Shown: piece after piece, positions 1 to 64,000 of the stretch
Position numbering within the stretch: the stretch's first letter is position 1
Layout: the number at the start of each line of letters is the position of its first letter
Assembly (NCBI GenBank): GCA_927443345.1
Contig: CAKMKJ010000052.1
Coordinates: 1-64,000, forward strand
Reading direction: 5' to 3'
Source: an uncultured Anaerolineaceae bacterium
Lineage (GTDB): Bacteria > Chloroflexota > Anaerolineae > Anaerolineales > Anaerolineaceae
DNA: 64,000 bases
Position numbers and translations under genes: made by a program
Notes under the pieces: generated by a model
What the model was told of the DNA's origin: nothing
What the model saw: only the letters and a program-made list of their open reading frames with translations
Database searches by the model: none

Positions 1-16
1 AAAAAATCTATCTGTT

Positions 17-44
17 TTTCAACTTTTTGCGCACATGATATAAT
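17..44 (+). promoter_or_regulatory. Promoter of the STAS/phosphatase pair
   Basis: A perfect -10 TATAAT lies at 39-44 and is preceded by TGA, making an extended -10. The -35 region (TTTCAA at 17-22, spacer 16) is weak. It lies about 40 bases ahead of the STAS start codon, so the transcript has an ordinary leader with a Shine-Dalgarno sequence. Confidence 0.6.
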
Positions 45-86
45 TAACCCAATTATTTATTTGTCTATTTTTTGGAGGCTAGGACA

Positions 87-422
87 ATGGAAATCATCTC
101 AAGTCAATTTAAACACTGTGATGTGGTAAAAGTCATCGGCAGATTAGATAGTTCCACTGCCCCTGCACTGATTGACCAATTAAACAAAATCACTGACGAG
201 AACCGCTACAAAATCGTGATGGATTTCAGTGAATTAACCTTCATTTCAAGTGCAGGGTTGCGTGTATTAATTTCAACGCTAAAAAACTGTAAACGATACA
301 ATCGCGGAGAATTGGTCCTCGCATCACTTGCTCCAAATATTTTGTCAGTTTTCGATCTGGCTGGTTTTACCGTTATCTTTAAAATATTTCCTGATGTTCT
401 TGCCGCAGTGGGGGCATTCTAG
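87..422 (+). CDS. STAS-domain anti-sigma factor antagonist
   Basis: A 111-residue single STAS domain of the SpoIIAA/RsbV type. Such proteins bind an anti-sigma kinase and are switched off by its phosphorylation and on again by a PP2C phosphatase. The hallmark loop DFSELTFISSAGLRV is present around residues 47-61, with the phosphoacceptor serine (Ser54/Ser55) intact. The start is ATG 87, because GGAGG lies at 74-78 with 8-base spacing; an upstream in-frame TTG at 72 would overlap this ribosome-binding site. The next gene begins 11 bases downstream and encodes both an RsbW-like kinase domain and a PP2C phosphatase, so the two genes probably form one partner-switching module. No sigma factor gene lies nearby, so the target is unknown. 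Confidence 0.9.
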   Translation: MEIISSQFKHCDVVKVIGRLDSSTAPALIDQLNKITDENRYKIVMDFSELTFISSAGLRVLISTLKNCKRYNRGELVLASLAPNILSVFDLAGFTVIFKIFPDVLAAVGAF

Positions 423-433
423 ACGTTTGTTAA

Positions 434-3400
434 ATGCCAACAAAAACTTTTCCAGGTGTTTATGCAAGCCTGACCGAAATTGCTGACTTTGTCAAAGATT
501 CGGCTGAAGAAATCGGGTTCAATCCTGCAGATATATTTTCATTAGAAACAGCCGTTGATGAGGCTGTTTCTAATATTATTGAGCATGCTTACGAGGGTGA
601 AGGTAAAGGTGAGATCGTCTGTACGGTTGAACCACAATTTGACGCAGTAACAATCATTCTTGAGGATCAGGGCAAATCCTTCGATCCCTCTTGTGTCCCC
701 ATCCCGGATGTGACTGCTGATCTTGATGATCGCCTGGATCATGGGTTGGGTGTATACATGATGTGCCAGCTTCTTGATGATATTCATTTTGAATTTCTTG
801 ACGGCACCAACCGACTCACCCTGTTAAAAAAGAAAACGGCTGAACCCTTATCCGTTTTAAAACTTGAACCCTTGCAATTGTGGAAACATTTTTTAAATCT
901 CGGTGATGAATTAATCAAACAGCCAAATGCGTTAGTCTTATGCAAGAAATTTAGCCAAAAAGTTGAACAAGAACTCGCTTGTACTGCACAAATATGGCTG
1001 GCAAAACCTTATTATCCTTTGCCCGGTGAACCTGAAGTAGAAACGCTGCCTAATGATGATGCTCCCAAGATCGTTCAACAGTCATCCGCAGAAAACAAAA
1101 TTATTGCAGCACTTTCAGATAGTGAATTGGCGCTGCCAATAATTACCCAAAATAATACCCTTGGTGTCTTATATACAAAAAGAAATGACGATCATCCATT
1201 TAGCGATCAAGAGAAACAGCTTCTTGAAGCCTTGGTAGCCACAGTTGCCGTCTCTATGCAGGTCAACCGTCAGGTGGTACTGAAAAATTGGCGCTATGAT
1301 CAGATCTCACTCGTAAGATCAGTAAGCTCCCAAATTGCAAATGTACTTGACCTGGATGAGTTATGCAAACGAGTGACAAATCTTATTCAATGTTCTTTCA
1401 ATTATTACCATGTCTCATTGTACACAATAGAAGAAGGGTTAAATACCTTACGATTTAGAGCCAGTTCTTTGAATTGCGCACCAAGCGCAGAACCATCTTT
1501 GTTCAACATCAAAATTGGTGAAGGGTTAATTGGTACGGTTGCCTTAACCGGTAAAGAGATTATTGCCAATGATGTGACCAAGGAACCGCGTTTCAAAGAA
1601 TTCTCTGATCTTCCTGAGACAAAATCCGAGGCAGTCATACCTCTATTGGTTGAAAACCGAATTCTCGGCGTGTTGGATGTTCAAAGCGATAACATTGGTG
1701 CTTTTCATGAAACAGATTTGCTTGTGGTTCGTACACTTGCTGACAACATCGCTTTGGCAACCGAAGGTGCCCGTATTTACGAAAAATTGGAAGAACGTGC
1801 AAAACAGATGTCAGCCGTTGCAGAAATCAATTATGCCTTGTCTTCCATTCTCGACCTTGAAAAATTGCTCAAAGAAATCGTCAATGTGATTCACGACCGA
1901 TTTTCTATCCCGTTAGTTCATATCTACACAGTACATTCAGGTCGACAAAAAGTGATATTTCAAGCAGGTAGTGGCAAGCGAGCTCGAAACCTGAAAATGA
2001 ATTCATTTGCCTTTGATCTTGAATCACCCATTGGTATTATTCCTCATGTCGCCCGCACGGGACAATCCATGTTGGCAAATGATGTCACAAAAGAACCTTT
2101 GTTTCGTCCAACACGAAACGCGCCTAATGAAACAAAAGCAGAAATGACAATCCCTCTGAAATTCGGAGATACCGTTTTAGGTGTTTTGGATCTTCAATCC
2201 AATGAACCCAATGTGTTCAATGATGGTCAACTTGATTTATTTGAAGGTTTGGCATCAGGCATTGCCCTATCCATTCGCAATGCGACCCTTTTCCGTACCG
2301 AAATTTGGCGCCGCGATGTAGCTGAAACTTTCAAAGACGTGGCAGGTATGCTTTCTTCTAACCTGGCTTTGGATGAACTTTTAGAGCGGATTCTCAACCA
2401 ACTTGAAAACACATTACCGTGTGACGCATCAGCCATTTGGCTGTTGGATGATCATGGCAACGAAACTGATCAACACAGGAACATTCGTCTGGCCGCCGTG
2501 CGCGGAACCCATCGCAAAAAAGTGATTGCTGCACGCGAAGAATCCGAATCAGTTAGCCAATTTCTCGATCTTCCAATAATTCAAAAAATACCCGTCATTC
2601 GAAAACCAACCGATCCATATGGCCCATTAGGCGTTGCGGGTGGTTTTCAACCGGATTACTCTTCTATAGCAGTGCCATTGCTTTCTGGTGAAGATGTTAT
2701 TGGCGTGCTTACGCTGGCGCATCATGTGACTGGACGTTATGGATCAGAAGCCAGTTTGATTTCTTCAACCTTTGCCAGTTATGCTGCGGTCGCCATTGAA
2801 AATGCCAGCCTTTATGCAAACGCCCAGGCAGATGCATGGTCATCGACTGTTTTGTTACAGGTTGCAGAGGCCATGCAATCGATCACCAGTTTAGAAGAAC
2901 TTCTATCCACCATGGTTCGGTTGACACCATTATTGGTCGGTATCAACCAATGTGCCATTTTCCTCAGAAATCAAAGCGAGAGCTCTTACCTTTTAGAATC
3001 TTGGTATGGTTTCACGCCTGAGGATGATGAAAAATCTTTACGGGAAGACCAATCTCTATCAATTTTAAAGATGCGTTTAACCCAAGAACCTGTCTTTATT
3101 ACAGACCCTGTATCCGACCTGGGTATGAGAACGTTAACTTATGATACTGAAACCGGCACTTTGGTCCTTATACCCATGCTCTCACACGGAGAAATCCTTG
3201 GCGGATTCCTGGTGTCGCATAATAGTTCCGGTGAATTTGGTATTCGCAATATTTTCAATGAACAAACGCTTGCGATTTTACAAGGCATTGCTCGTCAGAC
3301 TTCCATTGCATTAGAAAACATTCGCTTAATTGAAAGTAGACAAGAAGAAGCATATATCACTGCTGTATTATTACAGGTTGCTCAGGCAGTTGTCAGCCAA

Positions 3401-4636
3401 AATAAACTTGAAGATATTCTGGATACAATTGTCCACCTGATGCCAATTCTGGTTGGAGTGAATACCTGTGTGATTTACCTGTTTGATGAGAAAACCAACA
3501 ATTTTAATGCGGCAAACGCCATTGCACCAACCCATGCTGAGACCGATGAATTATTAAACCAGGTTTATAAGCCTGGCGAAATGACTTTGCTGGATGATTT
3601 AATGCATTCCAACAGCATGCTTTCATGTCCGCTTGAAAATCCTGACATTTCTCCATCAGAATGGATTTCACTTCAGTGGATAAATAACGATGACACAGAC
3701 TTCTCTTCAAATCGCAATTGGCTGCTGGGTGTACCGCTATCCATTAAGGGCGTGGTGTTTGGAGCTTTGATAGCGAAAGAAACAAATATCTTGCCTGAAT
3801 TTCACCCCAAACGCCTTGAACTAATCCGCGGTGTGGCGCAACAAACCACCCTGGCGATTCAGAATGAACGGCTAAAACAAGAAATGGTTGGCCGCGAACG
3901 GATGGAACGGGAGTTCCAACTAGCCAGACAAATACAGCAAGCATTTTTACCAGAAAGTTTGCCTGAGCACGAAGATTGGCAGATCAGCCGGTTATGGCAG
4001 ACTGCTCATGAAGTCGGTGGAGATTTCTACGATATCTTTGAGACAAAAGACAAACGCATCGCATTGGTTATTGCCGATGTGGCTGACAAAGGCATGCCCG
4101 CAGCACTCTATATGACGGTGACCCGCACACTCATCCGCGCCACCTTGCAAAGTACCAGTTCACCTGGCAAAGTGCTCGCGCGGGTCAATGATTTGTTAGA
4201 ATCTGATTCACGCAACGGCATGTTTGTCACCGCCATTTTAGCGTTACTTGACCCACAAACCGGTGTGTTGGAATACGCCAATGCCGGTCATAATTTGCCT
4301 TTATTGATCCAATCAAATCCAGCACAAATAATTCGGCTTGAAAAAGACGGGATTGCTTTAGGCGTGATGCCGCAGGCTGAATATAACGATAAAAAGATTA
4401 CGCTTGAACCTGGCGAGACCCTTTTGTTTTACACGGATGGCGTAACAGAAGCATTTTCATCTGAAGGGGAACTTTTTACTGAACCACGGCTGGTTGAGGC
4501 TCTGCTGGCAACAACTTCATCCTCCGCGGACCAATTATTATCTTCGATTGATGATTTAATTCAGTATTTTAGAAAAGGTGAACCACCCTCAGATGATCTG
4601 ACCATGATCGCAATACGGCGGAATATCGCCAATTAA
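434..4636 (+). CDS. RsbW-like HATPase / multi-GAF / SpoIIE-type PP2C phosphatase
   Basis: A 1400-residue cytoplasmic signalling protein. Residues 1-135 form an RsbW/SpoIIAB-type HATPase domain with N box EAVSNIIEHAY, G1 box EDQGKSFDP and G2 GLGVYMM. About 1000 residues follow that look like six GAF-type sensor domains, marked by repeated IPL/VLGVLD-like strands and helical linkers. The last ~230 residues are a PP2C/SpoIIE phosphatase with metal-binding motifs intact (EVGGDFYD, DVADKG, YTDGVTEA, SDDLTM). It probably both phosphorylates and dephosphorylates the STAS protein encoded 11 bases upstream, in response to ligands or redox state sensed by the GAF domains. The domain classes are clear. 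The GAF count is read by eye, and the ligands and downstream target are unknown. Confidence 0.88.
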   Translation: MPTKTFPGVYASLTEIADFVKDSAEEIGFNPADIFSLETAVDEAVSNIIEHAYEGEGKGEIVCTVEPQFDAVTIILEDQGKSFDPSCVPIPDVTADLDDRLDHGLGVYMMCQLLDDIHFEFLDGTNRLTLLKKKTAEPLSVLKLEPLQLWKHFLNLGDELIKQPNALVLCKKFSQKVEQELACTAQIWLAKPYYPLPGEPEVETLPNDDAPKIVQQSSAENKIIAALSDSELALPIITQNNTLGVLYTKRNDDHPFSDQEKQLLEALVATVAVSMQVNRQVVLKNWRYDQISLVRSVSSQIANVLDLDELCKRVTNLIQCSFNYYHVSLYTIEEGLNTLRFRASSLNCAPSAEPSLFNIKIGEGLIGTVALTGKEIIANDVTKEPRFKEFSDLPETKSEAVIPLLVENRILGVLDVQSDNIGAFHETDLLVVRTLADNIALATEGARIYEKLEERAKQMSAVAEINYALSSILDLEKLLKEIVNVIHDRFSIPLVHIYTVHSGRQKVIFQAGSGKRARNLKMNSFAFDLESPIGIIPHVARTGQSMLANDVTKEPLFRPTRNAPNETKAEMTIPLKFGDTVLGVLDLQSNEPNVFNDGQLDLFEGLASGIALSIRNATLFRTEIWRRDVAETFKDVAGMLSSNLALDELLERILNQLENTLPCDASAIWLLDDHGNETDQHRNIRLAAVRGTHRKKVIAAREESESVSQFLDLPIIQKIPVIRKPTDPYGPLGVAGGFQPDYSSIAVPLLSGEDVIGVLTLAHHVTGRYGSEASLISSTFASYAAVAIENASLYANAQADAWSSTVLLQVAEAMQSITSLEELLSTMVRLTPLLVGINQCAIFLRNQSESSYLLESWYGFTPEDDEKSLREDQSLSILKMRLTQEPVFITDPVSDLGMRTLTYDTETGTLVLIPMLSHGEILGGFLVSHNSSGEFGIRNIFNEQTLAILQGIARQTSIALENIRLIESRQEEAYITAVLLQVAQAVVSQNKLEDILDTIVHLMPILVGVNTCVIYLFDEKTNNFNAANAIAPTHAETDELLNQVYKPGEMTLLDDLMHSNSMLSCPLENPDISPSEWISLQWINNDDTDFSSNRNWLLGVPLSIKGVVFGALIAKETNILPEFHPKRLELIRGVAQQTTLAIQNERLKQEMVGRERMEREFQLARQIQQAFLPESLPEHEDWQISRLWQTAHEVGGDFYDIFETKDKRIALVIADVADKGMPAALYMTVTRTLIRATLQSTSSPGKVLARVNDLLESDSRNGMFVTAILALLDPQTGVLEYANAGHNLPLLIQSNPAQIIRLEKDGIALGVMPQAEYNDKKITLEPGETLLFYTDGVTEAFSSEGELFTEPRLVEALLATTSSSADQLLSSIDDLIQYFRKGEPPSDDLTMIAIRRNIAN

Positions 4637-4645
4637 AAAAATTGG

Positions 4646-5047
4646 CTATTTTCCAGACAACAATGCAAGCCAAATTTGCCAATTTGCTACTGGTTCGGGG
4701 GTTGCAACCTCAATAACTTCAGGGATTTGGGTTGTACCGGGAGGAGATAGCGGAATGATGAGGTTTTCACCAGGTCTGGTCATATGCCCTTCTTCATAAG
4801 CCCAGTCTTCGACTGCACCAACAGAGCTGGAATACGCCACCTGGGTATCCAGAGCGTGTAGAGTGCTTTCTAAAACCGCGATCACTGTTGAGGCTTTTTC
4901 TTGCTGCTCACTTAATCTTGAAAGTTCATTTAACCGATTATTCAAATCCATCACCAAAAAAAACAAAACAATAGCCACTATGCCCAAGAGGATTTTCTTG
5001 AGATTAAAAGGGATATTAGGTATTTTTATTTTCCGTTCCATCCCCAT
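4646..5047 (-). CDS. FtsB/DivIC-like membrane-anchored coiled-coil protein
   Basis: A 133-residue protein with a short basic N-terminus, one membrane segment (about residues 17-34), a leucine-rich coiled coil (about 35-70) and an extracytoplasmic C-terminal part. This plan and the pattern 'helix then WAYEEGHMTRPGE' match septum-formation initiator proteins (FtsB/DivIC), which bridge divisome proteins. The start is ATG 5047 or ATG 5041 (MERKIK). A weak -10-like TAAGAT lies 6 bases ahead of the second ATG. It is convergent with the phosphatase gene and lies downstream of tRNA-Leu, separated by a terminator. The family assignment rests on topology and the short conserved patch, so it is likely but not certain. 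Confidence 0.7.
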   Translation of the reverse strand: MGMERKIKIPNIPFNLKKILLGIVAIVLFFLVMDLNNRLNELSRLSEQQEKASTVIAVLESTLHALDTQVAYSSSVGAVEDWAYEEGHMTRPGENLIIPLSPPGTTQIPEVIEVATPEPVANWQIWLALLSGK

Positions 5048-5080
5048 ATCTTACACTATTCTGATTGGGCAGACAAGACA

Positions 5081-5107
5081 AAACCCGTGGAAGAATCCAC
5101 GGGTTTT
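5081..5107 (-). terminator. Terminator after tRNA-Leu
   Basis: A 10-base-pair hairpin (AAACCCGTGG / CCACGGGTTT, loop AAGAAT). On the minus strand it follows the tRNA 3' end by about 10 bases and is trailed by a T-rich tract, so it should end the tRNA-Leu transcript. Confidence 0.8.
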
Positions 5108-5114
5108 TAATGTG

Positions 5115-5199
<85 letters not shown>

Positions 5200-5213
5200 C
5201 CAGATACGAGCTA

Positions 5214-5241
5214 ATTCTATCAAACAATCAAATATTGTCAA
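5214..5241 (-). promoter_or_regulatory. tRNA-Leu promoter
   Basis: On the minus strand TTGACA (plus 5236-5241) and TAGAAT (plus 5214-5219) are separated by 16 bases and sit 14 bases upstream of the mature tRNA 5' end. This is a near-consensus housekeeping promoter. Confidence 0.8.
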
Positions 5242-5374
5242 CGTAATTCATTATTCTAAATCATCCATCGAAAAATTTTCGATACTTACATACGAAATTG
5301 ATGGGATAATTGCTTTCAGATTTATTGATTGCTTTCCGGCTTTATTCTGGTAAACTCATACTGAGAAATCACTT

Positions 5375-6304
5375 ATGGATGATCCTATGAATTTGCAGCC
5401 ATCAACTTCCGACGATTCCAAAACTTCATTCCCGGAACAGGAACCATTTGCTCCCCCACTCAAGAAGAAAACTTCTGAAATGGGGCATATGGAAGCTGAA
5501 CTCAGGTTGACCCTTGAAGAGATAGCCCGTCTGCAAAATGCCCTTGCAGAATCGAACATGAAAAATACCGCCTTACAAGCTTCCATTGAATCTCAGCCAG
5601 GCAGGTTTGAAGGCGTTCAGATTCTCAAACCAGTTTTACAAGAATTGAAGCAGCCCATTCATACCATACAGGGTTATATTGATTTACTCTCTAATGAATC
5701 TGTCGGCATTTTGGGCACATTCCAAAAACGTTTTGTCGAACGCATATCCAATTCTGTTAATCACCTTGATGAAATCCTCAAAAATCTCGAGTTAGAAACT
5801 GGCGAGGTTGATGATGAAAACCGAATTTATTCAAAAGATTTTTCATTAACTTCTGTGGTTGAAGAAACCTTGATGTTCTATACAGAGTTACTGCGAACAA
5901 AAATGATCATCCTGAAAGTTGAGTTCGAAAAAGACGACATTGATATCACCGGAGATCAAGAAAAAATCGAACGCATACTGAATATCCTCTATACGAACTG
6001 TTTAACAGCCGTGCAAGAAGAAGGAATCATTACGCTGGGGTTAAAACGCTTGCAGGGTAAAAAACCTGGTCAAGTTTTAATCAGTATTCAATCTTGTGAC
6101 CATGATTCACCCAAATCAAAACCCTTACCAGTAATTCTGGAAGAATTTAGAGACCTCGAAATAAAACTTGAAGGTTTTGGAAGTCCATTGAAAGATTTAG
6201 TAAAAGCCAAAACGCTGGTTGAGCAAATGCACGGAAAAATGGAAATTTTCTCGATTCCATCATCAGGCTCGCTGATCCGAGTCAGACTACCAGTTACTTC
6301 TTGA
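5375..6304 (+). CDS. Degenerate histidine-kinase-like protein (no phosphoacceptor His)
   Basis: A 309-residue soluble protein: an acidic, low-complexity N-terminus, a coiled coil (about 36-75), a HisKA-like helical pair (about 82-140) and a HATPase-like domain (about 150-308). In the HisKA motif the usual H-E-L-R-x-P-L reads Q-E-L-K-Q-P-I, so the phosphorylated histidine is Gln89. The N box (ILYTNCLTAVQ) keeps its Asn, but the glycine-rich G1 box is not recognisable. It therefore probably cannot autophosphorylate and may act as a scaffold or dimerisation partner. The start is ATG 5375 or ATG 5387; neither has a strong Shine-Dalgarno sequence. It stands alone between tRNA-Leu and the LCP gene, with no adjacent response regulator. 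Confidence 0.75.
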   Translation: MDDPMNLQPSTSDDSKTSFPEQEPFAPPLKKKTSEMGHMEAELRLTLEEIARLQNALAESNMKNTALQASIESQPGRFEGVQILKPVLQELKQPIHTIQGYIDLLSNESVGILGTFQKRFVERISNSVNHLDEILKNLELETGEVDDENRIYSKDFSLTSVVEETLMFYTELLRTKMIILKVEFEKDDIDITGDQEKIERILNILYTNCLTAVQEEGIITLGLKRLQGKKPGQVLISIQSCDHDSPKSKPLPVILEEFRDLEIKLEGFGSPLKDLVKAKTLVEQMHGKMEIFSIPSSGSLIRVRLPVTS

Positions 6305-6342
6305 AACTTGATTCGAACCCCTGAAAATTGACAAATCAAGAG

Positions 6343-6348
6343 TAAAAT
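6343..6348 (+). promoter_or_regulatory. -10 element of a leaderless LCP gene
   Basis: TAAAAT ends 6 bases before ATG 6355. A TTGACA at 6328-6333 is too close to serve as its -35. Transcription would start at or next to the start codon, the same arrangement seen at tilS, mutL, ruvB, udk and dinB. Confidence 0.45.
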
Positions 6349-6354
6349 ATGGTT

Positions 6355-7392
6355 ATGCGAAAATTCAATACCGGGCTGTTGTTTTGCGTTTTATTGCTTA
6401 CCGGATGTGGTTCACTAACCGCTCCTAAACCAAACCCGACCACCATCCCAATCACAAATATTTTGCTGCAAATTGATAGCAATGCAGCACCAACGTTGAC
6501 ACCATTTCAGCCCATCGCACCCACTGCAACCCTGGGACCTACAAATACACCACAGCCTTCTGCAACGCCAACAATTCAACCCAGCCCAACCTTGGCCACC
6601 GTCGTTCGCCTGGGATTGCAAAAACCTGCAGGACAAATCAACATCGCCATCCTCGGTTCGGATTATCGTCCCAACCAGGGATACCGAACTGACATAATCT
6701 TGATCCTTTCTCTTAACCCTGATAAAGGCACAGCCTCTTTAACCTCATTCCCCCGTGACTTGTATGTCAATATTCCGGGTGTGGGAAGGAACCGTATCAA
6801 TGCAGCTCAACCCTTTGGTGGATTTGCACTGACTGCGGCAACCCTGAAAGAGAATTTTGATATCACTGTTGACTATTACATCATGACGAATTTCACAGGG
6901 TTTAAAGGCATTATCGATACGCTTGGCGGTATTTCTGTTAATGCCGGAGCTAAACTCTACGATACTTGCGACCTACCTCAGGCAGTTGACAAGCATTGCT
7001 ACGTTCCAATTGGCAACACGACCATGGATGGTGCGACAGCCTTATGGTATGTGCGCTCTCGCCACACCTCAAATGATTTTGACCGGACACGCCGCGCTCA
7101 AGAAGTCATGTCTGCGATTTTTCAAAAAATTATGAGTCTCGATGCACTCAATCGCGGTGCAGAACTTTATAACTTGTTTGTTTCAAGTGTCGAAACCGAT
7201 CTTCCTGTAGATAAAGCATTGCAGTTACTGCCCTTTAGCTCCCAAATCGTGTCTAACCCGAGTATCGTCCGTCGATTTGCGATTGGTGCCAACGATGTTA
7301 CCAATTACATCGTTCCTGAAAACGGCTCCATGGTGCTTATACCTAATCCAATCTCCATTGGAGAAATCATACGACAGGCCTTTTACCAATAA
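6355..7392 (+). CDS. LytR-CpsA-Psr (LCP) family lipoprotein
   Basis: A 345-residue exported protein. The N-terminus MRKFNTGLLFCVLLLTGCG is a lipoprotein signal with lipobox LLTGC, followed by a Thr/Pro-rich linker of about 60 residues and an LCP domain. Motifs include NIAILGSDYRP, RTDIILILSLNP and SFPRDLYVNIPG, whose Arg/Asp bind pyrophosphate, and WYVRSRHTSNDFDRTRRAQ. LCP enzymes move polyprenyl-phosphate-linked polymers onto peptidoglycan. Here the domain is lipid-anchored rather than held by the usual transmembrane helix. ATG 6355 is preferred over ATG 6349 because a -10 element ends 6 bases upstream of it and no Shine-Dalgarno sequence exists. It may act with the polysaccharide operon at 52.5-60.3 kb, but that link is inference. 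Confidence 0.9.
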   Translation: MRKFNTGLLFCVLLLTGCGSLTAPKPNPTTIPITNILLQIDSNAAPTLTPFQPIAPTATLGPTNTPQPSATPTIQPSPTLATVVRLGLQKPAGQINIAILGSDYRPNQGYRTDIILILSLNPDKGTASLTSFPRDLYVNIPGVGRNRINAAQPFGGFALTAATLKENFDITVDYYIMTNFTGFKGIIDTLGGISVNAGAKLYDTCDLPQAVDKHCYVPIGNTTMDGATALWYVRSRHTSNDFDRTRRAQEVMSAIFQKIMSLDALNRGAELYNLFVSSVETDLPVDKALQLLPFSSQIVSNPSIVRRFAIGANDVTNYIVPENGSMVLIPNPISIGEIIRQAFYQ

Positions 7393-7399
7393 TCAGATA

Positions 7400-7428
7400 T
7401 TGACATTCCTATGAAATCCTTGTACACT
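7400..7428 (+). promoter_or_regulatory. Promoter of the recombinase-like gene
   Basis: TTGACA at 7400-7405, a 17-base spacer, and TACACT at 7423-7428. The start codon is about 47 bases further on, giving a normal leader with AGG before the ATG. Confidence 0.7.
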
Positions 7429-7475
7429 AAAACTATATATTAGGCTATGCGAAACTATAAGAACAGGTGAATACA

Positions 7476-8369
7476 ATGACAACCCTTCCTGAAATACACA
7501 TCACCAGTGACACAACACTTCTGCCAGCAATCCAATCTTGGGAAGTTTATCTCCAAGATCAGGGACGGTCACGCTTTACCATCAAAGCTTTTATTGGTGA
7601 TCTTAATCTGTTTGCATCCTTCTTTGCCCCAGACACAACTCTTGGTAGTGTCACCGAACGTGATATCAACCGTTTTCTGGAATGGCTGCAAAAAGAAAGG
7701 GGCGTTCCGTGCAGCCCAAAAAGTCTTTCCAGACGAATCACTTCAATCAAATCTTTTTTTAGGTGGTTAACTCAAACTGGCAGACTTCCCATTGACCCTG
7801 CTGAAAAAGTTCTGCAACAAAGTGTCATCAGTCCTCTGCCACAGGTCTTAACACCCGATGAAGAACTAAAAGTCATCGAAGCAGCCACAGCTCAACGCAA
7901 CTCCTCTAAAAAAGATCCGCGCTCTTACATTTTGATCACCTTACTGCTCTCATCTGGCATTAAAAAAGGTGAATGCCTATCACTAAATATGAACCACCTT
8001 GACATGGAAGACCCCAAAAACGCCAGTTTTTATGTACGTTATGCTGGCACAGCCAACCGTTACAAAGAACGAAAAATTGACCTAACACAAGATTGGGTGG
8101 AAGTGTTTCCGGAATATGTTGCAAAATATGCCCCCGTTGAGCAAGTCTTTCCCTGGTCTCCCAGACGGCTTGAGTATTTGTTAGAAGACCTTGGTCGAGA
8201 AGCCGGTCTGGATAAACACCTCTCTTTTGACATGTGCCGCTGGACCAGTGCCATCAACGATTGGCAATCTGGAATGGAAAAAGATTTATTACGTCAGAAG
8301 TTGGGAATTTCGAAAATTCAGTGGCGCGAGATCAGTATGAAACTACGCCAACTTTCAGGTGAAAATTAG
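7476..8369 (+). CDS. Tyrosine-recombinase-fold protein lacking catalytic residues
   Basis: A 297-residue protein with the full two-domain layout of XerC/XerD-type recombinases: a SAM-like core-binding N-domain (about 10-105, ending SIKSFFRWL) and a C-terminal catalytic-fold domain (about 120-295). Aligned by eye to XerD, the first Arg is Lys (SSGIKKGECLSL), the H-x-x-R box is D-M-C-R (FDMCRW), the second His is Ile (KLGISK), and the nucleophilic Tyr position is Ser/Ile. Only the second Arg remains. It should therefore bind DNA but not cut it. ATG 7476 is chosen over GTG 7467 for its AGG spacing. The frame is intact and it has its own near-consensus promoter, so it is a maintained gene rather than debris. 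Its 3' end overlaps tilS by 4 bases, convergently. Confidence 0.8.
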   Translation: MTTLPEIHITSDTTLLPAIQSWEVYLQDQGRSRFTIKAFIGDLNLFASFFAPDTTLGSVTERDINRFLEWLQKERGVPCSPKSLSRRITSIKSFFRWLTQTGRLPIDPAEKVLQQSVISPLPQVLTPDEELKVIEAATAQRNSSKKDPRSYILITLLLSSGIKKGECLSLNMNHLDMEDPKNASFYVRYAGTANRYKERKIDLTQDWVEVFPEYVAKYAPVEQVFPWSPRRLEYLLEDLGREAGLDKHLSFDMCRWTSAINDWQSGMEKDLLRQKLGISKIQWREISMKLRQLSGEN

Positions 8370-9790
8370 TTCTCTTTTTGCGTTTGGATCAAACTAAGCG
8401 TCATAATTCTTTTCGTTTCTGAAGTAATTTTGAAGCGGTCAGAAATTTGTGTTCCGATTATCCAGACAATGTCACCATTACCATTGCGCAGCAACGGCCA
8501 TTTTTGACGAGCTTTTTCCGGGAGCCCGATATTCGTCCAATAGTCCCCTAACTTGATTGACTTCCCATGTAATCCATAAGCCTCAAAACGGTCGCCATGG
8601 ATATATGTGTTCAGATACATCCCATACAACAAATCAGCATCCAAGACTGCAGATTGGCCATCCTTTCTAAAGACCGGCGCTTGCTCAGATTCTTCGCATT
8701 TAATTATCCAGTTATTGCCAAGATCAATTTCATTTTTAGAATCAGGCACAAAACTCATCATGAGTTCAATTTGAGGCCACAATTCAGTCAATGAATCATT
8801 TTGCTTGCAAATCAATAGTTCCTTGTTCCGGTTTTTAACCAACTCAATACTAGATAATAGATGCATGTGGTTTACCCGGTTTTTAGGATCGAGAAAACTT
8901 ACAGCCCGTTCAGTAGAGGCATAATCCAAATCACGCAGTTCTGGTTCGATCTGACCTATGGCCTTGCGTAGCACCCTTCTCACCAGTGCTGGATGCAATT
9001 CTGATAAACACAGCGAGTTAAATAAAACAAATTGTTCACCTTCTTTTACCACACACGATTGCCAGGCTTTGCCTGATTCTGCATTCAAAAATGATTGATC
9101 GACCGCGATTATGTCAGACATGCTGGCAAGAAGCTCCATAATTCGTGGGTTGTAGGTCATTAATTCAGGCAGCAGTTCCAGACGAATCCTGTTGCGGAAA
9201 TATTTCGTATCTTGATTGGACTGATCGTAATTGGGCGAGAGACCATTTTCTACGCAATAGGCTAAGATTTCTCCGCGGCTGGTTTTGAGCAGTGGTCTCA
9301 CCAAAGCAATGGTATTACTCCAATTAGGTTTGATGGAACGCATCTGCATCCCCATCAATCCACTTAACCCTGAACCCCGTAATAAATGCATCAGAACTGT
9401 TTCAGCCTGGTCATTGGCGTTATGAGCGACCAATACGGCTTGCGCATTAACTTCTTTAGCATAATCAAATAACGCCGCATACCTGAAAACTCTAGCAGCT
9501 TCTTCTAGAGTGTATTTCTTTTCTGCAGCCAGCGTCTTTATGTCTGCAGTTTCAATATGACAAGGCACATTTCGTTTAGTGCAAAAATCTTCAACCATTT
9601 TTGATTCGTCATCTGCTTCACTTCGCAATTGATGGTTAACATGCAAAACGAACACGATAATCCCGGATTTAATCAGTAAATCCAGCATGCAGAGACTATC
9701 AGGTCCGCCAGATATTCCTGCGACAACCGGTTTTTGTGGATCAAGCAGACAATCTTGTACTAACAAATCTGAAAACTTGGAATATTGCAT
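8366..9790 (-). CDS. tilS: tRNA(Ile)-lysidine synthase
   Basis: A 474-residue enzyme that converts the wobble cytidine of tRNA-Ile(CAU) to lysidine with ATP and lysine, so that the tRNA reads AUA. The N-type ATP pyrophosphatase P-loop is present as ISGGPDSLCML near residue 28, followed by HVNHQLR, the HNANDQAETVLM motif and LRGSGLSGLMGM. A C-terminal TilS domain follows (about 395-465). Its length is usual for the family. The ATG at 9790 has no Shine-Dalgarno sequence, but a perfect TATAAT ends 6 bases before it, indicating a leaderless transcript. It is divergent from the receiver-CpaE gene. Confidence 0.97.
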   Translation of the reverse strand: MQYSKFSDLLVQDCLLDPQKPVVAGISGGPDSLCMLDLLIKSGIIVFVLHVNHQLRSEADDESKMVEDFCTKRNVPCHIETADIKTLAAEKKYTLEEAARVFRYAALFDYAKEVNAQAVLVAHNANDQAETVLMHLLRGSGLSGLMGMQMRSIKPNWSNTIALVRPLLKTSRGEILAYCVENGLSPNYDQSNQDTKYFRNRIRLELLPELMTYNPRIMELLASMSDIIAVDQSFLNAESGKAWQSCVVKEGEQFVLFNSLCLSELHPALVRRVLRKAIGQIEPELRDLDYASTERAVSFLDPKNRVNHMHLLSSIELVKNRNKELLICKQNDSLTELWPQIELMMSFVPDSKNEIDLGNNWIIKCEESEQAPVFRKDGQSAVLDADLLYGMYLNTYIHGDRFEAYGLHGKSIKLGDYWTNIGLPEKARQKWPLLRNGNGDIVWIIGTQISDRFKITSETKRIMTLSLIQTQKEN

Positions 9791-9796
9791 ATAAAA

Positions 9797-9802
9797 ATTA
9801 TA
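9797..9802 (-). promoter_or_regulatory. -10 element of leaderless tilS
   Basis: On the minus strand TATAAT is followed by 6 bases and then the tilS ATG. A possible -35 TTGGAT (plus 9821-9826) has an 18-base spacer. Transcription would begin at the start codon. Confidence 0.65.
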
Positions 9803-9831
9803 GCATTAGAAAAAAAGCAAATCCAAATTGC

Positions 9832-9860
9832 TTGCCTTGCACCAAACAATATGCTAGACT
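9832..9860 (+). promoter_or_regulatory. Promoter of receiver-CpaE gene and sirtuin
   Basis: TTGCCT at 9832-9837, 17 bases, then TAGACT at 9855-9860 preceded by TGC (extended -10). The start codon lies about 25 bases downstream with AAAGG in place. Confidence 0.65.
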
Positions 9861-9885
9861 TTTCAAGTAAGGGCAAAGGATGGCT

Positions 9886-11037
9886 ATGAGCGAAAAAATC
9901 TTGATCGTTGATGATGATGTTGAAACACTCCGGTTGGTGGGCCTAATGCTCCAACGCCAGGGCTATAAGATTTTGGCTGCCAATAACGGTGCTCAAGGCA
10001 TTTCAATGGCCAGAGCCGAAACCCCTGATTTAATCATTCTAGATGTGATGATGCCTGACATGGATGGCTACCAGGTCACAGCAGAATTGCGAAAAGACCC
10101 CCAACTCGCTGATACGCCAATATTGATGTTCACTGCCAAAAGTCAGGTGGATGATAAAGTGGCTGGCTATGATGCCGGCGTCGATGATTACTTAACCAAA
10201 CCTGTTCACCCAGCCGAGTTAATTGCTCACCTAAAGGCGCTGCTCTCAAGAACACGAGCCAGACAACCAGACAAAAAGACAACTCCCGCAGCATATGTTG
10301 TTGGTGTAGTCGGTTGCAAAGGCGGACTAGGTTCTTCTACACTTGCATTAAATTTAGCCGCCAGCTACGCAAAGCTGACAAAAACGAATGTAATGGCTAT
10401 CGAACTAAAACCCGGTCAGGGCACATGGGCTGCAGAATTAGGTTTCACTTCAAATGATGGATTGAATAATTTGCTGAAGTTAAAACCTGACGAAATTATC
10501 CCATCTGTGGTTGAAAAACAACTCACTGCAACCCCATTTGGTATAAGGCTGTTATTAACATCGAACACATCATTGGAAACAGATTACACCGCACTTGGCG
10601 AAAAATTACACAAAATCATTCAAGCAGCTTCTCAACTTTCCACCTTTATTATTTTGGATATCGGGACACCATTTATACCCGGTTTTGACAAAATCTGCAG
10701 CCTGTGCAAAAACATTATAGTAATCACCGAACCGCAGCAGAGTACTATTAAACGCACGCGAATCCTTTATGATGAATTACGCAGTATAGGTTCAGGTATG
10801 GGGCGTGTCATAAACCTGGTACTTTATAATCGGGTGCGCTCAGAAGTTCAACTTACATCAACTCAGGTATCTGAAATGTTAGGCGGCACTCCCATCACCA
10901 TGATGATTCCCCCAGCGCCTGAACTTGCCTACCAGGTAAGCTTGAATAATTTACCCCTCATCAATATTCAAACTGACAGCCTGGTTGCCCAACAAATCAG
11001 CCAACTGGCAAGGATTATTCAGACCCAAATCACGTAA
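9886..11037 (+). CDS. Receiver domain fused to CpaE/MinD-like ATPase
   Basis: A 383-residue protein. Residues 1-125 form a response-regulator receiver with the acidic triplet VDDD, the phosphoacceptor Asp in LIILDVMMPDMDG (Asp53) and the Lys in DDYLTKP. Residues ~140-383 form a MinD/ParA-type ATPase with deviant Walker A VVGCKGGLGSSTLALN, and LDIG as the second motif. CpaE proteins use this fold to position pilus assembly machines at the cell surface, but no pilus genes occur in this window. ATG 9886 is chosen over ATG 9880 because AAAGG at 9875-9879 touches 9880 but is correctly spaced for 9886. The stop overlaps the sirtuin start (TAATG). A paralogue lies at 37.4-38.6 kb. Confidence 0.88.
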   Translation: MSEKILIVDDDVETLRLVGLMLQRQGYKILAANNGAQGISMARAETPDLIILDVMMPDMDGYQVTAELRKDPQLADTPILMFTAKSQVDDKVAGYDAGVDDYLTKPVHPAELIAHLKALLSRTRARQPDKKTTPAAYVVGVVGCKGGLGSSTLALNLAASYAKLTKTNVMAIELKPGQGTWAAELGFTSNDGLNNLLKLKPDEIIPSVVEKQLTATPFGIRLLLTSNTSLETDYTALGEKLHKIIQAASQLSTFIILDIGTPFIPGFDKICSLCKNIIVITEPQQSTIKRTRILYDELRSIGSGMGRVINLVLYNRVRSEVQLTSTQVSEMLGGTPITMMIPPAPELAYQVSLNNLPLINIQTDSLVAQQISQLARIIQTQIT

Positions 11038-11804
11038 TGACTGCATCACAACTACTTGACTTAATTAAACGCGCGGCTGAAATGATTTCTGCTGCGCGTT
11101 ATGTTGTGGCTTTCACCGGTGCTGGTATTTCTACACCCTCAGGCATCCCCGATTTTCGAGGTGAAAAAAGCGGACTCTGGCAGCGATACGATCCCATGCA
11201 GGTGGCTTCTCGAAGCGCGTTTTTTCATTCACCCACCCTCTTTTTTGACTGGTTTCGTCCATTATTCATGACATCCTGGATTTCGCAACCAAATGATGCC
11301 CACCACCAACTTGCTACACTAGAAAAGCAAGGACTCCTCAAATCAATAATCACGCAAAATATTGATGGTCTTCATCAAAAGGCTGGCTCACAACATGTGC
11401 TTGAGTTGCACGGAACTGCATTAACTTTTTCATGTCCAAAATGCCTGACATCTGTTTCTGGTGAAGAAGTGTTCAGTCAATTCTCTAGTGGCAATCCCAT
11501 TCCATATTGTGCTAATTGTTCTGACATTTTGAAACCTGATGTAGTGCTGTTCGAAGAAGGTCTTCCTCAAGACATTTGGGAACAAGCGCAAAACGAAGCT
11601 GATAAAGCCGATCTTATGTTGGTAATTGGTTCTTCTCTAGAAGTCTTTCCAGCCAATAGCATCCCCCAGGCAGCCACGCGCCATGGATGTAAGCTGATAA
11701 TCAACAACCTGTCACGCACACCAATGGATAAGATGGCAGACTTGTGTATCCCTATGGATACCGCGGAATTTTTCCCACTTTTAATGACTCAATTAATAAA
11801 ATAG
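11037..11804 (+). CDS. NAD-dependent protein deacylase (sirtuin)
   Basis: A 255-residue Sir2-family enzyme that removes acyl groups from protein lysines while consuming NAD+. The NAD-binding motif FTGAGIST-PSGIPDFRG lies near residue 28, TQNIDGLHQKAG includes the catalytic region, and ELHGT carries the active-site His. Four zinc-binding cysteines are seen as CPKC and CANC. VIGSSLEVFPA completes the Rossmann fold. The length is typical of bacterial CobB/SrtN. The start overlaps the preceding stop by one base (TAATG), indicating translational coupling with the receiver-CpaE gene. It converges on mutL, with 3 bases between the ends. Confidence 0.95.
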   Translation: MTASQLLDLIKRAAEMISAARYVVAFTGAGISTPSGIPDFRGEKSGLWQRYDPMQVASRSAFFHSPTLFFDWFRPLFMTSWISQPNDAHHQLATLEKQGLLKSIITQNIDGLHQKAGSQHVLELHGTALTFSCPKCLTSVSGEEVFSQFSSGNPIPYCANCSDILKPDVVLFEEGLPQDIWEQAQNEADKADLMLVIGSSLEVFPANSIPQAATRHGCKLIINNLSRTPMDKMADLCIPMDTAEFFPLLMTQLIK

Positions 11805-11807
11805 ACG

Positions 11808-13568
11808 TTACATCGAACGTGCCCCGCGCCTTCCAAACTGCCGTTCCAATAGATCCACAGAAAGGTGGATCATGGTTGGCCGGCCGTGCGGACAGGTGCG
11901 CGGAGAATTGCATTTCTCAAGGTCAGAAAGAAGTGCGGATTGTTCCTGAGCCGACAGTGTTTGTCCGCCTTTAACCGCCATTCGTTTACAAATACGGGCG
12001 ATCAGCTTTTCAGCCAGCATACCTTGCAGAGGTGATTCATCTTCTTCGAAATCTTCAACGATGCAGCGCAGTGCGGCTTGCGCATTGCCATTCGAAAATA
12101 TTGTCGGAATGGCAGAAATTCTAAAAGTATTCAGGCCAAATTCATCAACGACAAAGCCGTGTTGGTTTAATATTTCAAGACTTTCCGAAATTATGCGAGT
12201 TGCCTGGGGTGAAAATTGAACCACCTCCGGATGCAGCAATGCTTGAGAAGGAATGGCCTGTGTGTGATGAGACATTTTCTCAAAAAGAATGCGTTCATGG
12301 GCAGCATGCTGGTCAATCAGATAAAGCCCGTCAGGTCCCTCTGCCACTAAATAAGTTGCGCCAATTTGACCGACAAGTCTCAACAATGGAATATGCGCCT
12401 GATCAGAGCGATCAGTTGATTGTTCTGTTGTGTTGGTTTCTGCTTGAGAATTGAGAGAAGTTTTATTGGTGTCGGCCTGTTTTTCTGCCTCCCAATTGAG
12501 TCGGGCATTGATCCAGGCAGGTTCAGACTGTTGGCTTGATGTGTTGGACTGCCACTGGGCTGGACTCATCTGGGGTACTGGTGAGTAGGCTAATAAAGCT
12601 CTTTTAACTGCTCTTTGAACCATCGAAAAGAGTACATCCGGTTGTTTGAATCGCACCTCAGCTTTGGCAGGGTGAACATTAACGTCTACCTCTTCAGGCT
12701 CAAGTTCAATATTCAACAATGAAATCGGATATCGTCCCACCATTAAGTAGGTCTGATAGGCACGTACTAAGGCTGTAGCCAACCCAATATCCTGAATCCA
12801 ACGTCCGTTGACGAAAAAAGTAATTTCTTTGCGGTTTGAACGGGTGACTGAGATCGGACTGATATAGCCGCTAATCTTGACCCCTTCATCCTCAAAGACC
12901 ACTTCAAGCAGTCCCCGACCGATTTCAACCCCAAATAATTGAGCCAAAATCTCTCGCCGGTCACCATTCCCCGTACTGCGGAAAGTCTGCTTGCCATCCA
13001 TTTCAAGTTGCATGGCCAGATCCGGATAGGCCAAAGCATAACGGGTCACAAGTGTTTCTATTTGGTGACGTTCAGTTTGGTCACTCTTAAGAAATTTCAA
13101 TCGCGCCGGGGTGTTAAAAAACAAATCGTTTACTGAAACTACAGTACCTATTGGAACCCCCGTGGTTTCAATGGAAGCGATTTTGCCTCCTTCAACCACA
13201 ATTTTTGAGCCACTTGAGTCTTGGCTATTATGAGAAGTCATGATCATGCGCGAGACTGACCCCATGGATGCGAGTGCTTCTCCCCTGAAGCCCAATGTGC
13301 GAATATGGAAAAGGTCGTCTGCGCTGGTTAATTTGCTGGTAGCATGCCGCGTAACAGCCAATTCCAACTCACTTCTGTTGATCCCTTTACCGTCATCCGC
13401 AACTTCTATCAGACGTTTTCCAGCATCCAGTACGCGAACGGAAATTCGCGTAGCGCTGGCATCAATGGCGTTTTCGAGTAGCTCTTTAACCACAGATGAA
13501 GCCCTTTCAACAACTTCGCCGGCAGCGATTTGTGAAGCGACCTCATCAGGTAAAATCTTAATTGGCAT
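11808..13568 (-). CDS. mutL: DNA mismatch repair protein MutL
   Basis: A 586-residue mismatch-repair ATPase. The GHKL ATPase motifs are intact at the N-terminus: ELLENAIDASATRI, DDGKGI and TLGFRGEAL. The C-terminal domain carries the metal-dependent nicking endonuclease motif DQHAAHERILFE and the CPHGRP motif, so this is the endonuclease-type MutL found in bacteria without MutH. No mutS is in the window. The N-terminus MPIKILPDEVASQIAAGEVV aligns with the family start, fixing the ATG at 13568. A perfect TATAAT ends 6 bases before this ATG and there is no Shine-Dalgarno sequence, so the transcript is probably leaderless. It is divergent from the HAD gene. Confidence 0.98.
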   Translation of the reverse strand: MPIKILPDEVASQIAAGEVVERASSVVKELLENAIDASATRISVRVLDAGKRLIEVADDGKGINRSELELAVTRHATSKLTSADDLFHIRTLGFRGEALASMGSVSRMIMTSHNSQDSSGSKIVVEGGKIASIETTGVPIGTVVSVNDLFFNTPARLKFLKSDQTERHQIETLVTRYALAYPDLAMQLEMDGKQTFRSTGNGDRREILAQLFGVEIGRGLLEVVFEDEGVKISGYISPISVTRSNRKEITFFVNGRWIQDIGLATALVRAYQTYLMVGRYPISLLNIELEPEEVDVNVHPAKAEVRFKQPDVLFSMVQRAVKRALLAYSPVPQMSPAQWQSNTSSQQSEPAWINARLNWEAEKQADTNKTSLNSQAETNTTEQSTDRSDQAHIPLLRLVGQIGATYLVAEGPDGLYLIDQHAAHERILFEKMSHHTQAIPSQALLHPEVVQFSPQATRIISESLEILNQHGFVVDEFGLNTFRISAIPTIFSNGNAQAALRCIVEDFEEDESPLQGMLAEKLIARICKRMAVKGGQTLSAQEQSALLSDLEKCNSPRTCPHGRPTMIHLSVDLLERQFGRRGARSM

Positions 13569-13574
13569 GTGCCA

Positions 13575-13580
13575 ATTATA
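13575..13580 (-). promoter_or_regulatory. -10 element of leaderless mutL
   Basis: TATAAT on the minus strand, followed by TGGCAC and then ATG, a 6-base gap. The -35 is weak. The start codon is fixed by family alignment, so the short gap is not an annotation error. Confidence 0.65.
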
Positions 13581-13621
13581 ATGGATAACCTATTTGGAAT
13601 TATTTTTGCACTTTTCGCTAA

Positions 13622-13649
13622 TTCAATATTAATCATTCGAGGGTATACT
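13622..13649 (+). promoter_or_regulatory. Promoter of HAD gene (leaderless)
   Basis: TTCAAT at 13622-13627, a 16-base spacer and TATACT at 13644-13649. The ATG follows after 7 bases (ACAAACC) with no Shine-Dalgarno sequence. Confidence 0.6.
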
Positions 13650-13656
13650 ACAAACC

Positions 13657-14295
13657 ATGCGCTTTGAAACCTTATTTTTCGATTTGGATGACACACTTTA
13701 CTCTTCAACTTCCGGCATATGGGAAGCAATTGGTGATCGCATGGTTCAGTATATGGTTACCAAACTGGAAATTCCAGAAGCCACCGCGCCGGTTGAGCGT
13801 GAAAGACTCTTTCACACACATGGCACCACCATGCGAGGTTTGGTGGCAGAATATCATATTGAACAAGTTGACTTTTTGGAATATGTTCACGACATATCCA
13901 TAGAACAATTTCTATCGCCAAATTTTGCACTACGAAACATGCTCGAGTCCTATCCGCAGCGCAAAGTAATCTTCACCAATGCAGACACCGGTCATGCCAT
14001 TCGTGTATTGGAAAGTCTTGGCATAAAAGACCTGTTTGAGAAAATTATTGATATCCGCTCAATCACACCCTGGTGCAAACCTCAACCTGAAGCATTTGCC
14101 AAAGCATTAGAAATAGCGGGCATCAAAAACCCAAAGAATTGTGTCATGATTGATGATGCGTTGCGCAACCTGGTTACTGCACACGATATGGGTCTATTCA
14201 CCATTCATGTAGGTGAACAAGAAGTCATCCAACCTGTTGATGCTGCGATCTTGTCAATTGAAGAACTCCCCAAGGTTCTTTCGCAAATTAACTGA
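13657..14295 (+). CDS. HAD-superfamily pyrimidine 5'-nucleotidase-like hydrolase
   Basis: A 212-residue haloacid-dehalogenase-type phosphatase. Motif I FFDLDDTLY lies at residues 7-15, with the nucleophilic Asp and acid/base Asp present. Motif II is FTNAD, the motif III Lys lies in WCKPQPEAF, and motif IV is VMIDDALRN. The pattern LDDTLY...FTNA...KPQPEAF resembles the pyrimidine 5'-nucleotidase branch (Sdt1/YjjG-like), which dephosphorylates UMP/CMP-type nucleotides, but substrate cannot be read from sequence. The ATG is fixed by the start of the fold. Its promoter -10 ends 7 bases upstream, so the mRNA is predicted to be leaderless. Confidence 0.82.
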   Translation: MRFETLFFDLDDTLYSSTSGIWEAIGDRMVQYMVTKLEIPEATAPVERERLFHTHGTTMRGLVAEYHIEQVDFLEYVHDISIEQFLSPNFALRNMLESYPQRKVIFTNADTGHAIRVLESLGIKDLFEKIIDIRSITPWCKPQPEAFAKALEIAGIKNPKNCVMIDDALRNLVTAHDMGLFTIHVGEQEVIQPVDAAILSIEELPKVLSQIN

Positions 14296-14384
14296 CAAGT
14301 CGAAAGAAGAAATAAACGTATCATTTGAGTGGTTATTGAATCAAATGAAATTGATTATGAATAATTTGAAGTGTTAGGAGAAAA

Positions 14385-15620
14385 ATGGAAAATAACCATA
14401 CCGGACGAAACATCCTTCTGGTTTTTGTGGCAATCCTTTTATTGGCTGGAACCTTTTCTGGAGGTATTCTGGTTGGCTGGATGTTGCCTGGTCAAACGCC
14501 CCTTGAGGATATATCTGCATCCGCGACGCCAACCGCGACAGTAGATGAAGAAATGACCCTGGATGTGCTGTTCGCCCCCTTCTGGGAAACCTGGCAATAT
14601 ATACATGATCAATATGTAGATCAACCCGTTGATGACACCAAACTGATGCAAGGTGCTATTCAGGGGATGTTGGACTCTTTGGGCGACAAACACACCGGTT
14701 ACATGGATCCTGATACTTATAATCAGGTGACCGCTCCCCTCGATGGCTCATATGAAGGGATTGGCGCTTCAGTGGATACCTCTGGAGATTTATTGACGAT
14801 AATTAGTGCCATGCCAGACAGTCCTGCTGAAGCAGCGGGTTTGAAACCCGGCGATGCCGTGATCAAAGTCAATGGAACTGACGTCACCAAAACAGACCCC
14901 AACATTGTCTTGAAATCTGTTAAAGGTCCAGCGGGCACGGATGTAACACTTACCATCCAACGCGTTGACCAGCCTGAACCCATTGATGTGACCATCACGC
15001 GACAGAAAATCGATCTTAAAAGTGTTACCAGTGAGATGATGGATGGCAATCTTGCCTATGTCAGAATTTCAACCTATGGTGAAAGCACCACTGCAGAACT
15101 TAAAACCGCACTTGAATCACTCCTGGCCCAAAATCCAAAAGGATTGATTCTTGATCTGCGTTACAATAGCGGCGGATACCTTAACACGGCGATTGAAGTG
15201 ATTTCTCAATTCATTCCAAGTGGCGTGGTGATGTATGAACAATTACAAAACGGCGAAGAAACGACCTACTCTGCAGAACCAGGCGGTTTGGCTACTGAAA
15301 TTCCAATGGTCGTTCTAGTCAATGAAGGTTCTGCTTCTGCTTCAGAAATAACGGCCGGTGCAATTCAAGATTTTGGTCGCGGCACCCTGGTAGGCGTAAC
15401 AACCTATGGTAAAGGCTCCGTTCAGAACTGGATTCCACTTAACAACAATCAGGGTGCCGTCCGCATTACAGTGGCGCGCTGGCTAACCCCGAAACACCGC
15501 CAGATAAACGATGTCGGTTTGACCCCAGATGTCGTCGTTGAACTCACTCAAGAAGATGTGGATGCTGAAATTGACTCACAATTAAATAAAGCTATTGAAA
15601 TCCTTAGTCAAGCAGAGTAA
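14385..15620 (+). CDS. S41-family carboxy-terminal processing protease
   Basis: A 411-residue secreted or membrane-anchored protease. An N-terminal membrane segment (about 8-28) precedes a short linker, a dimerisation helix region (SLGDKHTGYMDPD), a PDZ domain (about 115-200, with GIGASV and SPAEAAGLKPGDAVIKVNG) and the S41 catalytic domain. The nucleophilic Ser lies in NEGSASASEI and the general-base Lys in TTYGKGSVQNW. These enzymes cut proteins at exposed C-termini and often mature envelope proteins or regulate cell-wall hydrolases. ATG 14385 is preceded by TAGGAG at good spacing. Confidence 0.95.
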   Translation: MENNHTGRNILLVFVAILLLAGTFSGGILVGWMLPGQTPLEDISASATPTATVDEEMTLDVLFAPFWETWQYIHDQYVDQPVDDTKLMQGAIQGMLDSLGDKHTGYMDPDTYNQVTAPLDGSYEGIGASVDTSGDLLTIISAMPDSPAEAAGLKPGDAVIKVNGTDVTKTDPNIVLKSVKGPAGTDVTLTIQRVDQPEPIDVTITRQKIDLKSVTSEMMDGNLAYVRISTYGESTTAELKTALESLLAQNPKGLILDLRYNSGGYLNTAIEVISQFIPSGVVMYEQLQNGEETTYSAEPGGLATEIPMVVLVNEGSASASEITAGAIQDFGRGTLVGVTTYGKGSVQNWIPLNNNQGAVRITVARWLTPKHRQINDVGLTPDVVVELTQEDVDAEIDSQLNKAIEILSQAE

Positions 15621-15668
15621 AGTATGATATGATTGGCAGGATTAATTGATGAAGAACCAACAGATAAA

Positions 15669-15697
15669 TTGACAGTACTTCCGGCAGAGTGTATAAT
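15669..15697 (+). promoter_or_regulatory. Consensus promoter of the S1-domain gene
   Basis: TTGACA at 15669-15674, exactly 17 bases, and TATAAT at 15692-15697. This is a perfect match to the housekeeping sigma-70 consensus and one of the strongest promoters in the window. The leader to ATG 15734 is about 30 bases. Confidence 0.88.
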
Positions 15698-15733
15698 CAC
15701 CCTTCGCTGATAAACGAAATTGGAGAAACCCTT

Positions 15734-16579
15734 ATGGATATGAGTGTTGTGGCGGATACAAACCGCACAATCGAACCAAAAATGCAATTTTCAGGAAAGG
15801 TAATAAAAACCCGCCTGGCTGGCGCCGTGATTGATATCGGCGTTGGTAAACCAGCGGTACTTCACATTTCACAGGTCGTTGCACCAGAAGGCGTTCAAAT
15901 CAAACGAATTGAAGATGTCCTTAAAGAAGGTGAAATGATTGATGTGTGGGTGAAAAAAGTCGCCCGCAAAGACGACGAAGAACGCATCGAATTAACCATG
16001 ATGCGTCCGCTTGACCTTGAATGGCGTGAAATCAAAATCGGCACAACTGTCAAAGGCAATGTGGTTCGACTTGAAAAATTCGGCGCATTTGTTGAAATTG
16101 GCGCTGAACGTCCTGGTTTGGTTCACATCAGCGAGATGGCTCATGGATATGTAAAAGTGCCTGGTGATGTGGTCAAAGAGGGCGATGAAATTGAAGCCCA
16201 GGTGATTGAAGTTAATCGCCGCAAAAAACAGATCAAGTTGAGCATGAAAGCCCTCCAACAAGCCCCTGAAATTGTTGAAGAAAAACCAAAACCAACTGCC
16301 AAGCAGAATCCTGCTCGTTTTGCAGCAGACCCCAATCGTGAAAAGAAACCGGCGCGCAAACCTCGCCGTCGTACCGAAGAAGACAACACCGCTTTGCTGA
16401 ATTCATTCAATGAAACAAATGAACCGGAACCCACGGTGATGGAAATGGCGATGAAAGCAGCCATGGAAAAAGCCAAGGATCGAAAGAAAAAACAAGACTC
16501 CCACAAGGATAAAGCGGGAATCAAAGAGCAAGAAGACATCCTCTCCCGCACCCTTGAAAACAAGCTGGAAACCAAATAG
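15734..16579 (+). CDS. S1 RNA-binding domain protein
   Basis: A 281-residue protein with two S1 (OB-fold) RNA-binding domains, about residues 14-85 (FSGKVIKTRLAGAVIDIG) and 95-170 (VKGNVVRLEKFGAFVEIG, PGLVHISEMA). A long, highly charged Lys/Arg/Glu-rich tail follows (about 180-281). It resembles ribosomal protein S1 fragments and short S1-like proteins that bind mRNA on the ribosome, but it has only two repeats, against four to six in S1. The start is ATG 15734 with GGAGAAA upstream; a GTG at 15689 lies on the promoter -10 and is rejected. The perfect consensus promoter suggests abundant expression. A terminator follows. Confidence 0.88.
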   Translation: MDMSVVADTNRTIEPKMQFSGKVIKTRLAGAVIDIGVGKPAVLHISQVVAPEGVQIKRIEDVLKEGEMIDVWVKKVARKDDEERIELTMMRPLDLEWREIKIGTTVKGNVVRLEKFGAFVEIGAERPGLVHISEMAHGYVKVPGDVVKEGDEIEAQVIEVNRRKKQIKLSMKALQQAPEIVEEKPKPTAKQNPARFAADPNREKKPARKPRRRTEEDNTALLNSFNETNEPEPTVMEMAMKAAMEKAKDRKKKQDSHKDKAGIKEQEDILSRTLENKLETK

Positions 16580-16586
16580 AACCCTT

Positions 16587-16619
16587 AAAAAACCATCCCC
16601 CAACCCCGGATGGTTTTTC
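16587..16619 (+). terminator. Terminator of the S1-domain gene
   Basis: The hairpin AAAACCATCC / GGATGGTTTT encloses a short C-rich loop and ends in a T run at 16613-16618. It lies 8 bases after the S1-gene stop. Confidence 0.85.
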
Positions 16620-16690
16620 ATGTTTTGAGATGAAAGATGTGCTAAACTGACCATGAGGTCGAAATGTTATGTGATTGTTATGAATAATTA

Positions 16691-16719
16691 TTGCATTCTT
16701 CAAAATATTAGTAGATAAT
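16691..16719 (+). promoter_or_regulatory. pyrG promoter
   Basis: TTGCAT at 16691-16696, 17 bases, and GATAAT at 16714-16719. The predicted start point is near G16726, only 4 bases before the attenuator hairpin. Confidence 0.7.
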
Positions 16720-16729
16720 CATCTCGCCT

Positions 16730-16763
16730 GGAGGTGCTGTTCAACAGCCCTCCTCGTTTTTTT
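16730..16763 (+). terminator. Attenuator-like intrinsic terminator in the pyrG leader
   Basis: GGAGG (16730-16734), a bulged T, GCTGT, loop TCA, ACAGC, CCTCC (16749-16753), then TCG and seven T (16757-16763). This is a 10-base-pair hairpin with a U tract located between the pyrG promoter and its ATG. The upstream S1 gene already has its own terminator, so this one most likely controls read-through into pyrG. The 3' arm CTCCTC (16750-16755) is also perfectly complementary to the pyrG Shine-Dalgarno GAGGAG (16785-16790), so alternative folds are possible. Confidence 0.75.
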
Positions 16764-16795
16764 AATAATTGATTCAATTTATTAGAGGAGTGACC

Positions 16796-18439
16796 ATGCC
16801 CACTAAATACATCTTTTTTACCGGCGGAGTTGTAAGTTCTGTTGGCAAAGGCGTCACCGCTGCCGCAGTTGGGAGACTTCTAAAACAGCGCGGCTTTTCG
16901 GTTGCCGTTCAAAAACTCGATCCTTATATTAATGTTGACCCAGGTACCATGAGCCCCTATCAACATGGCGAGGTCTTCGTTTTGGATGACGGTGCCGAAA
17001 CCGATTTGGACCTGGGCCATTACGAACGATTAATAGATGTTAGATTGAACAAAACCTGCAACATTACATCAGGCCAGGTTTATGCAGATGTCATTGCCAA
17101 AGAACGCCGCGGTGATTATCTTGGAGGCACCATCCAGGTCATTCCGCACATCACTAACGAGATCAAACGCCGCATCGGTCTTGTCTCAAAAATGACAGGC
17201 GCAGAGATTGTCTTGGTTGAGGTCGGCGGAACCGTTGGCGATATTGAAAGCCTGCCTTTTCTTGAAGCGTTGCGCCAATTGCGCACCGACATGGGGCGCG
17301 ATAATACCCTTTACATCCACGTCACCTGGCTGCCATACATTGGTGCCACCGAAGAATTAAAAACCAAACCAACGCAGCATTCAGTCCGCGAGTTGCGCTC
17401 CATTGGTATTACACCGGATATGATCGTTGCCCGCAGCGACACTCCTATTGAAGATGTACTGTGTGAAAAAATCGCTCAATTTTGCGATGTAGAAAAACGC
17501 GCGGTGGTTCCCATGGTTACAGCACCCATCCTCTATGAAATTCCATTGTTATTAGAGCAAGCCCATGTTGGTGATTTAATAATGGAACGCCTTAATCTGA
17601 TCTCCAAAAAAACTCCGAATTGGAATGCCTGGCAGCGGTTGGTAGTCGAAACAAAACGTGAAAAACGCTCAATTTCCATTGGCCTGGTCGGAAAATACGT
17701 AGAACTGCATGATGCCTACATCAGCGTCAGAGAATCGCTAAAACATGCTGCATTGGCATTGGGTGTTGAATTGGATCTGAAATGGATCCATGCAGTGGAA
17801 GTTGAAAAAGGCACCAATCCCGATAAATTTGAAGACGTTCATGGCATCGTAATCCCGGGTGGTTTTGGCAGCCGTGGTATCGAAGGAAAGATTAAGGCTG
17901 CTCAATATGCCCGCCTTAACAAAGTGCCTTACTTTGGTTTATGCCTGGGAATGCAATTAATGGTGGTAGATTTTGGTCGTGAGGTCTTGGGAACGGAAAA
18001 TGTAAACTCATCTGAGTTTGACCGCACCACCCAGCACCCGGTGATTGATTTAATGCTCGAACAACAAGACGTGACCGATATGGGTGGCACAATGCGGCTG
18101 GGTTTGTATCCTTGTCACTTGCAGCAAGGAACAATTGCCCGTAAAGCATATGGGGTGGATAAAATTGAAGAACGACACCGCCATCGTTTTGAATTTAACA
18201 ATACCTATCGCGAACAATTTGCCAAACAAGGCATGATATTTTCTGGTCTCTCCCCCAACGGCAACCTGGTCGAGATTGCTGAATTGGAGAACCATCCTTT
18301 CATGTTGGGAACCCAATTCCATCCCGAATTCCTTTCACGACCCACCCGGCCGCACCCGCTGTTTGTGCAATTCGTGCGTGCAGCCTGTGAAAATGCAGGC
18401 ATCCCGACCGAGGAACCGCCACTTTCATTTGATGAGTAA
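16796..18439 (+). CDS. pyrG: CTP synthase
   Basis: A 547-residue enzyme that makes CTP from UTP, ATP and glutamine. The N-terminal amidoligase domain begins PTKYIFFTGGVVSSVGKGV with the P-loop, and contains KLDPYINVDPGTM and VEVGGTVGDIES. The C-terminal class I glutamine amidotransferase has the nucleophile in FGLCLGMQ and the His-Glu pair in QFHPEF. The length is standard. The start is ATG 16796 with GAGGAG 5 bases upstream; an in-frame TTG at 16769 would overlap the leader structure. Expression is probably attenuated by the hairpin at 16730-16763, as pyrG is in Bacillus, although the sensing mechanism here is not evident. Confidence 0.98.
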   Translation: MPTKYIFFTGGVVSSVGKGVTAAAVGRLLKQRGFSVAVQKLDPYINVDPGTMSPYQHGEVFVLDDGAETDLDLGHYERLIDVRLNKTCNITSGQVYADVIAKERRGDYLGGTIQVIPHITNEIKRRIGLVSKMTGAEIVLVEVGGTVGDIESLPFLEALRQLRTDMGRDNTLYIHVTWLPYIGATEELKTKPTQHSVRELRSIGITPDMIVARSDTPIEDVLCEKIAQFCDVEKRAVVPMVTAPILYEIPLLLEQAHVGDLIMERLNLISKKTPNWNAWQRLVVETKREKRSISIGLVGKYVELHDAYISVRESLKHAALALGVELDLKWIHAVEVEKGTNPDKFEDVHGIVIPGGFGSRGIEGKIKAAQYARLNKVPYFGLCLGMQLMVVDFGREVLGTENVNSSEFDRTTQHPVIDLMLEQQDVTDMGGTMRLGLYPCHLQQGTIARKAYGVDKIEERHRHRFEFNNTYREQFAKQGMIFSGLSPNGNLVEIAELENHPFMLGTQFHPEFLSRPTRPHPLFVQFVRAACENAGIPTEEPPLSFDE

Positions 18440-18498
18440 TACAATTTCTAATTAATGTTATACTTTTTAAAGGTTTTGTATAACAATTGAGGTTTATT

Positions 18499-18735
18499 AT
18501 GAATGCAAAGTTATCTCAAAAAGGTTGGATCGTCATACCTTCAGCGCTAAGAGAAAAATATGGGTTAAAACCTGGTGTTGATGTACACATCATAGATTAT
18601 GGTGGTGTATTATCCATGGTGCCAATTTCAAAAAATCCTATCTCTGAAAGCAGGGGGTTTCTTAAAGGAACTAATTCTCTTACTCAAGCTCTCTTGAATG
18701 AGCATAAATTGGAGCAAGAGCGTGATAAAAGATAA
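18499..18735 (+). CDS. AbrB/MazE-type antitoxin (VapB-like)
   Basis: A 78-residue SpoVT/AbrB-fold DNA-binding protein: MNAKLSQKGWIVIPSALREKYGLKPG is the swapped-hairpin DNA-binding half, and the C-terminal ~30 residues should bind the toxin. ATG 18499 has TGAGG upstream at good spacing. The next gene, a PIN-domain toxin, starts inside its 3' end (14-base overlap), the usual organisation for vapBC pairs. Such antitoxins neutralise the partner RNase and repress their own promoter. Confidence 0.85.
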   Translation: MNAKLSQKGWIVIPSALREKYGLKPGVDVHIIDYGGVLSMVPISKNPISESRGFLKGTNSLTQALLNEHKLEQERDKR

Positions 18736-19132
18736 ATCAATCTTTGTTCTGGACAGTTATGCACTGCTTGCTTTTCTCGAAAATGAAACAGGCAGTCAAA
18801 GAGTTCATGAGCTACTTGATTTAGCTAAGATTGGCAAAATACAAGTGAGTATGTCAATCATTAACCTTGGTGAAGTTTTATATATTACTGAACGAGAACG
18901 CGGACTTCCCATAACCCAAAAGGTGCTTGCCCTAATTGAAGAGTTGCCAATTACCATCGAAGAAGCAACTCGAGATTTGGTTTTTGGAGCAGCACACATT
19001 AAAGCCAGACTTGCTGTTTCTTATGCAGATGCATTCGCTGCTGCTCAATCCATCTTACAAAAAGCCACTTTGATAACCGGGGACACCGAATTTAAATCTA
19101 TTGAAAAAGAAATAACGATTGAGTGGATTTAG
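18722..19132 (+). CDS. PIN-domain toxin (VapC-like ribonuclease)
   Basis: A 136-residue PIN-domain RNase. The acidic residues expected for metal binding are all visible: Asp in FVLDSYALLAFLENE, Glu in NLGEVLY, Asp in SYADAFAAA and Asp in ITGDTEF. GTG 18722 is chosen because GGAGC lies 7 bases upstream and the start overlaps the antitoxin stop, giving translational coupling. VapC toxins cut tRNA or rRNA when freed from the antitoxin. The pair sits between pyrG and eno and reads with them. No repeats or attachment sites flank it. Confidence 0.85.
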   Translation: MIKDKSIFVLDSYALLAFLENETGSQRVHELLDLAKIGKIQVSMSIINLGEVLYITERERGLPITQKVLALIEELPITIEEATRDLVFGAAHIKARLAVSYADAFAAAQSILQKATLITGDTEFKSIEKEITIEWI

Positions 19133-19254
19133 GCAATAATCCACCTTAATTATTGAATGAATAACCAAAAAAAGCATTTTTACTAATAGATTTTGTATTA
19201 TACTTAATTTGTTGCGTCTTCAATCGTGGCAGCCAGGCTGCCTTAATCTGATAA

Positions 19255-20556
<1,302 letters not shown>

Positions 20557-20579
20557 TTATCACCATAGGTGAATTTGTT

Positions 20580-20607
20580 GGGGCTCAGCGTGCTGAGCCC
20601 CTTTTTT
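20580..20607 (+). terminator. Terminator of eno
   Basis: A perfect 10-base-pair stem GGGGCTCAGC / GCTGAGCCCC with a GT loop, followed by six T (20602-20607). Confidence 0.93.
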
Positions 20608-20621
20608 AATTCAATATGATG

Positions 20622-21365
20622 CTATTCGCCCACTTTTGACAATAAATCCAAAATACTTTGATTAACCAACTGCTGTTGTTCTTCTCGTGATATTAATGCA
20701 AGATTATCCCCCTTTTGATCGCCATACCATCCAAACTGTGCATGGTTGCCACCTTCGATATTTACCCACTGCGTCGTATCGGGCAAGAGACCCACGGATT
20801 GTGCTATTTTATCCTGTGTTGCCAACCCATCCAAAGAACCAGAAATTGACATCACTTTTCCTGCATAACCCGATAATTTATTGCTATCAGCTGGGTACGA
20901 GGCCAAAAAAACCAATCCGTCAATTTGATATGGGTGTTCATACACATAACTTGCCGCCATGGATCCACCAAGCGAATGCCCGCCCACCACCCATTTGTTG
21001 ATCTCAGGGTGTGCAGCTATAACATCACCAGCTTTATCTATACCAAACACGGCCAAATTTAATGGCATGCGCGGTATGACAACGAGGTAACCTTTTGATG
21101 CAAGAGCATTAGCCATTGGAGCATAAGCTCGATAATCCACTCTGCCGCCTGGGTAAAATATATAACCCGCTTTGACAGGCAAATCACTCACAGGTTCAAA
21201 AACCAACCACTTCCCAGTTTGAACGATCACTGATTCAGATGAAGTCAGAGCTGCCAAAGCTTCAGGCATCGGTCTGGCCGGAGTTGAACCCCAGACCACA
21301 AATCCAAGACTGATTACAACCATTAATACGGCCACGGTAACGATAATTTTCTTAATTGTTTTCAT
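20622..21365 (-). CDS. Membrane-anchored alpha/beta hydrolase
   Basis: A 247-residue protein with an N-terminal membrane segment (about 5-26) and an alpha/beta-hydrolase domain. The nucleophile elbow is GGHSLGGS near residue 130. FYPGGRVDYRAYAPMANALA resembles the dienelactone-hydrolase-like group, and EGGNHAQFGWYGDQ supplies the catalytic His. The likely acid lies in ISGSLDGLA. The substrate is unknown; it is probably an esterase facing the cell exterior. A Shine-Dalgarno (GGAGAA) precedes ATG 21365. It is divergent from the methyltransferase. Confidence 0.85.
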   Translation of the reverse strand: MKTIKKIIVTVAVLMVVISLGFVVWGSTPARPMPEALAALTSSESVIVQTGKWLVFEPVSDLPVKAGYIFYPGGRVDYRAYAPMANALASKGYLVVIPRMPLNLAVFGIDKAGDVIAAHPEINKWVVGGHSLGGSMAASYVYEHPYQIDGLVFLASYPADSNKLSGYAGKVMSISGSLDGLATQDKIAQSVGLLPDTTQWVNIEGGNHAQFGWYGDQKGDNLALISREEQQQLVNQSILDLLSKVGE

Positions 21366-21486
21366 TTTTCTCCAATATTATCTAGAGTCTAATGATTGTC
21401 CCACCAATATGCAAGATTCCTATCCAAAACCTTCGACATGTGGTTATAATTTGCCATTGAATTGCATCAAGTCAGGAGAACGCACC

Positions 21487-22254
21487 ATGTCTTTATACAA
21501 CGAATTCGCCCAGGTTTATGCCAAGGGAGATTACCCCACACTTTCTCAAGCGGTTGCCGAAATTCTACCTGCGATCATAAAGCAATACGGAATTCCAACT
21601 TCTGGCAAGTTGCTGGATGTAGCTTGCGGCGAAGGCAGTTTCGGGCTCTCCATGTCAAAAGAGAGTTGGCAGGTAACCGGCATTGACCAATCTGATGAAA
21701 TGCTTCGCCTGGCCCGGCATCGAGCCCAACAAGCCAAACTGGATATAAATTTCTTGAAACACGATATGCGTTTTCTGGATTTCTCAGACGAATTTGACTT
21801 GGTCACCTGCTGGTTTGACAGCCTAAATTACATGTTGACCACGGATGATCTGCAATCGACATTTAATAACATAGCCAGAGCGTTAAAACCAGGTGGCTGG
21901 TTCTTGTTTGATATGAACACTACTTATGGGTTGGCAGTCCAATGGCAAAAAGAAAATTGCTATGTCCAACAAGAAACCCCTGATTTGCTCGAACTTCACC
22001 GCACCAGTTACGATTTTGAGAACCAAAGAGGCTGTGTCAAAATCACCTGGTTTGTTCGTGAAGGAGAAATCTGGCAGAAATTTGAAGAGAAACACACCGA
22101 ACGTGCCTTCTCGATTAATAAAATAGAAGCTTGTTTAGATTACGCCGGTTTCAAAGTTATAGATCGATTTGGCAGTTTGAAAAATATGACGCCTTTACAA
22201 TCAGATTCAAGCCGGGTGTGGTATCTCACACGCAACGAAGGTTCAACCCACTAA
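21487..22254 (+). CDS. Class I SAM-dependent methyltransferase
   Basis: A 255-residue Rossmann-fold methyltransferase. Motif I is LLDVACGEGSFGLSM (SAM binding), motif II ends VTGIDQSDEML, and motif IV is FDLVTCWFDSLNYM. The C-terminal half (about 155-250) is a beta-rich cap of the kind in small-molecule methyltransferases. The substrate cannot be told. ATG 21487 is preferred because AGGAG at 21474-21478 is well placed; a TATAAT at 21445-21450 fits its -10. Its 3' end overlaps the converging uracil-DNA glycosylase gene by 12 bases. Confidence 0.85.
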   Translation: MSLYNEFAQVYAKGDYPTLSQAVAEILPAIIKQYGIPTSGKLLDVACGEGSFGLSMSKESWQVTGIDQSDEMLRLARHRAQQAKLDINFLKHDMRFLDFSDEFDLVTCWFDSLNYMLTTDDLQSTFNNIARALKPGGWFLFDMNTTYGLAVQWQKENCYVQQETPDLLELHRTSYDFENQRGCVKITWFVREGEIWQKFEEKHTERAFSINKIEACLDYAGFKVIDRFGSLKNMTPLQSDSSRVWYLTRNEGSTH

Positions 22255-22941
22255 AATCTGGTTTACCATCTTCCAAATTTGATCAAACATGGCCGCTGTC
22301 AGGCGGCCTGTTTGTGTATTCTGCCGGCTGGGATGGTAAGAAGCCACCACCCAAACACCTTTATCGTCTGAATAACATGATCCACCATGAGAAAAAGCAG
22401 GGATGGTTTTTCTATCTGATACGCCGTATTTCACCACTAATTGATCCCAGGCGAGCTTGCCCAGCGCCACAACCACTTTCAGATTGTGCAGTATTTCTAT
22501 TTCTGCATCCAACCAATGTTGGCAGTTGATGATTTCGTCCCTGGTCGGTTTGTTATCAGGCGGCACGCAGCGACAAACCGCCGTAATCCAAAGGTCTTTC
22601 ATCATTAAACCATCCCCCACATTGAAACCATCTGGCTGATTTGTAAAACCCGCCCGATAGAGTGCTGGATACAAAAATTTACCTGAATCATCACCGGTGA
22701 ACATTCGCCCTGTGCGATTTGAGCCGTGCGCACCAGGTGCCAGCCCTAAGACCAATACACGCGCGCCTGCATCTCCAAAACCGGGAACAGGCTTGGCCCA
22801 ATACACTTGTTCGCGATAGGCTTTACGTTTAACCACGCCTACTTCCTCACGCCAGGCAACCAACCTCGGACAATCTCGGCAGGTGATCAATTCTTTTTCA
22901 AGTTGAGAAAGATTTTTAAATTTCATTAAGTTTAGGGTCAC
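22243..22941 (-). CDS. Uracil-DNA glycosylase, family 5 type
   Basis: A 232-residue Fe-S uracil-DNA glycosylase that removes uracil and some damaged bases from DNA. Motif A reads LGLAPGAHGSNRTGRMFTGD, the family 5 (UdgB) form, without the polar catalytic Asp/Asn of families 1 and 4. Motif B is SYHPSRQN. Cysteines expected for the 4Fe-4S cluster are visible, starting with CRDCPRL. The GTG start at 22941 overlaps the queA stop (GTGA), giving coupling; ATG 22926 is the alternative. It is the last gene of ruvB-queA-udg, placing it with a recombination/repair operon. Confidence 0.9.
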   Translation of the reverse strand: MTLNLMKFKNLSQLEKELITCRDCPRLVAWREEVGVVKRKAYREQVYWAKPVPGFGDAGARVLVLGLAPGAHGSNRTGRMFTGDDSGKFLYPALYRAGFTNQPDGFNVGDGLMMKDLWITAVCRCVPPDNKPTRDEIINCQHWLDAEIEILHNLKVVVALGKLAWDQLVVKYGVSDRKTIPAFSHGGSCYSDDKGVWVVASYHPSRQNTQTGRLTAAMFDQIWKMVNQILVG

Positions 22942-23957
22942 AGAATCAACATGGCATCGCCAAAAGAATAGAACCGGTAACCGCGTTGGATGGCCGTCTC
23001 ATAGGCGTTTAATACTTTTTCTCTGCCAGCAAAAGCGCTTACCAGCATGATCAGTGAAGATTGGGGCAGATGGAAATTGGTAATGATAGCATCCACAACT
23101 TTGAACTCAAACCCAGGCAGGATGAATAATTGCGTTGGTCCTGAGATAGCGCTCACCTGGTTGGGGATGCTGCTGCCTACAGCTGCGGATTCGAGGGTGC
23201 GCACACTGGTGGTTCCCACCGCTATCACACGCCCTCCTTTTTCTTTGGTTCGATTGATCAATTCTGCGGTATCAGCGGTGACTTCGCACCATTCACTGTG
23301 AATCACATGATCAAGTGGGTTATCTTCAGAAACTGGCATGAAAGTATCAAGCCCAACATGCAACGTTACCTTTGCGATCTGAATGCCAGCCGCTTCAAGT
23401 TCACTCATCAAACGAGGTGTAAAGTGCAAGCCAGCGGTGGGCGCAGCAGCCGATCCGCTCTCTTTGGAATACACCGTCTGGTAGCGGTCAGGGTTCGCCA
23501 AAGGCGTGTGAATGTAAGGCGGAAGTGGCATTTCACCTACATTCGGCAGCAAATTTTCAATTGGTGAGAGAAATTTGATTAATCTGCGGCTTGCGCCTAA
23601 ATCTTCAAGGATTTCTGTTTCTGGGCCATTTTCAACCGTGACTTTGACGCCTGGTTTTAACCCCTTGCCACCTACCAACGCTTCCCACACATCGGGTTCA
23701 ATCCGCTTGAGCAGCAGCAGTTCCACTTTGCCGCCAGTAACTTTGCGGGCAAATAATCGCGCCGGAATCACCCTGGTTTGATTGACCACCAGCAGATCAC
23801 CGGCTTTTAGGTAGCTGCCAACATCCATAAAGGCGGCATCATCAATAACATCTTGATCGCGGCGTAATACCATCAATCGCGAATGATCGCGCGGCTCTAT
23901 GGGCGTCTGAGCGATACACTCAGGCGGAAGATGGTAATTGAAGTCTGATGTTTTCAT
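22938..23957 (-). CDS. queA: S-adenosylmethionine:tRNA ribosyltransferase-isomerase
   Basis: A 339-residue enzyme that moves the ribosyl part of SAM to 7-aminomethyl-7-deazaguanine in tRNA, forming epoxyqueuosine. Diagnostic segments: N-terminal FNYHLPPECIAQTPIEPRDHSRLM, VNQTRVIPARLF, AAPTAGLHFT, HVGLDTFMPV, TTSVRTLES and TNFHLPQSSL. It is full length. The start lies 3 bases from the ruvB stop and the stop overlaps the glycosylase start, so it is in a ruvB-queA-udg operon, a pairing common in bacteria. Confidence 0.98.
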   Translation of the reverse strand: MKTSDFNYHLPPECIAQTPIEPRDHSRLMVLRRDQDVIDDAAFMDVGSYLKAGDLLVVNQTRVIPARLFARKVTGGKVELLLLKRIEPDVWEALVGGKGLKPGVKVTVENGPETEILEDLGASRRLIKFLSPIENLLPNVGEMPLPPYIHTPLANPDRYQTVYSKESGSAAAPTAGLHFTPRLMSELEAAGIQIAKVTLHVGLDTFMPVSEDNPLDHVIHSEWCEVTADTAELINRTKEKGGRVIAVGTTSVRTLESAAVGSSIPNQVSAISGPTQLFILPGFEFKVVDAIITNFHLPQSSLIMLVSAFAGREKVLNAYETAIQRGYRFYSFGDAMLIL

Positions 23958-23960
23958 TCT

Positions 23961-24992
23961 TTATGGAATTAACCTGGGTTGATTCTCTTTAGCCGAATAA
24001 GGATACTTTAAATGCTCATATGCGGATTTGGTGATCACCCGCCCCTGGGGAGTGCGTTCCAAAAATCCGAGCTGCAGCAAGTATGGTTCAACCACATCCA
24101 TGATGGTATCAGGTTCCTCACTGATGGATGCGCCAATGGTTGAAAGACCGACAGGTCCGCCGTTATATTTTTCAATCACTGTGATCAAGACTCTGCGATC
24201 CACATCATCGAGACCGAGTTCATCCACCGCCATCAGGTCGAGAGCATCGCGCGCCACCTGGCGATTGATCATGCCATCTGAGCGTACCTGGGTGAAATCA
24301 CGCACACGCCGCAGCAGCCGCAGTGCCACACGCGGCGTTCCGCGTGCGCGTCGGGCAATTTCAGCCACACCATCAATGTCGGCTTCTACTTTGAGCATAT
24401 CCGCAGCTCGTTTGACGATCTTCTGCATAGCTGGCTGATCGTAATAATCCAGCCGGTAGACAGCCCCAAACCTCGCCCGCAGCGGCGAAGTAACCAGCGC
24501 AAGACGGGTGGTCGCGCCAATGACGGTAAACCTGGGCAGTTTCAGCCGCAATGATCTGGCGGCCGGCCCCTTACCGATGATAATATCCAGTGCATAATCT
24601 TCCATCGCCGGGTAGAGAATTTCTTCCACAGCCCTGCCCAGACGGTGAATTTCGTCGATAAACAACACATCTCCTGCACGTAAATTGGTGAGAATGGCTG
24701 CCAGATCACCTGTGCGTTCAATGGCCGGGCCGGAAGTGATCTTGATATTGACACCCATTTCGTTAGCCAGCACATGCGCCAGGGTGGTTTTGCCAAGTCC
24801 GGGAGGTCCGTAAAAGAGCACATGATCTAGCGCTTCTTTGCGCTGCCTTGCCGCAGAAATTAAAATATCGAGGTTTTGTTTAACAGAATCCTGACCGATC
24901 AGTTCGGTCAGACGGGTTGGCCTTAACGCATGATCAATGCGGTCTTCAGGTTGTGAATCTGGATCTGTGAGTCGTTCTTTTTCATCACTCAT
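23961..24992 (-). CDS. ruvB: Holliday junction branch migration ATPase
   Basis: A 343-residue AAA+ motor that drives Holliday junction branch migration with RuvA. Walker A is [13 protein letters not shown], Walker B is FIDEIHRL, sensor 1 is GATTR, and the arginine finger lies in PLRARFG. The C-terminal winged-helix domain ends TPQGRVIT. Neither ruvA nor ruvC is adjacent. A perfect TATAAT lies 7 bases before the ATG and no Shine-Dalgarno is present, indicating a leaderless mRNA. It is divergent from upp. Confidence 0.98.
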
Positions 24993-24999
24993 GTGTTTG

Positions 25000-25005
25000 A
25001 TTATA
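25000..25005 (-). promoter_or_regulatory. -10 element of leaderless ruvB
   Basis: TATAAT on the minus strand, then 7 bases, then the ruvB ATG (24992). The -35 region is weak. Confidence 0.6.
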
Positions 25006-25069
25006 CCCTTACCTGAAAACTGGATTTGGAAAATCCTGATATTTTAAACTTTCATTTTTAAGTTTCCGG

Positions 25070-25075
25070 TATAAT
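25070..25075 (+). promoter_or_regulatory. upp -10 element
   Basis: A perfect TATAAT 23 bases before ATG 25099, leaving a short leader with a strong GGGAGGA Shine-Dalgarno (25089-25095). The -35 is not clear. Confidence 0.6.
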
Positions 25076-25098
25076 GAAAAAAACCCCCGGGAGGACTT

Positions 25099-25725
25099 AT
25101 GGATAACGTATTCGTTTCACAACATCCCATGATTGCACACAAGTTGGCAATTTTACGCGATAAAGATACCGATCACCGCCAGTTCCGCGAACTGGTTAAA
25201 GAAATCGCCGGTTTGCTGGCTTATGAAGTTACTGCTGACCTTCCCACCCGCCCCATTGATATTCAAACGCCTCTCGCCATCGCCAAATGCCATCATTTGA
25301 CAGAAAAAATCGGCCTTGTGCCCATTTTACGCGCTGGCTTGGGCATGGTCGAAGGTTTCTGGTCTTTCATCCCCAGCGCAGAAGTCTGGCACATCGGACT
25401 CTATCGTGATGAGCAAACCCTCAAACCAGTGGAATACTACAATAAGCTGCCAACAGCCCCGACAGTGGATATGTGCCTTATTTTGGACCCCATGCTGGCC
25501 ACCGGCGGCTCAGCCACCGCCACCATTGACGTGCTCAAACGTTGGGGGGTAACAAACATCAAATTTGTGGGGTTGATCGGTGCCCCGGAAGGCATAGCCC
25601 AGGTTCATATACTTCACCCCGAAGTACCCATTCACCTTGCTTGTATTGATGAGCGCTTAAATGAGATCGGCTATATCGTCCCCGGTTTGGGTGATGCCGG
25701 CGACCGCCAATTTGGTACGGCATAG
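25099..25725 (+). CDS. upp: Uracil phosphoribosyltransferase
   Basis: A 208-residue pyrimidine-salvage enzyme forming UMP from uracil and PRPP. The PRPP-binding motif is [13 protein letters not shown], and the uracil-binding end is [17 protein letters not shown]. The N-terminal [17 protein letters not shown] is typical. It is monocistronic, with its own -10 and terminator. With udk and pyrG it covers the route from uracil/uridine to CTP in this window. Confidence 0.98.
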
Positions 25726-25735
25726 TAATAAAGTT

Positions 25736-25775
25736 CAGACCCTCGCGGATGTGAATCAACGAGGGTCTGTTTTTA
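25736..25775 (+). terminator. Terminator of upp
   Basis: A 10-base-pair stem CAGACCCTCG / CGAGGGTCTG with a 14-base loop, followed by TTTTTAT. The converging tpiA gene ends about 50 bases further. Confidence 0.88.
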
Positions 25776-25822
25776 TAAATCCTCGGATCATTATGAAAAC
25801 CCGCAGATGTTAGTTGTCTATA

Positions 25823-26578
25823 TTACGGTCTGGCCGCTTCCACGATCTTCAAGAAGTCCGGTTTGAGGCTTGCACCTCCGACTAACGCGCCATCGATATC
25901 TGAAGTCTTAAAATACTCCGCGGCGTTGGCAGCGGTGACTGAACCGCCATATAGAATGCGCATGTTCTGAGCAATAGCAGAACCAAACAAACTGGCAAGC
26001 ACAGGACGTATGAAATCACGATGAACGGCATTAGCGCCTTCACTTGTTGCTGCCTTGCCGGTGCCAATCGCCCAGATAGGTTCATAGGCCACGACAATCT
26101 GTGAGGCAATGGCACTGTCAATTTCTTTTAATCCTTGAAGTACCTGGCGTTTGACCACTGCACCTGTCTGACCAGCTTCGTATTCTTCCAAAGATTCACC
26201 AATGCAAACGATGGGGGTTAATCCGGCTGCCAGAGCGGCTTTCAGTTTCTTGTTGACTGTTTCATCTGTTTCGGCAAAATAAGCGCGTCTCTCAGAATGG
26301 CCAATGATCACATAATTGCAGAATTCTTTCACCATTGAGGGGGATACTTCGCCGGTGTAAGCCCCAGAGGCTTCCCAATGCAGGTTCTGGGCACCCAGAC
26401 CAACGCCTGTTTCAGCCAATTGGGCTGAAAGCACTATCAATGAAGTAAAGGGTGGGCAAAAGACTGTTTCCACTTCGGGGACAGCTTGCAGACCGGGCAG
26501 CAATTCCTGAACCAAGACACTGGCCTGATCAACAGTTTTGTTCATCTTCCAATTTCCAGCTACGAATGGTTTACGCAT
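25823..26578 (-). CDS. tpiA: Triosephosphate isomerase
   Basis: A 251-residue TIM-barrel enzyme interconverting dihydroxyacetone phosphate and glyceraldehyde 3-phosphate. Active-site residues are intact: Lys in AGNWKMNK, His in IIGHSERR and Glu in VAYEPIWAIGTG. The phosphate-binding ends ILYGGSV and VGGASL are present. AGGAAA precedes the ATG. It is a single-gene unit convergent with upp. Confidence 0.98.
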   Translation of the reverse strand: MRKPFVAGNWKMNKTVDQASVLVQELLPGLQAVPEVETVFCPPFTSLIVLSAQLAETGVGLGAQNLHWEASGAYTGEVSPSMVKEFCNYVIIGHSERRAYFAETDETVNKKLKAALAAGLTPIVCIGESLEEYEAGQTGAVVKRQVLQGLKEIDSAIASQIVVAYEPIWAIGTGKAATSEGANAVHRDFIRPVLASLFGSAIAQNMRILYGGSVTAANAAEYFKTSDIDGALVGGASLKPDFLKIVEAARP

Positions 26579-26788
26579 AATTTCCTCTTTCTAGAAAATA
26601 TAGGGTGAGTCACCCTTTGTTTGTGTAAAATGAAAAAACATTAGTCGCAATTATAGTACAAAACCTGAGCAGACAACCTTCTAATAAAACATTTATATTA
26701 TTTCAATTCCCATGAATGCTTTTTTTGTATACAATTGATTAGACGTCAACGCAACACATTGACTCACAAATTGAAAGGAGTATTTGCC

Positions 26789-27442
26789 ATGTTAGTAAAA
26801 GAACGTATGACCAGCCCGGTGTTGACCATTACCCCGGATGTACCTATCCAAGACGCACTGGCACGCATGCACCAGGATAAAGTAAGGCGCTACCCGGTGG
26901 TTGATAAACATGGAAAATTAGTCGGCATCGTCACAGAAGGCGACTTGCTCAACGCCAAACCCTCAGAAGCTACCACACTCAATGTATGGGAGATTACCGC
27001 CCTTCTGAACAAGATCACCGTTGAACGTGTCATGTGCACCAAAGTTATTACCACCACAGAAGACTGCCCCATCGAAGAAGCAGCCCGCATTATGGCAGAC
27101 AACGAGATCAGCAGTTTGCCTGTCATGCGCGAGAAAAGCCTGGTCGGCATGATTACCGAGACAGATATCTTCCACATCATGCTTGAATTGATGGGTGGAC
27201 GCACCCCCGGTGTGCGGTTAACTGTGGAAGTGCTCAACAACCCAGGCAAACTCTACGAAATTGCCGGCATCATCCAAAAATTGGGCGGAGATATTTTAGG
27301 GCTGGCAGCCATTTTAGGCTCACGCGCCGAAACCCGTATCTTCACCATCAAGGTCGTCGGCATTGAAATTGATACACTACACAAGGCCATCGGCTCAGCC
27401 GTGGAACAGATCGTTGACATTCGCGAGACCAAGATCATTTAA
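26789..27442 (+). CDS. CBS-pair and ACT domain protein (AcuB-like)
   Basis: A 217-residue cytoplasmic protein: two CBS motifs (about 1-57 and 75-135), which together bind adenine nucleotides, and a C-terminal ACT domain (about 140-217), an amino-acid-binding regulatory fold. The arrangement resembles AcuB-type proteins linked to acetoin or acetate metabolism, but no such genes lie nearby. ATG 26789 is preferred because AAAGGAG at 26774-26780 is well placed. A TACAAT at 26730-26735 could be its -10. A terminator follows. The ligand is unknown. Confidence 0.88.
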   Translation: MLVKERMTSPVLTITPDVPIQDALARMHQDKVRRYPVVDKHGKLVGIVTEGDLLNAKPSEATTLNVWEITALLNKITVERVMCTKVITTTEDCPIEEAARIMADNEISSLPVMREKSLVGMITETDIFHIMLELMGGRTPGVRLTVEVLNNPGKLYEIAGIIQKLGGDILGLAAILGSRAETRIFTIKVVGIEIDTLHKAIGSAVEQIVDIRETKII

Positions 27443-27462
27443 TCATTTTTTCCATCCATCAG

Positions 27463-27491
27463 GAGCGGTGATATTTAATCGCCGCTCTTTT
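27463..27491 (+). terminator. Terminator of CBS-ACT gene
   Basis: A 10-base-pair stem GAGCGGTGAT / ATCGCCGCTC (one G-T pair), loop ATTTA, then four T. It isolates the gene from rnpB. Confidence 0.85.
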
Positions 27492-27501
27492 AATATCCTT
27501 A

Positions 27502-27530
27502 TTGACGCCCATTCCGCTTGAAGGTAAACT
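27502..27530 (+). promoter_or_regulatory. rnpB promoter
   Basis: TTGACG at 27502-27507, 17-base spacer, TAAACT at 27525-27530. The predicted start point falls on the first base of the P1 helix near 27537, which agrees with the RNA structure. Confidence 0.78.
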
Positions 27531-27536
27531 CAAAGT

Positions 27537-27925
27537 CCAGGCTGGTCAGATGGTCGCGGAGCCTTCGGGTTTCGAGGAAAGTCCGCTCTCCACAGAGCAA
27601 ACCGCCGGGTAACTCCCGGGGCGGGGCAACCTGCCGGATCGGGCCACAGAGACATACCGCCCACACGGGTAAGGGTGAAAAGGTGGTGTAAGAGACCACC
27701 GGCGTCTGCAGTAATGCAGCGGCCAGGCAACCCCCGGTTGGAGCAAGGCCAAGCAGAGACCAATTTCATCTTCGGGTGAAAGGAAGCGGCTCGTTTTCTT
27801 ATGAGTCTCGGGTAGGCTGCATGAGTCTGACGGTAACGTCAGACCTAGAGAGATGACCATCATATTTGGAGTCGTGCTTCGGCATACCCTTCAGATTACA
27901 GAAAGCGGCTTATAGACCGGCCTGG
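27537..27925 (+). ncRNA. rnpB: RNase P RNA, bacterial type A
   Basis: The catalytic RNA of RNase P, which trims the 5' ends of tRNA precursors. Universal elements are readable: GAGGAAAGTCC near 27576, GGGTGAAAAGGTG followed by GTAAGAGACCACC near 27671, and the 3' conserved ACAGAAAGCGGCTTATAG ending near 27914. P1 forms between CCAGGCTGGTC (27537-27547) and GACCGGCCTGG (27915-27925), with one G-T pair. The overall order of helices matches the ancestral type A. No T-run terminator directly follows P1; the next 200 bases contain unusual hairpins. Confidence 0.95.
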
Positions 27926-27987
27926 GTTTATCAGCTGAATTAGACTTAAAATAATATTACTCGTAGTGAAAACTTAGCAATGGAAAG

Positions 27988-28103
27988 TACTCCCTTGGGA
28001 GTATAGACCAGCCTGGAGTTTTTCATAAATTTATTGTGGGCAGAAAACATCTCAAGAAAAAAATAGCTATGCAGGGTACCCTTGGGGTACAGGCTGGCTT
28101 GGA
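27988..28103 (+). repeat. Two imperfect hairpin repeats echoing the rnpB P1 helix
   Basis: Copy A (27988-28016) is the hairpin TACTCCC-TT-GGGAGTA followed by TAGACCAGCCTGG. Copy B (about 28075-28103) is the hairpin GTACCC-TTG-GGGTAC followed by AGGCTGGCTTGG. Copy A repeats the rnpB 3' end TATAGACCGGCCTGG with one internal change and is the exact complement of the rnpB P1 5' strand CCAGGCTGGTC. Copy B contains CAGGCTGG, which equals the P1 5' strand and can pair with copy A. TTTTT follows copy A at 28019-28023. Confidence 0.6.
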
Positions 28104-28139
28104 AATACATTCAGGATTGCAGAAACCATCGATATCATC

Positions 28140-28610
28140 ATGAGTAAATTACACGCCTTCATTACAGCAAGCATGTCCACACGCTATACACTAGAGACTT
28201 CCGGTGGAAGGCAATTAACCCTTTCCATTGGTGTATCAAACGCTGAGCTCGACAATCTGTTATTACAACATCAGGCTAAATGTTATGCTTACCTGACAGC
28301 TTACAACCCTCAATCCACCACACTCAGCACGGTTGAAAATGAGCAGCGCCACCAGCAATTATGCAGTGAGTTGGATCAACGCGGCTTTCGCTATTTGACC
28401 GGCAAAGCCATCCCCGACACTGGCGAATGGGAACCCGAAACCTGCGTTTTTGTATTTGATATGCCACACTCCGATGTACTTGAGCTTTGCCAGGCTTACG
28501 CTCAAGATGGTGCTGTGGTCGGCGCGTTAGAATCCGTGCCAAAACTGATATTCACCAACCCCATACTGCTTGAAGAGTTTAGAATCCTGCTAAATGTTGG
28601 CAAAAGGTAA
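28140..28610 (+). CDS. DUF3293 family protein
   Basis: A 156-residue protein of unknown function. The pattern CYAYLTAYNPQST, then NEQRHQQLCSELDQRG, then PDTGEWEPETCVFVF matches the DUF3293 family, a small cytoplasmic alpha/beta protein with no assigned activity. It follows rnpB and its hairpin repeats, with no clear promoter of its own, so it may be read through from rnpB. The 262 bases between its stop and the converging mrpG stop hold nothing recognisable. Confidence 0.75.
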   Translation: MSKLHAFITASMSTRYTLETSGGRQLTLSIGVSNAELDNLLLQHQAKCYAYLTAYNPQSTTLSTVENEQRHQQLCSELDQRGFRYLTGKAIPDTGEWEPETCVFVFDMPHSDVLELCQAYAQDGAVVGALESVPKLIFTNPILLEEFRILLNVGKR

Positions 28611-28872
28611 AATTAATCAACCAAAATTCAGACGGGGCGATTTATCTTCCTTCAACCGACTGGCTTTAATTAGAATACTAGTAATCTACATAATGCGCGT
28701 TTTACTCACAACCCGCAGGTCGAGCAATCAAATTGCGTCCCCATTATTGTTTTCCAGAAGATAGTTTTACTAATATTACAACAAATAACTCTTCTGAATT
28801 TTGATCAAAGAGATAATTCTTTTCTAGTGACCTAAGTTCGTTGTCAAAAGACAGCATATTCGAGTAACGTTA

Positions 28873-29238
28873 CTAATCGTCATTATCCAAATTCGACAAT
28901 GTATGCGTAGAGAAGTTATAGTGACCTTCGAGAGCATCGCTCATGGTTTCTTTCCATAGTGGAACGCCAGAAAAGTATGCAGCTCGTGCGATGATTTGGG
29001 CAGCCACTGGTGCAGTGATCATAAAAAACAGTACCACTGAGAGAGCGCGGATGAAAATGGATAAACTGCCAAAATGAATGGATAATCCAAGCATCATGAA
29101 AAACACACCTAAAGTTGCCGACTTGGTATTGCTATGCATACGCATAAAGAGATCAGGCAGGCGAACAACGCCCAATGAAGCGATGAGCATAAAAGTAGCT
29201 CCAATCAGCATCATTACTTCACTCAGGATTTTTTCCAT
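28873..29238 (-). CDS. mrpG: Mrp Na+/H+ antiporter subunit G
   Basis: A 121-residue membrane protein with three helices (about 4-26, 35-57, 63-85) and a hydrophilic tail. VVRLPDLFMRMHSNTKSATLG is the MnhG/PhaG signature. It is the last gene of the mrpABCDEFG operon and overlaps mrpF by 16 bases. The complex exchanges cytoplasmic Na+ for external H+ and needs all subunits. Confidence 0.93.
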   Translation of the reverse strand: MEKILSEVMMLIGATFMLIASLGVVRLPDLFMRMHSNTKSATLGVFFMMLGLSIHFGSLSIFIRALSVVLFFMITAPVAAQIIARAAYFSGVPLWKETMSDALEGHYNFSTHTLSNLDNDD

Positions 29239-29492
29239 GGCAACTCTCCCTTCTCAATATGGAAAGCAAAAGCAATTGTGCTTAAAAATGTAATTAAAGC
29301 AAGTGCAAGCGCTACATCCAGGTAAATAGATTGATTAGAACGGACTGCATGGGCGGCAATCATCCCTACAGCCTGAATAGCCAATAAATCAAGTGCCACA
29401 ACACGGTCAGGAAGGGATGGACCCCGTAGCAATCGAAAAAAAGCAAGAAGCATCCCCAGAATCAGCATTCCAAAAATGATATTTATCATCAT
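29223..29492 (-). CDS. mrpF: Mrp Na+/H+ antiporter subunit F
   Basis: An 89-residue membrane protein with three helices. LRGPSLPDRVVALDLLA is the diagnostic loop of MnhF/PhaF. It starts 13 bases after mrpE ends and overlaps mrpG, consistent with one transcript. Confidence 0.93.
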   Translation of the reverse strand: MMINIIFGMLILGMLLAFFRLLRGPSLPDRVVALDLLAIQAVGMIAAHAVRSNQSIYLDVALALALITFLSTIAFAFHIEKGELPWKKS

Positions 29493-29505
29493 GATTTTCC
29501 CTTTG

Positions 29506-29982
29506 CTATCTTAATAAATCTAAAAGTTTGTCTTCCAATTGTTGAAGTCCGGCAATAGCTTTTTCCTCATCCTCTGCATAAATTGAATGAACATACAATA
29601 CCGTGTGGTCTGATGACACATCCAGACTTAAACTGCCAGGAGTGAGCGTAAGCAGGTTGGATAGCAACACTATCTCGGCTTGCGTATGTGCTTTCATTTT
29701 GTAAGCAATGACCCGCGGACGCATATGGTGTTTTGGCGATAGCACATCAATTGCCACCCTGATACTGGCTTTCAGCAACTCCCATAAAAAAAAGAGGAAG
29801 AAAACAACGCCTTTCGGAACTTTCTCAAAATATTTTGACTGCGGCAAGGCACGCCGAGATAAAAATAAAACTAAAAACCCAAGCAGATACCCGAAAAGTA
29901 AGTTTTGGGGCGAGAAGGATCCTAATAAGGCAGCCCAAGCGAGGGCAAGAAAAAGGTTGATAATGATATAAAAACTCATCAC
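29506..29982 (-). CDS. mrpE: Mrp Na+/H+ antiporter subunit E
   Basis: A 158-residue membrane protein: hydrophobic N-terminal half (two or three helices) and a cytoplasmic C-terminal domain. LLSNLLTLTPGSLSLDVS and LYVHSIYAEDEE are the conserved MnhE segments. It overlaps the end of mrpD by 4 bases. Confidence 0.93.
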   Translation of the reverse strand: MMSFYIIINLFLALAWAALLGSFSPQNLLFGYLLGFLVLFLSRRALPQSKYFEKVPKGVVFFLFFLWELLKASIRVAIDVLSPKHHMRPRVIAYKMKAHTQAEIVLLSNLLTLTPGSLSLDVSSDHTVLYVHSIYAEDEEKAIAGLQQLEDKLLDLLR

Positions 29983-31487
29983 AATCCTCCCAGTACAGCC
30001 GTAATATATCGTGCAGGTTCAAAGAGTTGCACACCGGTGCGCATTGCGATTTCAAAAACGGGACCGATCCCCACGCCAACCAAAATCGTTAAAGAAGCCA
30101 GCAGCACAATTGGTAGGATCATAGGCTTACAAAGAACCTTTTCTTGAACTACTGGCACATCTGGTGAAAGAGGAGGTGCGGGTTTCCAAAAAGCTTGATT
30201 CCACAATTTGATCATCGAATACAATGTAAAGAGACTAACGATCAGTGCAATTCCAACAACCCAGTATTGAGATTCAAGTAAACCCGTTTTGATCAGGTTA
30301 AATTTTGCGAAAAAACCTGATAGGGGTGGTATTCCCGCCAAAGACATGGCAGGGATTAAAAAGAGAATAGCTAAAAGCGGTTGGCTTCGATAAAGTCCGC
30401 CAAGTTTGTTCAAATCTGCGGTTTTACCCAGGTATTCAACCACTCCGCTAACCAAAAAGAGGTTTGTTTTCACTAAAATATGATGCATGATGTAAAAAAC
30501 AGAAGCAGCTAATGCCAGAGGTGTAAAAAGACCCAACCCCATAAGCATATATCCGATCTGGCTGACAATATGAAAAGAAAGAACACGCCGAAATTCATGC
30601 TGCACCATAGCACCAAAAACACCAATCAACATGGTCAGACATGACAACACCAGAATCAGTGTATGGGTGAAGCCGGTATCTTGAATGAATATGAGTGTAA
30701 ATACCCTGATCAGAGCATAGACGCCTACTTTAGTCAGCAAGCCAGAAAAGACCGCAGCAATCGCTGCAGGTGGCGTATGATAAGATGCCGGCAGCCAGAA
30801 AAAGAGCGGAAAAATAGCTGCTTTAATTCCAAATGCTGCTAAAAACAACACAGCAAGGGCAGAAATTAGTGCTCGAGATGAATTTGAATCAATCTGAGAG
30901 AATTTCACCGCCAGATCGGCCATATTCAATGTACCTGCTATACCATAGAGAATTCCTAAAGCGGCCAGAAATATAGCTGATGAGATCAGATTGATAACAA
31001 CATATTTTAATGCACCCGCCATTTGCGCACGTTCACCCCCCAAAGCCATCATTACAAATGATGAGATTAACATCACTTCAAACCAGACATACAAGTTAAA
31101 GATATCTGCTGTGAGAAAAGATCCATTTACACCCATCAACAAAAAGTGAAAAAGCGCATAAAAACCAAACGCGGTGCGTTGTTCTCCGATCATTGCCAGT
31201 GAGTACCACCCCACTGCCAACCCTACGATTGAGGTTAGTAATTGCATAATTGCACTAAACAGATCAGAGACGAGCGTTATACCATATGGCGCTGGCCAAG
31301 ATCCGATATGCAAGACAAGTATTTCATGTTTGAGTGTCAGAAAAAACAACCCAAGACTGGCACAAAACAAGACAATCGTTCCCACGAATCCTAAAATTCG
31401 TTGCAAGCGGGTTGACTTAAAACTCAACAAACACAAAATGCCAAAAAGCATTGGTATTAGAATGGGAGCTACCAATAAATTGGTCAT
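29979..31487 (-). CDS. mrpD: Mrp Na+/H+ antiporter subunit D
   Basis: A 502-residue, roughly 14-helix protein of the complex-I NuoL/M/N-like antiporter family. Key features: Glu in the fifth helix ([14 protein letters not shown]), a conserved Lys region [22 protein letters not shown], and the broken helix around [13 protein letters not shown]. It probably forms one of the two proton/cation paths of the Mrp complex, with MrpA. It overlaps mrpC and mrpE by 4 bases each. Confidence 0.95.
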
Positions 31488-31849
31488 ACGTTTTCTTCAC
31501 CTCCCATAGCTGCACTTCGTAATTTATCAAGATCGTCAGTTTTTACACTCTTGTAAGCTCTGTAGGTTAATGCCAATGCAAAAGCAGTCAACCCAAAACT
31601 AATCACAATCGCAGTCAAAACCAGAGCCTGCGGCAAAGGATCTGCATGAGGTTGACTTAATACGGTTTCTTCGGCTTTTATCACGGGTGAATTTCCACGC
31701 GTAATACCTGAGCTAACAAAAATAAGCATATTGGTTGCCTGACTTAAAAGCACAATACCGATCAGGATTTTTACCAGGCTTCGACGTAAAATCATATAAA
31801 CTGCGGCAGCATATAAACCTCCAATCATGATTGCCAAAATAATCTCCAT
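31484..31849 (-). CDS. mrpC: Mrp Na+/H+ antiporter subunit C
   Basis: A 121-residue, three-helix homologue of complex I subunit Nuo[18 protein letters not shown] and [17 protein letters not shown] are the conserved segments. It overlaps mrpD by 4 bases and lies 2 bases after mrpB. Confidence 0.94.
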
Positions 31850-31851
31850 GA

Positions 31852-32268
31852 TCAGATCTCCTCTTCAAATATAAAAACAAACATCAGCGTTACACCGGCA
31901 ACGACAAAGAATACCCCCAGATCAAAAAAGAATGGTGTTCCAATGTCAAAGGGGGTGTTCCTTGGAATCGGAATTTTTAACCATACGCCACTGAGAAAAG
32001 GTTTCCCCATTAATATTGGAATTAATCCGCTTATGAGCGCCAATAATAAACCTGATCCAATCAGAAAACGAGGATCAATAGAGAGCACCTGCCTGGCACG
32101 TTTTGCCCCGTATGCAATGGTATATAACGAAAGGCTTGCTGCTGCAATCAACCCGGCAGCAAAACCCCCTCCAGGTTCATTATGACCTCGCAGGAATGTG
32201 TAGATTGAGAATAACAGCAATAAAGGCAGAAGATAGCGGATCGTTACGCGAAGAATAAAGGAATTCAT
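31852..32268 (-). CDS. mrpB: Mrp Na+/H+ antiporter subunit B
   Basis: A 138-residue, four-helix membrane protein. The signature [16 protein letters not shown] lies near residue 28 and [17 protein letters not shown] near 108. It overlaps the mrpA 3' end by 4 bases. Confidence 0.94.
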
Positions 32269-34571
32269 TTGCTAATCTCCTTGCTTCCTTTTCTATTACG
32301 ATATTTGAGAAGCGCAAACACACCCAGCGCTGCAATAGATAGGACCGTTATCTCTCCAAGAGTATCTATGCCACGAAAATCAATAAGAATCACATTAACC
32401 ACATTGCGTCCATGCCCGAGAAGGTAGGCGTTTTCTGCATAATACTGTGATATCGGTGGAAAGATCCGGTTTCCAAGTGATGACATTACAAGAACAGTCA
32501 TTAATGCACCGGTAAACAGCGCAATAAATACATCCCTTACCCTTGCATGCGGTGAACTGAAATCAGCAAATCGCGGCATGTGATAGAAGGCGACGACGAA
32601 CAAAATCACCGTAAGAGACTCTATCAAGAATTGTGTCATTGACAGATCAGGTGCACCAAACAACAGATAAAGTATTGAGATGCTGAACCCAATTGCCCCC
32701 ATTGAAGCAACTGCAGCAAGACGAGACTTGGCTATTGTTGCATAAAATGCAGCAATTAGAACAATAAGAACCAATCCTATTTCATAAAACCTCGGCGCTA
32801 ATAACTGCTCAGGCAGTTGTAAGCCCCCTTTTAATAACAGGGTTAAACCTGCCCCGCCAATCACTGAGATAATGATGGTTGACAAATAATAACGTAAGTA
32901 CCCATTCTGTAATTTATCTATGATTATTGATGCAAATCGCAGCGTGAATTGCCATGAAAGCTGGTAGATTTTTTCAGGACCTGGCAAACGATAGAGCTTT
33001 TGAAGCAAGATTCTGAGGTAAGGAATAAGAAAATAGACTCCGAAACCTGCTATCAGGGTTAGCAAACTAAGAATGAATGGCGGCGTTAGTCCATGCCAAA
33101 GAGCAAGCTTAATGTTGACTGATTGTTGAACTGTTGCACTGACGACTGCTTTGATTATCTCACCACTACCAGATGCAAAAACGCCAACCATCAAACCAAT
33201 AAATGCTAACACAATAGGGCCAGTCAACATTGCCACCGGTGCTTCATGAATTGTTTTCAAGGGAGAATCCGAAATCTCAACCGGACGCCGCCAAAAAGGG
33301 TTGATGCAAATTAAAATCGCAACTATGACATTAGCGAAAGCAGCAAAAACCACCGCAGCAAGAACCCATAGATTTGCCTGTAAGACCCTTTCATAGAGCA
33401 CTTCTTTCGCTACAAAACCAAAAAACGGAATAACTCCTGCCATGGACAAGGCAGCAACAGCGGCTGTTACCGCTGTTACAGGCATTTTTTTGGCTAATCC
33501 CCCCAAAAAACGAATATCGCGCGTTCCTGCTTCATGGTCGATGGAGCCGGCTATCATGAAAAGTGCACCCTTATAAAATGCATGTGCGGTAATAAATATG
33601 ATGCAAGCTTTAACCGCCAAAGTATCGCCATATCCCAATAACATGGTCATTGTTCCGAGTGCCGACACAGTGGAATACGCCAATAATCGCTTAAGGTCAG
33701 TTTGACCCAGCGCGAGGATGGCGCCAATAACCGTTGTGATGGCACCTACGACCACGATTATGTTTTGCCATTCAGCGGTTCCCCCCATTATGGGCAATAG
33801 GCGCGCCAACAAATACACACCAGCTTTAACCATGGTGGCCGAGTGCAAGTAGGCACTCACAGGTGTGGGAGCTTCCATTGCATTGGGAAGCCAAAAATGA
33901 AATGGAAATTGAGCTGATTTAGTAAAAGCGCCTGCAAGGACAAGGATCAATGCTGGTAGATAGAGAGTACTTTCGCGTAATAAATGTCCAGAGTGAAATA
34001 GCTCTGAAATGACATAAGTGCCACTAATCTCTCCGATTAAAACAAAACCTGCTAGCATTGCCAACCCGCCAAGGCCAGTTACCAGCAATGCTTGCAATGC
34101 GGCGTCTCTTGATCGCTGTTCATCATGCTTGAAGCCAATCAAGAAAAAGGAACTTAAACTGGTCAATTCCCAAAAGATAAACAATAGAATCAAATTATCA
34201 GACAGCACCACACCAAGCATTGATGCCATAAAAATGAAAAGCCAAAAATAAAAACGCCCCAAGTCTTGGTGGCCTTTTAGATACCCGCTGGCATATAAAC
34301 AAACAAAAAAACCGATGCCGCTGATTAGCACTGCAAATAGAAGTCCCAATCCATCAAAATTGAACGCCAGGGACAGACCGATTATGTCACCCCAGGGTAA
34401 GTTCATGCGGACTGGCTCAGCAGTCTTGGTAAAAAGCAAATATAGGAAGAAGACAACCTGTAAAAATGGCAAAACAGACAGGATTAAGCCCGCCCTTGTT
34501 CGCCATTTTTTTGTTAACCAGAGAGCAAACAAAGCTGCAAAGAAACCTGCAAAAACGACTAAAGATGTCAT
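32265..34571 (-). CDS. mrpA: Mrp Na+/H+ antiporter subunit A
   Basis: A 768-residue, ~21-helix protein. The first ~480 residues are NuoL-like ([49 protein letters not shown]). The C-terminal part contains a NuoJ-like segment ([20 protein letters not shown]). The separate mrpB gene carries the rest. ATG 34571 has GAGGA 7 bases upstream and is preferred; ATG 34586 is an in-frame alternative. It heads the leftward mrpABCDEFG operon, which supplies Na+/pH homeostasis using the proton-motive force. Confidence 0.95.
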
Positions 34572-35022
34572 CAATTCATTCCTCATAAGGAGTAATAACT
34601 ATTCATCTAAAACAATTAATAGCTCTCTCGATAATTATTATGATGAATTTAGTATTTGGTCCCGAAATTCGTTGTATTGTCTGGCAATTAAACCAATCTT
34701 GCTAGCTTGATTGACAGCTACCCATTAGGGACCTGATTAAACGGATTCAGACGAATAAATCCGTAAAAATATTTTATCATTAAAGCTAATCAGAGCAGCA
34801 GAAATTCGAACTGAGAAGCATGCTCATAAGAAGAATAATTAAAATTAACACAGAAAAGAAAAAAATCAGTGGTTTTATAGCGCTATTCGCATAAATTTGG
34901 AATAAATTGCGTTCTATTGCATCAATGAATTAGTTAATGCAATTCATCTATGAAAGCATTCTTACTCTGGGTGAATTGTTATCAGTTTTTTCGTTCCTTT
35001 ATCCACTGTTACTTTTGATGAT
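34572..35022. other. AT-rich intergenic region upstream of mrpA
   Basis: About 450 bases between the mrpA start and the 3' end of the pentapeptide gene. It must hold the mrp promoter, but I could not find a convincing -35/-10 pair, hairpin or small gene. The sequence is AT-rich and low in complexity. Confidence 0.5.
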
Positions 35023-35460
35023 TTATATCAACACAGCACCCAGTAATTTTGGGTCACAATCATCAGGCCAAACCGTTTTATCATCAAAAACGGCACCTGC
35101 GAAAGTCGCATCTTCTAAATCAGCACCAGTAAGATTTGCACCTGTTAAAACAGCTTGATCCAGGTTGGCGCCCTTGAAACTCGCTCCTTGTAATTGGGCG
35201 TTTTTCAAATTGGCACCCTGGAGTATTGCGCGTTTAAAAAAGGCGCCTTTGAGATTAGCTTCTTCTAAATTTGCATTGCATAGTAATGAACGTTTTAGGT
35301 TTGCACCTTCAAGGCTGACATTTTTTAGATTCGCTCCAACCAAACCTGCACTATAGAGATCTGCTTCTACAAGATTCAACCTCTTTCCATCTTCATAACC
35401 CAACAAGAAACGATTATGCAAATTTACAGCATCCATTATTTCTTCGTATTCAAGTCTCAT
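35023..35460 (-). CDS. Pentapeptide repeat protein
   Basis: A 145-residue protein. After ~25 residues it is built of about 18 consecutive A(N/D)L-x-x pentapeptides (about residues 28-125), which fold as a right-handed quadrilateral beta-helix. Related proteins act as DNA mimics that protect gyrase, but many have no known role. No signal peptide or membrane segment is seen, so it is probably cytoplasmic. AGGATGG precedes the ATG. Function is unknown. Confidence 0.85.
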   Translation of the reverse strand: MRLEYEEIMDAVNLHNRFLLGYEDGKRLNLVEADLYSAGLVGANLKNVSLEGANLKRSLLCNANLEEANLKGAFFKRAILQGANLKNAQLQGASFKGANLDQAVLTGANLTGADLEDATFAGAVFDDKTVWPDDCDPKLLGAVLI

Positions 35461-35571
35461 ATTGCCATCCTAACAAGTGTTTGAGGTGGATCAAGAAATT
35501 TCCAAATCAATTTTAATTATGGGTAGAAATGAAAATAGTAGATCAATAAAATACTAATCGGTATCTTTATG

Positions 35572-35623
35572 AAAAAAAGATTGGTTTCCCCAGCATTAAT
35601 ATTGCACAAAACAAAGGGAAACC
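35572..35623 (-). terminator. Terminator of the XRE-cupin-NifX gene
   Basis: On the minus strand GGTTTCCC and GGGAAACC form an 8-base-pair stem with a 25-base loop, followed by AATC and seven T (A run at plus 35572-35578). Confidence 0.65.
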
Positions 35624-35676
35624 TAATCAGTAGTCTCAGTAAAAACCTTTTAGAATAATTCATCAAGCGCTTTTCT

Positions 35677-36708
35677 TCAGTGAAGCATTTCAGTGTGATC
35701 GATGAGTTTTCCGTCAATAAATGCTTGAACCGCGGCATCAATATCGCTCAAGTCGGTAACAACAGGTTGAATGTTTAATTGACGCATACTTTCATATGCA
35801 CCCATTCTCATACCGCCGCACAACAGCGCTTTGCAATCAGCGATGGTCTCCGCCATGCTCACATGCTTATTATGTGAAGCCGAATCCATTCCATGACCTG
35901 CGCCAGGTGCTTCTTCAGTATGTGCCTGTTCCTTGAAATGTGTGTGCCCCATTTTATCGCGCATTTCGCGGCTTACAATTTTGCCTTCTTCAATTGTCAA
36001 CACCAAATAGTAAGGGGCGCGTCCAAAATGCTGGCTGATCGTTTTACCATCGTCAGTAATCGCTGCTACTTTCATATTAATCTCCTTTTTCATTGTTTCC
36101 ACAGAAAAGTGCCTTCCACCTGGTTCTTCCCTCCCATCGGATGGAAAAAGTGTAAGCAATATTTCAGCGGATTGCTTTGTTGGATTTTCCCAACAGTGAG
36201 GAAGATGCGCTTCGAAAACCAGGCTATCACCTGCTCTTAAAACATATTCTTCACCTTCAATTTGATAACGGATGGTTCCGGCCAGACAATAGACAAATTC
36301 ATAACCGGTATGAACTATCATCCGATCGCCGCTGCCCATTCCGGGTTTAATTGTGACCACAAAAGGCTGAACTGCATTTCCGGCAAAATCCTTGCCCAGG
36401 TTTTGCATTCTTGTACTACCAAAAGCTGTCTGAGGGCGGTTGTTTGCAGAAGTGAATACCACACGCTTGTCGACTGGTTCACATTCAAAGAATGCTGAAA
36501 TAGGTATCTGAATGGCAACAGCCAATTGCTGGAGAGTACTCACCGAAGGAGATGATTTATCGTTTTCAATCAAACTCAAAGTATTAATATTCAAACCACT
36601 GCGTTCGGCCAGGGACTTTAAAGAGAAACCTTTTTTTGTCCGCAGCTCTCGGAGTCTTCTTCCAACCAATGCTTCAGCGGGGGTTTGTTCTCCAGCAATT
36701 GAACCCAT
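35677..36708 (-). CDS. XRE-cupin regulator fused to a NifX/NifB-like (dinitrogenase cofactor) domain
   Basis: A 343-residue protein. Residues 14-70 form an XRE helix-turn-helix (SLKSLAERSGLNINTLSLIE). Residues ~105-185 form a cupin sensor domain (TGYEFVYCLAGTIRYQIEGE, DSLVFEAHLPHCWENP). Residues ~212-343 form a dinitrogenase iron-molybdenum cofactor-binding domain (MKVAAITDDGKTISQHFGRAP, CKALLCGGMRMGAYESM). XRE-cupin proteins usually stop near 190 residues. Here the frame runs without a stop into the second domain, whose own Met212 (ATG at 36075) is preceded by AGGAG at ideal spacing. It may thus be a fusion, two overlapping products, or both. The OsmC gene ends 5 bases upstream, so the two share a transcript. 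Confidence 0.85.
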   Translation of the reverse strand: MGSIAGEQTPAEALVGRRLRELRTKKGFSLKSLAERSGLNINTLSLIENDKSSPSVSTLQQLAVAIQIPISAFFECEPVDKRVVFTSANNRPQTAFGSTRMQNLGKDFAGNAVQPFVVTIKPGMGSGDRMIVHTGYEFVYCLAGTIRYQIEGEEYVLRAGDSLVFEAHLPHCWENPTKQSAEILLTLFPSDGREEPGGRHFSVETMKKEINMKVAAITDDGKTISQHFGRAPYYLVLTIEEGKIVSREMRDKMGHTHFKEQAHTEEAPGAGHGMDSASHNKHVSMAETIADCKALLCGGMRMGAYESMRQLNIQPVVTDLSDIDAAVQAFIDGKLIDHTEMLH

Positions 36709-36713
36709 CTATA

Positions 36714-37148
36714 TTACTCCACGGAAAATTCTACGGGGGTCAAGTTATGGATATTATCTGAGATCGGGCATCGTGCATCCACTTCCTTCAAGAAAGCTTC
36801 TTTTTCTTCCTGACTCATATCTGCATCAATTTTTGTGTGAACACGAATACCGGTGAATCCAGACCGCACCGCGGTGCTTTTGCCCATTAATACATCCGTA
36901 TCCAATTCACCTTCAACGTGACACTCAATTTTTCTAATTGGCAAGCGGCGTTGTTTTGCCACAATATTACCAATGGTCACAATGCAACCTGCCAAAGAAA
37001 TGAAAAGGTATTCCAATGGTGTCGGGCCGGCATCGGTTCCTCCATCTGCCTGCGGTTGATCAACAATCGCAATATGCTGCCTCGATTTTGTTTCGATTTT
37101 GAACCCTGCTATTTGCACTGCATCTACAGAAACTAATTTGACTGGCAT
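36714..37148 (-). CDS. OsmC-family protein
   Basis: A 144-residue OsmC/YhfA-like protein. Two cysteines are placed as in the family, in FISLAGCIVTIGN and DARCPISDN. Some OsmC/Ohr proteins reduce organic hydroperoxides through this pair; other members have no proven activity. GGAG precedes the ATG. It is the first gene of a two-gene unit with the XRE-cupin-NifX regulator, suggesting a redox- or sulfur-related response, which is inference. Confidence 0.85.
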   Translation of the reverse strand: MPVKLVSVDAVQIAGFKIETKSRQHIAIVDQPQADGGTDAGPTPLEYLFISLAGCIVTIGNIVAKQRRLPIRKIECHVEGELDTDVLMGKSTAVRSGFTGIRVHTKIDADMSQEEKEAFLKEVDARCPISDNIHNLTPVEFSVE

Positions 37149-37296
37149 TTTTCTCCTTATGAACCCATAAATATACTATTATTATAGTACATAATATGCA
37201 ATTATGTAAATTTCATACCAAAATTATTATATAATTAGATGTAAATATCAAGAAGACTCTCCAGGCAATAGACACGATTGAAAAATTCACCATAGC

Positions 37297-37330
37297 AAAA
37301 AAAAACTGGCCAATTCTAAAAATTGACCAG
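37297..37330 (-). terminator. Terminator of the second receiver-CpaE gene
   Basis: A 10-base-pair stem CTGGTCAATT / AATTGGCCAG (one mismatch), loop TTTAG, followed on the minus strand by nine T. Confidence 0.8.
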
Positions 37331-37402
37331 GTAAATATAACTTTCATATTGAAATAGGGTACCTTAGTAATGCGCGAGGCTAAATTGAAAAACTGTTGCC
37401 TG

Positions 37403-38551
37403 CTACTCTTTTCTGAACGCAGTTAGTCGCTGTGCCATCTTGGTAAACGCCTGGCTGGTCGAGGTGCGAGGGGCGAGCTCCATATACGGCGTGCCCTGGT
37501 TGATGGCGCGGACCATATTGACATTGTCGTATGGAATTTCGGCGAAAATGTCTTTCTTCAATCCTTCAGCAATTTTTACAGGATTTAGTGAGCTTTTTTG
37601 GAAGGTTTCATTTACCACCGGCAGCACTTTGCGGCGGTCAATGCCCATTTCTTCAAACAGTCTCAGCGCCTGGTAGGTGGCATTCACAGAAGCCAAATCG
37701 GGCGCAAGCGGCACAATAATAGCGTCACTGCGTTCCAGCACAGAGATAATCGGATCAGTAAAATGGTTGCCGCCATCCACCACGATAAATGGGGCGAGCA
37801 TCTGCAGAGGCGCCCAGACAAGGTCAATGGTGGCGCGGTTCACCAGGTCGCCTTCTTCAAAGAATTGCGGAGAAGGAAGCAGACTGATGCCTGACGAATG
37901 ATCTATAACCATAGAACTGAGCAGACCTTCTTCAATGCTGCCTTCAGGCCAATCAGCCAGAGAAGCCAGCGTATTCTTCGGCTTGAGGTTAAGCATCAGC
38001 GCGCACTGTCCGCCTGAAAGCGCCATATCCCATAGACAAGTCTTGATTTCAAGCACCTGAGCAATGGCGACCGCCAGGTTAACTGCGATGGATGTTGTTC
38101 CTACGCCGCCACGCAGACTGAAGACCGAAAACACTTTAGAAGACGATTGCGATATGGATGATTTTTCTTTGTTACGGCTTAACAGCGCTTTGACCCGCAG
38201 TTCCAATTCATCTGGGCTGACCGTCTTGCTGATAAAATCATCCGCGCCGGCTTCAAGCCCTGCGACCTTGTCTTTGAGATCAGTTTGACTGGTAAGCATA
38301 ATCACCGGCACTTTGGCGGTCTGCGGATTTGCCCGAATGGTCTTAATAAATGTATAGCCATCCATGCCCGGCATCATCACATCAGAGATGATCAAATCAG
38401 GGGTCTTTTGAGACGAGGTCAACCAATCCAACGCGTTCTGGGGACGGTCGTGGGCTGAAACTTCATATCCAAGGCGCAACAAGATGGCCTTCAGTTTGTA
38501 GAGTGTAATTTCACTATCTTCGACGATCAAAATTTGATATTTGTCACTCAT
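37403..38551 (-). CDS. Receiver domain fused to CpaE/MinD-like ATPase (second copy)
   Basis: A 382-residue paralogue of the protein at 9886-11037. The receiver (1-120) has the acidic pair IVEDSE, phosphoacceptor Asp in PDLIISDVMMPGMDG and Lys in DDFISKTVSP. The ATPase (about 135-382) has the deviant loop FSLRGGVGTTSIAVN, where the usual signature Lys is Arg, as in many CpaE proteins, and a second motif LWDMALSGG. ATG 38551 is chosen because GGAGG lies just upstream; the in-frame TTG at 38563 overlaps it. It follows a receiver-HPt gene by 33 bases and probably shares its transcript. Confidence 0.88.
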   Translation of the reverse strand: MSDKYQILIVEDSEITLYKLKAILLRLGYEVSAHDRPQNALDWLTSSQKTPDLIISDVMMPGMDGYTFIKTIRANPQTAKVPVIMLTSQTDLKDKVAGLEAGADDFISKTVSPDELELRVKALLSRNKEKSSISQSSSKVFSVFSLRGGVGTTSIAVNLAVAIAQVLEIKTCLWDMALSGGQCALMLNLKPKNTLASLADWPEGSIEEGLLSSMVIDHSSGISLLPSPQFFEEGDLVNRATIDLVWAPLQMLAPFIVVDGGNHFTDPIISVLERSDAIIVPLAPDLASVNATYQALRLFEEMGIDRRKVLPVVNETFQKSSLNPVKIAEGLKKDIFAEIPYDNVNMVRAINQGTPYMELAPRTSTSQAFTKMAQRLTAFRKE

Positions 38552-38584
38552 GCGGACCTCCAAAACATTTCAATTAAAGCGGAT

Positions 38585-39373
38585 TTATTCTTTTTCCAAA
38601 AAATCATCCAGAGCTAAACGCAGCTCGAAAAATTCCTGCTTGATGCCTGAAACAAAAGTGGCAAAGGGTTCCACACCTGATTGTTTGACCAATACTTCAA
38701 GACGGGCACAAAATTGTTCCATGCGTCGGCCGCCGACCTGACTGCTGCTGCCTTTCAAGGTATGCAACGCTCGCAATAGATCATCTTTATTCTTTTTATC
38801 TGAAGCACTTTCTATTTGTTCAATCAGCCCGGGGGTTCCGCTTTTGAACAACTCCACAAGGTGTTTGGCAGATTCTTTACCCTCATCACCCATCAGGGTC
38901 AAGAAATCATTCATCACGCTTTCATCGAGGATCGGATAGTCATTTAGCGAAGTGGATTTATTCTGATCTCGACGTGCTCCATCCGCATCATCAGTCTGGA
39001 CTGACAAATTAGCCAGAATGTTAACAAGCGCATCAATCTGCACGGGTTTAGTCAGCACATCATCCATGCCTGCAGAAAGATACCGTTCACGCCCTTCAGC
39101 AGACGACTCTGCCGTCAGCGCAATAATCCGCGGCTGCTTTTCAGGGGCATAATGTGCACGGATCAATTTGGTAGCCGTGAGACCGTCCATTTCGGGCATC
39201 TGGATATCCATCAGGATGATATCAAAATCCTCACGGTCCATTTTGTTTAACACCTGGATGCCTGTTTTGGCCAACACGGCATCATATCCGATGCGGGCTA
39301 AAATACGCAGCATCAAATGCTGGTTGACTTCATTATCTTCTGCCAACAAAATTCTTAAATCAGAACTCGCCAT
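38585..39373 (-). CDS. Receiver-HPt phosphorelay protein
   Basis: A 262-residue soluble protein. The receiver (about 6-125) has LLAEDNEVNQ, phosphoacceptor Asp in DIILMDIQMPEMDG and the Lys in DVLTKPVQI. The histidine phosphotransfer domain (about 150-262) has the active His in RALHTLKGSSSQVGG. Such modules normally sit at the end of hybrid histidine kinases; here they are free-standing and would pass phosphate between partners. It is followed by the receiver-CpaE gene, whose receiver is a natural acceptor. The start is ATG 39373 with AGGG upstream; TTG 39379 is an alternative. No kinase is adjacent. Confidence 0.88.
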   Translation of the reverse strand: MASSDLRILLAEDNEVNQHLMLRILARIGYDAVLAKTGIQVLNKMDREDFDIILMDIQMPEMDGLTATKLIRAHYAPEKQPRIIALTAESSAEGRERYLSAGMDDVLTKPVQIDALVNILANLSVQTDDADGARRDQNKSTSLNDYPILDESVMNDFLTLMGDEGKESAKHLVELFKSGTPGLIEQIESASDKKNKDDLLRALHTLKGSSSQVGGRRMEQFCARLEVLVKQSGVEPFATFVSGIKQEFFELRLALDDFLEKE

Positions 39374-39464
39374 TGCCAATACCCTGTGAGTGTCTCAATT
39401 CGATGATTTTGCCTTATCAATTATATCGGCTCTAACTTTTTCTGCAACCAAAATATTATGCAGA

Positions 39465-40007
39465 TTATGCGCCAAACAATTTCAAAATGGATGCACCGCC
39501 AAAGGCGAAGAGCAGCATCTTGCCAACCTTGCCGATCCAACTCATTATAAGGTAGCGCCATAAGGGCATTCTCAACGCACCCGCCACCATACCCGCCACA
39601 TCAAAAACCGGGTTCGGCACAAAAGCCAAAACCAAAACAGTGATATCCCCATATTTCTTCATCCAACCTGAGACGCGTGTGTACCATTTTTTATTTTCAA
39701 TCACGGCCTGTCCGCTGAAACCAGCCAGATAGCCCGAAAGTTCACCGATAGTAGCACCTGTTCCGGCAGCAAGAGCCACCCACCACGGGTTGAACACAGC
39801 ACCCATCGCAGATGTAAAAAGCACCCCAGGCACTGGCAGGATCAAGGTGGCATTTGAAAGCATGGATAAGAAAAATATGCCCGGATAGCCCAAAGCACCC
39901 AGTTTCTGCACCTGGTCGCGATAAATAAAAAGTACCACAGTCAAAGCGATGACGACTGCCAACACCAGACCGCGTACCAGATTAAGCCGCCAGCCGGTCA
40001 GCTTCAT
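39465..40007 (-). CDS. VTT/DedA-type membrane protein
   Basis: A 180-residue protein with about five hydrophobic segments. LGYPGIFFLSMLSNATLILPVPG and AALAAGTGATIGELSGYLAGF correspond to the VTT (TVP38/TMEM64/DedA) domain, a fold linked to lipid-carrier or phospholipid flipping. FVPNPVFDVAGMVAG is the conserved third motif. It overlaps the end of udk by 4 bases, so the two are cotranscribed. The exact substrate is unknown. Confidence 0.85.
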   Translation of the reverse strand: MKLTGWRLNLVRGLVLAVVIALTVVLFIYRDQVQKLGALGYPGIFFLSMLSNATLILPVPGVLFTSAMGAVFNPWWVALAAGTGATIGELSGYLAGFSGQAVIENKKWYTRVSGWMKKYGDITVLVLAFVPNPVFDVAGMVAGALRMPLWRYLIMSWIGKVGKMLLFAFGGASILKLFGA

Positions 40008-40648
40008 TCTTCTTTTTGTTCTTCTTTCAACAGGGATTCAATTCGCGCAATTACCATATCCATGGCAACAATGTTCAAGCCGCCTTCGGGGATGATCACA
40101 TCTGCATAACGTTTGGAAGGTTCAACAAACTCCAGGTGCATCGGTCTGACCGTGCTCATATATTGCTTGACCACGTTTTCAGTGGTGCGTCCGCGCTCGG
40201 TGATGTCACGATCGAGACGGCGGATAAAGCGAATGTCTGAATCGGTATCCACAAAGATTTTGACATCAAACAGTTCGCGCAAACAAGGGTCGGCAAAAAT
40301 GAGAATGCCTTCCACTAAAATCACCCTTTTTGGTTCTACATGGAGGGTTTCAGCAGTGCGGCTATGGGTAGTGAAATCATATACCGGTACTTCGACCGGC
40401 TGCCAATTTTTTAATTGCAAAATGTGATCGCGCAGCATTTCAGATTCAAGTGAATTGGGATGATCAAAATTAACCAGAGCTCGCTGCGCCGGTGGCAGCC
40501 CTGTCAGTTCACGATAATATGAATCATGCTGCAAGAATGCAATGCGCTGTTTACCGACACGTTTCAATACCATTTCGGCAACAGTGGTCTTGCCGGAGCC
40601 AGATCCGCCGGCTACACCGATCACGAGGGGAGTTGATTTATTGGGCAT
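40004..40648 (-). CDS. udk: Uridine kinase
   Basis: A 214-residue salvage enzyme phosphorylating uridine and cytidine. Walker A is GVAGGSGSGKTTVAEMV, followed by FLQHDSYYREL, NFDHPNSLESE, YDFTTHSR and RRLDRDITERGR. The N-terminus aligns with the family, fixing ATG 40648. A perfect TATAAT ends 6 bases upstream without a Shine-Dalgarno, so the mRNA is predicted to be leaderless. Confidence 0.97.
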   Translation of the reverse strand: MPNKSTPLVIGVAGGSGSGKTTVAEMVLKRVGKQRIAFLQHDSYYRELTGLPPAQRALVNFDHPNSLESEMLRDHILQLKNWQPVEVPVYDFTTHSRTAETLHVEPKRVILVEGILIFADPCLRELFDVKIFVDTDSDIRFIRRLDRDITERGRTTENVVKQYMSTVRPMHLEFVEPSKRYADVIIPEGGLNIVAMDMVIARIESLLKEEQKEE

Positions 40649-40654
40649 GGGCTA

Positions 40655-40660
40655 ATTATA
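40655..40660 (-). promoter_or_regulatory. -10 element of leaderless udk
   Basis: TATAAT on the minus strand, then TAGCCC and ATG, a 6-base gap. The -35 is weak. Confidence 0.6.
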
Positions 40661-40737
40661 GTTGAAAGTGGGGGTAACTTAAGGACAAATAATATCTGAA
40701 TGTTAGAATTAGACAAAACCATTTGAATGAGGCTTAT

Positions 40738-41184
40738 ATGATCTTCGATATGCTTTCCAATTGTCAATTTTATAAAGACATCACGGCTAGGTTGGATATC
40801 GCCTTCGATTATTTAACTTCCACCGATTTGGCCTCCCTGCCCATTGGCCGTATTGACCTGGACGGCGAGCATGTCTATGTGCTGGTGCAGGAATATCTCA
40901 CCAAGCGGCCGGATCAAGGTTTCTGGGAAGCCCACCGCCGCTATCTGGATGTGCAATATATACACAGCGGCTGCGAACGCATTGATGTCGCTCTGTTAAA
41001 CACCATGAAGTTAGGCGAATATGCACCTGAACGCGATTTTCAAGCCCTGACCGGCACCGGCAGCCCGCTTAACATGGTGGCCGGTTCATTTGCGATTTTC
41101 TTTCCGCAAGACGCACATATGCCGGGGCTGGCTTGTGGGATGCAATTGCAGGTGAAGAAAATTGTGGTGAAGTGTGAGATGTAA
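40738..41184 (+). CDS. YhcH/YjgK/YiaL family protein
   Basis: A 148-residue protein of the DUF386 beta-sandwich family. WEAHRRYLDVQYIHSGCERI, the EYAPERDF segment and FFPQDAHMPGLA (metal-binding His residues) are diagnostic. Members are linked to sugar-acid or sialic-acid catabolism and probably act on a sugar anomer, but no catabolic genes lie nearby. ATG 40738 with GAGG upstream is preferred over TTG 40723. Confidence 0.85.
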   Translation: MIFDMLSNCQFYKDITARLDIAFDYLTSTDLASLPIGRIDLDGEHVYVLVQEYLTKRPDQGFWEAHRRYLDVQYIHSGCERIDVALLNTMKLGEYAPERDFQALTGTGSPLNMVAGSFAIFFPQDAHMPGLACGMQLQVKKIVVKCEM

Positions 41185-41277
41185 TTGTGTTTGATTTGAC
41201 AAAAGGTTGAAATAAATATAGTATTTATCCAAGCAATTAGATTTTATTAATCTTTGTTCTAGGGAGGAAGGAAAACA

Positions 41278-41814
41278 ATGAAACCAAATCAGAAAAAGTT
41301 AAGAAATTATCATATTTCTCTAACACATAAACATTATGATTCAGTTAGAGCTATTTCAATCGAAACGAAATACAAAGAAATGTGTGAGGAGATGCGTCGT
41401 CATCGAGATTATGAACTAGCAATTTCAAATTGGGCTACGTTAATACTATTAGGAATTGTTGCTGGAATTATTACTCTAAAAAAAAATCATGCAACTCGCA
41501 ATCTTCTGGAAAAATCCTTAGTAATAGATATCTACTGGGTAAAAATACTGCTTATTTTTCTCATATGGATAATAATTATTTCTGCAAGTTTTTCAGTTTA
41601 TTTTTCTCATAAAAGGTATAAACATATGAGGAAATGGGTAGATCAAAATTTGGAGGATTTAATTCCAGCGAAAAGATACGACCCAGAAACTAAAATTCAA
41701 AATTTTCCAAACCAGGTAATAAAACCTCCTTCAAATTTTTTTCGTCCTGACATTTGGCAAATAATTACATTAATCGTGTTTGGGATTATTGGTTCAATAA
41801 TCATATGTTTATAA
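41278..41814 (+). CDS. Hypothetical membrane protein, AT-rich orphan
   Basis: A 178-residue protein not recognised. It has a basic N-terminal region of ~55 residues, a membrane segment (about 56-70), another (about 83-106), a basic stretch and a C-terminal membrane segment (about 159-178), suggesting three helices. GGGAGGAAGG upstream is a strong ribosome-binding site. Its sequence is clearly more AT-rich than neighbouring genes and uses many Lys, Asn and Ile codons. It sits next to tRNA-Thr, a common landing site for acquired DNA, but no integrase or repeat is seen. Confidence 0.6.
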   Translation: MKPNQKKLRNYHISLTHKHYDSVRAISIETKYKEMCEEMRRHRDYELAISNWATLILLGIVAGIITLKKNHATRNLLEKSLVIDIYWVKILLIFLIWIIIISASFSVYFSHKRYKHMRKWVDQNLEDLIPAKRYDPETKIQNFPNQVIKPPSNFFRPDIWQIITLIVFGIIGSIIICL

Positions 41815-41885
41815 TGTGAACCATTTTCTTTAAAGAAAATGTTATTCAAAATATATCCTAAATAAATTATGGATATAACCTTATA

Positions 41886-41915
41886 ACAAAAACCTCACTT
41901 GGTGGTGAGGTTTTT
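41886..41915. terminator. Bidirectional terminator between the orphan gene and tRNA-Thr
   Basis: An 8-base-pair stem AACCTCAC / GTGAGGTT with a 6-base loop, flanked by an A run (41888-41892) and a T run (41909-41915), so it can end both the rightward orphan gene and the leftward tRNA-Thr. Confidence 0.85.
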
Positions 41916-41930
41916 GTGCTGTCATATTAG

Positions 41931-42003
41931 AGCCACCACAGGGGGTCGAACCCTGGACCTACCACTTACGAAGCGGTCGCTCTGCCAACTGAGCTATGGT
42001 GGC
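41931..42003 (-). tRNA. tRNA-Thr (anticodon CGT)
   Basis: A 73-base tRNA on the minus strand. The acceptor stem GCCACCA/TGGTGGC is perfect. The anticodon stem ACCGC/GTGGT holds loop TTCGTAA, giving anticodon CGT for threonine ACG codons. The T arm is CAGGG TTCGACC CCCTG. The discriminator is T and CCA is not encoded. Confidence 0.96.
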
Positions 42004-42026
42004 GTATAATTAGCAACGCGACGCAA

Positions 42027-42032
42027 ATTATA
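42027..42032 (-). promoter_or_regulatory. tRNA-Thr -10 element
   Basis: TATAAT on the minus strand, preceded by TGA (extended -10), 23 bases before the mature 5' end. No good -35 is visible. Confidence 0.55.
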
Positions 42033-42065
42033 TCAGCACCCCCGCTGAAAAGGCAAGGAACTCAC

Positions 42066-43313
42066 TTGAACATCGCGATGCTTTCTTATCACACCTGTCC
42101 GCTGGCAACACTGGGCGGCAAAGACACCGGCGGCATGAATGTGTATGTCGCTGAACTGACCCGCCAGCTCGGCGTTGACGGCATCCACGTGGATGTGTTC
42201 ACACGCTCACAAGACGAGCACGTGCCACATGTGGTGCATTCACTCGGCTACGGCAACCGCGTGGTGCACATCCCCGCCGGTCCTGAGGTGCCCCTGCCCA
42301 AACCGGAACTCGCCACTTACATCCCCACCTTTGCAGAAAACATCATCCGTTTTGCCGCTGAAAAAGGCATTCACTACGATCTGATTCACAGCCATTACTG
42401 GATGTCTGGCATCGCCGCTGAAATGCTCAAAGCCGAATGGAACGTACCGGTGATTCAGATGTTCCACACGCTGGGATTGATGAAGAATCGCATTGCCCAA
42501 TCTGAAGAAGAGAAAGAAGGCGACTATCGCATCAATGGCGAACGCCAGGTGATGCGCATGGCCGACCGCATCGTGGCCGCCACACAAGCCGAAGAGGCCC
42601 AATTGGAATTCCTCTACGGTGTGGAAGACCAGAAGATCGTCATTATTCCACCGGGTGTGGATGTGAGCCGCTTTTATCCCATCCCGGATGACGAGGCCAA
42701 AGAGGCCATCGGTCATTCAGGCTGCCCGCGGCTGCTGCTCTTTGTAGGCCGCATCGAACCCCTCAAAGGTGTGGATACGCTCATCCGCGCACTGGCTATC
42801 GTCCGCGAATCGGGCGAGCTTGAAAAACAATGTTATTCGCTGGCCATCATCGGAGGAGATCCTGGGGCACCCACCGAAAAAATGACTGTAGAAATGACCC
42901 GCCTGCGAGCCTTATGTACAGAATTAAATATGGAAGATCTGGTGCTCTTTTTAGGCAAACGCGCCCAAGATACCCTGCCCTATTATTATTCCGCAGCGGA
43001 TATTTTAATCATGCCATCGTATTATGAATCTTTTGGCATGGTGGCGCTTGAAGCCATGGCCTGCGGCACCCCTGTGATCGCCTCGCAGGTTGGCGGCCTG
43101 GCCTTTCTGGTGCAAGACGGTATCACCGGCTTCGTCGTCCCCGGCGGAGACCCCTGCGTGCTGGCCAAGGCGCTCACCAAGCTGATCCAACAACCTGAAC
43201 TGCGCATGCGCCTCGGCAAACAAGCTGCGGAATACGCCAGTTGGTACAGTTGGGATAAAATATCTACACGCATCAGAGGCGTATATGAAGAGTTGCTTGG
43301 CTTGCCCGATTGA
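42066..43313 (+). CDS. GT4-family glycosyltransferase (sucrose-phosphate-synthase/MshA-like)
   Basis: A 415-residue GT-B glycosyltransferase. The N-terminal acceptor domain has SYHTCPLATLGGKDTGGMNVY and HSHYWMSG. The C-terminal nucleotide-sugar domain has PPGVDVSRFYP, FVGRIEPLKG and the E-x7-E motif in PSYYESFGMVALEAMACGTPV. The closest families are sucrose-phosphate synthase, mycothiol MshA and related retaining GT4 enzymes; donor and acceptor cannot be fixed. TTG 42066 is chosen because the family starts at this point (NIAMLSYHTCP) and AAGGA lies 6 bases upstream; ATG 42078 is the alternative. It stands alone after tRNA-Thr. Confidence 0.9.
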   Translation: MNIAMLSYHTCPLATLGGKDTGGMNVYVAELTRQLGVDGIHVDVFTRSQDEHVPHVVHSLGYGNRVVHIPAGPEVPLPKPELATYIPTFAENIIRFAAEKGIHYDLIHSHYWMSGIAAEMLKAEWNVPVIQMFHTLGLMKNRIAQSEEEKEGDYRINGERQVMRMADRIVAATQAEEAQLEFLYGVEDQKIVIIPPGVDVSRFYPIPDDEAKEAIGHSGCPRLLLFVGRIEPLKGVDTLIRALAIVRESGELEKQCYSLAIIGGDPGAPTEKMTVEMTRLRALCTELNMEDLVLFLGKRAQDTLPYYYSAADILIMPSYYESFGMVALEAMACGTPVIASQVGGLAFLVQDGITGFVVPGGDPCVLAKALTKLIQQPELRMRLGKQAAEYASWYSWDKISTRIRGVYEELLGLPD

Positions 43314-43323
43314 GTTTTAGTTT

Positions 43324-43947
43324 TTAGAAAAACAGAAAAGTAAACAGCACACTAAAGTAGAGCGCCAACCCGCCGTACTTGCGTTCAAGGCTGTTGCGAC
43401 TGCGCATCACAATCCACCAGATGCTAACGAGAATACCTAAAATGCCCAGGTAATGCACCGAGGCGTAAACCTGCGCCATTAACTGAGGCCACCCCCCTGC
43501 CCGATCCAAAGTGGCGAGATAGATGCCGCCGATCCAGTTAAGCAAAAAAGTCAGCAGCGTAAACTGGCCGCCTACGTTCAAAACCTTTTTCCACAACAAC
43601 AGTGTCAAAAGCGCCGTAGCAGCCCAATAGAAAATGCCTGCTTTACTTACCCATCCCCAGCCCGGAATTTCGGGCAGATAACGCGTCACTTGCCACAGGA
43701 TTACACCAGCAGCCATGCCGCACCAGGCTTTCTGCCTGTCTTCAAAATTGTGATTGAATGAGCGGAAAATGTAAAAAAGAGAAACGATTAGCAAGATGAC
43801 CAGCAAACCAATGATGCCCCATACACCAAGATAAGTCTTGAGTGGAATGAAAGCCAGGGAGGTTAAAAAGACAAAAGCCAGCAGTTTTAGTGCGGTTCCC
43901 AATCCATCCGCAATTTTGCTGACTGATTCTGTGATAAATCCATTCAT
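43324..43947 (-). CDS. Hypothetical polytopic membrane protein
   Basis: A 207-residue protein, not recognised, with about six or seven predicted membrane segments (first at about 18-35, last at 190-205). No catalytic motif stands out. GGCGGGG precedes the ATG. It lies between the GT4 gene, with which it converges, and dinB. It may be an integral membrane protein of the Anaerolineae without known function. Confidence 0.6.
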   Translation of the reverse strand: MNGFITESVSKIADGLGTALKLLAFVFLTSLAFIPLKTYLGVWGIIGLLVILLIVSLFYIFRSFNHNFEDRQKAWCGMAAGVILWQVTRYLPEIPGWGWVSKAGIFYWAATALLTLLLWKKVLNVGGQFTLLTFLLNWIGGIYLATLDRAGGWPQLMAQVYASVHYLGILGILVSIWWIVMRSRNSLERKYGGLALYFSVLFTFLFF

Positions 43948-44023
43948 GGCGCCCCGCCTTTGAACATTTTCGAGTCTACCTATATTAACGAAAATTAATC
44001 AAATGGGTTGCGCGGTCTGACGA

Positions 44024-45208
44024 TTACTTTCCGAGTTTATGTCCGCGTTTGACAGTGCCTTTGCCATAGCGTTCGCGCAGATCATCCAGAGCATCCAACA
44101 GACGGCGTTCCTTGTCGGTGGGTGTCTCCCACAAAGACATTTGGTGCAAGGTCTCCACCAGGTCAGCACTGCCGACTCCGATCAGCCTCACGGGTTTGCC
44201 GCTTTCCCAAATAGACCGAAACAAGGCTTCGACGTTTGCATAGATGACGCCATCCTGATCGGTGGGCTGCACCAATGACACCTGCCGGGTATGGGTGCTG
44301 AAATCTGACCAGCGGATCTTGAGCCGCACCACTTTTGCACAATAGCCCTCCTGGCGCAGTTGGTAACCCACATGTGCCGAGAGGTCTTTGAGCGTCTGAC
44401 GCAGAAAAATGGGGTCAGAAGAATCTTTGTAGAAAGTGGTTTCTTGGCTGATGGATTTTGCATCACGCTCAAGAGAGATGGGACGGTCATCAATGCCGAG
44501 GGCATGATCATAAAGTTCATAGCCGTACTTGCCAAAGAGCCTTTCAAACTTGGCTTTGGACCTTTTAGGGATATCTCCCAGCAGGCGGATGCCGGCATCG
44601 TGAAGCGCCTTTTCCATCTTGGGGCCGACACCCCACATCGCCTTGACGGGCAATGGCGCCAGAAATTCAGCCTCCTCACCGTTTGCAACCACCAGGATGG
44701 CCCTTGGGTAGCCAGATCCCCTGTTGCGTGCCTTGCCGGTGTCTGTGGCGATTTTTGCCACCAATTTATTGCTGGCAACGCCGATGGAACACGGCAGCCC
44801 GGTTTTCTCAAGCACATCTGCCTGCAATTTTCGAGCAATGGTTTCACCATCCTCTGGCAGGTCGGTTACATCCATGAAAGCTTCATCCACCGAGACCTGT
44901 TCAACCAGAGCAGTTAATTGACACACAATATCCATCACCTCATGAGATTTCGCACTATACTCTCCATGACGGCCTGAAATAAGCATCAGATCCGGGCATA
45001 ACTTCAATGCCTGTCCGGTGGGCATGGCGGAATGCACTCCAAACTGGCGTGCTGCATAAGAACAAGTCGAAATGACTCCCCTGTGATCAGCCCTGCCGCC
45101 CACAGCAAAGGCCTTGCCAGCCAATGAAGGATCTTTCAGTTCCTCCACAGCGCAAAAAAAGGCATCCAGGTCGAGATGCAGAATTTTTCGGTAACGGATT
45201 GTGCTCAC
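44024..45208 (-). CDS. dinB: DNA polymerase IV (Y family)
   Basis: A 394-residue translesion DNA polymerase. The palm motif LHLDLDAFFCAVEEL and catalytic VSVDEAFMDVT carry the metal-binding Asp/Glu. SIGVASNKLVAKIATDTGK and a helix-hairpin-helix thumb (VKAMWGVGPKMEKAL) follow, with a little-finger domain after about 245. No canonical beta-clamp motif is obvious at the C-terminus. GTG 45208 is the start. TTGACA-16-TAAAAT on the minus strand ends 6 bases before this GTG and no Shine-Dalgarno is present, so the mRNA is predicted to be leaderless with a GTG start. Confidence 0.96.
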   Translation of the reverse strand: MSTIRYRKILHLDLDAFFCAVEELKDPSLAGKAFAVGGRADHRGVISTCSYAARQFGVHSAMPTGQALKLCPDLMLISGRHGEYSAKSHEVMDIVCQLTALVEQVSVDEAFMDVTDLPEDGETIARKLQADVLEKTGLPCSIGVASNKLVAKIATDTGKARNRGSGYPRAILVVANGEEAEFLAPLPVKAMWGVGPKMEKALHDAGIRLLGDIPKRSKAKFERLFGKYGYELYDHALGIDDRPISLERDAKSISQETTFYKDSSDPIFLRQTLKDLSAHVGYQLRQEGYCAKVVRLKIRWSDFSTHTRQVSLVQPTDQDGVIYANVEALFRSIWESGKPVRLIGVGSADLVETLHQMSLWETPTDKERRLLDALDDLRERYGKGTVKRGHKLGK

Positions 45209-45214
45209 AACAAT

Positions 45215-45242
45215 ATTTTAGCACATCAGTTCTAATTGTCAA
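45215..45242 (-). promoter_or_regulatory. dinB promoter (leaderless)
   Basis: On the minus strand TTGACA (plus 45237-45242), 16 bases, and TAAAAT (plus 45215-45220) preceded by TGC. The GTG start follows after 6 bases. No LexA-like palindrome is seen over it. Confidence 0.7.
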
Positions 45243-45266
45243 TTCTTTTTGGGAGAAGTTTTGGAA

Positions 45267-46055
45267 CTATTCTTCCTGAATAAGCCAGGCATCCGTTGCA
45301 AACACAAAGAACCCATCAGGCACTTGTTCTGGATAACCCTCGCCGGTTCTCAAGGCTTCAGCAATCTGCAAATTGGTTTCACGAAAACTATATACCTTGG
45401 TCAACGCCCTTGAAAGAGCGCCATGTGTATCATCAAGATAGATATCCACGCCAATTTGCCGGCTGCCGTTTAAGACAAAGTGTTGCCTGGTTACATCAAT
45501 CCATTCTTGTACAGTATAAAATAGACTATCAATTCCATTACTAGAACCAGTAATATCTTTATGGTTGGGATTGTGAGGCGCGACATAATGTCCGCCGATA
45601 ATGATTCGATAAGTATGGCCATGGCTATTTTTGTCAAAGAAAATAATCTCATTCTCGTAACCACTTTGAATGTCATCAGGGTTGCTGATCCAACCCTGGT
45701 CATATTTCAAACATGAGATCACAGCCACGTAATCTCTGACTTCATCACTCGTTTTTTGGAACCTGACAAGCTGGGTCGGCGAAATATTACCGCTGTTATC
45801 TTTAAAATAATAACCAACATCAATCAAGCCTCCTGGGCCGCAATCCGCGTAAACATTTTCTTCAGGGATAGTGGTTGAGGTACTGACCAGAGATGCGTCA
45901 GGGGTTTGGGTAGGCAAAACGACTTCGGTCTCAATTGAAACCAAAGTCGATTCAGGTTCTGACGTAGGAACCTGTGCTTGTTTATCTTTTCCGCATGCTG
46001 TCAGGCTTAGCGCTATAGTAAAAATAATTACAATACTTTTTCTCAAAAAGGACAT
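45267..46055 (-). CDS. Hypothetical lipoprotein
   Basis: A 262-residue exported protein. MSFLRKSIVIIFTIALSLTACG is a lipoprotein signal with lipobox SLTAC, followed by a Thr/Ser/Pro-rich linker (about 22-68) and a soluble domain with motifs GPGGLIDVGYYFKDNSGN and IIGGHYVAPHNPNHKD. I do not recognise the domain. ATG 46055 is taken as the start; TTG 46061 is in frame. It lies downstream of the isomerase gene and upstream of dinB but is probably a separate unit. Confidence 0.7.
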   Translation of the reverse strand: MSFLRKSIVIIFTIALSLTACGKDKQAQVPTSEPESTLVSIETEVVLPTQTPDASLVSTSTTIPEENVYADCGPGGLIDVGYYFKDNSGNISPTQLVRFQKTSDEVRDYVAVISCLKYDQGWISNPDDIQSGYENEIIFFDKNSHGHTYRIIIGGHYVAPHNPNHKDITGSSNGIDSLFYTVQEWIDVTRQHFVLNGSRQIGVDIYLDDTHGALSRALTKVYSFRETNLQIAEALRTGEGYPEQVPDGFFVFATDAWLIQEE

Positions 46056-46077
46056 AACCAATCCAACGGTGATTTAT

Positions 46078-46100
46078 CGATGTTTAACATCGGTTTTTTT
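46078..46100 (+). terminator. Terminator-like hairpin facing away from any gene end
   Basis: CGATGT-TTA-ACATCG followed by G and eight T (46093-46100) on the plus strand. All nearby genes are on the minus strand, so in this orientation it would only stop antisense transcription; read leftward the run of A precedes the hairpin. Confidence 0.4.
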
Positions 46101-46164
46101 TATTCTAGTCCCGCTTTCGTAAAAATGCAATTCAGCACGATGTGTTATGAGACGATTTTACCCA

Positions 46165-47220
46165 TTATTTATCCAAAGTCTCTTTCAAAGACCAGATCGG
46201 TTCAATTGCCGTCGGATCTACTTCATAAGCCATAGCCAAATAATAAGCCACAAAATCGCCAAACAAAACGGTTGACCACATCTGTTCAAGGCGGTTCTGT
46301 CCACGCGCGTCAACAAGATCAGTGTTGATGCCTTCGAGCATCATAATTTGTTTGGTTTCTAGCACCCGCTTCTGATTGCGTTCGACATCGGCAGAGGCTT
46401 GCAAAAATACTGCCATTTCCTTGTCTAATGCTTCTTGTGGAAAGCAAATACCTGCCAGTGTGTTATGGTCCGCTTCGGGAAGCACCTCGTAACTGGCGAT
46501 GGTTTTGGCACATTCGTTAAACTGGCACTTCCAGCGTCTGGCAACAGGAGCCATAAATCCGCTGCCAAAGACAGTAATGTGACGTCCGACCAATTGCCCT
46601 GCCAGCCTTTTGGCAGCGTTATTTTTGACCGGAACATCCGCTTCAACCTTCAATTGAAGTTCTTTCATTAAACTCACGGTTTGTTTTACTTCAGAACCCA
46701 TATCTGAAACCAGACCGAGACGCACAAACAAAGCCAATAGCATACCAAAGGTGTATCCCAAAGCGGAGCGAGGCTGGCCATCATCCAGAAACACCCATGC
46801 TGGCACGTGCGCAGATTGTGCATCCGCGAGGATTTTGCCGCCAGTGGTGATGACCATTACCTGGCAGTTGCTGCGGCATGCCGCTTCAAACGCCGAATTG
46901 GATTCTTCGGTGTTGCCAGAATGCGACGAAACGACCACAAAGGTTTCTCTGCCAAAAGCATAGGCTGGCAAGCCATAATCTCTCTGCACCATCACAGGGA
47001 TGGTCACACGATCCATCAAAAAGGACGCCAGCAGATCCGCGCCAATAGCCGACCCACCCATGCCGGCAATCACCACACGGTTTATCGGCGCCATTGCAGA
47101 CAAAGGAGAAGTAAGTCCCAATTCCCAGGCTTTTTGCAACTGGTCAGGCAGGCTCATAATTTGGCTGAGCATATCTTCTACATCGATTGAGGCAAATTGA
47201 TCATGAGCGTCAAGATTCAT
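46165..47220 (-). CDS. Bifunctional phosphoglucose/phosphomannose isomerase
   Basis: A 351-residue SIS-domain sugar-phosphate isomerase. The N-terminal SIS half contains VIAGMGGSAIGADLLASF and SSHSGNTEESNSAFEAA. The C-terminal half contains WKCQFNECAKTIASYEVLPEADHN with the catalytic Glu and His. The length and motifs match the archaeal/Chloroflexi bifunctional PGI/PMI family, linking glycolysis with mannose-containing polysaccharide synthesis. AAAGG precedes the ATG at 47220. Confidence 0.92.
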   Translation of the reverse strand: MNLDAHDQFASIDVEDMLSQIMSLPDQLQKAWELGLTSPLSAMAPINRVVIAGMGGSAIGADLLASFLMDRVTIPVMVQRDYGLPAYAFGRETFVVVSSHSGNTEESNSAFEAACRSNCQVMVITTGGKILADAQSAHVPAWVFLDDGQPRSALGYTFGMLLALFVRLGLVSDMGSEVKQTVSLMKELQLKVEADVPVKNNAAKRLAGQLVGRHITVFGSGFMAPVARRWKCQFNECAKTIASYEVLPEADHNTLAGICFPQEALDKEMAVFLQASADVERNQKRVLETKQIMMLEGINTDLVDARGQNRLEQMWSTVLFGDFVAYYLAMAYEVDPTAIEPIWSLKETLDK

Positions 47221-47296
47221 GGGGCTACCTTTGACTATTTAATAGGTTAACAACGCGTATGATTTTACACCCTCTTGCTACCCTCTGGATTAAATA

Positions 47297-47326
47297 GGTA
47301 CAGGCAGACAAAAGCCTGCCTGTACC
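47297..47326. repeat. 11-base-pair perfect inverted repeat
   Basis: GGTACAGGCAG and CTGCCTGTACC around an 8-base loop, 15 bases past the stop of the 59-residue gene. There is no T run on either side, so it may stabilise the mRNA 3' end or be a weak terminator. Confidence 0.6.
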
Positions 47327-47340
47327 ATGTGCTTTACAAC

Positions 47341-47520
47341 TTATTTCAATTTCTTGATCAAAGCCATGAATTCTTTCCATTCTTCATCAAACATATGAAT
47401 GGTCACGTTGTTCAATTCAAGATTATAAGTGGTTTCGCCATCAGGTTCTTCTGCTGACCAAATTGCGTATCCGTCAGTTTCGGCAAGTGTGACAACTTTT
47501 GGTTCGTATTCGTCTGCCAT
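47341..47520 (-). CDS. Small acidic protein, 59 residues
   Basis: An intact 59-residue reading frame starting MADEYEPKVVTLAETDG and ending EFMALIKKLK. It is preceded by AAAGGAGAG at ideal spacing from ATG 47520, one of the best ribosome-binding sites in the window. The protein is acidic, with a Thr/Tyr-rich middle (GETTYNLELNNVTIHMF) that looks like paired beta-strands and a short C-terminal helix. No family is recognised. It lies between the AI-2E-family gene (62 bases upstream) and the isomerase gene, on the same strand, with a perfect inverted repeat just after its stop. Confidence 0.75.
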   Translation of the reverse strand: MADEYEPKVVTLAETDGYAIWSAEEPDGETTYNLELNNVTIHMFDEEWKEFMALIKKLK

Positions 47521-47582
47521 AGTACTCTCCTTTTATATTGGTACAAACATGGTTAATAATTAGCAAAATTGGATTATCAGCT

Positions 47583-48803
47583 TTATTTGTCAGTTTTATT
47601 CTTGCGTTTAAACAAACTAAGAATTCGATTCCAAAATTTTTCAAAGGTTTTTTTAATGGAAACAGGTGGAGGAAATGTTTGTAAACCCTCCCATGGATCT
47701 TGATCCATTAATTTTCTAAAAACATAGGTCGATATTAATTGCATTGTGGCTAACAAAGGCGCTGAAAGCAGCACTCCAACAAATCCAAAAAGGCTTGCCG
47801 AAATAAACACCATCACAAGCACTGCAGCTGGATGCACCTTAAGTGCGTTTGACATCACGCGCGGACTGACAAAATTATCCAATAACAGGTCGGTCACCCA
47901 GGCAACCCCTACCACGATCAGAGCAAACACGATTGGCTGAACCCCAAAATAATTAGTCTGAAAGAGCGAGACCAGTGCGTAGGTCGTCCAGGCGACGAAC
48001 GGACCAACATAGGGTACAAAGCGGGCAGCACCTGCCAATAAGGCCAGTAAGAAGAAGTATTTGACGCCCATTATACTTAACAAAATCGAGTAAATCACAA
48101 TTGTGATGGCAATGACGATTAATTGTCCTCTCAAGAAAGCATTCCAAATTTTTGCAATTTGATTACCCATTTTCTTGAGGTCTTCTTCGTAAGAAGGAAT
48201 GTTCAACTTGAACATTGCTTCGCGAACGCCACCGGTCTCAATCATAATAAAGTAGGCGATCAAAATAATAAAGATCAAGCCTACAACGGTGGTTGCGGCG
48301 CCTGAAGCAATGGTTCCAATCAAGCTGCCCAAATTTGTCAAGATTGGTTCAACCACACCCTGCACTTGAGTCCAGAGCGAATCCATATCAAATTGAACCA
48401 AATCAAACTCCAATTTACCAATGACAAGTGGTTTGCTTGATAAGTCAGCGAAAAATGCCGGCAGGTCACCAATCAGTGTTTGAAGATATTTAACCAGGTT
48501 TTGAATTTGCTCAACGATACTGATGCCGCCCCAAGTTACCAGTCCCAAAACAATCAGAAACAGCAGCACAAAAATCAAGGTCGATACGACCCGCCACGGA
48601 ATCTTAAACCGTCTATTGATGAAGCTGGCTAACGGGTGAAATAGATAGGCTAATAAAAATGAAAGCAACAAAGGGGCTAAGTAATCTTTAAACCGATAGA
48701 GCAGATAAATGCCAATTACGGAAGAAAGCAAAGCCACGACTAACTTGGCTGTACCACTCCAGTTTGGGGAGGATTTTTTTTCTGAACCATTCATCGTCGT
48801 CAT
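47583..48803 (-). CDS. AI-2E family membrane transporter
   Basis: A 406-residue permease with about eight membrane segments. PLLLSFLLAYLFHPLASFINRRF near the N-terminus, VPYVGPFVAWTTYAL and GVLLSAPLLATMQLI near the C-terminus are diagnostic of the AI-2E/TqsA/YtrI family. Members export small molecules or act as Na+/H+ antiporters; the substrate is unknown here. ATG 48803 has AAGGTG upstream; TTG 48809 is in frame. A perfect TATAAT lies a short distance upstream on the minus strand. Confidence 0.9.
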   Translation of the reverse strand: MTTMNGSEKKSSPNWSGTAKLVVALLSSVIGIYLLYRFKDYLAPLLLSFLLAYLFHPLASFINRRFKIPWRVVSTLIFVLLFLIVLGLVTWGGISIVEQIQNLVKYLQTLIGDLPAFFADLSSKPLVIGKLEFDLVQFDMDSLWTQVQGVVEPILTNLGSLIGTIASGAATTVVGLIFIILIAYFIMIETGGVREAMFKLNIPSYEEDLKKMGNQIAKIWNAFLRGQLIVIAITIVIYSILLSIMGVKYFFLLALLAGAARFVPYVGPFVAWTTYALVSLFQTNYFGVQPIVFALIVVGVAWVTDLLLDNFVSPRVMSNALKVHPAAVLVMVFISASLFGFVGVLLSAPLLATMQLISTYVFRKLMDQDPWEGLQTFPPPVSIKKTFEKFWNRILSLFKRKNKTDK

Positions 48804-48844
48804 AGTCAATACACCTTAGGAATAATTATAAGAGATAATAATCC

Positions 48845-48886
48845 AAAAAAAAACTGGCTTTGCAATAAATGAATTGCAAGCCAGTT
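48845..48886 (-). terminator. Terminator of the FHA gene
   Basis: A long stem AACTGGCTT-GCAAT / ATTGC-AAAGCCAGTT with one bulge and a 6-base loop, followed on the minus strand by nine T. It is one of the strongest terminators in the window. Confidence 0.9.
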
Positions 48887-48904
48887 AATTTAAGGTCGGT
48901 TTCT

Positions 48905-49579
48905 TTAGATGGGACAGGCATTCGTAATCAACATATTCATAATGCCAGGGAAGAGACTGCAATAACTGTTGGTGGCATCGATAATGATCCACGGCAGAAT
49001 GCAGAAAAGCACCACGATTCCAACCAGAATCAGAATGATCACCAAAACCGGGGATTTCTTTTTCGGAGCTGCCGTTGGAGGCGTCTGCATATTAGGAGCC
49101 TGATAAGCCGGGACAGCAGAAATTGGTGGTGTTACCCTTTCAGGCGGAGGCGCGATGACCGATTCTCGCACTGCTGACGGTGGAGCAACATGAACCGGGG
49201 GAACAACAGGTGCCGTTCCTGGATGTGTGCTTGAACTCACGCCGCGCTGAGCCACGACTGTGGCATTGGGATCGGTGCTGATTACTTCATATCTAAGGAC
49301 AATTTTCTCACCCAATGTGATCACCTCACCTGGTTTTAACAAGGCGGATGATGTCAGACGCTGACCATGCATAAAAGTGCCGTTGGTTGATCCGAGATCT
49401 TCGAGCCGATAAGTGGCACCATCCAAAACCAGCCGCAGGTGTCTGCGTGAAACCTCTGGATCGTTAATTACCAGATCGCTGGTCAGGTCTCGGCCCAGGA
49501 ACAATTCATTTTTTTCAAGAGGGAATTCTGTACCAGTGCCTGTGCCGCTTTGAATAATTAGCTTATAAATATTTGCCAT
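48905..49579 (-). CDS. FHA-domain membrane-anchored protein
   Basis: A 224-residue protein. The N-terminal FHA domain (about 10-95) has FLGRDLTSDLVINDPEVSRRHLRL and GSTNGTFMHGQRL, the residues that bind phosphothreonine. A Pro/Val/Ala-rich linker (about 110-170) leads to one membrane segment (about 178-202) and a short tail. It is probably held in the membrane with the FHA domain in the cytoplasm, reading Ser/Thr kinase signals; no kinase gene is adjacent. GGAGG precedes the ATG. A possible structured RNA lies upstream. Confidence 0.9.
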   Translation of the reverse strand: MANIYKLIIQSGTGTGTEFPLEKNELFLGRDLTSDLVINDPEVSRRHLRLVLDGATYRLEDLGSTNGTFMHGQRLTSSALLKPGEVITLGEKIVLRYEVISTDPNATVVAQRGVSSSTHPGTAPVVPPVHVAPPSAVRESVIAPPPERVTPPISAVPAYQAPNMQTPPTAAPKKKSPVLVIILILVGIVVLFCILPWIIIDATNSYCSLFPGIMNMLITNACPI

Positions 49580-49952
49580 AAATCCTCCTTCACAACGCTA
49601 ATTTGCAGATTAAGTTTAGCAATCTGCGGGTTGAAAGTCAACACCAAATTTGAGAGAAAAGGGAGGAAAAGCCACATATAAGCAATAAAAGACCCCACCA
49701 TGCCGTGTGTTGCAGAGTTTTGAACCTGCCGAAGCAGGATGGTTTCCTCCACTCTCGCGCCGCCTTGGCCGAAGCCTATCGCGTTGCTCGAATGATATAT
49801 GGAACCCTTTTTTAAAGTGTTGGCTCAAAACCGATGTTACAACATCACGAACACAGCAGGGTATCTGTCTTATACCACTAATTAATCAAAATGGGTAGAC
49901 ATAAATTAACATGGTAAATATCAAGATGCTAAAAATGTGATAAAAATGGAGG
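49580..49952. other. 373-base intergenic region with two UUCG-capped hairpins
   Basis: The core 49712-49783 folds well. On the minus strand the hairpins CCTGC-TTCG-GCAGG and GGC-TTCG-GCC both have C(UUCG)G tetraloops. The first is enclosed by AGAGT/ACTCT (49751-49755 with 49714-49718) and the second by CGCG/CGCG. The tetraloops favour transcription leftward, toward the FHA gene. It does not match tRNA, tmRNA, SRP RNA or riboswitch cores that I know. A 6S-like RNA cannot be excluded. No protein frame of note is present. Confidence 0.45.
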
Positions 49953-50531
49953 ATGGAAAATAAATTACGGGCTTTTATTGCTATTGAACTTGATGCCAAA
50001 AACAAAACAACGATTGAATCTTTCGCGGCTTCGGTAAAATCAAAAGCGCCTTCAGGGCTACGCTGGGTCAAAGCGGACCTGCTTCATCTGACTTTGAAAT
50101 TTCTCGGAGCTATCACCCCAATTCAGGTTGAGGAAACATCCAGGGCAATCAGCCGCGTTGTTATTGATTATCATCCCTTCACGCTGCAGTTCGCTGGCAC
50201 AGGAGCATTTCCAAACTGGCGCAATCCACGAACCTTATGGATGGGATTAAACAAGAATGAGACATTAACCTCTCTCTTCAAACAATTGGATGCCGAACTC
50301 ACCCTGCTTGGGTTTTTAGCAGAAGTTAAACCATTTTCTCCGCACTTGACCCTGTGCAGGGTTTCAGATCATGTCGATCCACGCCTGGTTCAGCCGTTGC
50401 AAATAGATTTTGATGCATTTTCAACGGACCCGCTGCCGCCTTGGAAAGTACACGAAGTGATATTTTTTAAGTCTCATATACAACCTGGTGGACCAATTTA
50501 CACGCCCCTTTCAAAGCACGGATTAAAATAA
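49953..50531 (+). CDS. thpR: RNA 2',3'-cyclic phosphodiesterase (2'-5' RNA ligase family)
   Basis: A 192-residue 2H phosphoesterase. The two catalytic H-x-T-x motifs are LHLTLKFLG and PHLTLCRV, with RAFIAIEL at the N-terminus. Such enzymes open 2',3'-cyclic phosphates on RNA ends. The start is ATG 49953, although GGAGG directly abuts it; a second ATG 7 bases upstream is out of frame and stops after five codons. It is followed by rsfS on the same strand. Confidence 0.92.
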   Translation: MENKLRAFIAIELDAKNKTTIESFAASVKSKAPSGLRWVKADLLHLTLKFLGAITPIQVEETSRAISRVVIDYHPFTLQFAGTGAFPNWRNPRTLWMGLNKNETLTSLFKQLDAELTLLGFLAEVKPFSPHLTLCRVSDHVDPRLVQPLQIDFDAFSTDPLPPWKVHEVIFFKSHIQPGGPIYTPLSKHGLK

Positions 50532-50579
50532 TGCCAAAAGGTGTGATAGAATTTTTACACTATTGAAAAGAGGTGTCTT

Positions 50580-50924
50580 CTGGAAGCGTTAGATAAAGCA
50601 CATGCGGTAATCAATTTTTTGGAGGAAAAGAAAGCTGAAAAAATTGTCCTACTGGACATTCAGGCAGTTTCAACCTTCACCAGCTATTTCATCATCTGCA
50701 ACGGCACTAGTGACCGTATGTTAGATGCGCTGTCATCTTCATTGAGAGAATATGCAAAAAGCGACATTAAACAAATCATTAACGTTGAGGGCGATTCACG
50801 CACCGGGTGGATGATCGCAGATCTTGATGATGTGGTGGTGCATTTCTTCTCACCCGACCAACGCAAGTATTACAGCCTTGAGCAACTTTGGGAAAAAGGC
50901 AAGCGCCTGGTCAGCCTGCAATAA
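50580..50924 (+). CDS. rsfS: Ribosomal silencing factor RsfS
   Basis: A 114-residue protein that binds ribosomal protein L14 and blocks subunit joining under starvation. EEKKAEKIVLLDIQAVSTFTSYF, VEGDSRTGWMIADLDDVVVHFF and RKYYSLEQLW are the family motifs. The conserved N-terminal helix LDKAHAVINFL lies upstream of the first TTG (50619). The only usable initiator that includes it is CTG 50580, which has AGAGGTG at correct spacing, so a rare CTG start is proposed. The Met would replace the Leu encoded there. Confidence 0.88.
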   Translation: MEALDKAHAVINFLEEKKAEKIVLLDIQAVSTFTSYFIICNGTSDRMLDALSSSLREYAKSDIKQIINVEGDSRTGWMIADLDDVVVHFFSPDQRKYYSLEQLWEKGKRLVSLQ

Positions 50925-50930
50925 ACAAAA

Positions 50931-50966
50931 TCGCGGATGGTGAGTTCACCCTCCGCGAATCTTTTT
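50931..50966. terminator. Terminator between rsfS and bcp
   Basis: A stem TCGCGGA-GGTGA / TCACC-TCCGCGA with symmetric single mismatches, followed by TCTTTTT rightward and TTTTGTTT leftward. It serves both converging genes. Confidence 0.82.
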
Positions 50967-50968
50967 AC

Positions 50969-51421
50969 TCAAACCAATGCCAGAATTTCCTGGCTATGCC
51001 CGGCCGGTTTGACGTTTTCAAAAACCTTCTTAACCAGCCCATCCTTAGAGATCAGGTACGTAGTTCGCAAGATACCCATGTATTCACGCCCCATCATTTT
51101 CTTTTTAGCCCACACGCCGTATTGTTCACAAACCTTGTGGTCTTCATCAGACAGCAGCGTAAACGGTAAAGCGTATTTTTCTTTGAACTTCAGGTGTGAT
51201 TTTGGGCTGTCAGCGCTTAGCCCGAGAATTACCACCCCGGCCTTTTCATAGGCGCTGTAATCATCTCTGAAAGCGCAGGCTTCAGTGGTGCAGCCGGGTG
51301 TATCATCTTTGGGGTAAAAATAGAGAACCACATCTTTACCGCGATAATCAGACAACTTGCGGGATGTGCCGGTTTCATCCAATAAAACAAAATCAGGTGC
51401 TTCAGATTTCTCAGGGATCAT
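50969..51421 (-). CDS. bcp: Thioredoxin-dependent thiol peroxidase (peroxiredoxin Q/Bcp)
   Basis: A 150-residue peroxiredoxin that reduces hydroperoxides. The peroxidatic Cys lies in DDTPGCTTEACAFRDDYSAY, with a second Cys five residues later as resolving residue, the usual Bcp layout. APDFVLLDETGTSRKLSDYRG begins the fold. GGAGG precedes ATG 51421, with TATAAT further upstream. Confidence 0.95.
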   Translation of the reverse strand: MIPEKSEAPDFVLLDETGTSRKLSDYRGKDVVLYFYPKDDTPGCTTEACAFRDDYSAYEKAGVVILGLSADSPKSHLKFKEKYALPFTLLSDEDHKVCEQYGVWAKKKMMGREYMGILRTTYLISKDGLVKKVFENVKPAGHSQEILALV

Positions 51422-51492
51422 ATTATTCCTCCAATATTTATCTGATTATACCGATTTGATGTTGTAAAAATATTAGAATCGCACTTTATAAA

Positions 51493-52401
51493 TTATGATA
51501 TCCACAGAGTGAAAGAAACCAGGTACGCCATCACCACGAAGGTTCCGGCTGCCGTCAGTTTGAGAACTTTCCAACGCGGAGGCGCGCCATTGATGATGCC
51601 CTGAATTTGGATGATTTGAAAAGTGCCAATCAACAAGGGGAGAAACATCGGCCAGGTCAGCGACCAGGGCTGGCCCAGCACTGCAAACACGGCCACAAAC
51701 AAGAAGGCGAACAACACCAGATAGTTATGCGTCTGCATGGCGCGCAGCCAGTCCAGCCTCACCACCATGGATTGAACGCGGTGAGTACGGTCAAAGGCAT
51801 AAGTCTCAAGCGATTGCACGATTTTGAGAGCAAGATAAAGCAGCGTGATGGGCAGGGTCAACATGATCAATAATACATGCAGACCGGGTTCATTAAGCAA
51901 ATAACCGATCGCAGGCACCAGATTACAGATCAAGATGGCCTCTCCCACCTCACCATATCCCCTTTTATCCAACTGCAGCGGAGGGGTAGCGCCAAAGAAA
52001 CTGATTAAGAATGCCAGCCCCAACATGAATAGTGCCGAAAGGTTGAGCGAGTGCCTGACCATCAGCAAAACGGTAACCAGCGCGCCTGCGGTCAGCAAGG
52101 TCATGGCAATCACCAACAGAGTTTGCCGGTCCATGCTTTTGAGCATGTCATAGCGGGGGTCGTCTGAATGCAGAGTTCCGGTGGGTGAAGTTGGGTGGTC
52201 AAAAAAAGCGGACAGATAGCTCCGCATCAAGATCAAGAACACACCTAAAAGCGAGCCAAACAAGATATTGACCCAATCCAGAGTTCCGCCCTGGTGTTTC
52301 ACCAATCCAACCCCGATGGAGTTAGTTAATAATACCCAAACCAATAACTGCGGCTGAATGACATGTAGATAACTTGCATTCTTTGGTTCTTCTGAAGACA
52401 T
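51493..52401 (-). CDS. UbiA/MenA-like prenyltransferase-fold membrane protein
   Basis: A 302-residue protein with about eight membrane segments. The pattern LDKRGYGEVGEAILICNLVPAIG resembles the 'GLGE...FFGP' loop of MenA/UbiA enzymes, and QSLETYAFDRTHRVQSMVVRLDW resembles the second Asp-rich loop (DDrraGkrTL). The first Asp-rich motif, normally N-D-x-x-D, reads S-A-F-F-D-H and lacks the first acidic residue. It is therefore a divergent or altered-activity member. AGGAC precedes the ATG at 52401. Confidence 0.65.
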   Translation of the reverse strand: MSSEEPKNASYLHVIQPQLLVWVLLTNSIGVGLVKHQGGTLDWVNILFGSLLGVFLILMRSYLSAFFDHPTSPTGTLHSDDPRYDMLKSMDRQTLLVIAMTLLTAGALVTVLLMVRHSLNLSALFMLGLAFLISFFGATPPLQLDKRGYGEVGEAILICNLVPAIGYLLNEPGLHVLLIMLTLPITLLYLALKIVQSLETYAFDRTHRVQSMVVRLDWLRAMQTHNYLVLFAFLFVAVFAVLGQPWSLTWPMFLPLLIGTFQIIQIQGIINGAPPRWKVLKLTAAGTFVVMAYLVSFTLWIS

Positions 52402-52476
52402 GGAGTCCTGCTTCTTTATTTGGTAAAGATTTAGCTTAACTATTTTTTATATTTTAACATATCAGTTTTATTTGGT

Positions 52477-52503
52477 AAAAAAAAAGCTGCTTTACGGCAG
52501 CCT
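52477..52503 (-). terminator. Terminator of the surface-polysaccharide unit
   Basis: A GCTGC-CGTAAA-GCAGC hairpin followed by nine T on the minus strand, about 25 bases after the stop of the gene ending at 52524. Confidence 0.85.
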
Positions 52504-52523
52504 TAACCATTGAAATAATCCCT

Positions 52524-53366
52524 TTACGGTGTAGGTGTCAAACTCGGCGTCAGTGTGACCTGCGGTAAATCCAGCGTGTTGGTCACCGAAATTGACGGAT
52601 CAAGCGTGGGTTCGTTGCCCAGAATAGTGAACCTGCCAGAAGTCTTCCAGGTTTGGCCAACAAATATCTGCACTTCATAATCACCAGATTTCCACATTCC
52701 AGGGGTGATCTTCTGGTTACAGTAATCAGAATAGCCGGCTCCGCCGGTTGAAAACTTCCAGATTTGAGTTTCGGCGCAAAGATATTGACCTTCATAAAGC
52801 CAGACGGCCGTCCAACGCACACCGGTCGTCATTTTATCAAAGGTGTAGCCGGCATAGAGTTCAGAGATTGGCAACGTGAAAGTGTCAGTGGTATTAAAGA
52901 TAAGTCCATCTTCATCCACTTCCTCCGAAAATTGTATCGGACTAAATATGGACTCAGTATCTGGAATAACAGGAGTAATAATAGTCGCAATCGCCTCAGG
53001 GGGCAGCATGGGGGTATAGGTCTGCTCCAGGGTCGGGGTGATGGTTGGTGTCAGCGTATTTTGAAGTGTCAGTGTAATAGTCGGTGTTGTGGTGATCGTG
53101 GGTGTGCGGGTTATGGTTGGTGACGGCGGAAAGTAGTGGTAAGCCACCGGCTCACCAAAACGATAAAAAACAAATCCAACCCCAACCATCAGAATGGCAA
53201 AAAAGATCAAGCGCCAGCCATATGCAAGCAGGTCCTGGCGTTTACGATAAAACTTAAGGGTCCTGGCGGTATTCAGAGATTTAAACGCTATAACCAAACT
53301 GGCAATTACGCCAATTCCTAATAAAGTCAGTAACACCTTGAATGTCGTGGCAATATCAAGATTCAT
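52524..53366 (-). CDS. Hypothetical membrane-anchored exported protein with Thr/Pro linker
   Basis: A 280-residue protein. Two membrane segments (about 8-28 and 48-69), then a linker rich in TPTIT repeats (about 80-120), then an extracytoplasmic beta-rich domain (about 140-250) ending in another Thr/Pro tail. The domain (GVRWTAVWLYEGQYLCAET, KSGDYEVQIFVG) resembles small beta-sandwich ligand-binding modules but is not recognised. It is last in the leftward surface operon, 58 bases after the FemAB gene, and is followed by a terminator. Confidence 0.65.
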   Translation of the reverse strand: MNLDIATTFKVLLTLLGIGVIASLVIAFKSLNTARTLKFYRKRQDLLAYGWRLIFFAILMVGVGFVFYRFGEPVAYHYFPPSPTITRTPTITTTPTITLTLQNTLTPTITPTLEQTYTPMLPPEAIATIITPVIPDTESIFSPIQFSEEVDEDGLIFNTTDTFTLPISELYAGYTFDKMTTGVRWTAVWLYEGQYLCAETQIWKFSTGGAGYSDYCNQKITPGMWKSGDYEVQIFVGQTWKTSGRFTILGNEPTLDPSISVTNTLDLPQVTLTPSLTPTP

Positions 53367-53423
53367 GATCGAGATTCCAAACCAAACAGTAGCGCTTCAT
53401 CATGGCTAATCATACACCATCGC

Positions 53424-54518
53424 TTATCTTACTTCTTGCTGAAGCTTGCCGCGGCGCAGAAAACGAGTGAAATTAAGAAAACGCGGCAACACCTGATGAT
53501 ATATGAAATATAAAAATGGCTTAACTCGAAAATCCCAGGCACCCGCAGTGCGGATTACAGCAGCGCCCAGGCCGTCTTTAAATCGAAAAACACCAAACAT
53601 GGAATCTGATTCATCAAACACATCAGGAGCTCCCCAAAGATCATAAACCTCGCAGCCTTTGCTACTAGCCAGGCGCATTGCCTCCCATTGGAGCAGATTG
53701 TTGGGCATTTTCTCGCGATGCAGCGGACTTGACATGCCATAAAGATACCAGGCACGCTTGCCAAAATGGAAAAGCATCACCCCGGCCACCAACTGGCCAT
53801 CTACCTCGGCGATCAGTGCGTCTGCCATGCCTGCGCTGATGAAACGGCGCCAAACTTCCAGATAATAAGCTTCTTCGCGGATAATGAAATGGTCACGAGA
53901 GGCCGTTTGAGCATACAGATGATAGAGAGCGGATAGTTCACTATCATTGGCCAAGCGAATAGAAACGCCGCTGCGCTGGGCGAGGCGCAGATTATAACGC
54001 GCCTTTTGTTTCATGCGCTTGAGCCAGTCTTCTTCAGTACCGGTTAAATCAAGCACGGCTGTATTCTTAAACTGAATTTGTTCAACGGAGTATCGCCACT
54101 TGCGCTGAGTCAATTCATCAGTGACCAATTTTCCAAGCACATACTCTTCCGCCTGTTCGCTACCCGGAATGCCCCTGCCCAATTCAAGATCGGGATCAAT
54201 TTTCAAGAATATTAATCCATTGTCACTGGTAAATTGTTCGAGTTCTGAAAACACCTGTTGGCGCAAGCTGGCATCAGACCAATCCAACATCGGTCCGCGT
54301 GGGATGTAGCCGATGGCCATTTTTGGACCGATCCCCAACGGTTTCACCGTACGCACCAAAATATTGGCAGCGGCGGTTATTTCGCCTTTTTCGTTCTTCC
54401 AGGTAAGCGGATAGGACTTCCAGCCTACTTCACGCTTTACCTCAGCCCATTCAGTAGTCTGCAGCACGTGGCTGTTCGGCAAATCGATGATCAGGTTATT
54501 CCAATTTTGGTTAGACAT
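53424..54518 (-). CDS. FemAB-like aminoacyltransferase (second copy)
   Basis: A 364-residue GNAT-fold protein of the FemAB/peptidoglycan bridge family, which transfers amino acids from aminoacyl-tRNA to cell-wall precursors. Signatures: NSHVLQTTEWAEVKREVGW, MAIGYIPRGPMLDW, RMKQKARYNLRLAQRSGV, and WEAMRLASSKGCEVYDLWG. The start is ATG 54518, overlapping the Nudix stop; ATG 54527 is an alternative. With the copy at 55029-56024 it shares the motif order but is clearly diverged. It sits in a polysaccharide operon, so the acceptor may be a lipid-linked sugar or peptidoglycan. Confidence 0.85.
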   Translation of the reverse strand: MSNQNWNNLIIDLPNSHVLQTTEWAEVKREVGWKSYPLTWKNEKGEITAAANILVRTVKPLGIGPKMAIGYIPRGPMLDWSDASLRQQVFSELEQFTSDNGLIFLKIDPDLELGRGIPGSEQAEEYVLGKLVTDELTQRKWRYSVEQIQFKNTAVLDLTGTEEDWLKRMKQKARYNLRLAQRSGVSIRLANDSELSALYHLYAQTASRDHFIIREEAYYLEVWRRFISAGMADALIAEVDGQLVAGVMLFHFGKRAWYLYGMSSPLHREKMPNNLLQWEAMRLASSKGCEVYDLWGAPDVFDESDSMFGVFRFKDGLGAAVIRTAGAWDFRVKPFLYFIYHQVLPRFLNFTRFLRRGKLQQEVR

Positions 54519-55032
54519 GATTGACATCCATCTCAATCCCCTTGGTCTTCAACCAATCACTGATCTGATGCCTGCCGCAATTTCCGGTAAACTCCAATCC
54601 AATAATTTCGTCTGGTGACAAGAATGCTATTTGAAGCGTTTCATCACTTTCTTGCATGTTTCCACCAATGATTTCAGCATCATACAGGAATAAAATCCCG
54701 TTTCCGCGCGGGTCATCGTTGTAAGTATAAACCCCTGCCAGGCCGTGTGTCTTGACATTTAAACCAGTTTCCTCAAAGGCTTCACGAACGGCAGCATCCT
54801 CTGGTTCTTCATTGATCTCTAAAAATCCTGCCGGCATATACCAATTGCCTTTCCAGGGTTGAATGCCTCGTTGAACCAGGAGCAAACAGCCGTTTTTTTC
54901 GATGCGCACACCTGCACTGACTTTGTATTGTTTGTAGTGAATCCAACCACAACCAGGACAAAACTCTCGTTCTCTGTCTTCGATTATTCGAGCTTCAAGT
55001 TGTGTTCCGCACATTAAACAGAAATGTTTCAT
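54511..55032 (-). CDS. Nudix hydrolase with zinc ribbon
   Basis: A 173-residue protein. An N-terminal zinc ribbon (CLMCG and CPGCG, residues 5-29) precedes a Nudix domain whose box GFLEINEEPEDAAVREAFEE is complete (residues ~69-88). Such enzymes hydrolyse nucleoside diphosphates linked to other groups, NADH or similar. It overlaps both neighbouring FemAB-like genes by a few bases, so it is translationally coupled to them. The substrate is unknown; a role in clearing a nucleotide by-product is only a guess. Confidence 0.9.
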   Translation of the reverse strand: MKHFCLMCGTQLEARIIEDREREFCPGCGWIHYKQYKVSAGVRIEKNGCLLLVQRGIQPWKGNWYMPAGFLEINEEPEDAAVREAFEETGLNVKTHGLAGVYTYNDDPRGNGILFLYDAEIIGGNMQESDETLQIAFLSPDEIIGLEFTGNCGRHQISDWLKTKGIEMDVNHV

Positions 55033-56024
55033 CCTGCTTCTTCTCCACCGCGGAGCCGCATTATCTGGCGATATATCTTATAGATTCCAGGATAGTAAGT
55101 GCGATCCCAGGCTCCGACACTGCGAAAAACTTCACCGCCAAATCCACGTTTGAACCGGTAGACACCCCATAATCCATCGTGGCTGTGTTTTTTAGAAAAC
55201 TCCTCTTCGAGCACTTCCTCATCCACATCGGGGATACCCCAGAGGTCATAGAATTTGCAATTCATTTTACGAGCCCACTTCATCGCTTCCCATTGGAGCA
55301 AATACGTCGGCATGCGGTTGCGCTGCTCGTCACTTGAGGCACCGTACATATACCAGGCCATGTCGCCCTGGGCAAAAACGATCAAACCAGCCACGGGACG
55401 ATTTTCATAATATGCCATCAACATCTCTGCGTGACCCGTTGGTTTAAACAACTCAAGCGCTTTTTTGTAATAAGCCAGTGTATGAACACCAAAACCATCA
55501 CGCTTTCCGGTGACCTCGCTCATTTCGTGATAAACCTTAATGTCATCTGAAATGCGAACTTCGATGCCTTTTTTTTCAGCCAGCTTGACGTTATAACGCG
55601 TTTTTTGCTTCATGCGTTCAAGCAGCTCCTCTTCAGTGCCGTCCAGCGAGATTATGACCGTCCGCTGCGGTTGCACCGATTTGGTTTTTACCCATCCGGG
55701 TTGTTCAACAATCGAGGGTGCCTTTTCGGGCTCCCAAATATCCGGTTCTACCTTTAAGAATATTGCGCGGTTCTCACGGCAAACTTCATCCAGTTCAGTG
55801 TAAAGCCCGCAGCCCTGGCCAATGGGTCCTTTGGGAATATACCCAACGGAAAAACCACCTGGCAGCTTGCGAAACAATACCTGAGCGCCGCAATCTTCGT
55901 TAATGATGCGAACAGCCTTCCAGCCAAACGAAGACTTCAAATCACCCCACGCTCCCGATTGCAATATGTGGGCATTGGGATGTTTGGCTATAAAATCATT
56001 CCATTCAGTTAAGGATACTTTCAT
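55029..56024 (-). CDS. FemAB-like aminoacyltransferase (first copy)
   Basis: A 331-residue FemAB-family protein. Signatures: NAHILQSGAWGDLKSSFGW, FSVGYIPKGPIGQG, RMKQKTRYNVKLAEKKGIEV and WEAMKWARKMNCKFYDLWGIPD. It would transfer amino acids to a cell-surface acceptor using aminoacyl-tRNA. It starts 2 bases after the dehydratase stop and overlaps the Nudix gene by 4 bases. The pair of copies on either side of the Nudix gene suggests an old tandem duplication. Confidence 0.86.
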   Translation of the reverse strand: MKVSLTEWNDFIAKHPNAHILQSGAWGDLKSSFGWKAVRIINEDCGAQVLFRKLPGGFSVGYIPKGPIGQGCGLYTELDEVCRENRAIFLKVEPDIWEPEKAPSIVEQPGWVKTKSVQPQRTVIISLDGTEEELLERMKQKTRYNVKLAEKKGIEVRISDDIKVYHEMSEVTGKRDGFGVHTLAYYKKALELFKPTGHAEMLMAYYENRPVAGLIVFAQGDMAWYMYGASSDEQRNRMPTYLLQWEAMKWARKMNCKFYDLWGIPDVDEEVLEEEFSKKHSHDGLWGVYRFKRGFGGEVFRSVGAWDRTYYPGIYKIYRQIMRLRGGEEAG

Positions 56025-56026
56025 AT

Positions 56027-57919
56027 TTATTCAATGGAAATGAGTTCGGGAGGAGGTGTAGCTGCCAATTCTGCTCCCGGAATATTGGCATCAACGAACT
56101 TGATGATCTCTGATGCTTCACCTTCATTTGCCAAAGCCAGTAGTTGATCAATTCGGTCGCCGAGCACAACCCCCATCAGATTGTTGGGGTCATCATATTT
56201 ATAAATATCAGGATGCTGAGTAGGCATAAATCGGTTACCTTCTTCCCACAGATCCTCGCTCAATTTTTCGCCTGGGCGGATGCCTGTAAAGGCTATTTCG
56301 ACGTCCTTGCCGGGTTCCAGGCCTGAAAGTCTGATCAAGTCTTCTGCCAGATCAAGAATCTTAACCTGCTGCCCCATATTTAATACATACATCTCGCCGC
56401 CCTTGCTCATGCCAGCCGCCTGCAGCACAAGATAAACTGCCTCGGGGATGGTCATGAAGTAACGCTTCATGTCTGGATGAGTGATGGTGACCGGTCCTCC
56501 GCGAGCGATCTGGTGTTTGAAGAGCGGCACCACACTGCCCCGGCTGCCTAATACGTTGCCAAAGCGGACGACACTAAAGGCATTTCCGGTAAGTTTGGCA
56601 GCATCCAACACTATCATTTCAGAGAAACGCTTGGTCGCACCCATAATGTTCACCGGTTTAATGGCTTTGTCGGTAGAAATCATCACCAGATGTTTGACAT
56701 CAAATTTCACACAAGCATTCACCACATTTCGGGTGCCACCGATATTATTTTTAACCGCTTCATCAATGTTCATTTCCATTAATGGCACATGTTTATGCGC
56801 AGCAGCGTGAAAAACGACATCCGGTTTATGTTTTGAAAAGACTTTTTCCAGACGTTCGCTGTCGCGCACATCCACAATCACCGGGTAAATCGGCAGCGAT
56901 GGATGAAGCTCTTGAATTTCAAGCAAGGATTCAAAAATGCTGTTCTCGCCATGCCCGAGCAGGATCAAGCCGGATGGATTCCAACGGGAAATTTGACGGC
57001 AAAGTTCACGTCCGATCGAGCCGCCTGCACCCGTAACCATCACTGTCTTGCCGCTCAGAGTGAAACCCACCAGTTCTTCTTTCATATGTGAGGGCTGACG
57101 CCTTAGCAAATCGGTGATATCCACTTCACGCAAACGGTTGATGTTTACCTTGCCGCCAATCAATTCATAAAGCCCTGGCATAGTACGAAACGGGATGCCC
57201 TTCAATCGGCAGATATCCGCTACCATACGGATGGTTTTGCCGCCTGCACTGGGGATTGCGATGATCACTTCATCAATCCGCTTTTGTTCAAGCACCTTAC
57301 CCATATCGGTGACCACGCCAATCACCGGAATACCGTGGATCTGCTGATGCTGTTTGACTGGATTGTCATCCAGAAAACCAACGGGGATTAAGTTTAGATC
57401 AGTATTTTTTTGCAGTTCACGCACCACCAATGCGCCTGCATCGCCAGCTCCAATGATGAGAGCACGTTTGGTTTCCAGGCTTTTTCCATTGGGTGAAGTC
57501 GCTGTCACACTTTCAGCCAAAAAACGCAGCATAAAACGAACACCGCCCACCATCACCATAGAAAGCAGCCAGTCAATGATTAATACCGACCTTGGAAAAC
57601 CATTAAAGACCTTCAAGGTTGAAATAAAAATCATCACGCCGGTCACCAACACGGATGCGGTGGTCACAGCGCTAATAATCAAGCGCAATTCCTTAATGCT
57701 GGCATAAACCCACATGCGCCGGTACATACCAAAAGCGTAATAGACAATCGTCTTGATCACAATTGATACAGCGATCATCCAATAAGCGGATTTTAAGTAA
57801 AAATAAAATAGCGCGCCCATTTCCAGACGTAATGCGTAAGCACCAAGCACCGAAAAAGCCATGAAAATCAGATCGAATAATAAAACATAACGATTACGAA
57901 TGTTGGGTTTTGATTTCAT
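56027..57919 (-). CDS. Membrane-bound nucleotide-sugar 4,6-dehydratase/epimerase (WbpM/CapD family)
   Basis: A 630-residue protein. Four N-terminal membrane helices (about 8-140), a Rossmann CoA-binding-like domain (about 145-255, RALIIGAGDAGALVVREL) and a C-terminal SDR domain starting VMVTGAGGSIGRELCRQI. The catalytic region STDKAIKPVNIMGATKRFSE has Met where most SDR enzymes have Tyr, as in the WbpM/FlaA1 family of UDP-GlcNAc 4,6-dehydratases. The likely product is a UDP-4-keto-6-deoxy sugar for polysaccharide synthesis. It overlaps the sugar transferase gene by one base and lies in the leftward operon. Confidence 0.92.
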   Translation of the reverse strand: MKSKPNIRNRYVLLFDLIFMAFSVLGAYALRLEMGALFYFYLKSAYWMIAVSIVIKTIVYYAFGMYRRMWVYASIKELRLIISAVTTASVLVTGVMIFISTLKVFNGFPRSVLIIDWLLSMVMVGGVRFMLRFLAESVTATSPNGKSLETKRALIIGAGDAGALVVRELQKNTDLNLIPVGFLDDNPVKQHQQIHGIPVIGVVTDMGKVLEQKRIDEVIIAIPSAGGKTIRMVADICRLKGIPFRTMPGLYELIGGKVNINRLREVDITDLLRRQPSHMKEELVGFTLSGKTVMVTGAGGSIGRELCRQISRWNPSGLILLGHGENSIFESLLEIQELHPSLPIYPVIVDVRDSERLEKVFSKHKPDVVFHAAAHKHVPLMEMNIDEAVKNNIGGTRNVVNACVKFDVKHLVMISTDKAIKPVNIMGATKRFSEMIVLDAAKLTGNAFSVVRFGNVLGSRGSVVPLFKHQIARGGPVTITHPDMKRYFMTIPEAVYLVLQAAGMSKGGEMYVLNMGQQVKILDLAEDLIRLSGLEPGKDVEIAFTGIRPGEKLSEDLWEEGNRFMPTQHPDIYKYDDPNNLMGVVLGDRIDQLLALANEGEASEIIKFVDANIPGAELAATPPPELISIE

Positions 57920-59334
57920 TACAGACCTCTGAATCCCAGCACAGCACCAATCGTCCGGATGGCGATATTCATGTCCAGAAGCAGGTTCCTGTGTTTAATA
58001 TAGTAAAGATCAAATTCCAATTTGACTGCCGTGTCTTCAACTGTAGAAGCATAACGTTGGTTTACTTGCGCCCAACCGGTAAGCCCTGGCTTGACATACA
58101 ACCTGGCACGATAAAAAGGAATTTGTTCTTGAAATTGATTGACCAATTCGATCTGTTCGGCCCGCGGACCGATCAGACTGTTTTCGCCTTTTATAATATT
58201 GATAACCTGTGGTAATTCATCTAAATGACTACGGCGCAGGATTTTTCCAAGTCGGGTGATGCGGCTGTCGCCGGTGGTCGTCATGCGCGCCACACCGTCA
58301 CTTTCGGCATCTTTGCGCATGGTTCGGAACTTGTAAATTTTGTAAGGCTTGCCATTCTTGCCGACGCGCATTTGATTGTAGAAGATGGGAAAACCATCAT
58401 CCAAAAGAATTGTCATCGCTATTAATGGATACAGGATTACCAGAAATATGAGCCCTATTAAACCGCTCAGTAGATCAAGGATGCGTTTGATGGCTTCGTA
58501 AATGCCTGAAGTCTGCGCCTGATCAATAAAAGACCGCAAGATCCAATCTGATTGCAGTAAGAAAATAGGTACCCGGCCAAAAACCTCTTCATAGATTGTA
58601 GGCATCGAAATGAGGTCTGTTCCTTCTTCCTGCGCCAATAATACCACCCTGAAAAGATCAGGTTTCATTTCTCCAGAAATCGCAAAAACCATGTCAGTGA
58701 TCTTTTCTTCTTCAATACAAGCAAGCAAGGTTTCTGTTGTACCAATAACCGGCACACCTTCAATGATCTGGTTCAACTTTTTCGGATCATCGTCAATATA
58801 TCCGACCAATTCAAAAGGTTCCGGTTTGATCCGTTTCACCATACCCACTAATGTTGAGCCCGCCATACCAGCGCCAATCACCAACACCCTGCGGTTAAAA
58901 ACAGGTGCATTAAAAATTGCAATATAGATAAAACGCCAAATTATGGTTAACAAGGTGACGGAGATAAGAAAAACTGCCACGCCGCGTCTTGGTAGCGAGT
59001 TGGATTGGGAAACAAAGAAAATCAATAAGTACAATAGTCCGCTAAATAATGCGGCTGAACCGACTCCGCGTAAAACCTCACTATGCCGGTTGGCTTTGCG
59101 AATATCGTAAATTTCTATCAGCATCACCGACCAAATGATCGGCAGCAAATAAAACCAAAAAGGGGCTCGCTGGTTCACAAAACTCCATGAGAAATCCAGC
59201 CAGTCTTTTTGACCCCAGAAATAAAGTGCAATAAAAACTGAAAGAATCGAGACAATCAGATCGCCCAGCAACAGGATGAATTGTCTTTCTCCACCGCGAA
59301 TTCTGAGTTTTCCGGTTGCTTGTTTACGCTCCAT
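57919..59334 (-). CDS. Polyprenyl-phosphate glycosylphosphotransferase (initiating sugar transferase)
   Basis: A 471-residue membrane enzyme. Four or five N-terminal helices, a Rossmann-like middle domain (RVLVIGAGMAGSTLVGM), another helix (about 275-300) and a cytoplasmic catalytic domain with KIYKFRTM, LGKILRRSHLDELPQ and NSLIGPRAEQIELV. WbaP-type enzymes load the first sugar-1-phosphate on undecaprenyl phosphate to start a surface polysaccharide. The start lies 7 bases after GT2 and the stop overlaps the dehydratase start. Confidence 0.95.
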   Translation of the reverse strand: MERKQATGKLRIRGGERQFILLLGDLIVSILSVFIALYFWGQKDWLDFSWSFVNQRAPFWFYLLPIIWSVMLIEIYDIRKANRHSEVLRGVGSAALFSGLLYLLIFFVSQSNSLPRRGVAVFLISVTLLTIIWRFIYIAIFNAPVFNRRVLVIGAGMAGSTLVGMVKRIKPEPFELVGYIDDDPKKLNQIIEGVPVIGTTETLLACIEEEKITDMVFAISGEMKPDLFRVVLLAQEEGTDLISMPTIYEEVFGRVPIFLLQSDWILRSFIDQAQTSGIYEAIKRILDLLSGLIGLIFLVILYPLIAMTILLDDGFPIFYNQMRVGKNGKPYKIYKFRTMRKDAESDGVARMTTTGDSRITRLGKILRRSHLDELPQVINIIKGENSLIGPRAEQIELVNQFQEQIPFYRARLYVKPGLTGWAQVNQRYASTVEDTAVKLEFDLYYIKHRNLLLDMNIAIRTIGAVLGFRGL

Positions 59335-59341
59335 GTGAATC

Positions 59342-60346
59342 CTAAATTCCTTCTTTTTTCGGGTTCAATATGCTCCACCAAAAACCTGCACCCCAACAGA
59401 AATGCATACTTATAATAGCCAGCGGAATACCGAAGACTAATCGCACATCCATTTTATTGAGAGCTATTTTTGCAGAGGCTGCAGTCAAGATGAATAAGTA
59501 TACCCCGAGGCAGATAATTAAGAGAACCCTTGCCCATGAAAAAAAAGCGAAAAGCAATGATAACATCAAAACACCAATCACAAAAACAGGTGGCAATGCC
59601 TGACGCCAACGCAGCGTTTCAGGGTTGCGGCGCAGCATGCGAAATTTCCAGTATCCATATGTAAAATATTGTCTGGCCAATGTTTTGAGCGTCGAACGCG
59701 AATAATAGACTGCCCGAATTTGTGGATCAATCCAGATTTTTCCGCCGGCAGCCCTTATTCGTGAATTAAACTCATAATCTTCGTTGGCTCTTAATTCTTC
59801 ATTATAGTAGCCAATCTCTTCTACTTTGGCTTTGTAGTATGTGCCAAATGCCACTGTATCCGCTTCACTGGCTTTGGTCGCCCAACGATATTTGGCGTCA
59901 CCTACTCCAAGTGGATGAGCCGTCGCGATCGAAATCGCACGCGCAATTAATCTGTCTGCACCCGGTTTCACATCAATAACACCGCCTACATTGTCACCCA
60001 GTCCGGCTTTGAGTGCATCAACGCTGCGCTCAATATAATCTGCAGCCGGGATGGCGTGAGCATCCAAACGAGTAATGATCGGCGCACGTGCTTCTCTAAT
60101 CGCCTGGTTTAGCCCTGTCGGAATTCTGCGGACAGGATTATCCAACACCTTGATACATAAATCAGGATGTTGAGTTTGAAAACCAACGATCAAGTTTCTT
60201 GTATTATCTTCTGAAAGGCCATCCGAGATTATTACTTCAAATTTGGAGTGTGAGTAAGTTTGATGAAGAATGGCATCCAGAAGACCCAAGATGGTTTTTT
60301 CTTCATTCAAGCATGGAATTACAATGGAGACTTCAGGTAACGTCAC
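59342..60346 (-). CDS. GT2-family glycosyltransferase
   Basis: A 334-residue membrane-associated glycosyltransferase. The N-terminal GT-A domain has VSIVIPCLNEEKTI, VIISDGLSEDN and the D-x-D-like region ITRLDAHAIPAADY; the ExoA-like segment DYEFNSRIRAAGGKIW follows. Two to three helices at the C-terminus (about 245-330) anchor it. It is the first gene of the leftward polysaccharide operon. The start is GTG 60346, with a purine-rich sequence upstream. Donor and acceptor are unknown. Confidence 0.9.
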   Translation of the reverse strand: MTLPEVSIVIPCLNEEKTILGLLDAILHQTYSHSKFEVIISDGLSEDNTRNLIVGFQTQHPDLCIKVLDNPVRRIPTGLNQAIREARAPIITRLDAHAIPAADYIERSVDALKAGLGDNVGGVIDVKPGADRLIARAISIATAHPLGVGDAKYRWATKASEADTVAFGTYYKAKVEEIGYYNEELRANEDYEFNSRIRAAGGKIWIDPQIRAVYYSRSTLKTLARQYFTYGYWKFRMLRRNPETLRWRQALPPVFVIGVLMLSLLFAFFSWARVLLIICLGVYLFILTAASAKIALNKMDVRLVFGIPLAIISMHFCWGAGFWWSILNPKKEGI

Positions 60347-60415
60347 AGGAGTTTTCCCTCAGCAATATTTTACGAGAAAATCATTGAAGAAATCACATTG
60401 ATCATAGACAGTTGA

Positions 60416-60456
60416 CCACCCCAACCAGCGAATAAAAACATCGTGCGTTGGGGCGG
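60416..60456. repeat. Inverted repeat upstream of the polysaccharide operon
   Basis: CCACCCCAAC and GTTGGGGCGG (one mismatch) around a 21-base loop, between the GT2 start and the RidA stop. No T run follows on either strand. It could be an inefficient terminator of the RidA gene or an operator. Confidence 0.45.
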
Positions 60457-60471
60457 CTAACAAAAAATAGA

Positions 60472-60870
60472 TTAGTTATTCTTGGTTAAACTAATGGCTT
60501 CAATTTCAACTGCACCATTTTTGGGTAAGGCAGCCACCTGCACTGCTGATCTGGCAGGTGGGTTTTCGGTGAAGAATTCGCCATAAATGGCATTCATTTT
60601 AGCAAAATCGTTGATATCACGCAAAAAAACCGTAGTCTTGACCACATTTTCCATACAGGAATTGGCTGCTTCTAAAATCGCAGAAAGGTTTTGCAGCGCT
60701 TGACGGGTTTCAGCTTCAACGCCGCCTTCTACCAGGCTGCCGGTTTTTGGATCAATTCCCAATTGACCAGCAGTGAACACAAAAGGTCCGCCTGCCACAC
60801 CAACTGAATAGGGGCCGATGGCTGCAGGAGCCAGATCCGTTTTAATGATAGTTTTATCTTTACAAGTCAT
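60472..60870 (-). CDS. ridA: RidA family enamine/imine deaminase
   Basis: A 132-residue YjgF/YER057c/UK114 protein that hydrolyses reactive 2-aminoacrylate-type imines made by pyridoxal enzymes. The catalytic Arg is in ENPPARSAVQVAALP, and IGPYSVGVAGGPFVFTAGQ begins the conserved core. GGAGG precedes the ATG. It is a single gene between the polysaccharide operon and the DUF3597 gene. Confidence 0.95.
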   Translation of the reverse strand: MTCKDKTIIKTDLAPAAIGPYSVGVAGGPFVFTAGQLGIDPKTGSLVEGGVEAETRQALQNLSAILEAANSCMENVVKTTVFLRDINDFAKMNAIYGEFFTENPPARSAVQVAALPKNGAVEIEAISLTKNN

Positions 60871-61002
60871 GCGTTTCCTCCATGCAAATATGTTTTGATT
60901 AAATTCTATGCTAAAAATGGATGTACGTAAATATAAATATTAACATTTAAGAACCAGGTGGAGTATTTTCATCAGAATTGGATTAATAATTCTCATTTTT
61001 AC

Positions 61003-61032
61003 TTGCTTTTGTTTGGGTTAAAACTATATAAT
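61003..61032 (+). promoter_or_regulatory. Promoter of the DUF3597 gene
   Basis: TTGCTT at 61003-61008, 18 bases, and a perfect TATAAT at 61027-61032, about 42 bases before ATG 61075. Confidence 0.72.
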
Positions 61033-61074
61033 GCAATCAAGTAGAATAACTTATAGATGTAGAAAGGATAGATC

Positions 61075-61539
61075 ATGGGATTATTTAGCAACATATTAGA
61101 AAAACTTGGATTGAAGAAACCTGAACAAGAAGCAAAAAAAGAGGTTACCCCCACTATCGTTCCACCCAGACCAGCACCCGTAAAACCGTCGAACCCAAAT
61201 GCTGTTAAACCCAATGCAAACATGGCGCCAGGCAGCATTCCGGGATTCTACAAACCAACCGCGAATGCCATCAGCGAAGTTGACGTAGTCAGCAAATTGG
61301 ACGCTATGGCGAAAGCGACCCCCGAGAAATTAGATTGGAAAGTATCAATTGTCGATCTGCTGAAATTACTTGAGCTTGACAGCAGCCTTGCCTCTCGCAA
61401 GGAACTTGCTGCAGAACTTAAGTGCCCTGCTGACAAAATCGGCGGCGATTATTCAGAAATGAATGTCTGGCTGCACAAAGAAGTCTTAAAACGCATCGCT
61501 GCCAACGGCGGCAATATTCCTGCATCGTTGCTCGACTAA
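61075..61539 (+). CDS. DUF3597 family protein
   Basis: A 154-residue protein. The N-terminus MGLFSNILEKLGL is amphipathic, then a Pro/Val/Asn-rich linker (about 20-60), then a compact helical domain (about 66-154) with DWKVSIVDLLKLLELDSSLA, ARKELAAELKCP and MNVWLHKEVLKRIAANGG. These match DUF3597, a small fold seen in many bacteria without assigned function. AAAGGA precedes the ATG. It is monocistronic with its own promoter and terminator. Confidence 0.88.
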   Translation: MGLFSNILEKLGLKKPEQEAKKEVTPTIVPPRPAPVKPSNPNAVKPNANMAPGSIPGFYKPTANAISEVDVVSKLDAMAKATPEKLDWKVSIVDLLKLLELDSSLASRKELAAELKCPADKIGGDYSEMNVWLHKEVLKRIAANGGNIPASLLD

Positions 61540-61556
61540 GAATTCAATCGTTTTAC

Positions 61557-61594
61557 CAAAAGGCTGAACTCATCATAGTTCAGCCTTTTATTCT
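61557..61594 (+). terminator. Terminator of the DUF3597 gene
   Basis: A 13-base-pair stem AAAAGGCTGAACT / AGTTCAGCCTTTT with loop CATCAT, followed by a T-rich tail. Confidence 0.9.
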
Positions 61595-61633
61595 TATTAT
61601 CACCCTCACTTGAATCAATCAAAACCCTCTTGC

Positions 61634-61642
61634 TGGTATAAT
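61634..61642 (+). promoter_or_regulatory. Extended -10 promoter of prfA-prmC-tsaC
   Basis: TGG directly precedes TATAAT (61637-61642), a strong extended -10. A TTGAAT upstream is 21 bases away, too far for a normal -35. ATG 61683 follows about 40 bases later. Confidence 0.65.
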
Positions 61643-61682
61643 ACACGCATAAAAAATAAATCATAATTTATGACAGGTAATT

Positions 61683-62756
61683 ATGCTCGATAAAATTGTT
61701 CAAATTCAAGACAGATATGCTGAATTAACCAGATTGATGGAAGTCAATGTGGAAGATTATCAAAAAATCACTGAACTCGCTAAAGAGCGCTCTGAGTTTG
61801 ATGATATCTATCCTCTCGGCCTGGCTTATCGCGACCTGATGGCCAAAATGGAACAAGCCAAAGAGATGGAAAACAGTGGTGAAGCCGAGTTCGTAGAAAT
61901 GGCAAAAGCTGAAATTGAAAGCCTGACACCGCAGATAGAAGAAATGGAAAAGCAGATAAAAACCCTGTTGGTTCCCAAAGACCCCAGGGATGATAACAGT
62001 GTCTATATCGAAATCAGGGCTGGAGCCGGTGGAGATGAAGCCGGACTTTTTGCCGCGGAATTATTACGCATGTACATGCATTATGCAGAAGCCCGCCGTT
62101 GGTCCGTTGATATCATGTCTTCAAATGAAACAGGCATCGGTGGATTCAAAGAAATAGTTTTTATGGTTAAAGGCAAGGGAGCATATTCGCGTTTTAAATT
62201 CGAATCTGGCGTCCATCGTGTGCAGCGCATTCCAAGCACAGAGTCATCAGGCCGCATTCACACGTCAACAGTAACCGTGGCAGTCATGGCTGAAGTTGAA
62301 AATGTTGACATTCAAATTAATGATTCAGATTTAGATATCAATGTTTATATTTCTTCTGGCGCAGGCGGACAAAATGTGCAGAAAAACGCCACTGCTGTTC
62401 GCATCACCCATAGACCCTCCGGTTTGGTGGTCGCATGTCAGGATGAACGTTCTCAACTTCAAAATAAATTACGCGCAATGAGCATCCTTCGTTCACGTCT
62501 TTATGATTTGGAAATGCAGCGTGTGCAGAATGAACGAGAAGATGCCAGACGTTCACAGGTCGGCACTGGCGACCGTTCAGAGAAGATCCGCACCTATAAC
62601 TACCCGCAGAGCCGCGTTACCGATCACCGCATCAATGTATCTTCTTTCAACCTTCCGGCTGTCTTGGCCGGTGACATTGATCTCTTTATTGATGAGTTAT
62701 CACAACGAGACGAGACAGATCGATTATCAACCAATGGGGATGATGAAGAAGACTAA
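61683..62756 (+). CDS. prfA: Peptide chain release factor 1
   Basis: A 357-residue class I release factor recognising UAA and UAG. The codon-recognition motif is PST (HRVQRIPSTESSGRIHTS), as in RF1, and the peptide-release motif is GGQ in SSGAGGQNVQKNATAVRITH. The length is typical. It overlaps prmC, which methylates the Gln of this GGQ, by about 20 bases. Confidence 0.98.
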   Translation: MLDKIVQIQDRYAELTRLMEVNVEDYQKITELAKERSEFDDIYPLGLAYRDLMAKMEQAKEMENSGEAEFVEMAKAEIESLTPQIEEMEKQIKTLLVPKDPRDDNSVYIEIRAGAGGDEAGLFAAELLRMYMHYAEARRWSVDIMSSNETGIGGFKEIVFMVKGKGAYSRFKFESGVHRVQRIPSTESSGRIHTSTVTVAVMAEVENVDIQINDSDLDINVYISSGAGGQNVQKNATAVRITHRPSGLVVACQDERSQLQNKLRAMSILRSRLYDLEMQRVQNEREDARRSQVGTGDRSEKIRTYNYPQSRVTDHRINVSSFNLPAVLAGDIDLFIDELSQRDETDRLSTNGDDEED

Positions 62757-63588
62757 TCTTAACGAATGGCTAAATGAATCAACCAAGCTTCTGGCAGAAC
62801 AATCCGAGCTTGCATCACTTGAAGCTCGGGTAATCTTGTGCCATATCCTGGATAAACCTCGTGAATGGTTGGTCACACATCCAGACTTTGAACTCGATGA
62901 TCACCAAACAGATAAAGCCAACCAGATGATTGCCCGAATTCAAACCGGTGAACCGCTGCCCTACCTGATCGGCAAACAAGCATTTTATGGTCTGGATTTC
63001 AAAGTTACTCCAGATGTACTCATCCCACGGCCTGAAACTGAATTGCTTATTGAAGAATGCATCACCTGGCTGGAAGAACATCCTGACAGGCGAAAATTGG
63101 CAGATATCGGCACGGGCTCAGGTGCAATTGCTATTACATTGGCTGATCGGTTTGAAGATTTACAAGTCACCGCCATCGATATTTCAGGAAAAGCGCTAGA
63201 CGTTGCCAGACAGAATGCACAACTCTTAAATGTGGATTCTCAAATTGTCTTTATTAAAAATGATCTGCTGGATAATATTTTTGACAGTTTCGATATCCTT
63301 GCCGCCAACCTTCCCTACATTCCTTCGGAAAAACTTATAACCCTGCAGGTAGCTCGCTATGAACCCCTCCTTGCGTTGGATGGCGGTCAAGATGGGTTAG
63401 TCATCATTAAGCGGTTATTGCACCAAGCACGTGAACATCTGAAACCTGGTGGAATGATCCTCCTCGAAATTGAGGAAGGCCAATCTGAAAGTGTACAAAA
63501 ATTGGTTGACACATTGATGCCTGGGGTGGCAAAATCCATACTGATTGACCTTGCCAATCACCCCAGATTTCTTAAAATAATGGTATAG
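62734..63588 (+). CDS. prmC: Release factor glutamine methyltransferase
   Basis: A 284-residue SAM-dependent enzyme that N5-methylates the Gln of the GGQ motif in release factors. SAM motif ADIGTGSGAIAITLAD is intact. The substrate-binding motif is NLPY (ILAANLPYIPSE) rather than the usual NPPY; the Asn and the P-Y pair are kept. The N-terminal helical domain starts at NLNEWLNESTKLL. The start is one of ATG 62734, 62740 or 62743, all inside the prfA 3' end; 62743 with GGGG upstream is also plausible. It lies between prfA and tsaC. Confidence 0.93.
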   Translation: MGMMKKTNLNEWLNESTKLLAEQSELASLEARVILCHILDKPREWLVTHPDFELDDHQTDKANQMIARIQTGEPLPYLIGKQAFYGLDFKVTPDVLIPRPETELLIEECITWLEEHPDRRKLADIGTGSGAIAITLADRFEDLQVTAIDISGKALDVARQNAQLLNVDSQIVFIKNDLLDNIFDSFDILAANLPYIPSEKLITLQVARYEPLLALDGGQDGLVIIKRLLHQAREHLKPGGMILLEIEEGQSESVQKLVDTLMPGVAKSILIDLANHPRFLKIMV

Positions 63589-63600
63589 AATGAGGTTCTT

Positions 63601-64000
63601 ATGCAGACAATCACGTTACCCGCAGAAAATCCAGAATCCATCAGTTCGGCCTTATCGTTAATCAGAGATGGTGAAATTGTCGCTTTTCCTACCGATACAG
63701 TTTATGGTTTGGGAGCAGACCCTTTTCAAGCCACGGGGATAATTAAACTGTTTGAAGCCAAAGGCCGCGATTCCAACAAGGCAATCGCCATCCTGATCGG
63801 TTCTATTGAACAAGCCAGCCTGGTAACCGATCACATGCCGGATATGGCAATTCGCCTTTGCGAAGTTTTTTGGCCTGGCATGGTGACTGTCATCGTTCCC
63901 CGCAAAAACACCCTGCCCGAATTGATTTCTAATGTAGACCGCATCGGCATCCGCATGCCTAACCATCCAGTTGCGCTCGAAATGTTGAGAACTTATGGTC
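63601..64000 (+). CDS. L-threonylcarbamoyladenylate synthase (cut by window end)
   Basis: The frame starts ATG 63601 (MQTITLPAENPESI) and is open to the end of the window, so only the first 133 residues are seen. VAFPTDTVYGLGADPF and RDSNKAIAILIGS match the YrdC/Sua5 domain, which makes threonylcarbamoyl-AMP for the t6A modification of tRNAs reading ANN codons. It begins 12 bases after the prmC stop, completing a common prfA-prmC-tsaC order. Whether a C-terminal Sua5 domain follows cannot be told. Confidence 0.93.
   Translation, partial: MQTITLPAENPESISSALSLIRDGEIVAFPTDTVYGLGADPFQATGIIKLFEAKGRDSNKAIAILIGSIEQASLVTDHMPDMAIRLCEVFWPGMVTVIVPRKNTLPELISNVDRIGIRMPNHPVALEMLRTYG

Follow-up and report, generated by a model that had tools for sequence, protein, structure and literature searches.

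In Desulfovibrio, the orange protein (ORP) complex consists of Orp3, Orp4, Orp8 and MrpORP (PMC6345978), and the ORP operons are under sigma54 control (PMC3897727). In MrpORP (Orp9/DVU2109), which occurs mainly in anaerobes, a Nitro_FeMo-Co (Di-Nase) domain with the motif CXHFGHCE is joined to a P-loop NTPase (PMC6345978). PuuR-type regulators combine an XRE-type helix-turn-helix (HTH) domain with a cupin domain. The short form of CheA is an in-frame product made from an internal start. The lysA gene of mycobacteriophage Ms6 likewise contains an in-frame nested gene with a short product from an internal start (PMC3111421).

We analyzed a 64,000-nt stretch of genomic DNA (the window) from an uncultured member of the Anaerolineaceae, a family of oxygen-avoiding bacteria. 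A minus-strand open reading frame with no internal stop carries three Pfam domains, each above its cut-off (Table 1), bearing out the proposal of the initial annotation that a complete XRE-cupin regulator runs in frame into a NifX-like domain. As in MrpORP, a Nitro_FeMo-Co domain is joined to another domain; the partner here is a DNA-binding XRE-cupin instead of a P-loop NTPase, and ORP-like genes adjoin the fusion in several relatives. The HTH and cupin domains are common to PuuR-type regulators and, by fold, to HppE and Vibrio 1y9q, whereas the fusion has a NifX-like domain as well and carries a second start nested in its frame. As with CheA and lysA, a single frame would yield a long product and, by internal initiation, a short one. 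In contrast to both, the nested gene appears to have been separate formerly, relatives switch between split and fused states, and the longer product is putatively a transcription factor. The parts are of known kinds and their combination is new; searches of open-licence PMC papers found no account of the fused architecture, of its preserved nested start or of the DNA site described below.

Table 1 Features of the fusion locus, with positions in the window.
Feature	Details	Position	Strand	Basis
Fused CDS	XRE-HTH + cupin + NifX-like, 343 aa; long product	35677..36708	-	ORF + Pfam
HTH_3	Residues 19-71; 48 bits (cut-off 23)	36496..36654	-	Pfam
Cupin_2	Residues 117-185; 63.9 bits (cut-off 27.2)	36154..36360	-	Pfam
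Variable linker	Residues 196-211	36076..36123	-	Alignment + structure model
Nitro_FeMo-Co (NifX-like, PF02579)	Residues 220-331; 51.3 bits (cut-off 26.3)	35716..36051	-	Pfam
Internal Shine-Dalgarno	AGGAG, in codons AAG-GAG (K208-E209), 6 nt 5' of ATG	36082..36086	-	Sequence + comparison
Nested in-frame CDS (inferred short product)	From Met212, 132 aa, NifX-like alone	35677..36075	-	Sequence
OsmC-family CDS	144 aa, PF02566; first gene of unit	36714..37148	-	ORF + Pfam
Candidate operator	GTACTATAATAATAGTA, near-palindrome over -10 box	37174..37190	-	Genome's sole exact match
Promoter-like site	TTTACA-18-TATAAT, 11/12 matches, ahead of OsmC	37181..37210	-	Consensus match only
Terminator-like hairpin	With T-run, end of upstream gene (37403-38563)	37306..37330	-	Consensus match only

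The OsmC gene ends 5 nt before the ATG of the fusion, and the single promoter-like site lies ahead of OsmC, in agreement with the earlier suggestion that the two genes share a unit. This unit looks separate from the upstream gene, since the terminator-like hairpin closes the latter.

HTH_3 followed by Cupin_2, each above its curated cut-off, identifies the first part as an XRE-cupin. Its score against the PuuR model (NCBIfam NF007408) was 91.6 bits, below the cut-off of 211; thus, it is similar to PuuR but is not PuuR. The cupin residues H133, E137 and H171 were invariant in 28 aligned fused proteins. The structure model (pLDDT 78.6, pTM 0.42) was good inside the domains and says little about their arrangement, and its top structural matches were HppE and the Vibrio XRE-cupin 1y9q. 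The iron ligands of HppE are two His and one Glu. Residues 196-209 of the linker (pLDDT < 50) and a His-rich insert in the NifX-like domain (259-274) were predicted to be disordered. H227, H255, H272, H282 and C292 of this domain were invariant in all 28 proteins. In place of the CXHFGHCE of MrpORP it reads SQHFGRA, with Ser225 invariant in the 28 proteins, and so its ligand may differ. Our confidence in any identity of the ligand is low; metal or Fe-S binding by this domain, and the redox or metal switch suggested in the initial annotation, are putative.

Homologue searches, as proposed in the initial annotation, found both domains in one open frame in 35 of 147 Anaerolineaceae genomes, and a scan of named genomes added three public records (L120, L134 and L137), giving 38 fused loci. 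Among the carriers are the isolates Ornatilinea apprima, Levilinea saccharolytica, Anaerolinea thermolimosa, Leptolinea tardivitalis, Longilinea arvoryzae and Leptolinea sp. HRD-7. A sequencing error or assembly join was ruled out because independent isolates and MAGs carry the fusion; these sequences establish both the fusion and its spread. Two genes fused across the junction were truncated (G154 and G146), and four genomes were counted as neither fused nor split (G109, with an XRE-cupin and no NifX found; G110, G009 and G114, with partial or cut genes or contig ends). Apart from L120, no full-length fusion beyond the family appeared in the match tables of 396 class genomes (E <= 1e-45) and 400 phylum genomes (E <= 1e-55), both sets drawn evenly from larger groups. 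L120, titled Thermoleophilia (Actinomycetota) UBA6103, carries a fused gene with 74% identity; the contig perhaps belongs to Anaerolineaceae and was mis-binned or mis-named, or the gene was transferred. As a control for other NifX fusions, none of five long frames with a NifX match (L238-L242) joined a regulator. Four of them were stand-alone NifX genes, two lying inside long chance frames, and the long frame of L238 continues downstream through a masked stretch.

The same pair of domains is split by a stop in six relatives (G010, G011, G013, G089, G119 and G120) and in the second copy of the host itself (contig C35). Free NifX genes with a Shine-Dalgarno sequence (SD) of their own occur among split relatives. 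In G011, the stop is a TAG at the first SD codon, where most fused genes read AAG. The host paralog (G000:C35:56500-71000, approximately 6608-7629 of L098) is 62% identical, its stop codon and its SD run together (TAAGGAG), and within 720 nt of it no operator could be recognised. Stand-alone NifX genes are found in G115 (C26) and G017. The initial annotation had stated that close relatives with a stop between the domains would refute the fusion. Such relatives do exist; the fusion nevertheless stands, because 35 of 147 genomes have it and split pairs are the minority (7 of 44) in the clade that contains it. In a tree of 58 gene pairs, which left out G146, this clade of 37 fused and 7 split pairs had support of 100/95, and all 14 pairs outside it were split. 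At least four changes of state are needed, two being forced by the starred branches, and the tree does not tell gain from loss of fusion. From this comparison, the fusion is old but not universal in the family, and a two-gene operon was probably ancestral to it.

Upstream regions of the fused genes have in common a near-palindrome around the -10 box, GTACTATAATNNTRGTAY. In the window, GTACTATAATNNTRGTA overlaps the -10 box and is matched exactly only once in the 3.67-Mb host genome; allowing two mismatches, 0.10 sites were expected in the window by chance and two were found, being the same place on both strands. A site within two mismatches lay upstream of 32 of the 36 fused genes with enough upstream sequence (all but G005, G112, G116 and G090; L120 and G154 had too little), and for each of the 32 none of 100 base shuffles was as good. 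The site is thereby established as conserved. Distinct exact sites numbered 29 in the 147 genomes, against five hits of the reversed pattern. Twenty-four precede an XRE-cupin gene (16 fused, 8 unfused), so the site belongs to the regulator subfamily and not to the fusion. The remaining sites include one before the stand-alone NifX gene of G017, one before a MinD/NifX operon on a different contig from the fusion in G016, one at a contig end (G107) and one with nothing recognised nearby (G097). Because the site covers the -10 box, its position suggests an operator for repression, and the regulator may control its own gene; our confidence in such autoregulation is moderate.

An exact site also precedes a PNPOx-like flavoprotein gene in G017 (L213 1501-1921). 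A homologue follows the fusion in G021 and G016, and thus this gene may be a regulon member.

Recurrent neighbours of the fusion encode OsmC, a pentapeptide protein and a PadR regulator with DUF5320, joined in several genomes by a second NifX-like protein, two ferredoxin-MinD ATPases, an Fe-S assembly protein (FeS_assembly_P) and a radical SAM protein. Only 15 of the 38 fused loci have the end of an OsmC gene, whether intact or a remnant, immediately upstream, and OsmC is therefore not an obligatory partner. In G017, G021 and G020 (L232 1-1700; L078, L081), remnants of OsmC separate the conserved site from the NifX or fusion gene, an arrangement suggesting that OsmC formerly belonged to more of these operons. 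The two ORP-like ferredoxin-MinD ATPases found beside the fusion in some relatives, and with them the MinD/NifX operon, were not found in the host genome (best match, 42% over 55 aa), so that operon cannot be a target of the regulator here.

Downstream of the fusion or the split pair, G005, G010 and G011 encode a putative metal-chelation protein (DUF364/DUF4213) and a molybdopterin hydroxylase (L104 1804-4710 and neighbours; families tested on one representative each). These neighbours hint at molybdenum.

The initial annotation had further noted AGGAG at good spacing before Met212. The junction reads ATG AAA AAG GAG ATT AAT ATG, confirming the AGGAG, with a spacer of 6 nt before the ATG of residue 212. 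The internal ATG and its SD were kept in all 38 fused copies. In each of the 35 fused genes of the family genomes, the ATG was present at Met212 and had an SD of 4 nt or longer at a spacing of 5-8 nt; of the 302 remaining in-frame ATGs in these genes, 22 had such an SD. In the window, a 4-nt SD at valid spacing preceded 7 of 375 in-frame internal ATGs (35 ORFs >= 250 aa), and only 3 matched the median strength of the Met212 sites. The first SD codon was AAG in 29 of the 35 genes and never AAA, and the second was GAG in 30 and GAA in 2, against same-gene backgrounds of 37% (AAG) and 30% (GAG); Fisher tests gave 1e-12 and 1e-13, values that ignore relatedness. Counted by codon alignment, AAG stood at 29 of 30 (G118 adds one AAA) and GAG at 30 of 32. 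L120, L134 and L137, left out of the codon tests, read AAG GAG NNN NNN ATG. No conserved RNA structure was detected at the junction by RNAalifold with 35 codon-aligned sequences.

Codon 194 (Glu194, window 36127-36129) was GAA in all 30 sequences, with no steps on the tree. This codon is thus no less fixed than those of the SD, and freezing is not a peculiarity of the SD; GAA here perhaps prevents a rival SD from arising (AGG-GAG).

If only the fused protein mattered, the AAG-GAG-N6-ATG stretch would be a relic of the split gene, or Lys-Glu-Met would be kept for the sake of the protein. A split ancestor is probable, hence an SD was already there at fusion. However, the two SD codon columns changed once and twice on the tree, against a median of eight for 78 two-fold columns in 34 genes, even though fused relatives are as little as ~50% identical to the query protein, and the codon choice opposes the local bias. 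Met occupied position 212 in all 35 genes while neighbouring linker residues varied. In G118, the SD is shifted by one base and encodes other residues, which argues that the nucleotides are kept and not the amino acids. We regard a relic as very improbable. That the stretch is a programmed ribosome pause, allowing the cupin to fold before the NifX domain, agrees with its location exactly at the domain boundary and linker, but a pause would need neither an ATG 6 nt downstream, nor AAA as the second codon of the nested frame (29 of 35), nor a start region more open than random positions of the same genes (0.557 vs 0.410 unpaired, p 6e-7), and the same kind of element is a gene start in split relatives; we find a pause hardly credible. 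The frozen codons, the few changes on the tree and the SD kept out of frame in one species together indicate that the internal start is under selection. Conserved SD and ATG with selection on the nucleotides, the marks of a nested gene, are established in the fused genes, and the earlier idea that the second protein could be made alone gains support. By this comparison, one gene very probably gives two products, a reading in which our confidence is high.

Two further alternatives concern the long form and its DNA site. The short NifX protein might be the working product, with the long form a by-product of stop loss that senses nothing; the interchange of fused and split states and the persistence of stand-alone NifX genes fit this explanation. 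Against it, a single step would turn many linker codons into stops, yet the 38 fused loci keep the linker open, and many columns of the HTH and cupin are invariant in the 28 aligned proteins. A mere by-product therefore seems unlikely. The upstream site contains TATAAT and scores as a promoter, and it could be a strong promoter without being an operator. This is quite improbable, as conservation extends past the -10 box in a dyad-like manner (T13 40/40, G15 36/40 and A17 36/40, counted over the 40 upstream regions, out of 51, that have a site at three or fewer mismatches) and most exact sites in the 147 genomes precede XRE-cupin genes.

We consider it likely that this is a true fusion with two products, a long autorepressor acting at the -10 site and a short NifX-like protein. 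The stop between two operon genes would have been lost and the ribosome-binding site of the second gene kept. The long product would be an XRE-cupin repressor bearing a NifX-like cluster- or cofactor-binding domain, and the short product would be this domain alone, with Met212 as its start and an SD of its own to direct translation. The XRE-cupin part would bind the near-palindrome over the -10 box and repress its own operon, which is OsmC-fusion in this genome; a MinD/NifX operon like that of the ORP complex would be a further target in some relatives. Metal-cluster loading of the NifX domain would be the signal read by the repressor. Four of these points are our inference: the production of both proteins, the role of the site as operator, repression, and loading as the signal. 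A self-reporting switch is a tentative and somewhat doubtful extension: one gene would give the working cluster carrier, the free NifX-like protein, and a repressor with an identical copy of the carrier as its sensor. Translation would set the ratio of the two as they compete for one and the same cluster, and the repressor would read the loading of the carrier and shut its own operon. Switching between split and fused forms would tune the ratio, the second start never being given up.

The locus gives a clear natural example of two genes fusing while selection keeps the start signal of the second within coding sequence. Since split and fused forms exist in close relatives, why both forms are kept is a directly testable question. 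In addition, the fusion is a candidate for the regulator of a NifX/MinD-type metal-cluster system in Anaerolineaceae, and the DNA site it would use is defined.
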